A stretch of 52,970 bases of DNA, taken from contig JAURQI010000167.1 in assembly GCA_030836155.1 (NCBI GenBank), forward strand, positions 1-52,970, written 5' to 3'. The stretch comes from Crocinitomix sp. (GTDB lineage Bacteria > Bacteroidota > Bacteroidia > Flavobacteriales_D > Crocinitomicaceae). The notes below the pieces were generated by a model. The model did no database searches. It was not told the origin of the DNA and worked only from the letters and a program-made list of their open reading frames with translations. Of the stretch, positions 1 to 52,970 are shown in pieces. The translations under genes were made by a program, and so were the position numbers. Position 1 is the stretch's first letter. Each line of letters opens with the position of its first letter.

Positions 1-72
1 AAAAACGCAATAGCAGTGTCGAAGTACAACGAAAAATATTCGAATAACGGATATAAATGCATGATTCTCTAA
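1..72 (+). CDS. C-terminal tail of an unidentified protein (partial, cut by window edge)
   Basis: Frame 1 is open from the first base to TAA at 70-72 and gives 23 residues rich in Lys, Asn and Tyr. The composition is plausible for the end of a protein, but the piece is too short to assign to a family. It would lie directly upstream of the SiaB-like gene. It could equally be chance open sequence. Confidence 0.3.
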   Translation, partial: KNAIAVSKYNEKYSNNGYKCMIL

Positions 73-110
73 AAATCGTTGGTTAAACGGAAATTGATGG
101 AATTAATTTT

Positions 111-118
111 TATATTTG
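111..118 (+). promoter_or_regulatory. Possible -7 box (TATATTTG) for the siaB-siaC genes
   Basis: TATATTTG matches the Bacteroidota -7 consensus TAnnTTTG. A start of transcription a few bases downstream would leave a leader of roughly a dozen bases before the GTG at 136. No TTG lies at the usual -33 distance, so the call rests on the -7 box alone. Confidence 0.35.
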
Positions 119-135
119 TCTCTATTGCAAGACCT

Positions 136-684
136 GTGGGGAATATTTTTGAAATATATAAGCAACTAGAAGAACGGAATGTTATCATTTCCTTCAAAGG
201 AGTGATGACTTCTGAAATTTTGACGACCATTCTTCAAATCATGGAGTCCCGAATGGACAAATTGGAAGAACGTCCAAAGATCCGTAAAAAGGTCTTTAAC
301 GTTTTAGTGGAATGTCTTCAAAACTTATATCATCATATCGATGATGATATTGACGACAAGTCAACACCCCAGAATAAGCGTAATTGCTTGTTCATCCTCG
401 CGCGTGAGAACGCTGCCTATATTATTACGACAGGTAATTATATCAAGCCAGAAGATTCTCCGATCTTGGAAGAGAAACTGGATACGATTAATGGTATGAC
501 AAGAGATGAACTCAAATCATACTACAAGCAAGTATTGAACGAAGGAACAATGTCTGACAAAGGCACTGCTGGACTTGGCATGATTGATATTGCTCGGAAA
601 TCGGGCAAGAAATTAGAATATGACTTAACACCAATTAACGAAAACTTAACCTTTTTTAGCCTATCGGTTAGAATACAAGAGTAA
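136..684 (+). CDS. SiaB-family protein kinase (DUF6272)
   Basis: This is a protein of about 182 residues resembling the SiaB family, cytoplasmic kinases with a histidine-kinase-like ATPase fold. In Pseudomonas SiaB phosphorylates SiaC. Family-like features are the N-terminal IFEIYKQLEE segment, the VECLQNLYHHIDD helix that would carry the N-box, and the GTAGLGMIDIARKSG stretch resembling a G-box. The frame is open from a TTG at 79, but the extra N-terminus is hydrophobic and not family-like, and a promoter-like TATATTTG lies inside it at 111-118. GTG at 136, which starts the protein at GNIFEIYKQ, is therefore preferred. The SiaC partner begins 18 bases downstream. Family assignment is by recalled resemblance, not by alignment. 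Confidence 0.75.
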   Translation: MGNIFEIYKQLEERNVIISFKGVMTSEILTTILQIMESRMDKLEERPKIRKKVFNVLVECLQNLYHHIDDDIDDKSTPQNKRNCLFILARENAAYIITTGNYIKPEDSPILEEKLDTINGMTRDELKSYYKQVLNEGTMSDKGTAGLGMIDIARKSGKKLEYDLTPINENLTFFSLSVRIQE

Positions 685-701
685 GCATAATTTAAAATTG
701 T

Positions 702-1085
702 ATGGAAAACTTAAATTTGGAAGGATCAGCAAAAACACCAACGGTTACTTTTGACGGTGGAAATGGAACACTAGAATTAAAAGGAAGATCCATCCCTGAG
801 AATTCAATTGAATTTTACAAGCCATTAAATGACTGGATTGATCAGTATGCGACAACTCCGCAATCAAAGACGACAGTGGATGTAAAATTAGAGTATTTCA
901 ACACTTCTTCATCTAAATGTATTCTTGACTTGTTCAAGCAATTAGAGAAGTTAAATCAGCAAAACACTGAGGTTCATGTGAACTGGTATTACGAAGAGGA
1001 TGATGAGGATATGGCAGAAGCCGGTGAGGATTACCAAGCAATCATCGATTTACCGTTCAAAATGATCGAAGTCGAAGAAATTTAA
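702..1085 (+). CDS. SiaC-family regulatory phosphoprotein (DUF1987)
   Basis: This 127-residue acidic protein matches the SiaC/DUF1987 family, the phosphorylatable partner of SiaB. The hallmark YFNTSSSK motif is present at residues 65-72, and its threonine is residue 68, the same number as the phosphorylated Thr68 reported for Pseudomonas SiaC. In that system unphosphorylated SiaC activates the diguanylate cyclase SiaD. Bacteroidota generally lack c-di-GMP signalling, and no GGDEF gene is visible here, so the output is unknown. It is adjacent to and probably co-transcribed with the SiaB-like gene, and coaE follows after only 3 bases. Confidence 0.8.
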   Translation: MENLNLEGSAKTPTVTFDGGNGTLELKGRSIPENSIEFYKPLNDWIDQYATTPQSKTTVDVKLEYFNTSSSKCILDLFKQLEKLNQQNTEVHVNWYYEEDDEDMAEAGEDYQAIIDLPFKMIEVEEI

Positions 1086-1088
1086 TAC

Positions 1089-1676
1089 TTGAAAGTACAA
1101 AAGACAGTCGGGGTAACCGGTGGTATTGGTGCGGGGAAATCAATTATTTGTCGCATCTTTCATGCCATGGGTTACCCCGTTTTTTATTCTGATGAGGTTG
1201 CTAAAAACATCATCAATTCAGAACCTGATGTAATAAAATCGATAACCGAATTATTTGGCTCAAAGGCATATGAAGGTGGTGCTTATAATCGAACATTCAT
1301 CGCTCAACAGGTTTTTGAAGATCAAAACTTACTCGAATCCCTCAATCAAATTGTACACCCCGCAGTACGCCAAGCATTTGCTCAATGGAAATCTGAGCAA
1401 GACGCGCCTATTCTTTTTAATGAAGCCGCTATCTTGTTTGAAACAGGGATGCATAAAAACTATGACTTCATGTTGCTTGTTACAGCCCCAATCGAAATCA
1501 GAATCCAGCGTGTAATGGAGCGTGATCAAGTTTCAGCCGAAGCTGTTCAAAAACGAATGGGCAAACAATGGTCGGATGCTAAAAAAATGCCTTTAGCCGA
1601 TTTTTGTATCGTCAATGACGACCAAACAATGCTGCTCCCCCAAGTATTAGACATTATCCCTAAAATTCTCGAGTAA
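1089..1676 (+). CDS. coaE: Dephospho-CoA kinase
   Basis: CoaE phosphorylates the 3'-hydroxyl of dephospho-CoA in the last step of coenzyme A synthesis, in the cytoplasm. The P-loop GGIGAGKS is at residues 11-18, followed by the YSDEVAK segment typical of CoaE and the IVHPAVR motif near residues 95-101. Length (195 residues) is normal. The start is TTG at 1089, because it places the P-loop at the usual distance from the N-terminus and no ATG is available in frame. The stop shares a base with the ATG of the next gene (taATG), suggesting translational coupling. Confidence 0.93.
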   Translation: MKVQKTVGVTGGIGAGKSIICRIFHAMGYPVFYSDEVAKNIINSEPDVIKSITELFGSKAYEGGAYNRTFIAQQVFEDQNLLESLNQIVHPAVRQAFAQWKSEQDAPILFNEAAILFETGMHKNYDFMLLVTAPIEIRIQRVMERDQVSAEAVQKRMGKQWSDAKKMPLADFCIVNDDQTMLLPQVLDIIPKILE

Positions 1677-3133
1677 TGAAGATTTATGACGCAGCTGAAA
1701 TAAGGCAATGGGATCAATATACCATTCAACACGAACCCATTTCGTCAATTGACTTAATGGAACGCGCGGCTGGTTTATGTTGTAAACATTTGTTGGGTGT
1801 CTATTCTTTTAATGATGTTCATTTTATTTGTGGTATGGGTAATAATGGCGGTGATGGCCTTGTAATGGCCAGAATACTTCATCGGTTGGGAAAAAAGGTG
1901 AACATCAGCATTTGTTCTATTTCCGAAAAAGGCTCAGCTGATTTTGAAACCAATTTAAAACGACTTCCTGCAGATATCTCTATTAATTATTTAGGTGAGG
2001 AAGACACTTTTAATACATCAGCCGAAATCATTGTTGATTGCCTTTTTGGTTCAGGACTTAATCGACCCGTTGAAGGATGGCTTGGCAACCGCATTGATGA
2101 GGTAAACAACTGTAAAAAGCCAATTGTAGCAATCGATACACCTAGTGGGCTGTTCGTAGGTGACAACTCGTCTAACCCTCTCAATCATATCATTGAGGCA
2201 AACTATACATTTAGCTTTCAAACACCAAAATTCAGCTTCCTATTTGCGACATACGAACGTTATACGGGAATTGTCAGAATCATCAATATTGGTCTATTGG
2301 AAGCTTTTACGACAGATGCGCTAGCCGAAATTATTAAACCGAAATTATTCAAGGCAAAAAAACGTTCACAATTCGACCATAAAGGAAAAAAAGGATTTTT
2401 GACTTTTGTAGGAGGGTTTGATAATATGATCGGCGCTGCTGTCCTATCCACCATTGCAGCCTTTCGCGCTGGATGTGGATATGTAGGTGTTATTTGTGAT
2501 GATCAAGGCAAACAAGCACTCTTTTCTCGCGTTCCAGAAGCCTTGTATTTAGGCAATGAATTTATTGGAGTAAATGAAAAAACGCGCGCTATAGCCATTG
2601 GACCGAGTTTGGGAACGAGCGATAAAAGTAAAGCGACCTTAAAAAAAGTCTTTTCAAGCAATCTTCCAATTGTTATAGATGCAGATGGCATAAACCTCTG
2701 CGCTCAAGATTCCTCTCTTTTAAAGTCGTTACCAAAAGGAACCATTCTCACCCCTCATTTAAAGGAGTTAGAGCGCCTTATCGGAAAAGCAAACTCACCA
2801 GAAGCTTTTCTACAAAAACAAATCGCGTTCTCAGTAAAACACCAAGTTTTTGTAATTCAAAAAGGCGCTTGGTCTAAATTAACAACTCCGAATGGTAAGG
2901 TTTTCATCAACCCAACGGGTAATCCAGGAATGGGTACTTCTGGAATGGGTGATGCACTGACGGGAGTAATTGGCTCATTTTTAGCACAAGGATTTACGCC
3001 CATTCAAGCAGCCATACAAGGAATTTATTACCATGGTAAAGCAGGAGATATTGTAAAGCAAGAACAAGGCGAAACAGGTATAATGACCAGCGATGTCATA
3101 GCAGCCTTACCAAGAGCCATAAATGGCTTTTAG
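1676..3133 (+). CDS. nnr: Bifunctional NAD(P)HX epimerase / ADP-dependent NAD(P)HX dehydratase
   Basis: This two-domain repair enzyme restores NADH and NADPH that have become hydrated. The N-terminal YjeF epimerase domain (about residues 1-215) has the signature GMGNNGGDG at 53-61. The C-terminal ribokinase-like dehydratase domain (about 230-480) has the TPHLKELERL segment and the GMGTSGMGD motif at 418-426. Length (485) fits the fused form. It overlaps the coaE stop by one base, so CoA and NAD(P)H maintenance genes are coupled here. The 3' end overlaps the convergent outer-membrane protein gene by four bases. Confidence 0.93.
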   Translation: MKIYDAAEIRQWDQYTIQHEPISSIDLMERAAGLCCKHLLGVYSFNDVHFICGMGNNGGDGLVMARILHRLGKKVNISICSISEKGSADFETNLKRLPADISINYLGEEDTFNTSAEIIVDCLFGSGLNRPVEGWLGNRIDEVNNCKKPIVAIDTPSGLFVGDNSSNPLNHIIEANYTFSFQTPKFSFLFATYERYTGIVRIINIGLLEAFTTDALAEIIKPKLFKAKKRSQFDHKGKKGFLTFVGGFDNMIGAAVLSTIAAFRAGCGYVGVICDDQGKQALFSRVPEALYLGNEFIGVNEKTRAIAIGPSLGTSDKSKATLKKVFSSNLPIVIDADGINLCAQDSSLLKSLPKGTILTPHLKELERLIGKANSPEAFLQKQIAFSVKHQVFVIQKGAWSKLTTPNGKVFINPTGNPGMGTSGMGDALTGVIGSFLAQGFTPIQAAIQGIYYHGKAGDIVKQEQGETGIMTSDVIAALPRAINGF

Positions 3134-3903
3134 ATTCTGAAATTCAATCCGAGCCTCAACCCAATTCCATACATATGGTGTACACGTTTAAAGGTATCCA
3201 CAGAATATGTATTCCCTAGGTGTCGTCTATATTCAGCAGACAAGGAAATCCCCATTGTTTTGAAATAATAGTTCATTCCTATTCCACCGCTCGCCATCAC
3301 ATTGATCTGAGTAAAATCATCTTTTATACTTGCAATAGGCAAATCAAACGGTTCTCCATCCGCAACACGATACGCGACGTCATAACGTCTCGATAAAATA
3401 TTGATCGGTGTAATCCCTGCAAAACCAAAAAACTGGATATCGTCTCCGACGGTGTAGCGTAATTTTAAAGGTATCCCAACTTGCATATAGACATTGGTAT
3501 AACTGAAGGTAGAGTCAGAATCAGCAGCACTATAATCATAGGCCTCTCCATGTCCAAAGAAAGTGATTCCAGCATCTACGGAGAGATGATTGGTTAAAGG
3601 CATGAGTATGCCTAAACTTACTCCGCCTGTATACATTGGAATTTCATCGTTTTTATTCACGTGGACATCATAAACGGATTGATCTTCAAAAGAGCGATAT
3701 GCATATTGCATAAAACCAGAGACGTGGTAGACAGTGCCCGAAAGGCTATCTTTATTGAAGGTATTGACCCGTTGCGGCCTTTCCTGTTTGTCTTTTTTAT
3801 CTTTTTTGTCCATTTCCCCTCCAGAAATTTGAGCAAAACCTGTTTGAAATACGAATAAGACGAAAATAAAAAATGTTGTTTTTAAGAATATGTAATTTCT
3901 CAT
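3130..3903 (-). CDS. Outer-membrane beta-barrel protein
   Basis: The gene encodes about 257 residues with a clear signal peptide starting MRNYIFLKTTFF and ending near GFAQ. A charged stretch rich in Lys and Asp follows, then alternating hydrophobic and aromatic strands ending in the barrel-like terminus GLRLGLNFRI. An in-frame extension upstream to 3948 would add 15 residues before the signal peptide, so ATG at 3903 is preferred. The pattern fits the broad outer-membrane beta-barrel family of Bacteroidota, for which substrate and role are unknown. Its 3' end overlaps the convergent nnr gene by four bases. Confidence 0.75.
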   Translation of the reverse strand: MRNYIFLKTTFFIFVLFVFQTGFAQISGGEMDKKDKKDKQERPQRVNTFNKDSLSGTVYHVSGFMQYAYRSFEDQSVYDVHVNKNDEIPMYTGGVSLGILMPLTNHLSVDAGITFFGHGEAYDYSAADSDSTFSYTNVYMQVGIPLKLRYTVGDDIQFFGFAGITPINILSRRYDVAYRVADGEPFDLPIASIKDDFTQINVMASGGIGMNYYFKTMGISLSAEYRRHLGNTYSVDTFKRVHHMYGIGLRLGLNFRI

Positions 3904-3978
3904 GAAGGATTTAATTACGATAATTAATAGCTTTACAAAAATAGTCAAAACTTAGCGTTTGACTTAAATGCAATTGAT

Positions 3979-4551
3979 ATGAAAATAACATTCAACGCTC
4001 CTGCAATTTTAACATTTTGTTTTTTATGTGTAGGGGTCTATATACTGAACCATGGCATTGGTTTATTCACCGATTCATTTATTCTTAAACCCTATTGGGA
4101 ATTTAGTGAGTTTGGATGGTATTTCCGATTATTCTCAAATACACTTGGTCACGCCAATGCCGAACACCTCATTGGGAATCTTATGTATATCTTATTACTT
4201 GGACCATTGGTTGAAGAGAAATACGGAACAAAGAAAATGATTCTTTTATTGGTTGCAACGGCGCTCATTTGCTCCTTTATACACTTAACTTTTTCAAACT
4301 ATTCGCTTCTTGGTGCGAGTGGAATTGTTTTTATGTTGATTCTTATCGCATCATTGGTTAATATTAAAACTGGTGAGATCCCCATTACCTTTATCCTCAT
4401 CGTTGTTTTATTTATAGGAAAAGAGATTTTGGGTATGTTTCAGGATGATAACATCTCACATACCACGCATATTGTTGGTGGAATCGTTGGTGCGGTTTTT
4501 GGATTTACCTTAAACGGTCGGACCAAAAAAGCTTCAAATCCGCTTACCTAA
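3979..4551 (+). CDS. Rhomboid-family intramembrane serine protease
   Basis: This is a 190-residue integral membrane protein with about six hydrophobic helices. The rhomboid catalytic serine is in GASG (Ser114). The HLIGN motif (His63, Asn67) matches the conserved loop/helix motif, and His164 in HIVGG is the likely catalytic histidine. The protein is predicted to cleave membrane-spanning substrates inside the inner membrane, with no substrate indicated by context. It is divergent from the barrel gene upstream and is followed by a standalone MoxR gene. Confidence 0.88.
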   Translation: MKITFNAPAILTFCFLCVGVYILNHGIGLFTDSFILKPYWEFSEFGWYFRLFSNTLGHANAEHLIGNLMYILLLGPLVEEKYGTKKMILLLVATALICSFIHLTFSNYSLLGASGIVFMLILIASLVNIKTGEIPITFILIVVLFIGKEILGMFQDDNISHTTHIVGGIVGAVFGFTLNGRTKKASNPLT

Positions 4552-4645
4552 ATAAACCCTGGTCAAACCACGTTAAGAAAAAAGAAGAAAGCCTTGTAAA
4601 AGGGCGGTTTGAATTTACTATTTTTACATAGAATTAAATTGAATT

Positions 4646-5614
4646 ATGCAGGAGCTATCAGATAAGGAAGGAATTGATTTATTAGCCAAAAAATATCAGG
4701 CATTACAAACTGAGATACACAAGGTCATTGTTGGTCAAGATGATGTAGTCAACCAAGTGATCATGTCTATCTTTAGTCGCGGCCACAGTCTTTTGGTTGG
4801 TGTTCCTGGTTTGGCAAAAACATTGTTGATTCAAACGATATCAGATTCATTGGGATTAAGTTTTAAGCGGATACAGTTTACACCCGATCTTATGCCTTCT
4901 GACATTGTTGGATCAGAGATTCTTGATGAAAGCCGAAATTTTAAATTTATTAAAGGTCCTATTTTCGCCAATATAGTTCTTGCTGATGAGATTAACCGTA
5001 CACCTCCAAAAACGCAAGCGGCTTTGCTTGAGGCTATGCAGGAGAAAACGGTGACTGCTGCGGGTACAAAATATGAAATGCAAAAACCTTTCTTCGTATT
5101 GGCTACGCAAAACCCCATAGAGCAAGAAGGAACTTATCCTCTACCGGAAGCGCAGCTTGACCGTTTTATGTTTAATATTTGGGTAGATTACCCAACTTAT
5201 GATGAAGAAATCGCAATTGTAAAAAGTACAACTGCAGACACCAATACGAGTCTTCAACCAGTCTTAAGTGCTGAAGAAATTATGTATTTCCAGAATTTGG
5301 TAAGACGCGTTCCAGTTCCGGAAAGTGTTTATGAATATGCAGTAAAACTTGTAGCTAAGACACGGAAAAACTCCCCATTTGTGCACCCTTTAACTGAACA
5401 GTATTTAGATTGGGGAGCAGGACCGAGAGCATCTCAGTATTTGATTATTGGTGCAAAATGTCACGCAGCAGTCCATGGAAAATATTCTCCAGACATCGAA
5501 GACGTCAAAGCCGTTGCTTACGCCATTTTACGTCACCGTATCGTTCGGAACTATAAAGCCGAAGCAGAGGGTTATACGATGGACAGAATCATTGATGAAT
5601 TAATGGCTTCATAG
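4646..5614 (+). CDS. MoxR-family AAA+ ATPase
   Basis: This cytoplasmic ATPase of 322 residues has the Walker A motif GVPGLAKT at 52-59, a Walker B region ADEINRTPPK, the sensor-1 segment ATQNPIEQEG and the C-terminal lid with AGPRASQ. MoxR proteins act as chaperones that mature partner complexes, usually encoded with DUF58 and von Willebrand A-domain proteins. Those usual partners are not adjacent here, since purB follows on the same strand. The function is therefore known only at family level. Confidence 0.92.
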   Translation: MQELSDKEGIDLLAKKYQALQTEIHKVIVGQDDVVNQVIMSIFSRGHSLLVGVPGLAKTLLIQTISDSLGLSFKRIQFTPDLMPSDIVGSEILDESRNFKFIKGPIFANIVLADEINRTPPKTQAALLEAMQEKTVTAAGTKYEMQKPFFVLATQNPIEQEGTYPLPEAQLDRFMFNIWVDYPTYDEEIAIVKSTTADTNTSLQPVLSAEEIMYFQNLVRRVPVPESVYEYAVKLVAKTRKNSPFVHPLTEQYLDWGAGPRASQYLIIGAKCHAAVHGKYSPDIEDVKAVAYAILRHRIVRNYKAEAEGYTMDRIIDELMAS

Positions 5615-5661
5615 GGCTGATTTGAACATTCTCTGAAGTACTTCTAAACAATGCCTTCTAA

Positions 5662-5695
5662 TTGCTGCGGTGATTTCAAGTTTTCCGTATCTTTG
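5662..5695 (+). promoter_or_regulatory. Bacteroidota-type promoter for purB
   Basis: The -7 box TATCTTTG lies at 5688-5695 and a TTG at 5662-5664 could serve as the -33 element with a 23-base spacer, at the long end of the accepted range. The predicted transcript starts around 5700, giving a leader of about 20 bases before ATG at 5720. Confidence 0.5.
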
Positions 5696-5719
5696 CCTTT
5701 TTAATTAATATCTGAAAAC

Positions 5720-7093
5720 ATGAATTCGTTGACTGCAATTTCGCCCATTGATGGTCGTTACAGAAGCAAAGTAGAAGCTCTCGGAAATTATTTCTCTGAA
5801 TATGCATTAATCAAGTATCGCGTGCTTGTTGAAATAGAATATTTCATCGCATTGACTGAATTGGATATAAATGCCTTATCTACTTTCCCTTCAGATAAAA
5901 AAGAAGCTTTGCGCTATATATATCGCGATTTCTCAGAAGCTGATGCCGAGCAAATCAAGACGATTGAGCGTACAACAAATCATGATGTTAAAGCGGTAGA
6001 ATACTTTATCAAAGATCAATTAGAAAAATTGGGGTTAAATAAATATGAAGAGTTTATTCATTTTGGTCTGACATCTCAAGATATTAACAATACGGCTGTG
6101 CCACTCTCCTTGCGTGATGCTATTCAAAACGAATACATTCCATTGCTAAATGAGTTAATTCTAACCTTGAACAATTTAGCTCAAGAATGGAAAGATATTC
6201 CCATGTTAGCCAGAACTCACGGACAACCAGCCTCCCCTACTCGTTTAGGAAAGGAAATTTTTGTTTTCGTTGAGCGTTTGGATGTTCAAATGCGTCAATT
6301 ATTAGCTGTTCCCTACTCTGCAAAATTCGGTGGAGCAACTGGAAATATGAATGCGCACTTTGTCGCTTTTCCTGAAATTAACTGGGTCGAATTTGCGAAT
6401 AAGTTTGTAAATGAAACGCTAGAGATTGATCGTAGTCAAACAACTACTCAAATTGAACACTATGACAATACAGCTGCTTTATTTGATGCGCTGAAGCGTA
6501 TCAATTCAATTATCATGGATTTAGACCGCGATATGTGGACCTATATCTCCATGGATTATTTCAAGCAAAAAATCAAAGAAGGCGAGATTGGTTCTTCTGC
6601 CATGCCTCATAAAGTGAATCCAATTGATTTTGAAAACTCAGAAGGAAATATTGGAATTGCTAATGCATTATTTGAGCATCTCGCTGCGAAACTTCCTGTT
6701 TCCCGATTACAGCGTGATTTAACAGACTCTACTGTGCTTCGTAATGTCGGTGTTCCAATTGGCCATACTATCATTGCTATTAACGCATCCATGAAAGGCC
6801 TCAGCAAATTATTACTGAATGAAGCTAAGTTGGAGAATGATCTAGAAAACAATTGGGCTGTTGTTGCAGAGGCGATTCAGACGGTATTGCGAAGAGAAGG
6901 CTATCCTAAACCATACGAAGCGCTAAAGGGACTGACACGTACCAATGAAAAGATCAATGCACAAAGTATTGCTGCTTTTATTGACACGTTAAACGTTTCT
7001 GATAAAATTAAGGCTGAATTGAAAGAAATTACACCACAGAATTTTACGGGAATTAACATGGTAGAGAAAGCAACGGGCAACCCTTCGGTTTAG
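5720..7093 (+). CDS. purB: Adenylosuccinate lyase
   Basis: PurB splits SAICAR to AICAR in de novo purine synthesis and adenylosuccinate to AMP. The 457-residue length matches the E. coli-type enzyme. The N-terminus (SPIDGRY), the TRTHGQPASPT-like segment near 165-175, and the fumarase/aspartase-superfamily signature GSSAMPHKVNP near 293-303 are all present. The partner enzyme purA lies about 18 kb downstream rather than in an operon. The stop codon overlaps the convergent anti-sigma gene stop. Confidence 0.96.
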   Translation: MNSLTAISPIDGRYRSKVEALGNYFSEYALIKYRVLVEIEYFIALTELDINALSTFPSDKKEALRYIYRDFSEADAEQIKTIERTTNHDVKAVEYFIKDQLEKLGLNKYEEFIHFGLTSQDINNTAVPLSLRDAIQNEYIPLLNELILTLNNLAQEWKDIPMLARTHGQPASPTRLGKEIFVFVERLDVQMRQLLAVPYSAKFGGATGNMNAHFVAFPEINWVEFANKFVNETLEIDRSQTTTQIEHYDNTAALFDALKRINSIIMDLDRDMWTYISMDYFKQKIKEGEIGSSAMPHKVNPIDFENSEGNIGIANALFEHLAAKLPVSRLQRDLTDSTVLRNVGVPIGHTIIAINASMKGLSKLLLNEAKLENDLENNWAVVAEAIQTVLRREGYPKPYEALKGLTRTNEKINAQSIAAFIDTLNVSDKIKAELKEITPQNFTGINMVEKATGNPSV

Positions 7094-7326
7094 TCCATTC
7101 TTTCTAAGGCTGTTTTAATTGCTTCTTTTTCTTGTTTAGAGAGTTCATCAACCTTGTTCTCTCCAGCCAATAGTTTGAACACTTTGTTTAGTGTTAATGA
7201 ATCGGGTTCATAGTTTTTGCAACACTTGCAATAAAGTTGATGCAATTTTATCTGAATTTTTTCAGTGATATTCAACTCGGTTAAATATCCTTTCTCTATG
7301 TAATATGTTATCTTCTCACAATTCAT
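7090..7326 (-). CDS. Small soluble zinc-finger anti-sigma-like protein
   Basis: The gene encodes 78 residues if translation starts at ATG 7326, which forms a 4-base ATGA overlap with the sigma-factor stop and gives the family-like N-terminus MNCEKITYYIEKG. An in-frame ATG at 7338 is possible but less attractive. The sequence HQLYCKCC fits the HxxxCxxC zinc motif of ZAS-type anti-sigma factors. No membrane helix is present, so the protein should be cytosolic. It probably binds the ECF sigma factor encoded immediately upstream. Zinc and thiol chemistry could make it responsive to oxidation, but this is inference. Confidence 0.7.
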   Translation of the reverse strand: MNCEKITYYIEKGYLTELNITEKIQIKLHQLYCKCCKNYEPDSLTLNKVFKLLAGENKVDELSKQEKEAIKTALERMD

Positions 7327-7880
7327 AGGTTCAGCCATTTATTTTCGAGACAATCTCGGAGTTGAACTTTTGCACGGTGAATTATCACCCAGAGGTTTGA
7401 CGCAGTAATATCGTGATCATTACAAACGTCCTCACTTTCTTTCTCCTCTACCAACTTATCGACTACAATTCCTTTCCATTTTGAAGGCAATGCACCGATG
7501 CAATAAAACAAAGCCTCTCGTAATTCATTCTTCTCCATTTGCGCTTCTATCTCAGGCAATTTACCTTGTGGTTGATGCCCTTCGACAAACCCGCCTTTAC
7601 TCATTCTTTCCGAATTAAAGAATGAAAAAGCTTTTGTTTTCCGAGACTCTTGCTTTCGCCAATGGTCAATAATTTTTCTTTTCAAGATTGAAAAAAGCCA
7701 TGTTTTTACTGTGCTTTTTCCTTCAAAATTTGCCAGTGATTTTAATCCAGAGATAAAGGTATCCTGTACGAGATCCTTAGCCAATTCGTGGTCGTTGACG
7801 CGAATAATGGCATAGTTAAATAGCATGTCCGCGTATTCGTCTACCCAAGTAGAGGCGTCTATTTTTACCGTTTCATTCAT
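7323..7880 (-). CDS. ECF-type RNA polymerase sigma factor
   Basis: This 185-residue sigma-70-family protein has region 2 (about residues 13-80, with HELAKDLVQDTFISG and KTWLFSILKRKIIDHWRK) and a C-terminal region 4 helix-turn-helix (about 125-180, with ALPSKWKGIVV and NLWVIIHRAK). A linker of about 45 residues separates the two. It recruits RNA polymerase to a small regulon. It is translationally coupled to the anti-sigma-like gene downstream. Its own promoter is not obvious; a TAGCTTTA sequence just upstream is only a one-mismatch -7 box. Confidence 0.9.
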   Translation of the reverse strand: MNETVKIDASTWVDEYADMLFNYAIIRVNDHELAKDLVQDTFISGLKSLANFEGKSTVKTWLFSILKRKIIDHWRKQESRKTKAFSFFNSERMSKGGFVEGHQPQGKLPEIEAQMEKNELREALFYCIGALPSKWKGIVVDKLVEEKESEDVCNDHDITASNLWVIIHRAKVQLRDCLENKWLNL

Positions 7881-7966
7881 TTCATGTTAAAGCTAATAAG
7901 AAAATCTCTATTTCGTCAAAGCATGACGTACGAATTCTATCGTTTATCGTATTCTTAAAAAGGCAT

Positions 7967-7996
7967 AAAAAAACCACTCACCGTTCTGGAAAGTGG
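7967..7996 (-). terminator. Intrinsic terminator after the fad operon
   Basis: Read on the minus strand, an imperfect hairpin with a CCACT/AGTGG base is followed by seven T residues. It lies between the fadE-like stop and the sigma-factor gene and would end the marR-fadNAE transcript. Confidence 0.65.
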
Positions 7997-8019
7997 CTCT
8001 TAAAGTAGGATGCAAACCT

Positions 8020-9822
8020 TTACATATTCACAGCGTCAGACAAACAATAATCCCCTTCTTCGATTAATGTTGTTGCAATCAGTTGACGTGCTTCTTTGGT
8101 GTTAAATGGAGCGACTTTTGTGAATCGCTTTAATCCCATCAACATCATTCGCATTTCATCTCCTTCAACAAATGCCATTAAGGCATCTTTCCCCGATTTA
8201 TTGATACGATCAGCAGCGTCAAAGATGAATGTCTTTGTCATGGCAATATATACGTTACAAGCATCTTCTCCTTTTGCTTTGATCATTTTTTCAACTCTTA
8301 ATAATAATGATTCAGCTGTATAAATATCATTAGCGATATCAGCTACATTCATCAAAATCTCCTGTTCTTTTGATAATTGCATCATTAGTTTTTGCGCTGC
8401 AGTTCCAGCAACCATCATCAAGGTTTTTTTGAAGTTCTTAATGTACTTCTTTTCCTCAGCGAATAATTCATCAGAAGGATCCTCAAAATCTGGAATACTC
8501 ATTAACTCATTAGCTACTGCCATAGTAGGCCCCATTAAATCCAGTTCCCCTTTCATCGCTCGCTTAAGGATCATATCAACTGTTAATAATCGATTGATCT
8601 CATTGGTCCCTTCAAAGATTCTATTGATTCGAGAATCTCTATAAGCACGTTCTACAGGCGATTCTGCTGAGAAGCCCATACCTCCGTAGATTTGAACGGC
8701 TTCGTCTACACAATAGTCTAAAACTTCAGAACCTACCACTTTGAGCATAGCGCATTCAGCAGCAAACTCTTCAATTCCTTTTAAGGTTGCCTTTTGCTTG
8801 TCCATTCCACCCGCTACCAAAGCAGCGATCGCCTCATCAATATTGGCCGCCGCACGATAAGTCGCGGATTCTAAAGCAAATGTCCGGATGGCTTGTTCTG
8901 CAATTTTATGACGAATAGCGCCATACTTTGAAATAGGTCTACCAAATTGCTCACGTTCGTTTGCATAGCGCACAGTGTGGTTTATCACCTCTTTCGATCC
9001 CCCCAAGACACCTGCAGCCAATTTGATTCGACCGATATTTAAAATATTTAAAGCAATTTTAAATCCTTGATTTCGCTCTCCGAGTAAATTTTCAGCTGGG
9101 ATTTCAACATTATTAAAGAAAACCTGACGTGTTGAAGAACCTTTGATTCCCATCTTTTTCTCTTCTGGGTTTAGAGTGATCCCGTCACGATCAGCCTCTA
9201 CAATAAAACCTGTCAAATTATCATCATCTTCAATTTTTGCAAAGACTGTGAATAAGTTTGCAAACCCAGCATTTGTTATCCACATTTTCTGACCATTAAT
9301 CGTATAGGTCTTTCCATCTGCTGATAATTTAGCTGTTGTTTTTCCAGAGTTCGCATCTGATCCCGCACTTGGCTCGGTTAAACAATATGCTGCTTTCCAC
9401 TCTCCTGTTGCCAATTTGGGAATATATTTTTGTTTTTGCTCTTCAGATCCGTAATATAAAATGGGTAAGGTTCCAATTCCTGTATGCGCGCCGTAGGCTA
9501 CTGAGAAAGAATGTCCTCGCCCCAAGTACTCAGTGGCAATCATTGAGGTTGGGAAATCAACACCCATACCGTTTAACTCCGTTGGAACTGACATTCCTAA
9601 CATGCCTAGTTCTCCTGCCTGTTCTACAATAGAAGGCATTAATCCTTCTTCCAAGGCATCAATACGATCCAAATGTGGATCTACATTTTGTCGAATAAAA
9701 TCTAAACATGTTTGCGCAATCATGCGCTGCTCTTCTGTATAATCCTCTGGAGTAAAAATATCCTCACAAGCCATCTCGCGAATGATAAACTCTCCTCCTT
9801 TAATTGCTTTTTTATCTTCCAT
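8020..9822 (-). CDS. fadE: Acyl-CoA dehydrogenase
   Basis: This flavoenzyme of about 600 residues performs the first oxidation of acyl-CoA beta-oxidation. The N-terminal helical domain, the FAD/substrate segment AYCLTEPSAGSDA, the KMWITNAGFA strand and the C-terminal IYGGMGFSAESPVERAYRDSRINRIFEGTNEI region (given only as positions near 385-415) are typical. The extra C-terminal 180 or so residues match the long FadE form of Bacillus FadNAE operons. ATG at 9822 is preferred over the in-frame TTG at 9828. It is the last gene of the operon and follows the thiolase by about 25 bases. Confidence 0.93.
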   Translation of the reverse strand: MEDKKAIKGGEFIIREMACEDIFTPEDYTEEQRMIAQTCLDFIRQNVDPHLDRIDALEEGLMPSIVEQAGELGMLGMSVPTELNGMGVDFPTSMIATEYLGRGHSFSVAYGAHTGIGTLPILYYGSEEQKQKYIPKLATGEWKAAYCLTEPSAGSDANSGKTTAKLSADGKTYTINGQKMWITNAGFANLFTVFAKIEDDDNLTGFIVEADRDGITLNPEEKKMGIKGSSTRQVFFNNVEIPAENLLGERNQGFKIALNILNIGRIKLAAGVLGGSKEVINHTVRYANEREQFGRPISKYGAIRHKIAEQAIRTFALESATYRAAANIDEAIAALVAGGMDKQKATLKGIEEFAAECAMLKVVGSEVLDYCVDEAVQIYGGMGFSAESPVERAYRDSRINRIFEGTNEINRLLTVDMILKRAMKGELDLMGPTMAVANELMSIPDFEDPSDELFAEEKKYIKNFKKTLMMVAGTAAQKLMMQLSKEQEILMNVADIANDIYTAESLLLRVEKMIKAKGEDACNVYIAMTKTFIFDAADRINKSGKDALMAFVEGDEMRMMLMGLKRFTKVAPFNTKEARQLIATTLIEEGDYCLSDAVNM

Positions 9823-9848
9823 TATCAATTATTTAATTCGTTATTAGC

Positions 9849-11027
9849 TTACATCATTTCAATAACACCAGCGGCACCTTGACCTGTTCCGATGCACATT
9901 GTAACGACGCCGTATTTGCCGTTTCTTCTTTTTAATTCATTCATAATTTGAACCGATAATTTTGCCCCAGTGCAGCCTAGCGGATGCCCGAGCGCGATTG
10001 CCCCTCCGTTTACGTTTACGATATCTGGATTCAATCCCGTTTCTTTAATAACTGCCAAGGACTGCGATGCAAAGGCTTCATTCAATTCGACCAAGTCGAT
10101 ATCGTTCATTTTTAATCCGGCCATTTCAACTGCACCTGGGATAGCGTCAATTGGTCCAACCCCCATTATTCTTGGAGGCACGCCCACAACCTTATAGGAA
10201 ACTAAACGTGCGATCGGTTCTAAATTTAGTTTCTTCACCATCTCCTCAGACATCATCAATGTAAAAGCTGCACCGTCTGACATTTGAGATGCATTACCCG
10301 CTGTAACCGTTCCATCTGCGGCAAAAACAGGTCGAAGTCGAGCCAAAGCTTCGATGGTTGTTCCTAATCTTGGTCCTTCATCAACAGCTATTGTATTCAC
10401 CCGCTCTGCGCGTTTACCATTTTCATCTAGATAAACTTCGTTTACATTAATGGGCACGATTTCATTCGCGAATTTATTTTCTTTGATCGCCTTTAATGCT
10501 TTCATATGAGAATTGAAGGCAAATTCATCTTGCTGATCACGTGTAACATTATATTGACGTGCTACCTCTTCCGCCGTATTTCCCATCCCCCAATACCAAT
10601 CGGCGTGGTCTTTAGAAATTTTGGCATTCGGCACCACACGCCATCCTCCCATTGCAATAGCAGACATGGACTCAGTTCCTCCGGCGATAATCACATCTGC
10701 AAGACCTGCTTCGATTTTCGCTTTTGCTATCGCCATTGTTTCTATTCCAGATGAACAATAGCGATTCACTGTCATTCCTGGTACTTTATCAGTGTTCAAT
10801 CCCATTAAGGAAATGAAACGCCCAACGTTTAAACCTTGCTCTGCCTCCGGCATTGCATTTCCAACAATAACGTCATCAATTAAATCGTGATCCAACTCAG
10901 GCACTTCACTTAGCATGTGTTTAATTACATCCGCTGCTAAATCATCTGGTCGTGTAAAGCGAAAACCACCTTTATTGGCCTTGCCCACTGCTGTTCGATA
11001 TGCTTTTACTATATATGCTGTTGTCAT
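9849..11027 (-). CDS. fadA: Acetyl-CoA C-acyltransferase (3-ketoacyl-CoA thiolase)
   Basis: This thiolase cleaves 3-ketoacyl-CoA with CoA to release acetyl-CoA. The nucleophilic cysteine is in VNRYCSSGIE near residue 90. The C-terminal motifs NGGAIALGHPLGCTGAK and MCIGTGQGAAG carry the catalytic His and the second Cys. Length is about 392 residues with ATG at 11027, and an in-frame TTG/GTG-type extension to 11045 adds an unlikely six residues. It sits between fadE and the inserted four-helix-bundle gene, downstream of fadN. Confidence 0.95.
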   Translation of the reverse strand: MTTAYIVKAYRTAVGKANKGGFRFTRPDDLAADVIKHMLSEVPELDHDLIDDVIVGNAMPEAEQGLNVGRFISLMGLNTDKVPGMTVNRYCSSGIETMAIAKAKIEAGLADVIIAGGTESMSAIAMGGWRVVPNAKISKDHADWYWGMGNTAEEVARQYNVTRDQQDEFAFNSHMKALKAIKENKFANEIVPINVNEVYLDENGKRAERVNTIAVDEGPRLGTTIEALARLRPVFAADGTVTAGNASQMSDGAAFTLMMSEEMVKKLNLEPIARLVSYKVVGVPPRIMGVGPIDAIPGAVEMAGLKMNDIDLVELNEAFASQSLAVIKETGLNPDIVNVNGGAIALGHPLGCTGAKLSVQIMNELKRRNGKYGVVTMCIGTGQGAAGVIEMM

Positions 11028-11074
11028 GTTATATGTTATTGACAAAAGATGATAGAAGAAAGACTTTAGAATAA

Positions 11075-11502
11075 AGACGAAAGATCTTAGATTAAAGATT
11101 TTAGAGCTTTAACCTATGATAATTTCTTCTTAAAGCCGACTATCATTTTTTGTAGTTAATTTAATTCAGTTATTAGTTTTTCATAATCTAATTTGTCAAG
11201 CGTATTTAATTCTTGAGAAATCATCAATTGTGTTTCCAATTCATAGGCTGAGCCTAATGCAATATCCAGAAAACGGCAAAAATCTTTATTCGTTGATCTG
11301 GCAGACCCTTCCGCAATATTTGAAGGTATCGAAACTGCACTTCGGTTTATTTGCGACCAAAGACTAACTTTATCTGATTGAGACATTGAGTTATAAACAA
11401 CTACTATCTTTTTAGCTAATTGTAGTGCTTTTTTCCAAATGTTCAACTGTCGAAAATTATGCATTTAACTGGTCTTCATTCAAATTCCTTCGTCTTTCGT
11501 CT
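11075..11502. repeat. Short inverted repeats flanking the four-helix-bundle gene
   Basis: AGACGAAAGA at 11075-11084 recurs inverted at 11493-11502, embedded in purine-rich low-complexity sequence on both sides (for example AGACTTTAGAATAAAG on the left). The two flanks bracket exactly one gene and its 3' remnant, which suggests that gene and flanks arrived as one unit within the fad operon. Confidence 0.5.
11156..11464 (-). CDS. Four-helix-bundle protein (23S rRNA intervening-sequence family), C-terminally truncated
   Basis: This 102-residue protein belongs to the family first seen inside 23S rRNA intervening sequences (TIGR02436-like). The hallmarks WKKALQLAK, INRSAVSIPSNIAEGSAR and FLDIALGSAYELETQL are present. 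Function is unknown. It stops at TAA 11156-11158, but the same frame continues without interruption for 13 more codons to TAG at 11114-11116 and reads LQKMIVGFKKKLS, which is what the end of this family looks like. A single GAA-to-TAA change explains the truncation, which removes the end of the last helix. The gene lies between fadN and fadA, flanked by inverted repeats. Confidence 0.82.
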   Translation of the reverse strand: MHNFRQLNIWKKALQLAKKIVVVYNSMSQSDKVSLWSQINRSAVSIPSNIAEGSARSTNKDFCRFLDIALGSAYELETQLMISQELNTLDKLDYEKLITELN

Positions 11503-11522
11503 ACTGTCTATTATCTCAAAAC

Positions 11523-13925
11523 CTAATTCCTTAAAATCTTCCCTTTCTTAACAATTGATTGGATTCGTTCCAACGTCTTCTTTTTCGTGCACAAATCAAG
11601 GAATGCTTTTCTTTCTAAATCAAGCAAGTATTGTTCATCTACTTTTGTCAAGTCAGACAAGTCACCACCGGCAAGAACAAAACCTAATTTCTCAGATATA
11701 TATTTATCATGCTCTGAAATATAGTTTCCATGTGCCATGGTATCCGCCCCCACATAAACAATCCCTAATCCTTCCTGACCAAGTACTGTAATATTCTTTT
11801 CGCTTACTGGCTGCGTATATCCGGCATTATACAGTGATAAACAAGCTTCTTTAGCCCTGGTCAATTGATAGTCACGATCTACAACAACTTCGTCGATTCC
11901 TTTTCTCAAATAACCCAAATCAAAGGCTTCGTAAGCAGAAGTTGAGACTTGCGCTTGACCTATCGTCAAGAAACTATCTCTGAAGCGATTTATTCTTACA
12001 TCTCCATCTTTTAAATTATCAGAGAATCTTTTAGCAAACTCTTTGGTTCCGCCACCTCCCGGTATAAGTCCTACTCCAAACTCGACTAGCCCCATGTACA
12101 ACTCTGAGTGAGCAATTACTTTATCAGCATGCATTGACATTTCACATCCTCCACCTAATGCCATATTATGCGGTGCGACTATGACAGGGCAAGATGAATA
12201 GCGAATACGCATCATCGTGTCTTGAAATTGTTTGATCGCAAAATTCAACTCGTCGTACTCTTGTTCTACAGCCATCATAAAGATTAGCCCGACATTCGCA
12301 CCAGCTGAAAAATTTTGTCCCGTATTCGAAATAACGAGGCCTTTATATTCCTTTTCAGCCAATTCAATCCCTTTATTAATTCCTTGTAAAACTCCACCTC
12401 CGATGGTATTCATTTTCGTATGGAACTCCAAGTTAAGAATCCCATCTCCCAAATCGATTAAATGACAATCGTTATTTGTCCAAACTGTATTTGAATCACG
12501 AAGATTATCCAAGAAAATCAAGTCTTCTGTGCCTGGAATCGTTTTATATGATCCGCTTGATTGATCGTAGAATTTACGGATCCCATTCTCTACTTTATAA
12601 AAAGACTCTTGGCCATTCGAAAGCATTTCCTCAATCCAAGGCGCTACTGTCTTACCGTTTGCCTTAACAACCTCTAAAAAGCGTTTTAAACCAAGAATAT
12701 CCCACGTTTCAAAAGGACCTAACTCCCAACCAAAACCAGCTTTTAATGCGTCATCAATTTTATATAACTCATCTGATATTTCAGGCATTCTATTTGTCAC
12801 ATAGGCAAAAAGTCCAGCGAAAGCTTTACGGTAAAACTCACCCGCTTTACCTTTGTCTGCAAAAAGCATTTTAGTGCGTTCAGCAAGATCCTCAATGGCT
12901 TTAGTCTGTGCCAAAATCGGGAAATTAACTTTCGATTTTGGCTCGTATTCAAGCGTTTTGAGGTTTAAGGATAAAATCTCTTTCTTACCGTCATTCACTT
13001 CTTTTTTATAGAATCCTTGTTTTGATTTTGAACCTAACCAGCCATTTTCAACCATCTTATTAATATAAGCTGGTAGCTTAAACTGATCGTTTTCTTCATC
13101 CTTCGGACAGTTTTCTCTGACGCCGTTAGCCACATGAACCAATGTATCTAAACCGACAACATCACATGTTCTGAACGTCGCAGATTTTGGTCTACCTAGG
13201 ACAGGACCTGTTAATTTGTCCACCTCGTCCACGGTCATGTCCATTTCTTCCACTAAATGGAAAAGTGACATGATTGAATACACTCCTACGCGATTTGCAA
13301 TGAAGGCAGGTGTATCTTTACATAGGACAGTTTTCTTTCCTAAAAAGCGTGCACCATAACCCATATGGAAATCTACTATTTCAGGAGCTGTCTCAGGAGA
13401 TGGAATAATTTCCAACAATCTCAAATAACGTGGTGGGTTAAAAAAGTGTGTTCCACAGAAGTGCTTCTTAAAGTCTTCACTTCTTCCTTCCAACATCATA
13501 TGAATTGGAATACCCGATGTATTGGTCGAAACCAACGTACCGGACTTACGATACTTATCTACCTTATCAAATATGATTTTCTTGATATCAAGTCGTTCTA
13601 CTACAACCTCAATCACCCAATCACATGTTGCGATTTTCTCAAAATCATCATCGAAATTACCGGTTTCAATGCGACTTGCAAAAGATTGATGATAAATGGG
13701 TGATGGCTTTGATTTTAAAGAAGCCTTTAAAAAGTCATTCACCAGACGGTTTCTGACCGACTTATCTTCGAGTGATAATCCCTTTTTGGATTCTGTATCT
13801 GTTAATTCGCGCGGAACCATGTCCAACAGCAGCACAGAGCAACCAATATTAGCAAAATGACAGGCGATGGCTGAGCCCATAACTCCTGAACCTAACACGG
13901 CAACTTTCTTAATTTTCCTATTCAT
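11523..13925 (-). CDS. fadN: 3-hydroxyacyl-CoA dehydrogenase / enoyl-CoA hydratase fusion
   Basis: This protein of about 800 residues carries out the hydration and second oxidation of beta-oxidation. The N-terminal dehydrogenase begins with the NAD-binding VAVLGSGVMGSAIA and continues with THFFNPPRYLRLLEIIP. The crotonase-type hydratase follows at about 480-690, with GQNFSAGANVG and the oxyanion-hole region ALGGGCEMSMHAD. Dehydrogenase-first order and length match Bacillus FadN rather than E. coli FadB. ATG at 13925 is chosen over the in-frame TTG at 13934. With fadA and fadE downstream and marR upstream it forms a complete beta-oxidation operon. Confidence 0.92.
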   Translation of the reverse strand: MNRKIKKVAVLGSGVMGSAIACHFANIGCSVLLLDMVPRELTDTESKKGLSLEDKSVRNRLVNDFLKASLKSKPSPIYHQSFASRIETGNFDDDFEKIATCDWVIEVVVERLDIKKIIFDKVDKYRKSGTLVSTNTSGIPIHMMLEGRSEDFKKHFCGTHFFNPPRYLRLLEIIPSPETAPEIVDFHMGYGARFLGKKTVLCKDTPAFIANRVGVYSIMSLFHLVEEMDMTVDEVDKLTGPVLGRPKSATFRTCDVVGLDTLVHVANGVRENCPKDEENDQFKLPAYINKMVENGWLGSKSKQGFYKKEVNDGKKEILSLNLKTLEYEPKSKVNFPILAQTKAIEDLAERTKMLFADKGKAGEFYRKAFAGLFAYVTNRMPEISDELYKIDDALKAGFGWELGPFETWDILGLKRFLEVVKANGKTVAPWIEEMLSNGQESFYKVENGIRKFYDQSSGSYKTIPGTEDLIFLDNLRDSNTVWTNNDCHLIDLGDGILNLEFHTKMNTIGGGVLQGINKGIELAEKEYKGLVISNTGQNFSAGANVGLIFMMAVEQEYDELNFAIKQFQDTMMRIRYSSCPVIVAPHNMALGGGCEMSMHADKVIAHSELYMGLVEFGVGLIPGGGGTKEFAKRFSDNLKDGDVRINRFRDSFLTIGQAQVSTSAYEAFDLGYLRKGIDEVVVDRDYQLTRAKEACLSLYNAGYTQPVSEKNITVLGQEGLGIVYVGADTMAHGNYISEHDKYISEKLGFVLAGGDLSDLTKVDEQYLLDLERKAFLDLCTKKKTLERIQSIVKKGKILRN

Positions 13926-13948
13926 CTCTTTCAAAATTCTTTAGAGGG

Positions 13949-14428
13949 TTATTGATTTATATTTTCAAGTTTCTTTTCTTCTTTCTCTGGATTACGATTT
14001 TCGTCTAACATTAAAGAAAGAATGTCATCCAATTGTTGCATCACCTCGAAAAACGCTTTCACTTTTGACTTTGATATTTGCTCATAAACACGCTGATTAA
14101 ATCCTAAGACAACATCTCTGGCCATTTTCCTTCGCTCAACACCTTCTGGTGTTAAAAAAACCAATGATTTTCTTTTGTCAACTTTGTCTTGCTGGCGGGT
14201 AATAATACCTGCAGCTTCCATATTCTTTAATGTGCGCGACAAACTTGTTGGCTCCATGCCCATCTTTGGACCAAGTGACGTACTTGGTGTACCTTCTTTC
14301 TCAATGTTCAAGAGAATAAATCCCCAAGAAAATGACATATTATACTCTGACGCCACCTGATTATAATATCGAGAGATCTTAAACCAATTGTTTCTGATGT
14401 GAAATTCGAAAAGTTGTTCTTTATTCAT
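13949..14428 (-). CDS. MarR-family transcriptional regulator
   Basis: This 159-residue protein contains a winged helix-turn-helix (about residues 30-105), with SFSWGFILLNIEKEG, GMEPTSLSRTLKNMEAAGII and the wing DKRKSLVFLTPEG. MarR proteins are dimeric and usually repress by binding palindromes, with ligands relieving repression. Position at the head of the fadN-fadA-fadE operon suggests it senses fatty acids or acyl-CoA. That is inference from context. A palindrome overlaps its own promoter region. Confidence 0.92.
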   Translation of the reverse strand: MNKEQLFEFHIRNNWFKISRYYNQVASEYNMSFSWGFILLNIEKEGTPSTSLGPKMGMEPTSLSRTLKNMEAAGIITRQQDKVDKRKSLVFLTPEGVERRKMARDVVLGFNQRVYEQISKSKVKAFFEVMQQLDDILSLMLDENRNPEKEEKKLENINQ

Positions 14429-14452
14429 TCAATTATACTTACCTTAGAAACT

Positions 14453-14486
14453 CAAATATAATCATTATGATGTTATGCACGCATAA
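14453..14486 (-). promoter_or_regulatory. Promoter and palindromic operator of the marR-fad operon
   Basis: On the minus strand a TATATTTG -7 box occupies 14460-14453, about 25 bases from the marR start. The palindrome TTATGC-AC-GCATAA is at 14473-14486, where the -33 region would be. A repressor bound there would block RNA polymerase. This fits autoregulation by MarR but has no experimental support. Confidence 0.5.
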
Positions 14487-14639
14487 TAATAATGTTATTT
14501 TTTCTTAAATTCAAAAAGTAAATTAATACCGGATCAAAATCATAATTCATCAATCACTGATCCGATAAGCGTCTAATCGAAAGACCTCAAAAACTATTGA
14601 TTTGAAAGATATTAGGTTGAAAATTGTTCGGCTTTTTAC

Positions 14640-14894
14640 CTACTTCTCTTTAGGAACCCAAGTTTTACTCTCGCGTTTTACACTGCCATCCTTTTTATAT
14701 TCAATGATACAATGTTGTTTGGGCGCTCCGCATTCTTTTGAATAAATAACCTCAAATGCTAGGCCACCGCCTTTATTGTACATCTTGAACTTAGTTAATA
14801 CTCCATTCAATGCGAATAATTCAGATCTTAAATTGCCGTTTTTATAACGCGAAGCATAAATTCCGTGCAACAGTATTAAATTATTCAAAATCAA
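14640..14894 (-). pseudogene. 5'-truncated ORF, weakly YwqK/MORN-like
   Basis: The open frame gives 84 residues from a TTG at 14894 and stays open further upstream without any start codon until a stop about 100 bases away. It therefore looks like the C-terminal part of a longer gene. The pattern GIYASRYKNGNLRSE followed by NGVL and EYKKDGSVKRES resembles degenerate MORN-2/YwqK repeats. It abuts, head to head, a 5'-truncated porP tail on the other strand. No family can be assigned with confidence, and a short intact gene starting at TTG cannot be excluded. Confidence 0.4.
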
Positions 14895-14929
14895 GGTGTC
14901 ACTCTCTGGAAACAGTATCGGACATTTTT

Positions 14930-15139
14930 TTACTTGGTTCTGTAATTTTTCGTGATGAAGATGCCGCCATTTTTGAATTTGGTGCTCGTTATGGAAACTT
15001 TATCGGACGTTTAAGTTATGACATCAATACTTCAAGTTTAAATAGTGTATCAAGTGGTCGTGGAGATACAGAGTTCTCTTTGACTTATATTTTTAGCAGA
15101 CCGAATCCTAATCCGGTTCCAACTTGCCCTAGATTATGA
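14930..15139 (+). pseudogene. C-terminal remnant of a PorP/SprF-family outer-membrane protein
   Basis: About 70 residues look like the end of the T9SS-associated PorP/SprF barrel: an FRDEDAAIFEFGARYGNF stretch, then RLSYDINTSSL, then the terminal strand FSLTYIF. No signal peptide or N-terminal 200 or more residues exist upstream. The preceding frame is short and unrelated, and a minus-strand gene begins instead. PorP/SprF proteins anchor or help export large adhesins. Its TGA overlaps the ATG of the porE-like gene, the usual coupled arrangement. The left break lies roughly at 14900-14930. Confidence 0.65.
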
Positions 15140-17245
15140 TGAAAAAGATTTTTTACTCAATTCTTACGTTGCTTCTTTGTTTTTCCAGTTTTGGACAGAC
15201 CAATACAGAGTTGCAAAAAAATGGGAGATGCAGCAATGATCAATGGGCAGTATACAAACGCTGTTTATTATTATGCTTTCATTTTGTATAAAGTTAAACA
15301 AGGTGAAGACGCCCATTATGATCCATACGAGATTACAACGACCTATAAGAAACCTGAAAAGAACGAGCAAGGAAGTATACTTCCTCCTGCTGATCCAAGC
15401 AGAAAAGAAATCATAATTATTCACAAGTTAGGGCAGGCTTACCTTTTAGCAGATGATTATAAGAATGCAGAGATTTGGCTAGAAGCTGCAGTTCAGCATC
15501 CGCATACAGATTTCCCAAACGCTCGCTACAATTAAGGTGAAGCATTGATGTATAATAATCACTTTAACAACGCAAAGGATTCGTTTGAGAAGTATCAAGA
15601 CGAGAACGGTGACCCAAATAGCAAGTATTATAAATTAGCTGCTTCTCAAATTGCCAGTTGTCAATTTGCCTTGAATCCGATCAACAGAGACATGGAAACG
15701 TTAGTTTCTGAAGGTTTAGGCTATTTAAATGAAGGTACGGCTAGTTTTGGTGTTCAGTTCTATGGAGAAAACCAAGTAATATTCTCAAGTGCACGTCCAG
15801 ACAACGCCAGAAATGATTCGATTAACCCTAATGACAAGTTTATGCTAGACTTGTATTTGGCAACTTTGAATGACGATGGGACCATTGATCAACCTGAAAA
15901 ATTTCCTTTTATCATTAATTCAAAAGAGTATCATGAAGGTTCTGCTGTCATAACTAAAGATGGAAACACCCTCTTTTTCACTAAAATGAATCCTGAGAAT
16001 CGCAATGAGACTAAAATATATGCTAGTAAAAAAATCAATGGAAATTGGATGCAACCCTTTGAATTAGATGACCATGTCAACACCGAAGGATTTCGTTCAT
16101 TAACACCGTTTCTTGCTGACGATGATTCTCGCTTATACTTTGCTTCAAACCGCGCAGGTGGGTTCGGAGGCCTTGATATTTGGTATGTGAAAATTATGAC
16201 CGATGGAAGAACTGGTCGCGCAAACAACGCCGGTGAAAAAATCAATACAGAAGGAGATGAATATGCTCCATTTTACGAGCAAAAAACAGATCGACTTTAT
16301 TATAGTTCTTCAAGACACATAGGCTTTGGAGGGCAAGACATTTATTATAATGAGTGGAACGAAGATGCTGAGGCATTTGGGCAGGCTGTAAACGTAGGCG
16401 CGCCGGTCAATTCAAGCGCTGACGATGGCTTTTTTGTTATTGATGAAGACTTGGAAAACGGGTTTGTGACTTCTAATCGTGATGCATGTATCGAATGTGA
16501 TTCTACTTACAGCCTTGCTGTGCATTGTGATAAAATCTATCAATTTACACGACCAGAAATTGTCTTTGCTATTCAAGGTTATGTTTATGATAAAGAAACC
16601 AAAGAACCTATTCCGAATGCAACCGTTCAATTTAAGGATGTATCTTACCAATGGGAACACTTTGAGGTAACCACAGATGAAAACGGATATTACGAGCATC
16701 ACCTCATAGCGGATCTCGAATTATTTATGCGTGCGAGCATGACAGACTATTTTGCCGATAAGGCATTGATCACTACGATCGGAGAAACAGCATCGCGAAC
16801 ATTCAAACAAGATTTTTATCTTGAGCAAATCCCTAAAAATGAGATTACCATTGAAGGTATTGAATATGACTTTGACAGTGCTAAACTAAGACCTGAATCA
16901 GAAGAAAAATTAGACGAATTAATCGAGTTCTTAGAACTGAATGATAACCTTGTTATCGAGATTCGCTCACACACCGATCAGCGCGGTAATGACGACTATA
17001 ACCTGAAACTTTCAGAACGCAGAGCACAAAGTGTAGTTGATTATCTTATTGCGCATGATATTCCAATGGATAGATTGGTCGCAAAAGGTTACGGAGAAAC
17101 TATGCCTGCTGAAATACCAGATGAAGAGGGCAATGTAAACATTCTTACAGTTGAGTATATCAAAAACCTCCCAACTAAGGATGAACGCGAGGAAGCGCAT
17201 CAGCGTAACCGCCGTACTGCATTCTTTGTATTGGAGCAGCGATAA
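15136..17245 (+). pseudogene. PorE-like protein (TPR - PD40 propeller - CRD - OmpA), interrupted twice
   Basis: The intact ancestor was about 700 residues, with signal peptide MMKKIFYSILTLLLCFSSFGQ, TPR-like repeats, a WD40/PD40 beta-propeller (residues with GGFGGLDIW and GFGGQDIYY), a carboxypeptidase-regulatory-like domain (IQGYVYDKETKEPIPNA) and a C-terminal OmpA peptidoglycan-binding domain (YDFDSAKLRPES, SHTDQRGNDDYN). This order matches PorE, a peptidoglycan-bound T9SS component. A run of seven A at 15215-15221 puts the signal peptide out of frame with the TPR, and six A would restore it. TAA at 15533-15535 interrupts the frame again, and the remainder from 15545 to 17245 (566 residues) is open. 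Expression of the distal part alone is possible but it would lack a signal peptide. Confidence 0.8.
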
Positions 17246-17281
17246 GTCAATAGACTCCAATCCTATCTATCAAGATTCTTG

Positions 17282-17289
17282 TATCTTTG
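17282..17289 (+). promoter_or_regulatory. -7 box (TATCTTTG) for the FKBP genes
   Basis: TATCTTTG matches the Bacteroidota -7 consensus and lies 16 bases before ATG 17305. Its last three bases are the TTG that would otherwise extend the reading frame, which argues for the downstream ATG. No good TTG is seen at -33. Confidence 0.45.
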
Positions 17290-17304
17290 CATAAAAAATT
17301 ACGC

Positions 17305-17904
17305 ATGGATCAAATCAAAAAAGACGCCAGCTATAGTGTTGGCATGAGTATAGGACAAAGTCTGCAAGGTCAAAATCTAGATCAAATTGACCTGGATAGT
17401 TTCATAGAAGGTATTAACGCCATTTTTAATAATAAGCAATTACGATTCACTCCTAACGAGGCGAATGATAAAATCACGACTTATATCAATTCCATGAATG
17501 AGGAGCGATTTGGACAGTATAAGTCGGATGGCGAAAACTTTCTTTCTGAAAATGCCAAACGTGATGAAGTAACGGTTACTTCTTCTGGATTGCAATATGA
17601 GGTTATTGAAGAAGGAACGGGAAACAAACCTTCAGGAACAGATCAAGTTACTGTACATTATCATGGAACGTTAACTGATGGAACTGTTTTTGACAGCAGC
17701 GTTAGTAGAGGCACACCTGCAAGTTTCGGTGTTAATCAAGTAATAAAAGGCTGGACAGAAGCGTTACAAATGATGCCAGCAGGTTCTAAATGGAAATTAT
17801 TTATTCCTGAAAATCTTGCCTATGGTGCAAACCCGCACCCGGGTGGACCAATTAAACCTTATATGGCGTTAATTTTTGACGTTGAACTAATTAGTATTAA
17901 CTAA
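17305..17904 (+). CDS. FKBP-type peptidyl-prolyl cis-trans isomerase (no signal peptide)
   Basis: About 199 residues contain an FkpA-type dimerisation domain (about 1-85) followed by the FKBP catalytic fold (about 95-199), with VTVHYHGTLTDGTVFDSS, GVNQVIKGWTEALQMM and IPENLAYGA. It speeds proline isomerisation during protein folding. FkpA proteins are usually periplasmic, but no signal peptide is seen in this copy, so a cytoplasmic location is likely. It is followed after 4 bases by a lipoprotein paralogue, so the two form a tandem pair. Start 17305 is chosen because the in-frame TTG at 17287 lies inside a promoter -7 box. Confidence 0.9.
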   Translation: MDQIKKDASYSVGMSIGQSLQGQNLDQIDLDSFIEGINAIFNNKQLRFTPNEANDKITTYINSMNEERFGQYKSDGENFLSENAKRDEVTVTSSGLQYEVIEEGTGNKPSGTDQVTVHYHGTLTDGTVFDSSVSRGTPASFGVNQVIKGWTEALQMMPAGSKWKLFIPENLAYGANPHPGGPIKPYMALIFDVELISIN

Positions 17905-17908
17905 ACAG

Positions 17909-18835
17909 ATGCGATTTTTAATCATCTCTTTACTGTTCGGACTCATTGCATGCGGCAATGAGCCTGAACAGGATAATCTACCCACAATAACATCCGAAAC
18001 ACCAACACAAGGTTTTGATAATTTTGACCAAAAAATCAGCTATTGCATTGGATTTGATAATGGTTTTGCAATTAATCAAGTTTATAACGGGCCACGTACG
18101 ACTGGCAAATTCAGTATTGTGGATTTAGAAGCTGGCATGCTGGATTATTTAGGTGATGAAGAATTAAGAATTGACCTTTTCGAGGTTGATTCTATTTTGA
18201 ATTTATATCTCGGAGAAAACGGTACTATCAACTCAGACCTCGTTTCTATGTCAGATGCCAGTTACGCCCTAGGTTTAATGGAAGGAGAGTCACTTGTTCG
18301 AACCTTAGTAGCCAAAGGTATTGATCAGAAGACAGACGTTGCTCAATTGCAAAAAGGACTTTCGAATGGTATTCGTAATAACGAAACGGTTGTAAAAATA
18401 AGTGAGGTGCAAAAGGAAGTATCGACCTACTTTGCAGACATCAATAAACAAATGGGCATTCAATTTCTTGAAAACAATGCCAAACGCGAAGGCATAATGG
18501 TTACCGAAAGTGGCCTACAGTACGAAATTTTCGAAAAGGGAAGTGGCATACAACCTTATATTACCGACTCTTGTGTTGTTCATTACACCGGTCGTTTTAT
18601 TGATGGACGGGAGTTCGAATCGACCATACCGTCTGGTCAGCCAGCAGGCTTTACACCCATGGGTGTCATAAAAGGCTGGCAAGAAGGTTTGCAACTCATG
18701 CGAGAAGGTTCAAGTTACCGTTTTTATGTTCCTTATGAATTGGCTTATGGCGAACAAGGAAGTGGCCCCATAGAACCCTACTCTACTTTAGTATTTGATA
18801 TCGATTTAATCCGTGTGATTCGTTTCGAGGGCTAG
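17909..18835 (+). CDS. FKBP-type peptidyl-prolyl isomerase, lipoprotein
   Basis: This 308-residue protein has a lipoprotein signal ending LIAC (Cys15) followed by NEPEQD. An FkpA-like N-terminal region comes next, and a C-terminal FKBP domain (about 200-305) carries VHYTGRFIDGREFEST, GVIKGWQEGLQLM and VPYELAYGEQ. It likely acts as an envelope folding factor anchored by lipid in the periplasm. It is a diverged paralogue of the gene four bases upstream, with a longer linker. Its last 30 bases overlap the convergent HTTM gene in antisense. Confidence 0.9.
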   Translation: MRFLIISLLFGLIACGNEPEQDNLPTITSETPTQGFDNFDQKISYCIGFDNGFAINQVYNGPRTTGKFSIVDLEAGMLDYLGDEELRIDLFEVDSILNLYLGENGTINSDLVSMSDASYALGLMEGESLVRTLVAKGIDQKTDVAQLQKGLSNGIRNNETVVKISEVQKEVSTYFADINKQMGIQFLENNAKREGIMVTESGLQYEIFEKGSGIQPYITDSCVVHYTGRFIDGREFESTIPSGQPAGFTPMGVIKGWQEGLQLMREGSSYRFYVPYELAYGEQGSGPIEPYSTLVFDIDLIRVIRFEG

Positions 18836-19732
18836 TTTTTTTCGCCTTGAAAACCAATTATTAAATCTTTCTATGTGTTTATCCTCCAAAAAGAGGATGT
18901 AAGTGATAGTCATAATTACTCCAAAGGCAAAAATTCCCATAAAAAAGCTAATGGAGAGATGAAACATGACACCAATAACCAACAGTGGTATTTTAACTTT
19001 CCTTATCCAAACAAGAATTGAAAAAAGTCCTTGATAAGCAAGCACTGACCAAGTCGCTAATTTAGAAATCATGGGATTTTCGGCAAAAAGATTCCGCATC
19101 GTATCGCCGGAAAAAGCATCTACTCTCGAGATATACATCATTGCTTCCCCACTCAACCAGTAAGGATCTATTAATTTATAGAGCGTCGAAAAGAAATACA
19201 ATAGGCATATTTGAATCAACATAATCACAAAAAAGGTATTATTCAATACGTTTTGAATCTTGTAATTACGGCTTTTAGTGTCTGCTGTTTCATTTATAAA
19301 GATCAAATAAAAAAGCAAAATATTGATCAAAGCTTCTCCCCCAGTGAACATGAGGTAACCTTTAAGAAATAAATTGACCGTAAAAAAGTACACCATTAAC
19401 GCTGCTAATCGCCTCCAGACTCCCAACAAACCTAATGTGAGACCGATTAACTGTCCAATAATAAACACCCAATAGATCCAAGTATAGGTTCCGTTAATCG
19501 GATGACTCAAGACATTCACCAATGCTCTACTTCCCTGAGCATACCATGGCGTAATTGTATTCCATCCTCCTGATCCGACTATACCATAATAACCGAACAA
19601 CTCTTCTGCAATAGGTAATAATGTCAGGGTGTTAATGAATAAGAAAATATACAAAACCCTCTTAAAAAAGCTCATTTTGTTGGCGTATGGAAATGGCCGT
19701 GTAAATATGTGCGCCAGTCTATTCAGCATCAT
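18806..19732 (-). CDS. HTTM-domain-like integral membrane protein
   Basis: This protein of about 308 residues has eight or so hydrophobic helices. The arrangement resembles the horizontally transferred transmembrane (HTTM) domain related to vitamin K-dependent gamma-carboxylase. Supporting segments are the aromatic WNTITPWY, the helix LNNTFFVIMLIQICLLYFFSTLYKL with PYWLSGEAMMY after it, and FHLSISFFMGIFAFG. The catalytic function of bacterial members is unknown. ATG at 19732 is chosen rather than the TTG at 19735. It overlaps the end of the DUF5819 gene upstream, implying coupling. Confidence 0.7.
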   Translation of the reverse strand: MMLNRLAHIFTRPFPYANKMSFFKRVLYIFLFINTLTLLPIAEELFGYYGIVGSGGWNTITPWYAQGSRALVNVLSHPINGTYTWIYWVFIIGQLIGLTLGLLGVWRRLAALMVYFFTVNLFLKGYLMFTGGEALINILLFYLIFINETADTKSRNYKIQNVLNNTFFVIMLIQICLLYFFSTLYKLIDPYWLSGEAMMYISRVDAFSGDTMRNLFAENPMISKLATWSVLAYQGLFSILVWIRKVKIPLLVIGVMFHLSISFFMGIFAFGVIMTITYILFLEDKHIERFNNWFSRRKKLALETNHTD

Positions 19733-20258
19733 CAAAATAATAAATTGGCAATGTAATTAAACCTTGATCACCCGTTACGACATCTTTCCTATAAAACCTG
19801 ACTTCTGCTGCAATAAATGGTTTATCGTAAAGGCGCCTACCCCATCCATCGACATAATTTTTAATCTTATAATAGCTGTACCCTCTTAAAAATTGATCTG
19901 CTTTACTCATTGGAAAAGGGTCTGGTACTTTAAGACCCATATCCCTTAAATCAAGACCCAACCAATAATCTAAATTCGCTTCGGCAATAACTAATTCTCC
20001 ATAGTGAAGAAGAGGAAGTTTATCATGCCTGTTAACAGCATTCTCCGATGGTCGAATCCACCCACTGGAGTCCGTATTGGAAAATTTATAGTTTACCTCT
20101 ACAACCGTATTCATTGTTGGGCAAGGCGCAAACATACTCCAGCGTTGTGTAAAGATCGGCTCTACGTAACTAGCCGCATAACGATGAAGCGGCTGATAAC
20201 TCATAGATTCTGGCCATGCATAAGCGATGATGATCGCAAAATGGATGACCACAAACAT
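19719..20258 (-). CDS. DUF5819-like membrane-anchored protein
   Basis: This is a 179-residue protein with one N-terminal hydrophobic helix (about 1-15) and a soluble domain containing IFTQRWSMFAPCPT and GYSYYKIKNYVDGWGRR. The W-x-M-F-A-P pattern is characteristic of DUF5819 proteins, which are repeatedly encoded beside HTTM proteins, as here. The function is unknown. ATG at 20258 begins inside the helix, and the frame remains open upstream for about 18 codons (KKTQINRTGIAAF) without a standard start. The true N-terminus may therefore be longer, using a rare codon such as ATT. Confidence 0.6.
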   Translation of the reverse strand: MFVVIHFAIIIAYAWPESMSYQPLHRYAASYVEPIFTQRWSMFAPCPTMNTVVEVNYKFSNTDSSGWIRPSENAVNRHDKLPLLHYGELVIAEANLDYWLGLDLRDMGLKVPDPFPMSKADQFLRGYSYYKIKNYVDGWGRRLYDKPFIAAEVRFYRKDVVTGDQGLITLPIYYFDDAE

Positions 20259-20411
20259 AAAGGCCGCAATACCCGTTCGATTTATTTGTGTCTTCTTTTC
20301 GATCTGAATGAATTATTAACTTTCCAATCGTTAAAAATAAACATATTCGACAGAAACATTTGAGCATTTATAAATACTTTCGAAAGGTATACACGCTATA
20401 AAAATCGGTTT

Positions 20412-21752
20412 ATGAAAGTATTATTCACAATTTTATCCATTATTCTACTGTCAAATATTACCCACGCCCAAAAATACAAGGCGTATTATGCTGACGGTAC
20501 CCTGAAGGAAATTGGTCGCTATAAAAAAGAGAAGCCGGTCGGTAAATGGCGTTTTTATCATGAGAATGGCGAGCTATTAGCAGAAGGGAAATATAAAGAC
20601 AGCCTAAAAGAAGGCGAGTGGAATTATTACCACAACAGCGGTGAATTAATGGAAACCGGATTATTTGTTGCTGGGAAAAAAGAAGGTGAATGGATAGCCT
20701 ATTTTGACAATGGAAACGTTATGTCCAAAGGCCTTTTTAAAGAAGGGTTGGAAACCGGTACCTGGGAGTATTTTTTCCGTTTAGGTAATCTGCAATCTCA
20801 TGGTAACTTCATAAGAGGCGTGCAAAGCGGAATCTGGAACTATTATTATGAAAATGGACAAATAGAAAAAACGGGGTCATGGAAGAATGATCAAAACGAC
20901 GGATTATGGAAGTTCTACTTTGAGGATGGAACATTAAAGCGAACAGGGAGCTGGGACGAGGGCGTTCAAACTGGGGTTTGGTCTTATTATAATGCACTGG
21001 GAAATATAGAAGAGCGTGGTGAATGGAGAGATGGTAAAGCAGTTGGCTTATGGGAGTATTATTTCCCTTCTGGAAAATTAAAAGAAACGGGAAGATGGCA
21101 GAACGATGAACAAATTGGAGAATGGGCCTATTATTATGAGAACGGAAATGTAAAAATGAAGGGGGAATGGAAAGACGGCTTTAATGTTGGTATTTGGACC
21201 TATTATCACGAAAATGGAAATATCAGTAAAAAGGGAAAACGTGCGAATGGTTTCCCTGTGGGTAAATGGACCTACTTCTTCCTCAATGGAAACATAAAAG
21301 AGGAAGGTAATTTTGATGAAGAAGGAAACGAGAAAGGTACTTGGAAAATCTATCACGAAAATGGTAAATTAGCTAAAGAAGGTGAATGGGTTGAAGGAAA
21401 GCAACATGGACGTTGGAAATATTACAGTGAAGAAGGAAAACTGAAAGAAGAAGGTTTTTGGAACGAAGGTGTACAAGATGATGTTTGGTTATATTATGGC
21501 GAAGATGGCAAATTGATAACGCAGGGCAACTGGAATGAAGGCGTTCAAACCGGTGAGTGGATGTATTATTACGAGAACGGAAAATTAAAAGAGCATGGCT
21601 TTTGGAAAGATGGTGTGCAACATGGAAATTGGTTGTATTATCATAAAAACGGCAAAAAGCAACAAGAAGGTGAATTTAGAGATGGAGATCCGGTAGGAGA
21701 ATGGAAAGATTACGATCTAAGAGGGAAATATGAACGTTCGCGATACTACTAA
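20412..21752 (+). CDS. Secreted MORN-2/YwqK repeat protein
   Basis: After a signal peptide (MKVLFTILSIILLSNITHAQ) the whole 446-residue protein is about 18 tandem repeats of roughly 23 residues with the pattern Y-x-NG-x-hydrophobic-x-x-G-x-W-x-x-G-x-x-x-G-x-W. These are MORN-2 repeats of the YwqK type, which form a solenoid of beta-hairpins. Function is unknown. Members labelled antitoxin in databases get that name by association only. The gene precedes the (p)ppGpp enzyme by 30 bases on the same strand, and the DNA repeats mirror the protein repeats. Confidence 0.9.
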   Translation: MKVLFTILSIILLSNITHAQKYKAYYADGTLKEIGRYKKEKPVGKWRFYHENGELLAEGKYKDSLKEGEWNYYHNSGELMETGLFVAGKKEGEWIAYFDNGNVMSKGLFKEGLETGTWEYFFRLGNLQSHGNFIRGVQSGIWNYYYENGQIEKTGSWKNDQNDGLWKFYFEDGTLKRTGSWDEGVQTGVWSYYNALGNIEERGEWRDGKAVGLWEYYFPSGKLKETGRWQNDEQIGEWAYYYENGNVKMKGEWKDGFNVGIWTYYHENGNISKKGKRANGFPVGKWTYFFLNGNIKEEGNFDEEGNEKGTWKIYHENGKLAKEGEWVEGKQHGRWKYYSEEGKLKEEGFWNEGVQDDVWLYYGEDGKLITQGNWNEGVQTGEWMYYYENGKLKEHGFWKDGVQHGNWLYYHKNGKKQQEGEFRDGDPVGEWKDYDLRGKYERSRYY

Positions 21753-21782
21753 AAGTAAATAGCAAAGGCAGAAGATTCAAAA

Positions 21783-23981
21783 ATGAAGATAGACGAAGAA
21801 AAAGAACGCGCTGAGATATTAAAAGCATACCGAGGACTTTTACGCGCGAGTAAAACGATTCGTGATAAAGAAGATACACGAATGATTCGTAAAGCTTTTA
21901 ATGTCGCGGTGGATGCGCATAAAGATATGCGACGAAAATCTGGTGAACCTTATATATATCACCCCATTGCGGCTGCTAGAATTTGCGTAGAGGAAATGGG
22001 TCTAGGCACTACGGCGATTGTTTGTGCATTGCTTCATGACACGGTTGAAGATACCCATATTACGCTTCAAGATATTGAGGACTTGTTTGGTCTAAAGACA
22101 CGCCAAATCATTAATGGATTAACAAAAATCCCAGAAGTATTTGATGACAACATCTCCATTCAAGCAGAGAATTTCAGAAAACTAATCTTAACCATTTCCG
22201 ATGACTTGCGCGTAGCGTTTATTAAGATTGCGGATCGATTACATAATATGCGAACGCTTGATTCAATGCGTGCGGATAAACAATTAAAAATCGCTTCGGA
22301 AACGGAATTTTTATACGCCCCTTTGGCGCACCGCTTAGGCTTTAATGCAATAAAAAATGAATTTGAAGACATTATCTTCAAGTATAAAGAACCGGCAATT
22401 TACAAACAACTCGAAAGTAAACTCGAAAAAACAGCGGCGGTTCGAAATCGTTTTATTCGTCAATTCACAAACCCCATAAAAGAGGCGATTGATAAAGAAG
22501 GATTTGAATCCAGCATCAAGGCTAGAACAAAAAGCATCCCTTCCATTTTTAAAAAAATTCAAAACAAGAATGTCAGTTTTGATGAAATCTATGACATCTT
22601 CGCCATTCGAATCATCTTCGATACCCCTATCGAAAAAGAAAAGGCGGATGCCTGGAAAATATATAGTATTGTTACTGACTTTTACCAGCCGAATCCAGAT
22701 CGCTTGAGAGATTGGATATCCATTCCAAAAGCTAACGGATACGAATCCTTACACACAACTGTAATGAGTCCATCGGGCAGATGGGTTGAAGTTCAGATTC
22801 GAAGCAAGCGGATGGATGAGATAGCCGAAAAAGGCTATGCCGCGCATTGGAAATACAAAGAAAATCAGACAGCAGAGAGTACATTTGATCGTTGGGTTGG
22901 AGAAGTAAGAGAGTTACTCGAAAACCCCGAAGCTGACGCAGAAGAATTCATCAACGAATTTAAGTTAAACCTCTTTAGTGATGAAATATTCATTTTTACT
23001 CCAAAAGGAGATTTACGTGTCTTACCCAAAAATAGCACCACTCTCGATTTTGCCTTTGACATACATACAGACATTGGATTATCGTGTATTGGAGCAAAAG
23101 TAAATGGCAAATTGATGCCTTTAAGCCACATTCTTAAAAGTGGTGATCAAGTTGATATCTTACGTTCAAAAAAACAAAAACCGAAAGAAGATTGGCTCAA
23201 ATTTGTTGGGACCGCTCGGGCAAAATCAAAAATCAAATCTGCCCTCAAAGAAGAGCAAAAACGTATTGCATCAGATGGTAAAGAGATTTTGAAACGCAAA
23301 TTCAATCAACTCAAGGTTAATTTTATTGGCGAAAATGTTCAAACAGTAGAGCGTTTCTTTGGAATCAAAGGCGGTGCAATCGAACTGTACTACCAAATTG
23401 CAAAAGGTAAATTAAACCTGTCAGAACTTCGCGATTTACATGTAGAAGGTAAAAACTTCACACAGCCAAAAGCCAAGCGAAAAGAGGTTAATAGAAATGA
23501 GTTTAAATCTATCATTTCAACAGTTGATGCTAAAAAAGACACAATTGTTATTGGTGACGATTTTAAAGAACTCGATTATAAATTAGCGAATTGCTGTAAT
23601 CCGATTCCGGGTGATAGCGTCTTTGGATTCATCACGGTCTCTGAAGGAATTAAAATTCATCGAACAAATTGCCCGAATGCAACTCAGTTGATGTCTAATT
23701 ATGCATACAGAGTATTGAAGGCTACTTGGAAAAATGATCGTGCTCGTGAACGTCTATGTGGATTAATCATTACAGGTATAGATGATCTGGGTATAGTAAA
23801 CCGCATCACAAACATCATATCTATGCAACACGAAGTCAATATGAAATCGATCGGATTCGAGTCTAACGATGGAATTTTTGAAGGTAAAATTATGCTCTAC
23901 GTTTATGACACCGAGCATCTGGACGAATTAATACTCAAATTTGAGCAAATTGATGGTGTAAAATCAGTAGAAAGGATATAA
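21783..23981 (+). CDS. relA/spoT: Bifunctional (p)ppGpp synthetase/hydrolase
   Basis: This 732-residue Rel enzyme makes and degrades the stringent-response alarmone. The N-terminal HD hydrolase domain has HD at 85-86 in LLHDTVEDTH, so hydrolysis is likely intact. The synthetase domain (about 235-360) has IPKANGYESLHTTV. A TGS domain follows (about 390-450, IFTPKGDLRVLP), and the C-terminus has a zinc-finger-like segment and an ACT domain (about 650-732, GLIITGIDDLGIVNRITNII). Length is typical for Bacteroidota. It follows the MORN protein closely. Confidence 0.96.
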   Translation: MKIDEEKERAEILKAYRGLLRASKTIRDKEDTRMIRKAFNVAVDAHKDMRRKSGEPYIYHPIAAARICVEEMGLGTTAIVCALLHDTVEDTHITLQDIEDLFGLKTRQIINGLTKIPEVFDDNISIQAENFRKLILTISDDLRVAFIKIADRLHNMRTLDSMRADKQLKIASETEFLYAPLAHRLGFNAIKNEFEDIIFKYKEPAIYKQLESKLEKTAAVRNRFIRQFTNPIKEAIDKEGFESSIKARTKSIPSIFKKIQNKNVSFDEIYDIFAIRIIFDTPIEKEKADAWKIYSIVTDFYQPNPDRLRDWISIPKANGYESLHTTVMSPSGRWVEVQIRSKRMDEIAEKGYAAHWKYKENQTAESTFDRWVGEVRELLENPEADAEEFINEFKLNLFSDEIFIFTPKGDLRVLPKNSTTLDFAFDIHTDIGLSCIGAKVNGKLMPLSHILKSGDQVDILRSKKQKPKEDWLKFVGTARAKSKIKSALKEEQKRIASDGKEILKRKFNQLKVNFIGENVQTVERFFGIKGGAIELYYQIAKGKLNLSELRDLHVEGKNFTQPKAKRKEVNRNEFKSIISTVDAKKDTIVIGDDFKELDYKLANCCNPIPGDSVFGFITVSEGIKIHRTNCPNATQLMSNYAYRVLKATWKNDRARERLCGLIITGIDDLGIVNRITNIISMQHEVNMKSIGFESNDGIFEGKIMLYVYDTEHLDELILKFEQIDGVKSVERI

Positions 23982-24007
23982 TCGGTTAAAGTCCAACAAA
24001 AAATGGC

Positions 24008-24031
24008 TATCTTTGTTATACCATAGGAGGA
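24008..24031 (+). promoter_or_regulatory. -7 box and Shine-Dalgarno of the fur-STAS genes
   Basis: TATCTTTG at 24008-24015 matches the Bacteroidota -7 box, and AGGAGG at 24026-24031 lies at good distance before ATG 24035. A strong AGGAGG is unusual among genes of this window, where most starts lack one. Confidence 0.5.
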
Positions 24032-24034
24032 CAC

Positions 24035-24493
24035 ATGGAAAAAGAGCAATTACAAGAAAAAGTTAAAGACATATTCTGCAACTTTCTTGAGCGCAACGGA
24101 CACCGTAAAACACCTGAACGTTTCGCCATACTGTCAGAAATATATTCACAGAAAGGTCATTTTGATATAGAGTCGCTCTACGTCAAAATGAAGAATAAGA
24201 ACTATCGCGTTAGTCGCGCTACCTTGTATAATACAATAGACTTATTATTAAACTCAAATTTGGTCAGAAAGCACCAGTTTGGCAATAATATTGCTCAATT
24301 TGAAAAGTCTTACGGTTATCAACAGCACGATCATATTATTTGCACCAATTCTGGAGAAGTGATCGAGTTTTGTGATCCGCGTATTGAGAAAATTAAAGCT
24401 ACTGTTGAAGAATTATTCAAAATGAAAATTCACCATCATTCACTTTACTTTTTTGGTGAACGTTCCCCTAATCAAAAGAACTCCAACGAATGA
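24035..24493 (+). CDS. Fur-family transcriptional regulator lacking the usual zinc cysteines
   Basis: This 152-residue protein has an N-terminal winged helix (about 10-85, with [15 protein letters not shown] and [15 protein letters not shown]) and a C-terminal dimerisation domain with the metal-binding HDHIIC and EFCDPRIE. Fur proteins sense iron or related signals and repress promoters. The usual CxxC at 103-106 reads CTNS here, so the second cysteine is missing, and the C-terminus [11 protein letters not shown] has no CxxC. The structural zinc site therefore appears lost while the regulatory histidines remain. It overlaps the STAS gene by four bases (ATGA). Confidence 0.9.
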
Positions 24494-24840
24494 GTCTGAG
24501 TATTACCCCAATCAAACACGACATCTGTACCGAAATTCAACTTCAAGGAACGGCACTCGTTGAAATCGACTTTGATCTCTTGAATCAAGCTGTTGAAGAA
24601 AGCATCAGAGAAGGTCAAAGTAATGTCATTTTAAATCTCAAACAAGTTGATTTACTCAACAGTATCGGAATAAATACCCTTATTCGTATCTTTACAAAAT
24701 GCCGTAATAACGGGGGAGATATGTTCATTGTTAATATCTCTGATAAAATTAATCAGGTTCTTTTACTGACTAAGTTAAATACAGTTCTTAATATTGCAAC
24801 TTCTGTCGAAGAGGCAGAACAGAAATTGACGCTGAATTAA
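24490..24840 (+). CDS. STAS-domain protein (anti-anti-sigma type)
   Basis: The 116 residues form a single STAS domain. The segment [20 protein letters not shown] is the conserved strand and helix, with Ser58 at the position phosphorylated in SpoIIAA/RsbV proteins. These proteins switch partners when a kinase phosphorylates and a PP2C phosphatase dephosphorylates them. A PP2C/SpoIIE phosphatase is encoded about 5 kb downstream and a SiaB-like kinase about 24 kb upstream, but pairing is not shown. Four-base overlap with fur indicates co-translation. Confidence 0.88.
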
Positions 24841-24860
24841 AAACTCAAAAATGACCATGT

Positions 24861-24897
24861 CGCACCAGCTATTAAAGCGGGGTGGCGTTTTTTTTTT
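24861..24897 (+). terminator. Intrinsic terminator after fur-STAS
   Basis: CGCACC pairs imperfectly with GGTGGCG (one bulge) around an AT-rich loop and is followed by nine or more T residues. It lies between the STAS stop and purA. Confidence 0.6.
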
Positions 24898-24929
24898 ATT
24901 TCCGATTGTAGCATTATAAAAAAAGACGA

Positions 24930-26201
24930 ATGAAAAAAGTGGATGTATTACTGGGATTGCAATGGGGAGACGAAGGAAAAGGCAAAATTGTTGATGTTGT
25001 TACACCGAAGTACGACATTATTGCTCGTTTTCAAGGTGGACCAAACGCCGGCCACACGCTGATTTTTGACAACCAGAAATATGTATTACACACGATCCCA
25101 TCAGGAATATTCCGTGATAATACGATTAATGTAATCGGTAACGGCGTTGTTATTGACCCTATCATCATTCGTGAAGAAATAGAAAAACTGGAAGCAGTTG
25201 GTGTCGATGTAGTATCGAAATTATTGATTTCGAAAAAAGCACACCTTATCCTTCCCACCCATAAAATTCTTGATAAATACTCAGAAGAGCAAAAAGGAAA
25301 GAAAAAAATTGGTTCAACCTTAAAGGGTATTGGCCCAACGTATATGGACAAAACAGGTCGTAACGGTCTGCGAATGGGAGACTCTTTGGCTTCTAATTTT
25401 AAAGAAAAATACAATCAACTCGTTGAAAAACACCAATCGATACTAGGTGATTATGACTATGCGGATCTACTTGCCGAATTTGAACCACAATGGTTTGAGG
25501 CAATGGATTTCTTATCTAAATTTACGTTGATTGATAGTGAGCACTATATTAACAACGCCATGAAGGATGGTAAATCCGTTTTGGCTGAAGGTGCGCAAGG
25601 AACGATGCTTGACATAGACTTTGGAACCTATCCTTATGTCACCTCGTCGAATACAGTAACCGCTGGAACGTGCACGGGACTCGGAGTTGCCCCCAATCGA
25701 ATCGGTGCTGTTATCGGTATTTTTAAAGCTTATTGCACACGTGTTGGTTCTGGACCTTTCCCTTCTGAATTGGATAATGATACGGGGGAGAACATCCGCA
25801 AAATCGGCCATGAATACGGTGCAACAACAGGCAGAGATCGCCGTTGTGGTTGGATTGATTTACCGGCGCTAAAATATGCTATCATGATCAACGGTGCTAC
25901 CGAATTATCAATGATGAAAGCAGATGTACTCGACAGTTTTGAAGAAATTGAAGTCTGTACACATTATTTAATTGACGGTGAAAAATTTGACTACTTCCCA
26001 TACGATATTGATAATTTAGACGTTCAACCCGTTTACAAAAAAATAAAGGGGTGGAATCAAGACTTGACGGGACTGACGGATATGGCGGATGCGCCACAAG
26101 CCTTTTTAGATTATATTACCTATTTGGAACAAGAATTGCAAACACCTATATCGATCGTATCCGTTGGACCTGATCGTGCGCAAACAATAATTCGAAAATA
26201 A
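24930..26201 (+). CDS. purA: Adenylosuccinate synthetase
   Basis: PurA joins IMP and aspartate using GTP to make adenylosuccinate, the step before purB on the AMP branch. The N-terminal LLGLQWGDEGKGKIVD is the catalytic signature. FQGGPNAGHTL, KGIGPTYMDKTGRNGLRMGD and AEGAQGTMLDIDFGTYPYVTSSN regions are present in order, and length (423) is normal. The next gene begins with TTG in the base after the purA stop, so the two are contiguous. A terminator hairpin lies a few codons into that next gene. Confidence 0.97.
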   Translation: MKKVDVLLGLQWGDEGKGKIVDVVTPKYDIIARFQGGPNAGHTLIFDNQKYVLHTIPSGIFRDNTINVIGNGVVIDPIIIREEIEKLEAVGVDVVSKLLISKKAHLILPTHKILDKYSEEQKGKKKIGSTLKGIGPTYMDKTGRNGLRMGDSLASNFKEKYNQLVEKHQSILGDYDYADLLAEFEPQWFEAMDFLSKFTLIDSEHYINNAMKDGKSVLAEGAQGTMLDIDFGTYPYVTSSNTVTAGTCTGLGVAPNRIGAVIGIFKAYCTRVGSGPFPSELDNDTGENIRKIGHEYGATTGRDRRCGWIDLPALKYAIMINGATELSMMKADVLDSFEEIEVCTHYLIDGEKFDYFPYDIDNLDVQPVYKKIKGWNQDLTGLTDMADAPQAFLDYITYLEQELQTPISIVSVGPDRAQTIIRK

Positions 26202-27743
26202 TTGACAAAAAGTCAACACATATTATGGACGGCGCTTTTAATAAGCGCCGTTTTTATTCCGCGACAACTTTTTGCGCAAGAGGATAATATTCGCCTTGTT
26301 TTTGCAGAAGATGTAGTTAATTCAGTGGAACACCCTAATACAGACGTGGCAAGAGGTCATGTAGAATTTAAGCACGGCACTACCCGACTCTTCTGTGATT
26401 CAGCTCTTTATTTTAGAGATTTTAACCTTGTTCATGCGTACAGTAATGTACAAATCAACCAAGGAGATACTGTCAATCTTTTCTGTGACTCATTAAAATA
26501 TAATGGTAACACCAACATATCGAAACTCCTCAGTAACGTCCGATTTCGAGATAATGAGTACCTGATGTTAACAGACTCTTTAGAGTATGATGGAAATAGA
26601 TCGGTTGGCTATTACACCAATCATGCACACATTTCTTCGATTAAAAACGATATGAAGTTGACCTCGGTCAAGGGTTATTATTATTCGGAGTCAAAAATAT
26701 TCTATTTTAAGGATAGCGTTCATCTTGAAGATGAGAAATATGAATTGTTTGCCGATACACTTGAATTCAGAACAATCCCTTCTGAAGCCCATTTTCACGG
26801 ACCTACGACGATCTTAATGGATACTTCTCGATTAGAATGCAAAAAAGGATTCTACAATACGAAAACGGGGATAGCAAACTTATGGTCGGGTGCTACTTTC
26901 ATAGAAAAAGGTAGAATTCTCTACGCTGACAGTCTTTACTTTGATCAACCGAACGATATTGGAGAAGGCTTTTGTAATGTCATGCTTTTTGATTCAACAG
27001 AAAATGTCCGATTTCTTGCCGACTACATGTTGAAAAAACCAGACAATGCAGCAGTGACACTCAAAGATAATGCACGAATTCTTCAATACAGCGAAACGGA
27101 CACCTTACGTTTGGCCGGAGACACGATCAATTATCATAAGGATACATTAACCGATCAGCAAATATCAATCGCAGAGAACAATGTGAGCATTATCAAAGGT
27201 GATCTATTCATCCTTTGTGATAGTGCTTATTTTAGTGAAAGAGATTCTATCTTAAAGCTTCATAAAGAACCTATTTTGTGGAATAATACCACTCAATTAT
27301 TCTCAGACTCGATGCACGCGTCATATTATGACAAAGCTTTTCATGAAATGACGATGTATCAAAACGCTATGCTAATTGGCGAACATGAAGGAGACAGCAT
27401 CCATTACGACCAAATGAAAGGTAAAAAAATGATTGCAAGTCTAGACTCCAATCAAATTAGCAGTATCCACATCATAGCTAATGCGCAAGCGCTGTATTAT
27501 CCAGAAGAAAAACAAAAAGAAGACTCCACTACTATAGAAAAAACAATGCTAAAAGGGGCCAATCGGGTCGATTGTAACTCCATTTTATTTCGTTTTTTAG
27601 ATGGTGACATTCAGTCGGTTGCTTTTTTAGATGAACCTACCAGCGTTTTTTATCCAATGAACCAAATTCCAGAAAAAGAACTCTTTTTTAAAGGATTTTC
27701 TTGGGAAATTGAACGGAAACCTTTGCGACCAATTGCTGAATAG
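26202..27743 (+). CDS. OstA/LptA-like periplasmic protein
   Basis: This 513-residue protein has a signal peptide (MTKSQHILWTALLISAVFIPRQLFAQ). A long beta-strand-rich region of OstA/LptA type follows, with repeated patterns such as ARGHVEFKHGTTRLFCDSALYF, GDTVNLFCDSLKY and KYELFADTLEF. These jelly-roll repeats are the fold of lipopolysaccharide transport proteins, so a role in LPS export is plausible. It is longer than E. coli LptA. TTG at 26202 is the only start that supplies a signal peptide. The signal-peptide codons contain a perfect terminator hairpin. Confidence 0.8.
   Translation: MTKSQHILWTALLISAVFIPRQLFAQEDNIRLVFAEDVVNSVEHPNTDVARGHVEFKHGTTRLFCDSALYFRDFNLVHAYSNVQINQGDTVNLFCDSLKYNGNTNISKLLSNVRFRDNEYLMLTDSLEYDGNRSVGYYTNHAHISSIKNDMKLTSVKGYYYSESKIFYFKDSVHLEDEKYELFADTLEFRTIPSEAHFHGPTTILMDTSRLECKKGFYNTKTGIANLWSGATFIEKGRILYADSLYFDQPNDIGEGFCNVMLFDSTENVRFLADYMLKKPDNAAVTLKDNARILQYSETDTLRLAGDTINYHKDTLTDQQISIAENNVSIIKGDLFILCDSAYFSERDSILKLHKEPILWNNTTQLFSDSMHASYYDKAFHEMTMYQNAMLIGEHEGDSIHYDQMKGKKMIASLDSNQISSIHIIANAQALYYPEEKQKEDSTTIEKTMLKGANRVDCNSILFRFLDGDIQSVAFLDEPTSVFYPMNQIPEKELFFKGFSWEIERKPLRPIAE
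26229..26255 (+). terminator. Terminator-like hairpin inside the OstA-like coding sequence
   Basis: CGGCGCTT (26230-26237) pairs perfectly with AAGCGCCG (26243-26250) around the loop TTAAT, and A26229/T51 adds a ninth pair, followed by five T residues at 26251-26255. It lies at codons 10-18 of the OstA-like gene, 28 bases past the purA stop. Confidence 0.6.
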
Positions 27744-27780
27744 TTATCTTTAACCATCTAACAGATAGAATTATTCTTTA

Positions 27781-28344
27781 ATGAAGGGAAAACTCATTGG
27801 CATATCAACCTTTTTAACCGTAGTTGCTTTTATTGTAACGGCTTCTGTGACGGCTTTAAGCCAAGAGTTCTTCAAGGCTTTTAATGCCAAACTTTCATTA
27901 TTCTTTTTTGTGGGATCAATAGTGATGACTGGAATTTATTTACTGCAAAATCATTCTCCAAACACAAAAAAAGCGTCGCGATCAATCATTTCTTTACTTG
28001 GTCTTGCACTATTAATTTTTGGAGCAGCCGTTATATTCAATGTGCTACCTATCCGTGATTTTTACAATTGGCTATTTGTTGGGGGACTCATTTATACCCT
28101 GCTGATTGAGTTGCAGTTATTGGCCTGGGGGAAAAATCAGCATATATTCGCTAAAATCATGAGTTTTTTAGTCATCTTAACGAGTCTTTTTCTAATCGCT
28201 TATTTCGTTGCAAAATGGACGTATTCTGGTTTTCAGATTTGGATTATTGTAGCTGCATTCACTAATATTGGCGCTTGTTTGATCGGCACATTCTTTGTTT
28301 CAAAAACGAGATCAGAAACGAAACAATCTGTATCGAATTCTTGA
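27781..28344 (+). CDS. Six-helix membrane protein of unknown function
   Basis: The 187 residues contain about six hydrophobic segments, starting at LIGISTFLTVVAFIVTAS and ending at FTNIGACLIGTFFVS, with a charged C-terminus (KTRSETKQSVSNS). No family is recognised. It lies between the OstA-like gene and lpxD, so an envelope role is possible but not indicated by any motif. The start ATG at 27781 is preceded by a purine-poor leader. Confidence 0.75.
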   Translation: MKGKLIGISTFLTVVAFIVTASVTALSQEFFKAFNAKLSLFFFVGSIVMTGIYLLQNHSPNTKKASRSIISLLGLALLIFGAAVIFNVLPIRDFYNWLFVGGLIYTLLIELQLLAWGKNQHIFAKIMSFLVILTSLFLIAYFVAKWTYSGFQIWIIVAAFTNIGACLIGTFFVSKTRSETKQSVSNS

Positions 28345-28450
28345 TTCAAACCTACCTTTTTAACAATTCTTACTGAATAAATAGGTTCAAACCCTCATTT
28401 TACGGGGCTTCCAATGCGCTAGTTTTATACTTGGATAATAATACCCAGAA

Positions 28451-29377
28451 ATGAGATTTAAAAACAGCCTCACATTAAAGGAAGTTGCCGCTTTTTTAAA
28501 GGCATCTTTTGTTGGTGATCCTAACCTAACGATTACTGGTATCAATGAAATTCATAAAATTGAATCCGGTGAAATCGTTTTTGTAGATCATCCAAAATAC
28601 TATAAAAAAGCACTCAATAGCGCTGCCGATGTCATCTTAATTGACCAGGAAGTAGATGTTCCTGCGGGAAAAGGTATTATCATTTGCACTGCTCCTTTTG
28701 ATGCATTTAATAAAATTACACGACATTATTCTCCTGATAAAAGTTGGACACATAATACGGGAGACAACTTCAATATCGGAGAAAACTCACAGATTTATCC
28801 CAATGCAATTATTGGCCACAATGTTTCAATAGGAGCAAATTGCATTATACATGCAGGTGCTGTTATTGGCGACAACACTATTATTGGAGATGATGTTACT
28901 GTTGGCCCTAATTCGGTCATTGGTCACTACGCATTTTACTACAAGAAAAAAGGGGAACGTTTTGACCGTATGCACACCTGTGGAAGAACTATCCTGGAAG
29001 ACCGTGTTGAAATCGGCGCATTAAGCACGGTTGATAGAGGTGTAACCGGAGACACTACTATAGGAGCAGGAACTAAAATCGACAACCAAGTACATGTCGG
29101 ACACGACACGGTTATCGGTAAAAATTGCCTCTTTGCAGCAAATGTTGGAATTGCGGGTTGTGTTATCATTAAAAACAATGTGACACTTTGGGGGCAAGTT
29201 GGTGTTGTGAGTGATGTAACAATTGAAGACAATGTTACGGTGCTAGGCCAGTCTGGTGTCGGAAATGATTTACAAGCTGGAAAAACATACTTTGGTTCGC
29301 CTTGTGGAGAAGCACGAACAAAATTCAAAGAGTTAGCCGCATTTAAACGCTTACCATCAATCATCGAAAACTTATAG
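28451..29377 (+). CDS. lpxD: UDP-3-O-(3-hydroxyacyl)glucosamine N-acyltransferase
   Basis: LpxD adds the second acyl chain in lipid A synthesis, in the cytoplasm. The N-terminal uridine-binding domain (about 1-100) is followed by hexapeptide repeats of a left-handed beta-helix. His218 in the segment [12 protein letters not shown] aligns with the catalytic histidine. Length (308) is shorter than the E. coli enzyme but normal for one of the LpxD forms of Bacteroidota, some of which carry two lpxD genes. The phosphatase gene follows after two bases. Confidence 0.9.
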
Positions 29378-29379
29378 AT

Positions 29380-30615
29380 ATGGTTCCGGAATCGGTTGTA
29401 AATGAATTGGAGAACCAGTTGCAGTCAAAAGAATTTAAACTAAATTCTTTACTGGAGGTAACGCGTGCCATCAATTACAATAAACCGGTATCCGAAATAT
29501 TGGACATTTACAATTTTATTCTTCGTGAGCAACTCGGTATTCGCAAATTTGTTCTTTACAATCATCAAGAAAAATGGCAAATCATTACTAAAGTTGGTGT
29601 TAAAGGCAAAATTAAGGACATCAACATTGAACGGGATATCCTTAAATTCAAAGACATAACCGTCATTGAATCATCTTATAAAAAGTCATTGAATAATTTT
29701 GATGTAATCATCCCTGTATTCCACAAGGAAGAACCACTAGCCTATTTATTTGTAAATGGTATATTAGATGATGCCCCGGACAACAAACAAGCTTTTGAAA
29801 ATTTAAATTTCATACAAACCTTAACGAATATCATTGTTGTTGCCATAGAAAATAAGCGATTGGCCAACGAGAGTATTAAACAGCAGCGAGTGCGTCAAGA
29901 ATTGGAAGTTGCCTCAGAGATGCAGCGTTTGTTATTCCCTTCTCAATTGCCTTCTAATAGCAAGATTGATATCTCAGCAAAATATCTCTCACACCATAAG
30001 GTGAGCGGGGATTATTATGATTATATCCGACTTAATAAAGATGAATTTATCGTCTGCATTGCAGATGTTTCAGGTAAAGGGATTTCAGCGGCGATGCTCA
30101 TGGCAAATTTCCAGGCCACGGTACGAACTATTTTTAATGTCCAACGACCGACTTTAGAGGATCTCGTCCTTGATTTAAATGACAAAGTATTTACCAGCGC
30201 TAAAGGAGAGAAATTTATCACCTTTTTCATTGCAGAATACAATTCAAAAACGAGACAACTCAAATACATAAACGCAGGACATAACTGGCCAATACTTATT
30301 CGAAACAAAGATTCTCAGTTCTTAAACAAAGGATGTATAGGCCTGGGTATGTTAGAGGAGTTGCCCTTTATAGAAAGCGACACGGTGACCATTAAGAACA
30401 ATACGACGATTGTGCTTTACACCGATGGTGTAGTTGAGCTAGAAAACGCAACTGAAGAACAATTTGAAACTGATCGCCTAACTAAAATTGTACAAAGTTT
30501 CTATCCACTTTCAATGGAAGATTTAAATGAAATCGTTTTTAGTAAACTGGATGATTGGCGGGGCAAAAAGAATTATGTCGATGATACTGCGATACTGAGT
30601 TGTAGGATTTTTTAA
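29380..30615 (+). CDS. PP2C/SpoIIE-family serine phosphatase with GAF-like sensor
   Basis: This 411-residue protein has an N-terminal GAF-like region (about 20-165), a coiled linker (about 165-195, with NESIKQQRVRQELEVA) and a C-terminal SpoIIE phosphatase domain (about 200-410). The metal-binding acidic residues are seen in SGDYYDY, IADVSGKGISAAM, YTDGVVEL and DDTAIL. Such enzymes (RsbU, SiaA) dephosphorylate STAS or SiaC proteins in partner-switching pathways, and this one has no membrane helix. Candidate targets in this window are the STAS protein at 24490 and the SiaC protein at 702. Confidence 0.9.
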   Translation: MVPESVVNELENQLQSKEFKLNSLLEVTRAINYNKPVSEILDIYNFILREQLGIRKFVLYNHQEKWQIITKVGVKGKIKDINIERDILKFKDITVIESSYKKSLNNFDVIIPVFHKEEPLAYLFVNGILDDAPDNKQAFENLNFIQTLTNIIVVAIENKRLANESIKQQRVRQELEVASEMQRLLFPSQLPSNSKIDISAKYLSHHKVSGDYYDYIRLNKDEFIVCIADVSGKGISAAMLMANFQATVRTIFNVQRPTLEDLVLDLNDKVFTSAKGEKFITFFIAEYNSKTRQLKYINAGHNWPILIRNKDSQFLNKGCIGLGMLEELPFIESDTVTIKNNTTIVLYTDGVVELENATEEQFETDRLTKIVQSFYPLSMEDLNEIVFSKLDDWRGKKNYVDDTAILSCRIF

Positions 30616-30632
30616 AACAGTACCAGGTGCTA

Positions 30633-31343
30633 TTACTCAAACTCCACCTGATGTTCCTCCCAATATGCAATCGCTTGAATTAATAGCGTATCTGACACCT
30701 CATTAAACTCATCCCCCACCACATAGTCTCCGCCAAAGCCCATCGTTTCTGATTGTCCGCGTAATCCATATTTCTCACCATTTTCGAATGTAAAAACCTT
30801 ATAAGACGAAGGACTAACATCACTCCTGCAAGCTAACATATATCCAAACGTGATTTCTCCATAATTATCCTGATCAGCATCATTAAATGACACGGTAGGC
30901 ATATGTTCTACTTTTAAATCAAAATCACAATCATTTTCAAAATCAAATAGCTCTCTCAACAGCACTAATTCAGAATTTTCCTCCGTTAGCACAAAATGAT
31001 AGGTATGTAAACTCTGGCTATAGAAAAATAGATCATCCGCATGATGCCCATCTTCCATCACTTCATTTTCTTTTTCTTCTATTGTTCTTAGAAAATAGTT
31101 TTCTCCATTCAGGTCATTCCACCACCACGCATCAACTATTTTACCTTCGTATTCCAATTCTGCAGGGACAACATCGAGCTTTTTAAAAAACATATCCATC
31201 GCTTCGAATGGTTCATCTTCTATTACTGGATCAGATTTTATATCGGCTATGGCAGGCACAATTGATTCATTGTCTTTTTCCTGCTCATGGTTTGCGCAAG
31301 CCCCGATAAGCACAAGAGCAATGATTGTAAAAACATCTTGCAT
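30633..31343 (-). CDS. Lipoprotein of unknown function (M949_RS01915-like)
   Basis: This 236-residue protein has a lipoprotein signal with LIGAC (Cys16). Acidic residues dominate the first 60 positions. The central segment DADQDNYGEITFGYMLACRSDVSPSS recalls a Bacteroidota family labelled M949_RS01915 surface polysaccharide biosynthesis protein, but that is from memory. No catalytic motif is visible. It is convergent with the phosphatase gene and separated from folE by that gene's terminator. Confidence 0.6.
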   Translation of the reverse strand: MQDVFTIIALVLIGACANHEQEKDNESIVPAIADIKSDPVIEDEPFEAMDMFFKKLDVVPAELEYEGKIVDAWWWNDLNGENYFLRTIEEKENEVMEDGHHADDLFFYSQSLHTYHFVLTEENSELVLLRELFDFENDCDFDLKVEHMPTVSFNDADQDNYGEITFGYMLACRSDVSPSSYKVFTFENGEKYGLRGQSETMGFGGDYVVGDEFNEVSDTLLIQAIAYWEEHQVEFE

Positions 31344-31383
31344 AAATCCATTTTAAGTCGAATAAATGTAGGTTAAATAAAGC

Positions 31384-31413
31384 ACAAAAAAAAGGTTCGC
31401 CTCAGCGAACCTT
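31384..31413 (-). terminator. Intrinsic terminator of folE
   Basis: Read on the minus strand, AAGGTTCGC pairs perfectly with GCGAACCTT around TGAG and is followed by a run of T residues. It lies just past the folE stop. Confidence 0.85.
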
Positions 31414-31437
31414 CTTGATTATCTTTTGGTAAATTTA

Positions 31438-32109
31438 TTAAATCCCAGCTTTCATTTGTAAGTAGTTCAAAAACTCTTTACGAACATCAGGATCTTTGAA
31501 TTTCCCACCGAATTCACTGGTAACAGTACTACTCTGGATATCCTTAATTCCTCTTGAATTTACACATAAATGCTTTGCATCTAAGACGCAAGCCACATTT
31601 TCTGTGCCCAAATACTTTTGTAAATGTTTTACAACCTGAATCGTCAACCGTTCTTGAACCTGTGGACGTTTCGCATAGTATTCAACGATACGATTCATCT
31701 TCGAAAGTCCAATTACCTTTCCGTCTGAAAAATACGCTACGTGCGCTTTTCCAACAATTGGTAAGAAATGATGTTCACAAGTAGAATAAACTGTGATATC
31801 TTTCTCAACCAACATTTCAGAATAGTTGTATTTGTTTTCAAATGTTGACGCTTTTGGAGCATCCGCAGGGTTTAGCCCTCCGAAAATTTCTTTTACGTAC
31901 ATTTTTGCCACACGTCTTGGCGTGCCTTTAAGACTGTCATCTCGCAGATCCAGCCCCAACGTATCCATGATTTGCTTAAAGTGCTCCTCAATGCGTTCGA
32001 TCTTTTCTTCGTCCGACAGTTCAAAGGCGTCAGCTCTTAGTGGCGTCTCTTCGGAGGTCATCAGGTGATTGTCTCCTACCTCATCAATGATGTCTAACCC
32101 GTTTTTCAT
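31438..32109 (-). CDS. folE: GTP cyclohydrolase I
   Basis: FolE converts GTP to dihydroneopterin triphosphate, the first step of folate and pterin synthesis. The 223 residues include the zinc and catalytic motif STCEHHFLPIVGKAHVAYFS, the second cysteine in KHLCVNSRG and the conserved TPRRVAKM. ATG at 32109 adds an acidic N-terminal extension of about 30 residues. Its folate connection to pabB (about 18 kb away) is by pathway only. A -7-like TAAATTTG lies upstream at 32129-32136. Confidence 0.95.
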   Translation of the reverse strand: MKNGLDIIDEVGDNHLMTSEETPLRADAFELSDEEKIERIEEHFKQIMDTLGLDLRDDSLKGTPRRVAKMYVKEIFGGLNPADAPKASTFENKYNYSEMLVEKDITVYSTCEHHFLPIVGKAHVAYFSDGKVIGLSKMNRIVEYYAKRPQVQERLTIQVVKHLQKYLGTENVACVLDAKHLCVNSRGIKDIQSSTVTSEFGGKFKDPDVRKEFLNYLQMKAGI

Positions 32110-32128
32110 TTTATTAAGTGTATAAGTG

Positions 32129-32136
32129 CAAATTTA
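32129..32136 (-). promoter_or_regulatory. Possible -7 box for folE
   Basis: TAAATTTG on the minus strand matches TAnnTTTG and lies about 20 bases from the folE ATG. No -33 TTG is found at the usual distance. Confidence 0.35.
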
Positions 32137-32294
32137 GTGGATAATTTCTTATCGACTTCTCTTTAGCCGCAAAGTTTAGTTTTGTATGATTTCAAGTTTA
32201 AAACAGATGATGGTTTATTTTGTTCATTCATCTTATCTTTCAACTCCTAAATGTCTTTCAAAATAGTTACCAATCCAAGCGTTAAAATTGTATA

Positions 32295-32327
32295 TTTGAT
32301 ATACGTTAATCGTTGGTAGTAGGTTTG
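32295..32327 (+). promoter_or_regulatory. Bacteroidota-type promoter for the VCBS/ASPIC lipoprotein
   Basis: TTTG at 32295-32298 and TAGGTTTG at 32320-32327 are separated by 21 bases, which fits the -33/-7 consensus well. The ATG at 32367 is about 35 bases past the expected start of transcription. A second TATATTTG overlaps at 32291-32298 and could be an alternative -7 box. Confidence 0.55.
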
Positions 32328-32366
32328 TAAACTAAAGACCTACCTCCATACACACAACCAACTTAC

Positions 32367-35300
32367 ATGAATAATAGGATAAACGCAATTTTTACGCTAC
32401 TTTTTCTTACTGCTTGCGGAGGATCAGAAAACACCGACACAACCGATAATGATTCAACTTTTGTGGAATCTATGCACTTTGAGCAATTAGAATCTGATGT
32501 TACCGGCATTGATTTTCACAATACAATTACGGAAAATGACAGCTTCAATTTTTATTCTTACGAATATATCTACAATGGCGCTGGTGTTGCCGTAGGTGAC
32601 ATCAATAATGATGGGTTAAGTGATCTTTATTTCACGGGAAATCAAGTAGAAGACAAACTTTATTTGAATAAAGGTAATATGCAGTTTGAGGATATAACCG
32701 AGACAGCATTCGAAGCCGATTACAATGACGGTTGGCACACAGGGGTAGTGATGGCTGATGTAAATGGTGATAATTGGATGGATATCTACGTTTGCCGTTC
32801 TGGGGATCCAAAAGACAGAGCGCTGCTCCAAAATTTGCTTTTCATTAATAATGGAAACATGACTTTTACAGAGAAAGGTGAAGAATTTGGAGTTAATGTC
32901 GAGAAGCGGACGACTCATGCCCTATTCCTAGATTATGACAACGATAATGACCTTGATTTGTATATTTTAAATCATCCTCCCAAATATCCGGAAGATTTAC
33001 TTTTAACGCTTGAAGATTATAAAAAGATTAAGATGTTTGGAAAAGAAGCAGATGTCTTTCTAGAAAACCAAGACGGGAAGTTCGTTGATGTTACGGAAAA
33101 GGCCGGAATTCTCAATAACTGCTATGGATTAGGTGTTGCTGCTGGGGACTTGGACGGGAACGGCTTTGTGGACATCTATGTTTCTAACGATTATCAAGAT
33201 CCTGATTTACTATACATGAACAATGGAGACGGTACGTTCTCTCAAGATATTAAAACGCGCACGAATCACATCTCTGCTTATTCAATGGGTAATGACATTG
33301 CTGACTTTAACAACGATGGCTATCTCGATATCTTTACCGTAGATATGGCTGCTGAAGACCACGTGCGATCGAAGCGAAATATGGGTGCTATGAGCACCGA
33401 AGAGTTCTGGAACAATGTCAGTTATGGATTACACTATCAATATATGTTCAACGGTCTCCAAATGAATAATGGCGATGGAACATTTACAGAAATTGCGCAA
33501 GTATCGGGCATTTCAAAATCAGACTGGAGCTGGGCGCCTTTGTTCGCAGATTTCGATAATGATGGGCATAAAGACTTATTTATTTCGAATGGCTACAATA
33601 AAGAAGCACGTGACAATGATTACCTGCGAAACTATTCAAAGAAAAAGTATTTCGAAGGAGATGTGAATTACGAAGACGGACTTGAATTGATGCCTACCAC
33701 CAAAATACACAACTATATCTATAGAAATGACGGCGACATGCATTTCTCTAAAAAAACAGAAGAATGGAACTTAGATATTCCGGTTAACACCAATGGATCT
33801 GCCTATGCCGATTTAGATAATGATGGCGACCTTGACCTGATTTTAAACAATATGGAAGAAACATCTTTCATCCTAGAGAATAAACTCCAAAGTCAAAACA
33901 ATTACATTCGATTGCGCATAAAAGGAGCGGGAGACAATACTGCTGCCATCGGAGCGACAGTAAAAATCTATGCTGGTGATCAAGTTCAGTTTGCTGAAGT
34001 GCAACGTTCTCGAGGCTATCAATCTTCAGTAGAACCTTTCTTACATTTTGGTCTTGGCCAATTTGATAAAATTGACAAAATTGAAATTATATGGCCAAAC
34101 GGTCAGATGATGACAAAACAGAATATTGCTGCGAACCAAATTCATGAATTTGACCCAAGCTTAGCAAATGGCACCTATAAGCCCGACTTTTCAACCGATC
34201 ATCATTTTGTAGAAAACATAACAGACTCCATTTTTAATCATATTCACAAAGAAGCGCTGGTTAATGATTTTCAAAGTGAAGTGTTATTGCCGCATAAAAT
34301 GTCTCAACTCGGACCATTTATGAGCACCGGAGACGTTAATGGGGATGATCTTGAAGACATTTATGTTAGTGGTTCTGCAGATTTTAGCGGAACACTTTAT
34401 CTGCAAACTGCAGAAGGATTTAAGTCGACTGATGGTCCATGGAGCAAGGAGAAAAAACGAGAAGAACTGGGTTCTGAATTTATAGACGTTGACAATGATG
34501 GAGACCTTGACCTTTATGTCATTTCAGGAGGAAATGAATATGTTTACAACGCTCCAGAAATGCAAGACCAACTCTACATTAACGATGGTAACGGAAACTA
34601 TACGAATGAGACCAAAAAGCGACTACCAAAAATGGATGCTTCTGGACAACGTCTAGCTGTTTCCGATTATGATAAAGACGGTGATATAGATATTTATGTA
34701 GGTGGACGCCAGATGCCGGGGTACTACCCTTTTACTTCTCGATCTTTTTTACTTCAAAATGATGGCAATGGTGTATTTGTCGATGTTACCCTATCTTCTG
34801 TAGGTGAGACTAAAATCGAAAATCCTACACCATTTGAAGCGCCGGGAATGGTTACGGATTGTATGTTCGATGATATTGATCAAGATGGTGATGATGACTT
34901 GATAATGGTTGGGGAATGGATGCCAATCATGTTCTATGAAAACAATGATGGAAAGTTCTCGGATGTAACCAGTGACTACAACCCTGGATTGGATGTAGGA
35001 TGGTGGTATTCGATTGAAAAAGGTGATTTTAACGGCGATGGTATAAACGAGTATATCGTTGGAAATGTTGGTGCTAATAATAAATTTCATCCGAGCCGTG
35101 AAAAACCACTGGAATTATATTGTGATGATTTTGACAATAATGGAACTTTTGATATTGTATTAGCAAAGTATCAAAATGACATCTGCTATCCTGTAAGAGG
35201 ACGCCAATGTTCCTCGGAACAAATGCCGTTTATCAAACAAAAATTCCCCACTTACGCCCAATATGCAACTGCAGATGTCGAAAGCATCTATGGTAATGAA

Positions 35301-35702
35301 AAACTGGAAAAAGCATTGCATTATTCAGCTAACAACTTTCATTCGGTCATCCTAACAAAATCAGGAAGCACCTTCAAATATAAAGATTTGCCTGTCTTTG
35401 CTCAATTAGGCCCGATCAATCAGACGATCGTTCATGATATTAATAATGACGGAAACTTGGATGCAATCGTTGTTGGTAACAATTTCGCCGTGGAAGTGGA
35501 AACAATTCGCTATGACGGCGGACGTGGCGCGGTTTTATTGGGAGATGGAAACGGGAACTTTTCCCAGTTAGGGCCTAAAGAGTCTGGATTTTATGAACCG
35601 AATGACTGTAAAGACATGGCACTCATCAATTATGGTGGACAATCGATGATTATTACTGTTTCTAATCGTAATAAGGCTAAAACTTTCGCGATAAAATCAT
35701 AA
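32367..35702 (+). CDS. Large VCBS/FG-GAP repeat lipoprotein with ASPIC/UnbV domain
   Basis: This 1111-residue protein begins with a lipoprotein signal ending LTAC (Cys17) followed by GGSENTD. Many VCBS-type calcium-binding repeats of the pattern D-x-N-x-D-G-x-x-D are spread along it (for example DINNDGLSD, DVNGDNWMD, DFDNDGHKD, DKDGDIDIY). An ASPIC/UnbV domain lies near 520-595 (AAIGATVKIYAGDQ through IIWPNG). The repeats should form seven-bladed propellers at the cell surface or periplasm. The role is unknown, with ligand binding or adhesion likely by family analogy. It is monocistronic. Confidence 0.9.
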   Translation: MNNRINAIFTLLFLTACGGSENTDTTDNDSTFVESMHFEQLESDVTGIDFHNTITENDSFNFYSYEYIYNGAGVAVGDINNDGLSDLYFTGNQVEDKLYLNKGNMQFEDITETAFEADYNDGWHTGVVMADVNGDNWMDIYVCRSGDPKDRALLQNLLFINNGNMTFTEKGEEFGVNVEKRTTHALFLDYDNDNDLDLYILNHPPKYPEDLLLTLEDYKKIKMFGKEADVFLENQDGKFVDVTEKAGILNNCYGLGVAAGDLDGNGFVDIYVSNDYQDPDLLYMNNGDGTFSQDIKTRTNHISAYSMGNDIADFNNDGYLDIFTVDMAAEDHVRSKRNMGAMSTEEFWNNVSYGLHYQYMFNGLQMNNGDGTFTEIAQVSGISKSDWSWAPLFADFDNDGHKDLFISNGYNKEARDNDYLRNYSKKKYFEGDVNYEDGLELMPTTKIHNYIYRNDGDMHFSKKTEEWNLDIPVNTNGSAYADLDNDGDLDLILNNMEETSFILENKLQSQNNYIRLRIKGAGDNTAAIGATVKIYAGDQVQFAEVQRSRGYQSSVEPFLHFGLGQFDKIDKIEIIWPNGQMMTKQNIAANQIHEFDPSLANGTYKPDFSTDHHFVENITDSIFNHIHKEALVNDFQSEVLLPHKMSQLGPFMSTGDVNGDDLEDIYVSGSADFSGTLYLQTAEGFKSTDGPWSKEKKREELGSEFIDVDNDGDLDLYVISGGNEYVYNAPEMQDQLYINDGNGNYTNETKKRLPKMDASGQRLAVSDYDKDGDIDIYVGGRQMPGYYPFTSRSFLLQNDGNGVFVDVTLSSVGETKIENPTPFEAPGMVTDCMFDDIDQDGDDDLIMVGEWMPIMFYENNDGKFSDVTSDYNPGLDVGWWYSIEKGDFNGDGINEYIVGNVGANNKFHPSREKPLELYCDDFDNNGTFDIVLAKYQNDICYPVRGRQCSSEQMPFIKQKFPTYAQYATADVESIYGNEKLEKALHYSANNFHSVILTKSGSTFKYKDLPVFAQLGPINQTIVHDINNDGNLDAIVVGNNFAVEVETIRYDGGRGAVLLGDGNGNFSQLGPKESGFYEPNDCKDMALINYGGQSMIITVSNRNKAKTFAIKS

Positions 35703-35737
35703 TAGAGTAATAGCGTTTTTTTTAGCGATCTTTACGT

Positions 35738-36193
35738 GTGAATTTAGATACAAAACGAAAATTATACGAGGCGTGTATGACCTACGCCGAACAACGCGTC
35801 CAAAATGCCGAGAAAGCATTGGCGGATACCCAAGATGCTTCGAATCAAGAAACACGTTCTACAGCTGGAGATAAACACGATACAGCCAGAGCAATGATGC
35901 ACATCGAAAGTGAACGTTTGGGCAAGCAACTCGGTGATGCTCAACAAACACTTCGAAATATTAAAAGTGTTGACTCTTCCAGCATGCATTCGAGCATAAA
36001 ATCCGGCACGTTAGTTCATACTGATATTGGCTACTTTTTTCTGGCCATTAGTATCGGTAAATTAGAATTTGATGATCAATCCTATTTTGTTGTTTCTCCT
36101 GGATCACCGATGGGACAAGCTTTAATGGGGCATAAAGCGGATGACACGGTACAATTCAATAAACGGAGTATTCATATTAAAGCCATTTGTTAG
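35738..36193 (+). CDS. GreA/GreB C-terminal-domain-like protein
   Basis: The 151 residues start at GTG 35738. An N-terminal helical region of about 85 residues precedes a C-terminal FKBP-like fold of the GreA/GreB type, seen in PGSPMGQALMGHKADDTVQF, which resembles the Gre-factor motif SPIGxALLGxxxGD. Gre factors rescue backtracked RNA polymerase through acidic tip residues in the N-terminal coiled coil. The N-terminal part here is helical with alternating charged residues, but no clear acidic tip was identified. Function could be RNA polymerase binding without cleavage stimulation. Confidence 0.7.
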   Translation: MNLDTKRKLYEACMTYAEQRVQNAEKALADTQDASNQETRSTAGDKHDTARAMMHIESERLGKQLGDAQQTLRNIKSVDSSSMHSSIKSGTLVHTDIGYFFLAISIGKLEFDDQSYFVVSPGSPMGQALMGHKADDTVQFNKRSIHIKAIC

Positions 36194-36233
36194 TATATTG
36201 CGCATCATAGAATAACTAACCTAAGCTAGACCA

Positions 36234-37088
36234 ATGATAAGTCGATTCATCACGTTAATAATTTTTACGACTACGCTAAGTGTTAATGCACAGGAGTCAA
36301 CGATCATCACAAGAGATGTGGTGTATATGAAAGACGGAAGAGTTTTAACTGGAGAAATTTTGATCTTTCAAGAGTCTGATGGTGACATTACATTCAAAGA
36401 TGAACAGGGTCGAAAGTACTCGATCACTAGAGAAGAGTACAGATATTTTGTTGAAGACGAAAGGGTAAACGTAAGTGGTAGCGATACATTGATTATCAAT
36501 CCAAGAAAAACGAATGAATTTGAATTTTCGGCTGGACTGAGCACTTTTGTCACAGAAGTAAATGGACAGGTTACCCCTGACCTTCCTCAAGATTTAGGTT
36601 CATTTAGTTCGCCATGGTATATCCCTTATAACTTAAGACTTGGCTTTGGCAAATACTTTGATCGGACACATTTTGTTGGTATTCGATTAGATTATGCTTT
36701 GGCCGGAATTGATACATACCTCTCCCCTGCGATTCGATATAAATATCAATTTGACGGGTATAAAAAAAATGTAGCCTGGTATATTATGGCCGAATTAAAA
36801 TATGAATTCATCCAAGATGAGTTCATGGGTGTTAATGCTGACACTTCAACTATCGATGGCGAAATCTATTACAATATCGATTATGCATTTCAAAAAATGA
36901 CCTCATTCGGAATCGGATTGAGTCAAGGCGTGGCATTTATCTTACGAGATAAAAGGTCCATTTCCCTAGAATTCTCGTTGTTTAGAAATAATATCCTCAG
37001 CTCTGAATATTTATATGAAACTGAACTTTTAAAGTTTTCAAGATGGAGATCAAGTGGGATTGGATTATCACTCATGTACAATATCTAA
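36234..37088 (+). CDS. Secreted or outer-membrane beta-rich protein
   Basis: The 284 residues begin with a signal peptide (MISRFITLIIFTTTLSVNAQ). A small beta-rich segment follows, VYMKDGRVLTGEIL..SDGDITFKDEQGRKYSI, and then beta strands consistent with an outer-membrane barrel ending in GLSLMYNI. No known family is identified. The stop is immediately next to the convergent bioD stop, and no terminator separates them. Confidence 0.7.
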   Translation: MISRFITLIIFTTTLSVNAQESTIITRDVVYMKDGRVLTGEILIFQESDGDITFKDEQGRKYSITREEYRYFVEDERVNVSGSDTLIINPRKTNEFEFSAGLSTFVTEVNGQVTPDLPQDLGSFSSPWYIPYNLRLGFGKYFDRTHFVGIRLDYALAGIDTYLSPAIRYKYQFDGYKKNVAWYIMAELKYEFIQDEFMGVNADTSTIDGEIYYNIDYAFQKMTSFGIGLSQGVAFILRDKRSISLEFSLFRNNILSSEYLYETELLKFSRWRSSGIGLSLMYNI

Positions 37089-37700
37089 TTAGATATTTAT
37101 TCCGCTCGCCTGCTCTCTCACAAAAGATTGCAGTGATTGGTCAAGCATCGGTATTTTACCAATGCATGTTAATCCGGTGTAATTCAAAATCACTTTTTCT
37201 GTTTCAGGATTCGAATCTCCATTAAATAAGATACCTGTTATTTTAATGCCGCGTTGCTTCAAGAGCTCAGCACTCAACAAGGTATGATTAATGCTACCTA
37301 AGTAGTTTTTGGAAACCAGCACCACTTCATCCGCAACGTTCGGAATTAAATCGACAATCATATCCCCCTCATCATTTAGCGGAACCATCAAGCCGCCTGC
37401 TCCTTCAATAATCAAATGATTATCGGTCTCGGGGCGTTGAAAAGTAGCTGGTGATAAGTGAATTCCATCTATCCTTGCCGCTGCATGTGGCGACATGGGT
37501 TCAGATAGCAAATATTGTTCTGGATGAATATTCGTTTTTGTATTTGAAATAGCATGGCGAACAAAGTCTGAATCTAAATCATCCAATTCACCAGCTTGAA
37601 CAGGTTTCCAGTAATCTGCCGTAAGTGCTTCAACTAGGATAGCTGAACAAAAAGTCTTACCGATTTCGGTTCCAATACCGGTTACAAAAATTCGTCTCAT
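37089..37700 (-). CDS. bioD: Dethiobiotin synthetase
   Basis: BioD closes the ureido ring of dethiobiotin using ATP and CO2. The 203 residues start with the nucleotide-binding GIGTEIGKTF (residues 7-16) and contain IEGAGGLMVPLND, the conserved substrate-site segment. It is the last gene of the bioB-bioF-bioD run and overlaps bioF by four bases (ATGA). No bioA is present in this window. Confidence 0.93.
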   Translation of the reverse strand: MRRIFVTGIGTEIGKTFCSAILVEALTADYWKPVQAGELDDLDSDFVRHAISNTKTNIHPEQYLLSEPMSPHAAARIDGIHLSPATFQRPETDNHLIIEGAGGLMVPLNDEGDMIVDLIPNVADEVVLVSKNYLGSINHTLLSAELLKQRGIKITGILFNGDSNPETEKVILNYTGLTCIGKIPMLDQSLQSFVREQASGINI

Positions 37701-38788
37701 ATCAATGCTTTCATCTCTCTTATTAAACTTTCAATTTCTTTTTCTGTATTAAATGCATGCAAACATATCCGAATGCGCTCCTCTCCTTTTGGAACGGTTG
37801 GTGAAAGGATGGCCTTAACTTCAAAACCGCTTTGGATCAACGCTTTTGATAAGTCGGTGGCTTTTGTATTACCAGGCATAAAAACGCCCTGAATTGGAGA
37901 ATTACTTGGCAATACAGGCAGCTGATTAAGTTGCGATTTTTTTCTGAAAAAAGATATCCTATCCTTCAAATCCTTCCTCTTCTGGACTGCCTCTGCGATA
38001 CGATTAATCGTCCATAACAATCTTTGCTGACTATATGGTGGTAATGCCGTTGTATAGATTAGCGATCTTGAAAAATTAATCAAATATGCCTTCAAATCTC
38101 CTGGTCCTAAAATAATTGCACCATGACTGCCAAAAGCTTTACCAAAAGTGACTAAACGTGCAAAGACGCGCTCATTTAGCCCATAAGCATCCACAAGACC
38201 TTGCCCTTTCTCTCCAAATACACCTGCCGCATGAGCTTCATCCACATATAATAAGGCATTATAAGCTTCGCTAAGCGCTGCAATATCTTTTAAAGGAGCT
38301 TCGTCTCCATCCATCGAATAAATAGATTCAACAGCAATATAAATTGTTCCTGTGGCCTGGCTTAACTTTTCTTCTAAGTCCTGGAGGTCATTGTGCTTAA
38401 ATCGGACGGATTGTGCAAAACTCAAGCGCAAACCATCCCTTACAGAAGCATGAATCAATTCATCATATAGGATGGTATCTCCTCTTTGTGGAACTGACGA
38501 AAAGAACCCTAGATTAGCATCATAACCCGAATTGTACAATAAAGCTGAAGGTGCTCTAAAAAATTGCGCCATTGCTAGCTCAAGTTCTTCGGTAATCATA
38601 TGATGTCCTGAAATTAGGCGGGAGCCTGTTGCCCCGTGAAGCCCCAGAGGCGGAGAATCCATTCGAGCGATTCCTAAATAATCATTCGAAAAAAAATCAA
38701 TTCCATCTCCCCTGAGACGCAATGAGCGAAAAGAGTTATTCTCTTTTCGCTCATCTAATTTATCTTTTAATCTTTTTGGTAATAGCAT
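37697..38788 (-). CDS. bioF: 8-amino-7-oxononanoate synthase
   Basis: BioF is a PLP enzyme that condenses pimeloyl-ACP or pimeloyl-CoA with alanine. The 363 residues include SRLISGHHMITEELE, ESIYSMDGDEAPL, YVDEAHAAGVFGE (substrate/PLP region) and LVTFGKAFGSHGA, whose lysine forms the PLP Schiff base. The start ATG abuts the bioB stop and its end overlaps bioD by four bases, so the three are an operon. Confidence 0.93.
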   Translation of the reverse strand: MLLPKRLKDKLDERKENNSFRSLRLRGDGIDFFSNDYLGIARMDSPPLGLHGATGSRLISGHHMITEELELAMAQFFRAPSALLYNSGYDANLGFFSSVPQRGDTILYDELIHASVRDGLRLSFAQSVRFKHNDLQDLEEKLSQATGTIYIAVESIYSMDGDEAPLKDIAALSEAYNALLYVDEAHAAGVFGEKGQGLVDAYGLNERVFARLVTFGKAFGSHGAIILGPGDLKAYLINFSRSLIYTTALPPYSQQRLLWTINRIAEAVQKRKDLKDRISFFRKKSQLNQLPVLPSNSPIQGVFMPGNTKATDLSKALIQSGFEVKAILSPTVPKGEERIRICLHAFNTEKEIESLIREMKALI

Positions 38789-39889
38789 TTATTCCACTGT
38801 CACTTTACGTGGTTCAAAGTTTGGATCAGCTTTTTTCAGTTTTGCTTCAGCTAATCGCTTTTCTCTTGCTGTACGATCTGCCTTTGCTTTATCCACTCGC
38901 TCATCTGGTAATGTTTCAGGTTGCTCACCATCTTGAAAAGGTGCTTTTGGCTTCATCCCTAAGATTTCAAACAACTCGACATCCTCGTTATATTCTGGAT
39001 TTGGTGTGGTTAACAATTTGTCTCCTGCAAATATTGACGATGCTCCTGCCATGAAACACATGGCCTGGGCCTCTCTAGACATTTGTGTTCTACCAGCAGA
39101 TAACCTTATTATCGATTGTGGAAACATTATTCTTGATGTTGCAATCATACGAACCATATCCCAAGTTTCAACCGGCTTTTGATCCTCTAAAGGTGTACCT
39201 TCAACAGCCACTAATGCATTGATTGGAATTGATTCAGGTGGCTGTTCCATGTGTACATACGTCATCAGCATCCCAATACGATCTTCGGCTGACTCACCCA
39301 TTCCTATGATTCCGCCTGAACAAACTGAAATACCAGCGTTTCGAGCATTTGCAATCGTATCAATACGGTTATCATACTCCCTCGTCGAGATGATATCCTT
39401 ATAAAATTCTCTGGAAGAATCCAAGTTATGATTATATGCGTATAATCCTGCTTTCTTCAATCGTTCAGCCTGCGCTTCGTTCAACATACCCAATGTAGCA
39501 CACACTTCCATGCCCATTCCATTGATCTCTTGCACCATCTCTACCACTTTATCGAAATCACGATTATCACGAACATTTCTCCAAGCAGCCCCCATACATA
39601 CACGGGATGAACCGCTTTCTTTTGCATTCTTTGCTAATCCCACAACTTCATCAACAGGCATCATGGCGTGAACGTCAAGATCTGTATTGTACTTAGCAGA
39701 CTGCGGGCAGTAACCGCAATCTTCAGGACAACCTCCCGTTTTTATAGAAATTAGTGTACTCATTTGCACTTCCAACGGATCATGATATTCACGGTGAACC
39801 GTTGCTGCATGATACATTAATTCCATTAATTGTTTGTTGTACAATTCTAATGCCGCTTCTTTTGTGGTATATTTTGGATTTATCTTCAT
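38789..39889 (-). CDS. bioB: Biotin synthase
   Basis: BioB is a radical-SAM enzyme that inserts sulfur into dethiobiotin. The CxxxCxxC motif is in CPEDCGYCPQS near residues 54-64. YNHNLDSSREFY, the [2Fe-2S] region and AGRTQMSREAQA are present. The 366 residues include a lysine-rich C-terminal tail of about 35 residues. The gene starts 43 bases downstream of the MORN lipoprotein stop and is followed without gap by bioF. Confidence 0.95.
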   Translation of the reverse strand: MKINPKYTTKEAALELYNKQLMELMYHAATVHREYHDPLEVQMSTLISIKTGGCPEDCGYCPQSAKYNTDLDVHAMMPVDEVVGLAKNAKESGSSRVCMGAAWRNVRDNRDFDKVVEMVQEINGMGMEVCATLGMLNEAQAERLKKAGLYAYNHNLDSSREFYKDIISTREYDNRIDTIANARNAGISVCSGGIIGMGESAEDRIGMLMTYVHMEQPPESIPINALVAVEGTPLEDQKPVETWDMVRMIATSRIMFPQSIIRLSAGRTQMSREAQAMCFMAGASSIFAGDKLLTTPNPEYNEDVELFEILGMKPKAPFQDGEQPETLPDERVDKAKADRTAREKRLAEAKLKKADPNFEPRKVTVE

Positions 39890-39931
39890 TTCAATACAAT
39901 TTTATTATCCGATGAATTGGATGTTACGAAT

Positions 39932-40846
39932 TTAAGGTTTTTCACCAGTTGGCATAGTAACTTTCTTAACCAAAATATGATCTACGTATCGTTCTTTTAA
40001 AACAATGACTCCGTTTTCATTGTAATATGTAAACCATTCACTTTTCTTACCCTCCTGATATTCACCTGTCCAATGTAATTCACCTGTTTCAAAATAGGAA
40101 GTAAAAAGGCCATCTTCTTTTCCTTTTAAATATGATCCACAAAAGGCTGTGTCTCCTTGATTGTTGTATTTCATATATGGACCATTTAAAGATCCGTTTG
40201 ACCAACAAGACACTTCTTCTTGTTCGCCATTCATATGCCAAGTTTTTTTAATTCCAGCTATTTTATTGTTTTGATAAAATACTTCTTCTTTTTTCCGTCC
40301 ATTTGGATACCAAACGGTTGATTTCCCTACTGGCAAATCATTCTCAAATTGCCTCTGCGAACGCAGCTGTCCGTTGATATAATAAGACTGCCATTCTCCC
40401 GATTTAACATCGTCAACATAAGTGCCGGCTTTCTTTTTTTGTCCATTCGGAAAATAGGTTACCCAAATGCCAGACTTGTTATTAAAGGCGTAAGTTCCCG
40501 ATCGTTTTAATTGCCCATTTGGATAATAACTGAGGTATGGACCGTCCGCTACTCCTCGGCGCCAATGAAACATTTCTTTTTTAGCACCATTACTAAACCA
40601 ATACTCCCATTCACCATTCATCAGACCATTTTCAAAACAGCCTACTGCTTCTAGCGAATCGTTCGAATAATAATATCTCCAGCATCCAATTTCTTTACCC
40701 TCTTGAACTTCTCCAAGACCATAGCCCCCGCCAGTCGTATAATGTTTTGTTTCCTCTGAACAGGAGGATATGCTTAATAGAAAAACCAATTGAAGCGTTA
40801 TACTCCAGATCAGTCTAATGGATTTTAATCGTTGAGTTTTGACCAA
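39932..40846 (-). CDS. MORN-2/YwqK repeat lipoprotein
   Basis: This 304-residue protein begins with a lipoprotein signal around LSISSC (Cys29) and continues as about 11 MORN-2 repeats (for example [32 protein letters not shown]). The start is TTG at 40846, giving a 22-base overlap with obgE, because no in-frame ATG precedes the signal. It is a shorter relative of the MORN protein at 20412. It lies between obgE and bioB on the same strand, in an unexpected place for a repeat lipoprotein. The function is unknown. Confidence 0.85.
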
Positions 40847-41808
40847 ATCAGATCTTTTAATTCAGTTAATCCGTGCTGCGCAACCGATGAAATGAAAAGA
40901 TATGGAATTTCTGGCAAATCTTTTTGAATTTCCGCCTTTAATTCATCATCTAGCATATCAGATTTAGAAATCGCTAAAATCCGAGGTTTATCGGCAAGAT
41001 CAGGATTATATTGAACGAGTTCATTGACTAAAATATCATATTCTTTATGAATATCATCTGCATCTGCCGGAACCATAAACAGCAATAAAGCATTCCGCTC
41101 GATATGTCTCAAAAATCTTAGCCCAAGTCCTTTTCCTTCATGTGCACCTTCGATAATACCAGGAATATCGGCCATAATAAAAGACTTAAAATCCCTATAA
41201 GAGACAATTCCAAGATTTGGTGTTAACGTTGTAAATGGGTAATTGGCTATTTCGGGTTTTGCCGCTGAAACCACTGAAAGCAAAGTCGACTTTCCAGCAT
41301 TTGGAAAACCAACCAGCCCGACATCCGCCAACACCTTTAACTCAAGAATAAACCAAGCTTCTTTTTCAGGCAAGCCAGGTTGTGCATATTGCGGAGCTTG
41401 ATTCGTAGCAGATTTAAAATGAACATTACCTCGTCCACCCTTACCGCCTTCGATGAGAATCATTGTTTCTTGATCCTCCTTAATTTCGGCAATAAATTCT
41501 CCTGTGTCCGCATCCTTAATCACTGTGCCGAGGGGCACTTCCATGATGACATCCTCGCCTTCTTTACCAGTCATTTGATTCTTTCCGCCTGGTTCTCCAT
41601 GCTCAGCCTTGATGTGCTTTTTATACTTTAAGTGCAATAGCGTCCACAATTGAGCATTGCCTCTGAAAATGATGTGCCCTCCACGACCACCATCACCTCC
41701 AGCTGGACCACCTTGGGCCACATACTTTTCACGTCGCATATAACGTGAACCTTGTCCACCTCTACCCGAACGGCAATGGATTTTTACATAGTCGATAAAA
41801 TTGGACAT
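40825..41808 (-). CDS. obgE: Obg-family GTPase
   Basis: ObgE is a GTPase for large-ribosomal-subunit maturation. The glycine-rich Obg fold (about 1-158) includes [15 protein letters not shown]. The GTPase domain has G1 GFPNAGKS, G3 DIPGIIEGA and G4 AISKSD. The 327-residue length lacks the variable C-terminal OCT extension. The gene overlaps the MORN lipoprotein by 22 bases and follows hpt-adk by 32 bases. Confidence 0.96.
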
Positions 41809-41840
41809 AACTTTCTTAAATAATGAAACTCAGTTTGAAA

Positions 41841-42953
41841 TTAACCCGCTGAGTCAATGGCTTCAAATAAACGCGCTGTGATCTCATCAATTGAACCAAG
41901 CCCATCTATTTTAATGAATTTATTTTGTGCTGCATAAAACGCTTTGACCGGCGCGGTCTCCTCTTTATACACATCAATTCTATTTTGAATGATTTCTGGA
42001 TTGGCATCATCAGCTCTTCCACTGGTTTTTGCACGCTCTAGTAATCTCGATTTAAGTTCCGCTTCCGTAACGTCTAATCCTAACATCATTCTAATTTCTG
42101 TTTCGCGTTCTGCTAAAATCTCATCTAGAGCAGCTGCTTGAGGCTTAGTTCTGGGAAAACCGTCAAAAATAAACCCTTTTGCTTCAGGATGTTTTTCAAC
42201 CTCAGAAATTAACAACTTGATGGTTACTTCATCCGGCACCAACTGCCCTTTGTCCATATAGCTTTTCGCTAGTTTTCCAAGTTCAGTTTCATTCTTGATA
42301 TTGTAACGAAAAACATCACCTGTAGACAAATGAAAAAGTTGATACTTTTCCACTATACGCTCAGCTTGTGTTCCTTTCCCTGCGCCCGGAGGGCCAAATA
42401 ATACAATATTTAACATGTTGTTTTTTTCTTCTATTTGATAAATTTCACTTAGGTTTCTTCCTAATTGATCATAATCCAGCCCATAGCCTACAACAAATTT
42501 ATTCGGAATATCTTTCCCAACATAATCCACATCGTAGTTTTTATTAAAAACATCTGGCTTTAACAATAAGGTAGCGATTCGAATACTAGCCGCACCCTGC
42601 TTTTCCATCATGTGAATAACTTTCTCTAAGGTTTGTCCGGTATCGATTATATCTTCGACAATCACAACATGTCTATCTTTAATCGATTGTTGCAACCCAA
42701 CCAAATTGGTGAGTTCGCCAGAACTTTCCATTCTGACATAAGAGGCAAACTTGACAAAACTGATTTCGCATGTGAGCTCAATCTTTTTCATGAGATCTGA
42801 AGCAAACATAAATGATCCGTTCATTATACCTATGAACAAGGGCTGTTTCCCCTTATAATCAGCATTGATTTGATTTGCGATACGATTGACTATACCGTCT
42901 ATTTCTCCTTCCGAAAGGTATGGGACAAATATTTTATCGTGAATTTTTATCAA
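41841..42953 (-). CDS. hpt-adk: Hypoxanthine phosphoribosyltransferase / adenylate kinase fusion
   Basis: The first 175 residues form a type I purine phosphoribosyltransferase with the PRPP loop VEDIIDTGQTL (near 99-109), salvaging hypoxanthine. The rest, from Met180 (MLNIVLFGPPGAGKGT), is an adenylate kinase that interconverts AMP, ADP and ATP, with the P-loop GPPGAGKGT and GFPRTKPQA. The kinase is the short-lid type without the zinc lid. The start is TTG at 42953. An in-frame ATG at 42416 corresponds exactly to a freestanding Adk start and might allow separate translation. Such fusions are known in Bacteroidota. Confidence 0.93.
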   Translation of the reverse strand: MIKIHDKIFVPYLSEGEIDGIVNRIANQINADYKGKQPLFIGIMNGSFMFASDLMKKIELTCEISFVKFASYVRMESSGELTNLVGLQQSIKDRHVVIVEDIIDTGQTLEKVIHMMEKQGAASIRIATLLLKPDVFNKNYDVDYVGKDIPNKFVVGYGLDYDQLGRNLSEIYQIEEKNNMLNIVLFGPPGAGKGTQAERIVEKYQLFHLSTGDVFRYNIKNETELGKLAKSYMDKGQLVPDEVTIKLLISEVEKHPEAKGFIFDGFPRTKPQAAALDEILAERETEIRMMLGLDVTEAELKSRLLERAKTSGRADDANPEIIQNRIDVYKEETAPVKAFYAAQNKFIKIDGLGSIDEITARLFEAIDSAG

Positions 42954-42976
42954 ATCAGTGGTTTTGACAAAAATAC

Positions 42977-43009
42977 CAAATCTAAAGGTTAAACTTTCGC
43001 CTTAACAAA
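42977..43009 (-). promoter_or_regulatory. Bacteroidota-type promoter for hpt-adk
   Basis: On the minus strand, TTTG (43009-43006) is followed after 21 bases by TAGATTTG (42984-42977). The TTG start at 42953 is about 20 bases past the expected start of transcription. Spacer length matches that of the VCBS lipoprotein promoter. Confidence 0.6.
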
Positions 43010-43134
43010 ACTAAATCTATGTAAAAATGGCAGTTAAAACACTTCTAAACTGACAAAACTACAGATAAATGGAAGCTTTTTCAGTTTGGAGTTCTATTTG
43101 AGGGAGAAGAAATAGATTTTAAGCAATTAATAAA

Positions 43135-45744
43135 ATGAACATAGATAAATTAACAACATCAACACAAGAAGTGCTGCAAAAAGCACAAAGTATCGTGCAA
43201 GGTAATGGCCAGCAAGTGCTGGAACCTTCACACTTACTCAAGGCTATCATTGAAAATGAGAATAGTGTTATTCTATTTTTAGCCAAAGAAATCAAAGTAG
43301 ACATTGAAACGATGTGTCGTACCACAGATAGTATGGTAGCGGCCTTACCTCGAGTAGAAGGCGGTCAAATTCATCTTTCTAACCAATCCAACCAGCTCTT
43401 TAGCAAGTCCATGCAAGAAATGAAGTCCTTCGGAGATGAATTTCTCTCCGTCGATATCCTTTTCTATAGTATGCTTGACCTTTCAGATGCCGTTGGGCGT
43501 TTTCTAAAAGACCTTGATTTCACAAAGAAAAATTTAAAATTGGCCATCATGAAACTTAGAAATGGAGAGAGCATAACCTCTCAAGGACAAGAAGGAACTT
43601 ATCGTTCTTTAGACAAATATGCTCATAATCTGAATGAAATGGCTACTTCGGGTAAATTAGACCCTGTCATTGGTCGTGATGAAGAAATTAGACGTGTCCT
43701 GCAGATATTGACGCGAAGAAGAAAGAACAACCCTATTCTAATTGGAGATCCAGGAGTTGGTAAAACAGCTATTGCTGAGGGAATAGCACATCGTATTGTC
43801 AATGGAGATGTTCCTGAAAATCTAAAATCGCGTAAAGTTTATTCCTTAGATATGGCGGCTCTTGTAGCAGGCGCAAAATACAAAGGTGAATTTGAAGAGC
43901 GGTTAAAAGCAGTTGTTAAAGAAGTGACGAACTCAGACGGTGAAATCATCCTATTTATTGATGAAATCCACACTTTAGTAGGTGCTGGAGGGGGCAACGG
44001 CGCGATGGATGCTGCGAATATTTTAAAACCTGCACTTGCACGAGGAGAGCTTAGAGCTATTGGGGCGACCACATTAGATGAATACCAAAAGCATTTCGAG
44101 AAAGATAAGGCCTTGGTTAGACGTTTCCAAACTGTATTGATTGATGAACCATCAACAGAAGATGCGATCTCTATACTTCGCGGAATTCGTGAGAAATATG
44201 AAACACATCATAAAGTGCTCATCAAAGATGAAGCAATTATCTCAGCTGTTGAACTATCTCAACGTTACATAACTGACAGACACTTGCCGGATAAGGCAAT
44301 TGATTTGATTGACGAAGCATGCTCCAGACTGCGAATGGAGATTAACAGTAAACCCGAAGAGCTCGACGAAATCGAACGAAAAATCATGCAACTCGAAATT
44401 GAACGAGAAGCAATTAAACGGGAGAAAGATGAACGCAAATTGGATTTACTGAATGAAGAGCTTGCCGAATTAAATGAAAAAAGGACCTCATTTCTGGCCA
44501 AGTGGCAATCTGAAAAAAACGTAATTGACACGATTCAATCCAGTAATGAGGAAATTGAAAAATTAAAATTTGAGGCAGAGCAAGCAGAACGAGAGGGTAA
44601 TTATGAAAGAGTTGCTGAAATCCGTTATGGGCGGATAAAAGAGCTAGAAATTTCGGTTAAGGAAGCTAAAGCAGAACTCGCAGAAATTCAAGAAAAATCC
44701 AAACTCATTAAAGAAGAAGTCGATGCTGAAGAAATAGCGGACGTCGTCTCACGTTGGACTGGAATTCCTGTTTCAAAAATGATTGAAAGTGAGCGGGAAA
44801 AACTCTTGCGAATGGAAGATGTCTTGAGCGAGCGTGTAGTTGGACAGAAAGATGCCATTACCGCGATTTCAGATGCAGTAAGACGAAGCAGAGCTGGGTT
44901 ACAAGACGAGAATAGACCAATTGGTTCATTCATTTTCTTAGGAACTACCGGAGTTGGTAAAACGGAGTTAGCGAAAGTGTTGGCTGGATATCTTTTTAAC
45001 GATGAAAATGCATTGACTCGGATTGACATGAGTGAATACCAAGAAAAGCACGCGGTTAGTCGACTGGTTGGAGCGCCTCCTGGATATGTTGGTTATGATG
45101 AAGGTGGACAATTAACCGAAGCTGTTCGAAGAAAACCGTATTCAATTGTTCTACTCGATGAGATCGAAAAAGCTCACCCAGATGTCTTTAATATTCTTCT
45201 TCAAGTTTTGGATGATGGCAGACTTACCGACAATAAAGGTCGAACCGTAAATTTCAAAAATTCGATTATTATTATGACATCCAACCTTGGATCACATTTG
45301 ATCAGTGATCGTTTTGAGCATTTAACGGACAAGAATAAATTGCAAATTGTTGAAGAGACGAAGCAGGAGGTATTTGAATTATTGAGGAAAACAATTCGTC
45401 CAGAATTTTTGAATCGAATTGATGAGACGATCATGTTCCAACCTTTGACAAGAGCTGATGTCCTTGAAATTGTAAAAATTCAGTTTGGGATGCTTAAAAA
45501 GCGTTTGAAAAAATCCAATATCGAATTGGAAGCAACAAACGAAGCATTGGAATGGATTGCATTAGAGGGTTATGATCCACAATTTGGAGCAAGACCGGTG
45601 AAACGCGTCATACAGAAAATTGTTATGAACGAATTATCGAAGTCATTGTTAAGTGGAGAAATTGGACCAGACAGTACAATTTTGATTGACTTAAAAGATG
45701 GTGTTTTGAGCTTCGAAAACATCGAAACGATACCTACGAGTTAA
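43135..45744 (+). CDS. clpB: ClpB disaggregase
   Basis: This 869-residue AAA+ chaperone rescues aggregated proteins with DnaK. It has the Clp N-domain (1-150), NBD1 with GDPGVGKTA, a coiled-coil middle domain (about 400-530), NBD2 with [11 protein letters not shown], and the C-terminal segment [16 protein letters not shown]. The middle domain is what separates ClpB from ClpA and ClpC. No heat-shock CIRCE element is visible upstream. A bidirectional terminator follows. Confidence 0.97.
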
Positions 45745-45771
45745 TCAAACACTTAAATGTTACACAAAAAA

Positions 45772-45799
45772 AACGTCCGTTAAAACGGACGTTTTTTTG
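45772..45799. terminator. Bidirectional terminator between clpB and the small lipoprotein gene
   Basis: AACGTCCGT (45772-45780) pairs perfectly with ACGGACGTT (45785-45793) around TAAA. A-rich sequence precedes and T-rich sequence follows, so it can end transcripts from both directions. A second short stem (ACTGTA/TACAGT, 45801-45816) lies beside it. Confidence 0.85.
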
Positions 45800-45820
45800 T
45801 ACTGTATAAATACAGTGCAA

Positions 45821-45994
45821 TTATTTTTTCTCTTTCTTAGTGAATTCAATAATTTGAATTTTCTGAGTTTTTTGCTCTTTGTATTTTGCATAATCTGCTT
45901 TTCTGTATGCATCACATGCTCCGTGACCACCACCGCAACTCATCATACCCAAGGTAAATACACCTGCTAATCCCGCTAACAACACTTTTTTCAT
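45821..45994 (-). CDS. Small 57-residue lipoprotein
   Basis: This short gene encodes a lipoprotein signal (MKKVLLAGLAGVFTLGMMSC) with the lipid-attachment cysteine at residue 20. A glycine-rich linker and the segment ACDAYRKADYAKYKEQ follow, and the tail is rich in lysine. ATG at 45994 and TAA at 45821-45823 frame it exactly, with a terminator downstream. I recall similar small lipoproteins in Flavobacteria without a known function. Intergenic sequence on either side holds nothing else clear. Confidence 0.75.
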   Translation of the reverse strand: MKKVLLAGLAGVFTLGMMSCGGGHGACDAYRKADYAKYKEQKTQKIQIIEFTKKEKK

Positions 45995-46193
45995 AATAAT
46001 CTTTTTTTGGTTTTTTTGATTCCTTTGTCTTTGAATTACGAAGCCGTAACACTTAACAGAACGAAAATATAAAAAAAATGTTGCAATTCTGTAGTGTTTT
46101 TCCTCGTTTATTCAACGTTTCATTATTGATAAGTTACAGCAAACACCAAGCCAACCTTCACTTTATAGGCCGTTTGACTTTGTTCATAACTTT

Positions 46194-47150
46194 TTAATTA
46201 TTAGTAAATTCCTTTTTTATTTTATCGAGAAGTACCTGCGAAAGTTTCTCATATGATTGAAAAGTCCACCCACCAACATGAGGTGATAGGATTGTTTTAT
46301 CAGACTGAATGAGGTATTTAAGAGGTAAAGGCATCACGTCCTTATTATCAAATAGATTCTCAAAAGAAGACTTTTCGTATTCTAAAACATCCAAACAAGC
46401 TCCCAGAACTTCACCCGTTTCTATAGCATCCATTAAATCAGTACTGACGACATTCACCCCACGAGATAGATTGATTAAATAAAACGGATGATTCATTTGA
46501 TCAATAAACCGTTCATTGATCATTCCTCTGGTTACCGGTGTTTCTGGAACATGTAAACTAACTACTGTGGCATTCTCTTGAATTTCACTCAGCGTTACTT
46601 CCTCGATAAATTCATTTCCAAAACCCGATTTGTATTTATCATATGCCATCACACGGACATCAAATCCGCGTAATTTTTTTGCAAAGGTACTACCGTTATT
46701 CCCATAACCAATTATTCCGACTGTTTGTCCATCCAACTCTACTCCTCTATTACCTTCGCGATCCCATATACCATCCCTAACTTCACGATCAGCTTTATTT
46801 AAATTATTGAACAAACTCAACAACATACCCAATGCATGCTCTGCAACTGCATTTCGATTTCCTTCAGGTGCATTAAAAAGCTTAATCCCTCTCGATTGAC
46901 AATACTGTTCATCAATATTTTCCATGCCCGCTCCAGATCGCGCTATAAACTCAAGTTTAACGGCATGTTTTAAGAAAGTCGCATTCATAGGCAATCGACT
47001 CCGTATGACAATCCCATGATAGTCTCCTATTTCTTCCTCTAGCCGCTGCTGTGAAGTCTTCGTCAGATCTACACAGTTCCATCCCAAGCCCATAAGGCCT
47101 TCTTCTAATACAGGATGAACACGATCCAAAAAAGCGATTTTCCGCTGCAT
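46194..47150 (-). CDS. D-2-hydroxyacid dehydrogenase (phosphoglycerate-dehydrogenase-like)
   Basis: This 318-residue NAD-dependent enzyme of the D-isomer family has the Rossmann motif GIIGYGNNGS with the following acidic residue in MAYDKY. RGVNVVSTDLMDAIETG and the catalytic segment SPHVGGWT (His of the pair) are present. The IRSRLPMNATFL and GAGMENIDE segments resemble SerA. Without serB or serC nearby, the natural substrate is uncertain, although 3-phosphoglycerate is plausible. It sits 9 bases after mgtE on the same strand. Confidence 0.88.
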   Translation of the reverse strand: MQRKIAFLDRVHPVLEEGLMGLGWNCVDLTKTSQQRLEEEIGDYHGIVIRSRLPMNATFLKHAVKLEFIARSGAGMENIDEQYCQSRGIKLFNAPEGNRNAVAEHALGMLLSLFNNLNKADREVRDGIWDREGNRGVELDGQTVGIIGYGNNGSTFAKKLRGFDVRVMAYDKYKSGFGNEFIEEVTLSEIQENATVVSLHVPETPVTRGMINERFIDQMNHPFYLINLSRGVNVVSTDLMDAIETGEVLGACLDVLEYEKSSFENLFDNKDVMPLPLKYLIQSDKTILSPHVGGWTFQSYEKLSQVLLDKIKKEFTNN

Positions 47151-47159
47151 CTTGATCTT

Positions 47160-48512
47160 TTAAAAATAAATAATGTATGCCACTAGAAAGTAGATCGATA
47201 AACCTATGATGTCATTGGCTGTTGTGATAAAAGGTCCTGTTGCCAACGCTGGATCAATCTTCAATCGATCCAAAGCTAATGGAATAAATGTTCCGAGAAT
47301 CGCAGAAAAAACAACCACAATAAAGAGCGAAATCGCTAAGGTTGAAGCCAGTCTGAGTTCCTCTGTAAAGAAATAACCAACGCCGTAAATGACACCAGCA
47401 CAAATTAACCCAACGATTATACCTACAATAGACTCCTTCAATACTTGGGTAAAAATACCGCGCATTTGAAAATCCTTACTCGCTAAACCCTGAACTACAA
47501 TCGCAGATGATTGAACGCCAATATTACCGGCAGTCGATGCGATCAACGGAATAAAAAAGGCAAGACTCGGAATCAGCGCTATGCTTCCTTCATATCCTTT
47601 AATGATTTGAGAACTCATAACCCCTCCGGCTAATCCAATTAAAATCCACGGTAAACGAGAACGCGTATTTTTTAAGATACTTGAGCTTGACTCGACATTC
47701 TCTGAGATACCAGATGCCATTTGAAAATCTTTCTCCGCCTCTTCTCGAATGACGTCTACTACATCATCAATCGTAATTCGACCAACTAACTTTCCTTGGA
47801 GATCAACAACCGGAATGGCAACTAAGTCATATTTCTCCATGATTTCCGCAACATCTTCCTGTGTATCATTCGTCTTAACATAATGGATATTTTCCTTCAT
47901 GTAAATTTCACGAATCAGCGTCTTTGGATCAGCAAAAAGTAAACGTCTTAATGATAAAATACCCAATAATTTATCGTCATCATCAACAACATATATTGAA
48001 TACACTTTCTCTACGTCTTCAGCTTGTCGACGCATTTCTACTACACAGCGCGTGACCTCCCAATTCTCCTTAGCTACAATGTATTCGGTCTGCATCAATC
48101 CACCTGCAGAATCCTCATCATAACGCAACAAATCAATAATATCAGAGGCGTGTTCTTGATCTTCCATTTTGGAGATCACATCCTCCATATCTTCATCTGG
48201 TAATTCTCCTAATAAGTCGGCTGCATCATCCGTATCCAATTGGTCGACTTGTTCGGCAATTTCTGTAGATGAAAAAAGTTTCAAAAATTCCTGACGGAAA
48301 TCGTCATCTAACTCCATCAAAGCCTCAGCTGCATTCTCCTCGTCTAATAAGCTATAAATGAATTTTGCATCTTCTGGTTCTAAGTTTTCTAAAACATCAG
48401 CCACATCCGCCGGATGCAGTGAACAAACAACTTCAACAATTGCAGCAGTCTGATTCTGCTCAATCATTGTGCGAAGCTCTTCAAGATATTTCTTAGTTAA
48501 TTCAAAATTCAC
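47160..48512 (-). CDS. mgtE: Magnesium transporter MgtE
   Basis: MgtE is a Mg2+ channel of the inner membrane. The 450 residues contain an acidic N-terminal superhelix domain (about 1-130), two CBS domains (about 135-250) that sense Mg2+, and five C-terminal membrane helices (about 285-450) with GNIGVQSSAIVVQGLA and DPALATGPFITTANDIIGL. The start is GTG at 48512. It is followed directly by the dehydrogenase gene, but the pairing has no known functional meaning. Confidence 0.95.
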   Translation of the reverse strand: MNFELTKKYLEELRTMIEQNQTAAIVEVVCSLHPADVADVLENLEPEDAKFIYSLLDEENAAEALMELDDDFRQEFLKLFSSTEIAEQVDQLDTDDAADLLGELPDEDMEDVISKMEDQEHASDIIDLLRYDEDSAGGLMQTEYIVAKENWEVTRCVVEMRRQAEDVEKVYSIYVVDDDDKLLGILSLRRLLFADPKTLIREIYMKENIHYVKTNDTQEDVAEIMEKYDLVAIPVVDLQGKLVGRITIDDVVDVIREEAEKDFQMASGISENVESSSSILKNTRSRLPWILIGLAGGVMSSQIIKGYEGSIALIPSLAFFIPLIASTAGNIGVQSSAIVVQGLASKDFQMRGIFTQVLKESIVGIIVGLICAGVIYGVGYFFTEELRLASTLAISLFIVVVFSAILGTFIPLALDRLKIDPALATGPFITTANDIIGLSIYFLVAYIIYF

Positions 48513-48634
48513 TGCCCCAGATTTCCCACAAAGATAAGGACTTTTTTAACCTTTATTTGATTGACTATACTTTCATCTTAAGAAAGGATCTTAAAATTAA
48601 AATTGTTTGCAACCAAAAACATGTGTAAAACAAA

Positions 48635-48669
48635 AAAGGAGGTGAAGCATAAAATGCTAAACCTCCTTT
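48635..48669 (-). terminator. Intrinsic terminator after the MBL-rhodanese gene
   Basis: AAAGGAGGT pairs with ACCTCCTTT at 48661-48669, with an inner AGCAT/ATGCT stem. On the minus strand it is followed by six T residues. It lies past the stop of the MBL-rhodanese gene and before mgtE. Confidence 0.85.
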
Positions 48670-48693
48670 GAATAAACTATACTAAACTTCTTC

Positions 48694-50106
48694 TTATAGC
48701 AGTGTTGATGGACAAACGTACTCTGAGCAAGCTAACGCTGTCTTTTCTTGAATTTGAGAGAAACCTCCTAGGATATCCACAAAATTATGAACGCCTCTAC
48801 TTTTAAGGATTGATTCAAAAATTACGCTTCGGTATCCTCCAGCACAATGAATATAATACTTCTTGTTTGTATCAATTTCATTCATTCTAAAGTTGATCGT
48901 GTCTAATGGTTCATTTTCCGCACCTACTAAATGCTCAGAATCATATTCACTTTTCTTTCTAACGTCTAAAACATGGATATCCTCTGTATTCATCTTTTCC
49001 GCTACGCCCTCTGGAGTAATGGTTTCGATTGAATCAGTTTCATTACCTGCAGCTTTCCAAGCCGCTAAACCTCCTTGAAGATAACCGTTTGAATGATCGT
49101 ACCCAATACGTGATAATCTTGTCACAGCTTCTTCTTCTCTTCCTTCAGGTACAACTAGGATGATATCTTGATCAATGTCACGAATCAATGCACCAACCCA
49201 TGGCGCAAAGTTCCCATCTAGTCCAATGAAGATAGATCCTGGAATATGCTCTTGCACAAATTCTGACTGATGTCTAACGTCTAGCATCAGTGCTCCTGCT
49301 TCTGCCTTTCCTTTAAATTCATCAATCGTCAACGCTTGCGTTCCTCTTTCTAGAATTTCATCAATTGAATCATTAACACCTTTGTTCATCATGACATTTT
49401 TTGGGAAATATTGAGGTGGGGCTGTTAATCCAGTCAACACTTCCTTAATAAATTCATCCTTCTGCATATCAGCGCGAAGGGCGTAGTTATTTGCTTTTTG
49501 ATTGCCAAGTGTGTCAAAAGTTTCTTTGCTCATCTTCTTACCACAAGCCGATCCAGCGCCATGGCCAGGATATACGATTACATCATCAGGCAGAGTCATG
49601 ATCTTATTTCTTAATGAATCATATAAATGACTTGCTAAATCCTCTTCTGTTAACTCTCCTTGCTTCACCGCTAGGTCAGGACGCCCTACATCTCCAATAA
49701 ATAAGGTGTCGCCTGTGTAAATACTATGTTCTTTACCTGATTCATCCTTCAATAAGATTGTACTAGACTCCATTGTATGTCCTGGAGTATGTAACCAGAC
49801 GAATTCGACATTTCCTAATTTGAAAACTTCATTATCTTTTGCCTCATAGAAGTCATAATTGGCCTTAGCAGTTGGTCCAAAAACAATAGTTGCACCTGTC
49901 TTTTCCGCTAAATCAATATGACCCGAGACAAAATCTGCGTGAAAATGCGTCAGGAAAATATACTTCAGCTTAACACCGTCATTCTCCAATCGCTCAACAT
50001 AAGGCGTTGTTTCTCTTAAGGGATCAATGATCACTCCTTCTCCTTCCGAATGGATGTAATAAGCCGCTTCGGCTAAACATCCTGTATATATCTGTTCTAC
50101 TTTCAT
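48694..50106 (-). CDS. MBL-fold hydrolase with two rhodanese domains
   Basis: This 470-residue protein has an N-terminal metallo-beta-lactamase domain (about 1-200) with the metal motif THFHADFVSGH and HTPGHTMESS, like persulfide dioxygenases (ETHE1/BaeB). Two rhodanese domains follow. The first (about 265-355) has a serine-free, cysteine-free active-site loop VVPEGREEE and should be inactive. The second (about 365-460) carries the active-site cysteine in HCAGGYRS. The C-terminus ends in CSEYVCPSTLL with two more cysteines. A role in sulfide or persulfide metabolism is inferred from the family. Confidence 0.9.
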   Translation of the reverse strand: MKVEQIYTGCLAEAAYYIHSEGEGVIIDPLRETTPYVERLENDGVKLKYIFLTHFHADFVSGHIDLAEKTGATIVFGPTAKANYDFYEAKDNEVFKLGNVEFVWLHTPGHTMESSTILLKDESGKEHSIYTGDTLFIGDVGRPDLAVKQGELTEEDLASHLYDSLRNKIMTLPDDVIVYPGHGAGSACGKKMSKETFDTLGNQKANNYALRADMQKDEFIKEVLTGLTAPPQYFPKNVMMNKGVNDSIDEILERGTQALTIDEFKGKAEAGALMLDVRHQSEFVQEHIPGSIFIGLDGNFAPWVGALIRDIDQDIILVVPEGREEEAVTRLSRIGYDHSNGYLQGGLAAWKAAGNETDSIETITPEGVAEKMNTEDIHVLDVRKKSEYDSEHLVGAENEPLDTINFRMNEIDTNKKYYIHCAGGYRSVIFESILKSRGVHNFVDILGGFSQIQEKTALACSEYVCPSTLL

Positions 50107-50256
50107 TATATTTATAATTAGTTGTAAAATTAATCATTATTTGAGTGTAAATTTAGGGCACTTAATTCTTTTATTGCGTGATTTTTATCACTCGACAAGG
50201 TTTTACACCTTATTTAATGATAATTTAGCGTAGAAGCAAGAATAAAGCCGCTAAGT

Positions 50257-51525
50257 TTGGCCCAATTGAAACCTGCACATTTCAAATATCACTCTATAAA
50301 CCTTGGCCATCATTCATGCCATGATTGGATAAATTCCATCGATTCCGATTATATATCTTGTCTCAAAAAAAATGATTCAGAATTTATAATCGGATGGGAT
50401 AGTCTGGCATCGATAACGATTCCAACATGTTCATATGATGCCAGTCTGCTGGATGCTTTTATTAATACTAATCAAGGCTATTATATTTTCGGATTCCTTT
50501 CTTATGACATTAAGGACGTGCATACCCGCGAACTTATCCGGAAGGATAAAATAACTTTTCCTGATCTTGTCTTGTTTGTCGCTAAAAAAGTGATGATCAA
50601 CAAAGGTCAAACAGTTTTATTCTATGGAGAAAAGGAAGATGCGCAACATTTAAAAAAGCCCAAAACGAATCATGCTCAGGATAATACCATTACTAAATAT
50701 GAATTAACGAGAAACATTGAGAAAGAAACGTATTTGGATCATGTTCAACAAATAAAAGAACTTATTCAAAATGGTGATTTTTATGAACTAAACTATTGCA
50801 TTGAATACAGCGGGGATTTGATTAACCATAATACAAATGGACTCTTCAATCGTTTGATGGAAGCGACAAAAGCACCTTTTAGCGCTTATTTTGCTAGTCC
50901 AACTTGCAATGTATTGTCAGGTTCACCTGAACGTTATATCAATCGAAAGAGGAATACAATAATGAGTCAACCGATTAAAGGGACGGCTAAACGCGGGAAC
51001 ACTCCCGATGCAGACCAAAAGATTGCGCAAACATTAGTGAATGATGAAAAGGAATTAGCTGAAAATGTGATGATTGTAGATTTAGTGCGAAATGATCTTT
51101 CTAAAATTGCTCAAAAAGATTCAGTTGAAGTACCTGAGTTATGCAAGCTCTATTCTTTTAAAACGGTGCATCAATTGATTTCAACTGTGCAATGCCGGGT
51201 TAAAGATAATACTTCGTTTTCTCAAATTATTGACGCTACATTTCCCATGGGATCCATGACGGGAGCACCAAAAATTAATGCCATCAAGTATGCTTCAGCT
51301 TTTGAGAATTTTAATCGCGGAATCTATTCTGGAACGGTTGGGATGATTGAGCCCAATGGTAATTTTGATTTTAATGTTGTCATTCGCTCAATTGTTGCGA
51401 ATAAAAAAGATTCATCTTTACATGTTGGGATTGGTGGTGCCATTACAATACAATCAGATCCAGAAAAAGAATTTGAAGAATGCAATATTAAATATGAAGC
51501 AATTCGAAAGGTATTAAATGCTTGA
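50257..51525 (+). CDS. pabB: Aminodeoxychorismate synthase component I
   Basis: PabB converts chorismate to aminodeoxychorismate for folate synthesis. The 422 residues contain a chorismate-binding domain with NGDFYELNYC, SGSPERY, PIKGT (Lys241) and GIYSGTVGMI. The PIKGT lysine distinguishes PabB from TrpE, which has PIAGT. A separate amidotransferase (pabA) is not seen here. TTG at 50257 overlaps a TAAGTTTG -7-like box, so TTG at 50266 is the more likely start. The gene overlaps tilS by eight bases. Confidence 0.88.
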   Translation: MAQLKPAHFKYHSINLGHHSCHDWINSIDSDYISCLKKNDSEFIIGWDSLASITIPTCSYDASLLDAFINTNQGYYIFGFLSYDIKDVHTRELIRKDKITFPDLVLFVAKKVMINKGQTVLFYGEKEDAQHLKKPKTNHAQDNTITKYELTRNIEKETYLDHVQQIKELIQNGDFYELNYCIEYSGDLINHNTNGLFNRLMEATKAPFSAYFASPTCNVLSGSPERYINRKRNTIMSQPIKGTAKRGNTPDADQKIAQTLVNDEKELAENVMIVDLVRNDLSKIAQKDSVEVPELCKLYSFKTVHQLISTVQCRVKDNTSFSQIIDATFPMGSMTGAPKINAIKYASAFENFNRGIYSGTVGMIEPNGNFDFNVVIRSIVANKKDSSLHVGIGGAITIQSDPEKEFEECNIKYEAIRKVLNA

Positions 51526-52846
51526 GGAATTTAAACATAGCTGGAATAATGAATTCGATAACTGGAGAAGTAAAGAAATCTTCTTAGCCATTAGTGGTGG
51601 AAAAGATTCTATGGCCTTGAGTCATATTTTGCTCAGCCTCAATGTTCGTCACACGTTATTGCATTGTAATTTTCAATTAAGAGGTGATGATTCAAAAGGC
51701 GATGAAGCCTTCATAGAAGCATATGCAAAAGAGAATAACTTGCCATTTCATTCAGTACGTTTTGATACAAAAATATTTGCTCAAGAAAACAAACTAACCA
51801 TTCAAGAAGCGGCAAGGAAACTTCGCTACGATTGGTTCGATAGTTTTATAGATTACAAAAAACAGCAATTATTATTTACAGCTCATCACGGAAGTGATAC
51901 CATAGAGACTTTCTTTTTGAATTTAATGCGCGGCACTGGATTAAAAGGACTCACAGGAATAGATATCGAAAGAGGTTATATACTAAGACCCCTTATCCCC
52001 TTTACTGTAGATTTGATTGAGGCATATATTAGCGAGAATAACATCATTTATCGAGAAGATAAAAGCAATGCAGATGTCAATTACAATCGGAATTTCGTTC
52101 GACATGAACTCATTCCGTTAATTGAACAACGTGCCAGATGCTTTGATAAAAAAATGGCATCTACCATTGATTCGTTAAAGTCGATCCAATCTTATCTTAA
52201 GGCTGAAGCTACGAGGATTCAACAAGATCTTTTTAAAGAGACGAATCAGTATACTTCGGTTAATATTCAAGAATTGTATCAAGTTCATGATGCCATATTG
52301 GAAGAGATACTTAAGAGGTATGTGATTCAACGGTCTCAATTAAATGAATTTAAGACGTTTATGTCGAGTTCTTCAGGTAGCGTGTTTCTGTCAAGAGATT
52401 TTAAATTCACCAAACAACGCGATACAATCTATATAGAGCAAATCATAACGTCCAGTGTTAAGAATACCCCATTAATTATTACAGCCGTCGGACCCGTTTA
52501 TCAGATGGCAGATGGTCCATGTGATTTTCAGTTAGCGACGACAAATAATCAACAAGCATTTTCTAAAGATACCCTCCAATGGGACGCCCATTCGGTAAAA
52601 CTACCTTTAACGATTCGTTTTTGGAACGAAGGTGACCGTTTTCAGCCACTGGGAATGCAAGGATCAAAATTGATCTCAGATTATATTACTGATAAGAAAC
52701 TTAATCCGATTGAAAAACAGGAATTTATGGTTGTATTAGATAGTACTGGTCAAATTGTTGGTATACCTGATCATACCATTTCGGAGGGAACTAAAATTAC
52801 GGACGAGACCACATCCATCTTAACATTAACAAAAAGATTCAGTTGA
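51518..52846 (+). CDS. tilS: tRNA(Ile)-lysidine synthase
   Basis: TilS modifies C34 of the tRNA that reads AUA codons, using ATP and lysine. The 442 residues begin with the PP-loop SGGKDS at 26-31, then HCNFQLRGDDS and AHHGSDTIETFFLNLMRGTGLKGL. The C-terminal domains (about 230-440) end with a typical FWNEGDRFQPLGM..SDYITDKK region. The start overlaps the pabB stop by eight bases. It is convergent with the rRNA operon at the right edge. Confidence 0.95.
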   Translation: MLEEFKHSWNNEFDNWRSKEIFLAISGGKDSMALSHILLSLNVRHTLLHCNFQLRGDDSKGDEAFIEAYAKENNLPFHSVRFDTKIFAQENKLTIQEAARKLRYDWFDSFIDYKKQQLLFTAHHGSDTIETFFLNLMRGTGLKGLTGIDIERGYILRPLIPFTVDLIEAYISENNIIYREDKSNADVNYNRNFVRHELIPLIEQRARCFDKKMASTIDSLKSIQSYLKAEATRIQQDLFKETNQYTSVNIQELYQVHDAILEEILKRYVIQRSQLNEFKTFMSSSSGSVFLSRDFKFTKQRDTIYIEQIITSSVKNTPLIITAVGPVYQMADGPCDFQLATTNNQQAFSKDTLQWDAHSVKLPLTIRFWNEGDRFQPLGMQGSKLISDYITDKKLNPIEKQEFMVVLDSTGQIVGIPDHTISEGTKITDETTSILTLTKRFS

Positions 52847-52868
52847 TAATCGAACAGTTTAAAACGAT

Positions 52869-52902
52869 AAAAACCCCACTTAGCTAACTAAATGAGGTTT
52901 TT
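52869..52902 (-). terminator. Intrinsic terminator after the 5S rRNA
   Basis: An A-rich arm with CCCCA pairs, with one mismatch, with TGAGG and a run of T residues around an AG-CTAA-CT loop. On the minus strand the hairpin is followed by TTTTTAT and would end the rRNA transcript. Confidence 0.7.
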
Positions 52903-52906
52903 AAAA

Positions 52907-52970
52907 AGAGGCGTCTACATACTCTCCCACCCTTAAAAGGGCAGTACCATCTGCGCAAGTTGGCTTAACT
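52907..52970 (-). rRNA. rrf: 5S ribosomal RNA, 3' part (cut by window edge)
   Basis: The minus strand reads AGTTAAGCC, then GATGGTACTGC, then GTGGGAGAGTATG, which are conserved segments of the 3' half of bacterial 5S rRNA. The 5' part and any 23S and 16S genes lie beyond the right edge. The 3' end is estimated from the start of the terminator and could be off by a few bases. Confidence 0.88.

Follow-up and report, generated by a model that had tools for sequence, protein, structure and literature searches.

The locus raises the question of whether the interval between a marR-family regulator and an FKBP-type PPIase still holds a working type IX secretion (T9SS) module or only the remains of one. 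The window, i.e. the whole 52,970-nucleotide stretch analyzed here, is contig C132 of G000, a 3.19 Mb draft in 180 contigs with 94% completeness. A first-pass annotation had recognized in this interval a PorP/SprF tail, a porE-like gene with two lesions and a truncated minus-strand ORF, and had read the three together as a deletion scar. Having compared the window with eight further genomes of the same genus (Crocinitomix-like) and with a relative from another genus (G012), we consider it very probable that what remains here is the scar left by an accessory type B module, with a deletion joint between a MORN-type gene and porP, and with the porE frame lost afterwards. The window holds no working substrate-PorP-PorE module: the substrate gene is absent, porP is truncated and porE is broken by two lesions.

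Remains of the module in the window

The features on which this reading is based are as follows:

13949..14428, minus strand: marR-family regulator, left syntenic anchor (Pfam MarR, 3.8e-9)
14429..14512, no strand: marR upstream region, conserved with relatives (blastn 72-80% to loci L046, L076, L035 and L077)
14640..14931, minus strand: MORN-type gene, C-terminal ~95 codons only, left flank of the joint (58% identical to residues 79-173 of a G004 protein of 175 aa)
14921..14931, no strand: deletion joint, in a short T-rich stretch into which MORN-gene and porP homology both extend
14921..15139, plus strand: remnant of porP/sprF from codon ~247 through the stop codon (73% identical to G001 PorP residues 238-330)
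15136..17245, plus strand: porE-like pseudogene, TPR-PD40-CRD-OmpA (71% identity to residues 26-703 of a 703-aa intact orthologue)
15215..15221, plus strand: A7 run with the porE frameshift, located from the frames before and after it
15533..15535, plus strand: in-frame TAA in porE (Tyr in 7 of 7 intact relatives, in an alignment of eight orthologues)
17287..17904, plus strand: FKBP-type PPIase, intact, right syntenic anchor (Pfam FKBP_C, 1.4e-28)

The marR gene adjoins an intact module in G001, G003, G004, G007 and G012 and adjoins scars in G002 and G006; the FKBP gene lies beside porE or a porE scar throughout the genus. The latter gene belongs to a tandem pair of FKBP-type PPIases (17287-18835), both scoring above the BamJ family cut-off (NF053689). 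Two other parts of the window deserve mention in their own right. At 11156-11464 we found a gene for a four-helix-bundle protein of the 23S rRNA intervening-sequence type (TIGR02436/PF05635), which sits between metabolic genes, not in an rRNA gene, and has the same place in most relatives. At 20412-21752 there is a 446-aa protein with about 14 MORN_2 repeats (375-453 aa in relatives), in a region where strand GC skew is strong (0.41 over 21-22 kb).

The porP remnant ends in TGA at 15137-15139. Taken alone, the 80-codon tail matched nothing in Pfam or NCBIfam; since it is too short for either, its identity rests on comparison with intact orthologues, and its likeness to the end of G001 PorP bears out the PorP/SprF tail proposed from the letters alone. 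The porE-like gene that follows starts at 15136, overlapping the porP stop by ATGA in the same way as in G001 and G004. Its TPR, PD40, CRD and OmpA domains occur in that order in Pfam, the TPR and CRD matches being below the Pfam cut-offs, and this is the domain order of the PorE-like accessory family. Against NF052230, the model for PorE proper with a curated cut-off of 600 bits, the window fragment scored 342 bits and the intact orthologues 352 and 347 bits, indicating that the porE-like gene is an accessory paralogue and not the core PorE. The two lesions described by the first-pass annotation are indeed there, and they are exactly two: the A7 frameshift, before which the first frame keeps its signal peptide, and the TAA, after which the frame is open to 17245.

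As for the age of these lesions, pairwise dN/dS of porE was uninformative owing to saturated synonymous sites, and in its place we counted changes in the window porE at columns invariant in the other genomes. Such changes made up about 4.8% of these columns, within the range of 2.6-17% for intact copies (G004 2.6%, the rest 9.5-17%), and dN to the outgroups was only slightly above that of G004; by this count, accumulated relaxation in the window porE frame was not visible. These data suggested that porE had been under constraint during almost the whole time since its lineage split off, so that either it decayed recently or sequence error accounts for one or both of the small lesions. The A7 shift and/or the TAA are thus possibly recent or possibly errors, and the deletion holds regardless of them.

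One could argue that the ORF at 15545-17245, or the whole gene by way of recoding at the A7 run and the TAA, still works, given that this 566-codon frame is open and conserved. However, the ORF is without a signal peptide, recoding would be needed at both separate lesions, the partner porP has lost three quarters of its sequence and no substrate gene is left, and we therefore regard a working porE as highly improbable. The 566-codon ORF calls for caution against annotating it as a functional PorE/OmpA protein.

Ancestral locus, deletion and joint

An intact adhesin-porP-porE locus in relatives, which the first-pass annotation had expected if the region was decaying, was found in the same neighborhood. 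The gene order in G001, G003 and G007 is marR(-), type A protein(-), adhesin(+), porP(+), porE(+) and FKBP, and the same complete order occurs in G012 of the other genus, with extra genes after marR in some genomes. G004 has this order as well, with its adhesin in two reading frames of 1191 and 109 aa, about 300 bases apart (L031, G004:C56, 9964-14172), a split that may represent a lesion near the gene end or a sequence error. The short contigs of G005 and G008 carry those parts of the module that fit on them.

In these relatives the T9SS type A protein has ~1140 aa and the adhesin ~1400 aa. The G001 adhesin, with 8 PKD matches, a CHU_C match at 5e-12 and a TIGR04131 score of 39.2 bits (cut-off 35), is by the last two matches a type B CTD substrate, which is gone from the window; its divergent neighbor matches SBBP and Ig_7 and carries a type A sorting domain. 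The intact G001 PorP (330 aa, TIGR03519 147.5 bits, cut-off 90.55) lies directly downstream of the substrate gene, and of this arrangement the window retains the porP tail only. Duplicated arrangements were also seen: G012 has two tandem substrate-porP-porE modules with a type A protein gene between them (L033/L040, G012:C1, ~1245000-1264000), and G042, G045, G048 and G063 have two porE-like genes each, about 11-13 kb apart.

From marR to porP codon ~247 there is 0.5 kb in the window vs. 8.7-8.8 kb in G003 and G007 and 13.0 kb in G001, a net loss of ~8.3 kb relative to genomes without extra cargo; in G001, G002, G004 and G006 the marR-side interval holds other cargo (S9 peptidase). Orthologues of the adhesin, of the type A protein and of the porP N-terminus are lacking in the rest of the G000 assembly, which has only paralogues of them at other places (28-44% identical; best matches 31-42%). 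The missing adhesin and missing bulk of porP are hence real absences compared with kin, as had been claimed, and to that claim we can add the deleted type A gene, a MORN remnant at the joint and the almost complete lack of relaxation in porE.

The truncated minus-strand ORF of the first-pass annotation (14640-14894) exists, but it is not part of the module. Its homology is to a MORN-type gene, spanning 14646-14930 in protein and reaching 14931 in DNA, i.e. beyond the TTG of the listed frame. Membership in the adhesin module is ruled out by the intact copies of this MORN-type gene, which G001, G002, G004 and G005 have in other neighborhoods. Its N-terminal half is absent from all G000 contigs, leaving the fragment as the only copy in that assembly. 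A stop-ridden copy of the same gene was seen in G007 (G007:C2:159025-159414).

Joining of two distant loci by misassembly is ruled out by the synteny of both anchors. A broader artefact, in which an intact locus was collapsed or misjoined and the porE lesions are base-calling errors, we consider improbable: in a draft of this kind the joint or the small lesions could be assembly errors, and the porE frame is otherwise conserved, but the flanking anchors are those expected from synteny, no other contig holds any of the ~8 kb of absent genes or the rest of the MORN-type gene, and the two homologies have only ~10 bases in common where they meet. An overlap of ~10 bases is shorter than usual assembly k-mers.

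Returning to a true deletion scar, we surmise the following history. The ancestral marR(-) and FKBP(+) genes would have stood around a type A protein, a PKD adhesin bearing a type B sorting domain, a PorP/SprF-like shuttle and a PorE-like anchor, with the MORN-type gene presumably beside marR before the deletion. A single deletion may then have joined the middle of the MORN-type gene to porP codon ~247, probably by short homology in the T-rich stretch, and would have taken the substrate and the shuttle together with the T9SS type A protein gene. The orphaned porE-like gene, now without a client, would have lost its frame twice thereafter, its breakage likely being neutral. By analogy with work in Flavobacterium and Porphyromonas, the lost module may have displayed the PKD adhesin at the cell surface and held it there as an anchor. 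An intact SprA, which both G000 and G006 have, rules out that the T9SS as a whole was lost. With SprA full and six other porP-like genes remaining in G000, the secretion system itself was not lost, and the decayed unit is one accessory type B module.

Parallel losses within the genus

Two sister genomes carry scars at the same place. In G006 (L077, G006:C56, 7534-7767), the last ~77 porE codons (from residue ~626) remain beside FKBP and begin just past the stop of an S9 peptidase gene; in G002 (L076, G002:C129, ~2845-3155), the last ~100 porE codons (from ~600), likewise beside FKBP, are fused at codon ~857 to the type A protein gene, which runs on the opposite strand. The end points of the G000, G002 and G006 scars all differ, and none of the relatives has the truncated arrangement of the window, a sharing that the first-pass annotation had named as grounds against decay.

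Could a single ancestral deletion, followed by erosion that took its own course in every lineage, lie behind the three scars? They do have a common core (adhesin and most of porP), and among the AU tests run on alternative groupings of a six-protein genome tree a G000+G002 clade was not rejected (p 0.20). However, G006 is nested with the module-keeping G001 and G004 (support 100/100) and a single clade of all scarred genomes was rejected (AU p 0.0007), making a shared event possible for G000 and G002 only and one origin for all three unlikely. From the tree and the AU results, there were at least two losses, and three on the best tree; we conclude that parallel losses number at least two and probably three.

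Sister species show the module at several stages: still intact, broken only lately, or with no more than 75-100 porE codons left. Substrate and shuttle are always lost together, which fits an obligate substrate-PorP pair, and the pattern of loss fits a porE-like gene that is dispensable once both are gone. The 3' end of porE is kept in all three scars, perhaps because an FKBP promoter lies inside it. We doubt that recurrent loss was favored by selection, e.g. because the structure served as a phage receptor or grazing target or was useless in some life styles; if it was, the interval would document that selection repeatedly removed one surface structure by deletion in a single genus. What we describe is gene loss of an ordinary and familiar type, resolved unusually well, its repetition within one genus being mildly notable.

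In a survey of 120 sampled genomes of the family, 115 had a porE-like match at 1e-40, most of these being distant paralogues. Close matches (54% identity or more) outside the genus were full-length except in G016 and G075, where they are at or near contig ends (the end being presumed in G075). In a porE-like gene of another family, two adjacent partial frames were observed (G037:C3:1284687-1286265, query 278-529 and 2-274); the G037 genome is near-complete, and this gene is possibly another broken or split copy.

Comparison with known systems

A literature search for Crocinitomix together with type IX secretion found no paper. Operons of a type B substrate, a SprF-like shuttle and a PorE homologue have been described in F. 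johnsoniae (PMC12618676; PMC9143113), with substrate export depending on the cognate PorP (PMC12618676). In Fjoh_3952-3951-3950, comprising a type B CTD substrate, a PorP/SprF-like shuttle and a PorE-like protein (PMC12618676), the one-strand order substrate-porP-porE is that of our intact relatives, whose substrate likewise has a type B CTD and whose PorE-like OmpA-domain protein likewise comes last; in contrast, the window has lost the substrate gene and the greater part of the shuttle gene, and its porE is broken. In Porphyromonas gingivalis, the type B protein PG1035 has been proposed to be held by PorP and, via PorE, by the cell wall (PMC9143113). The relatives' locus resembles PG1035-PorP-PorE in the arrangement of a type B protein with PorP and PorE, but the PorE-like family of the window, at 342-352 bits vs. 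the cut-off of 600, is an accessory paralogue. With pseudogenized accessory surface-protein loci of bacteria in general, the window shares a deletion followed by frameshift and nonsense mutation; unlike these loci, the module was lost at least two and probably three times, with different end points, in one genus.
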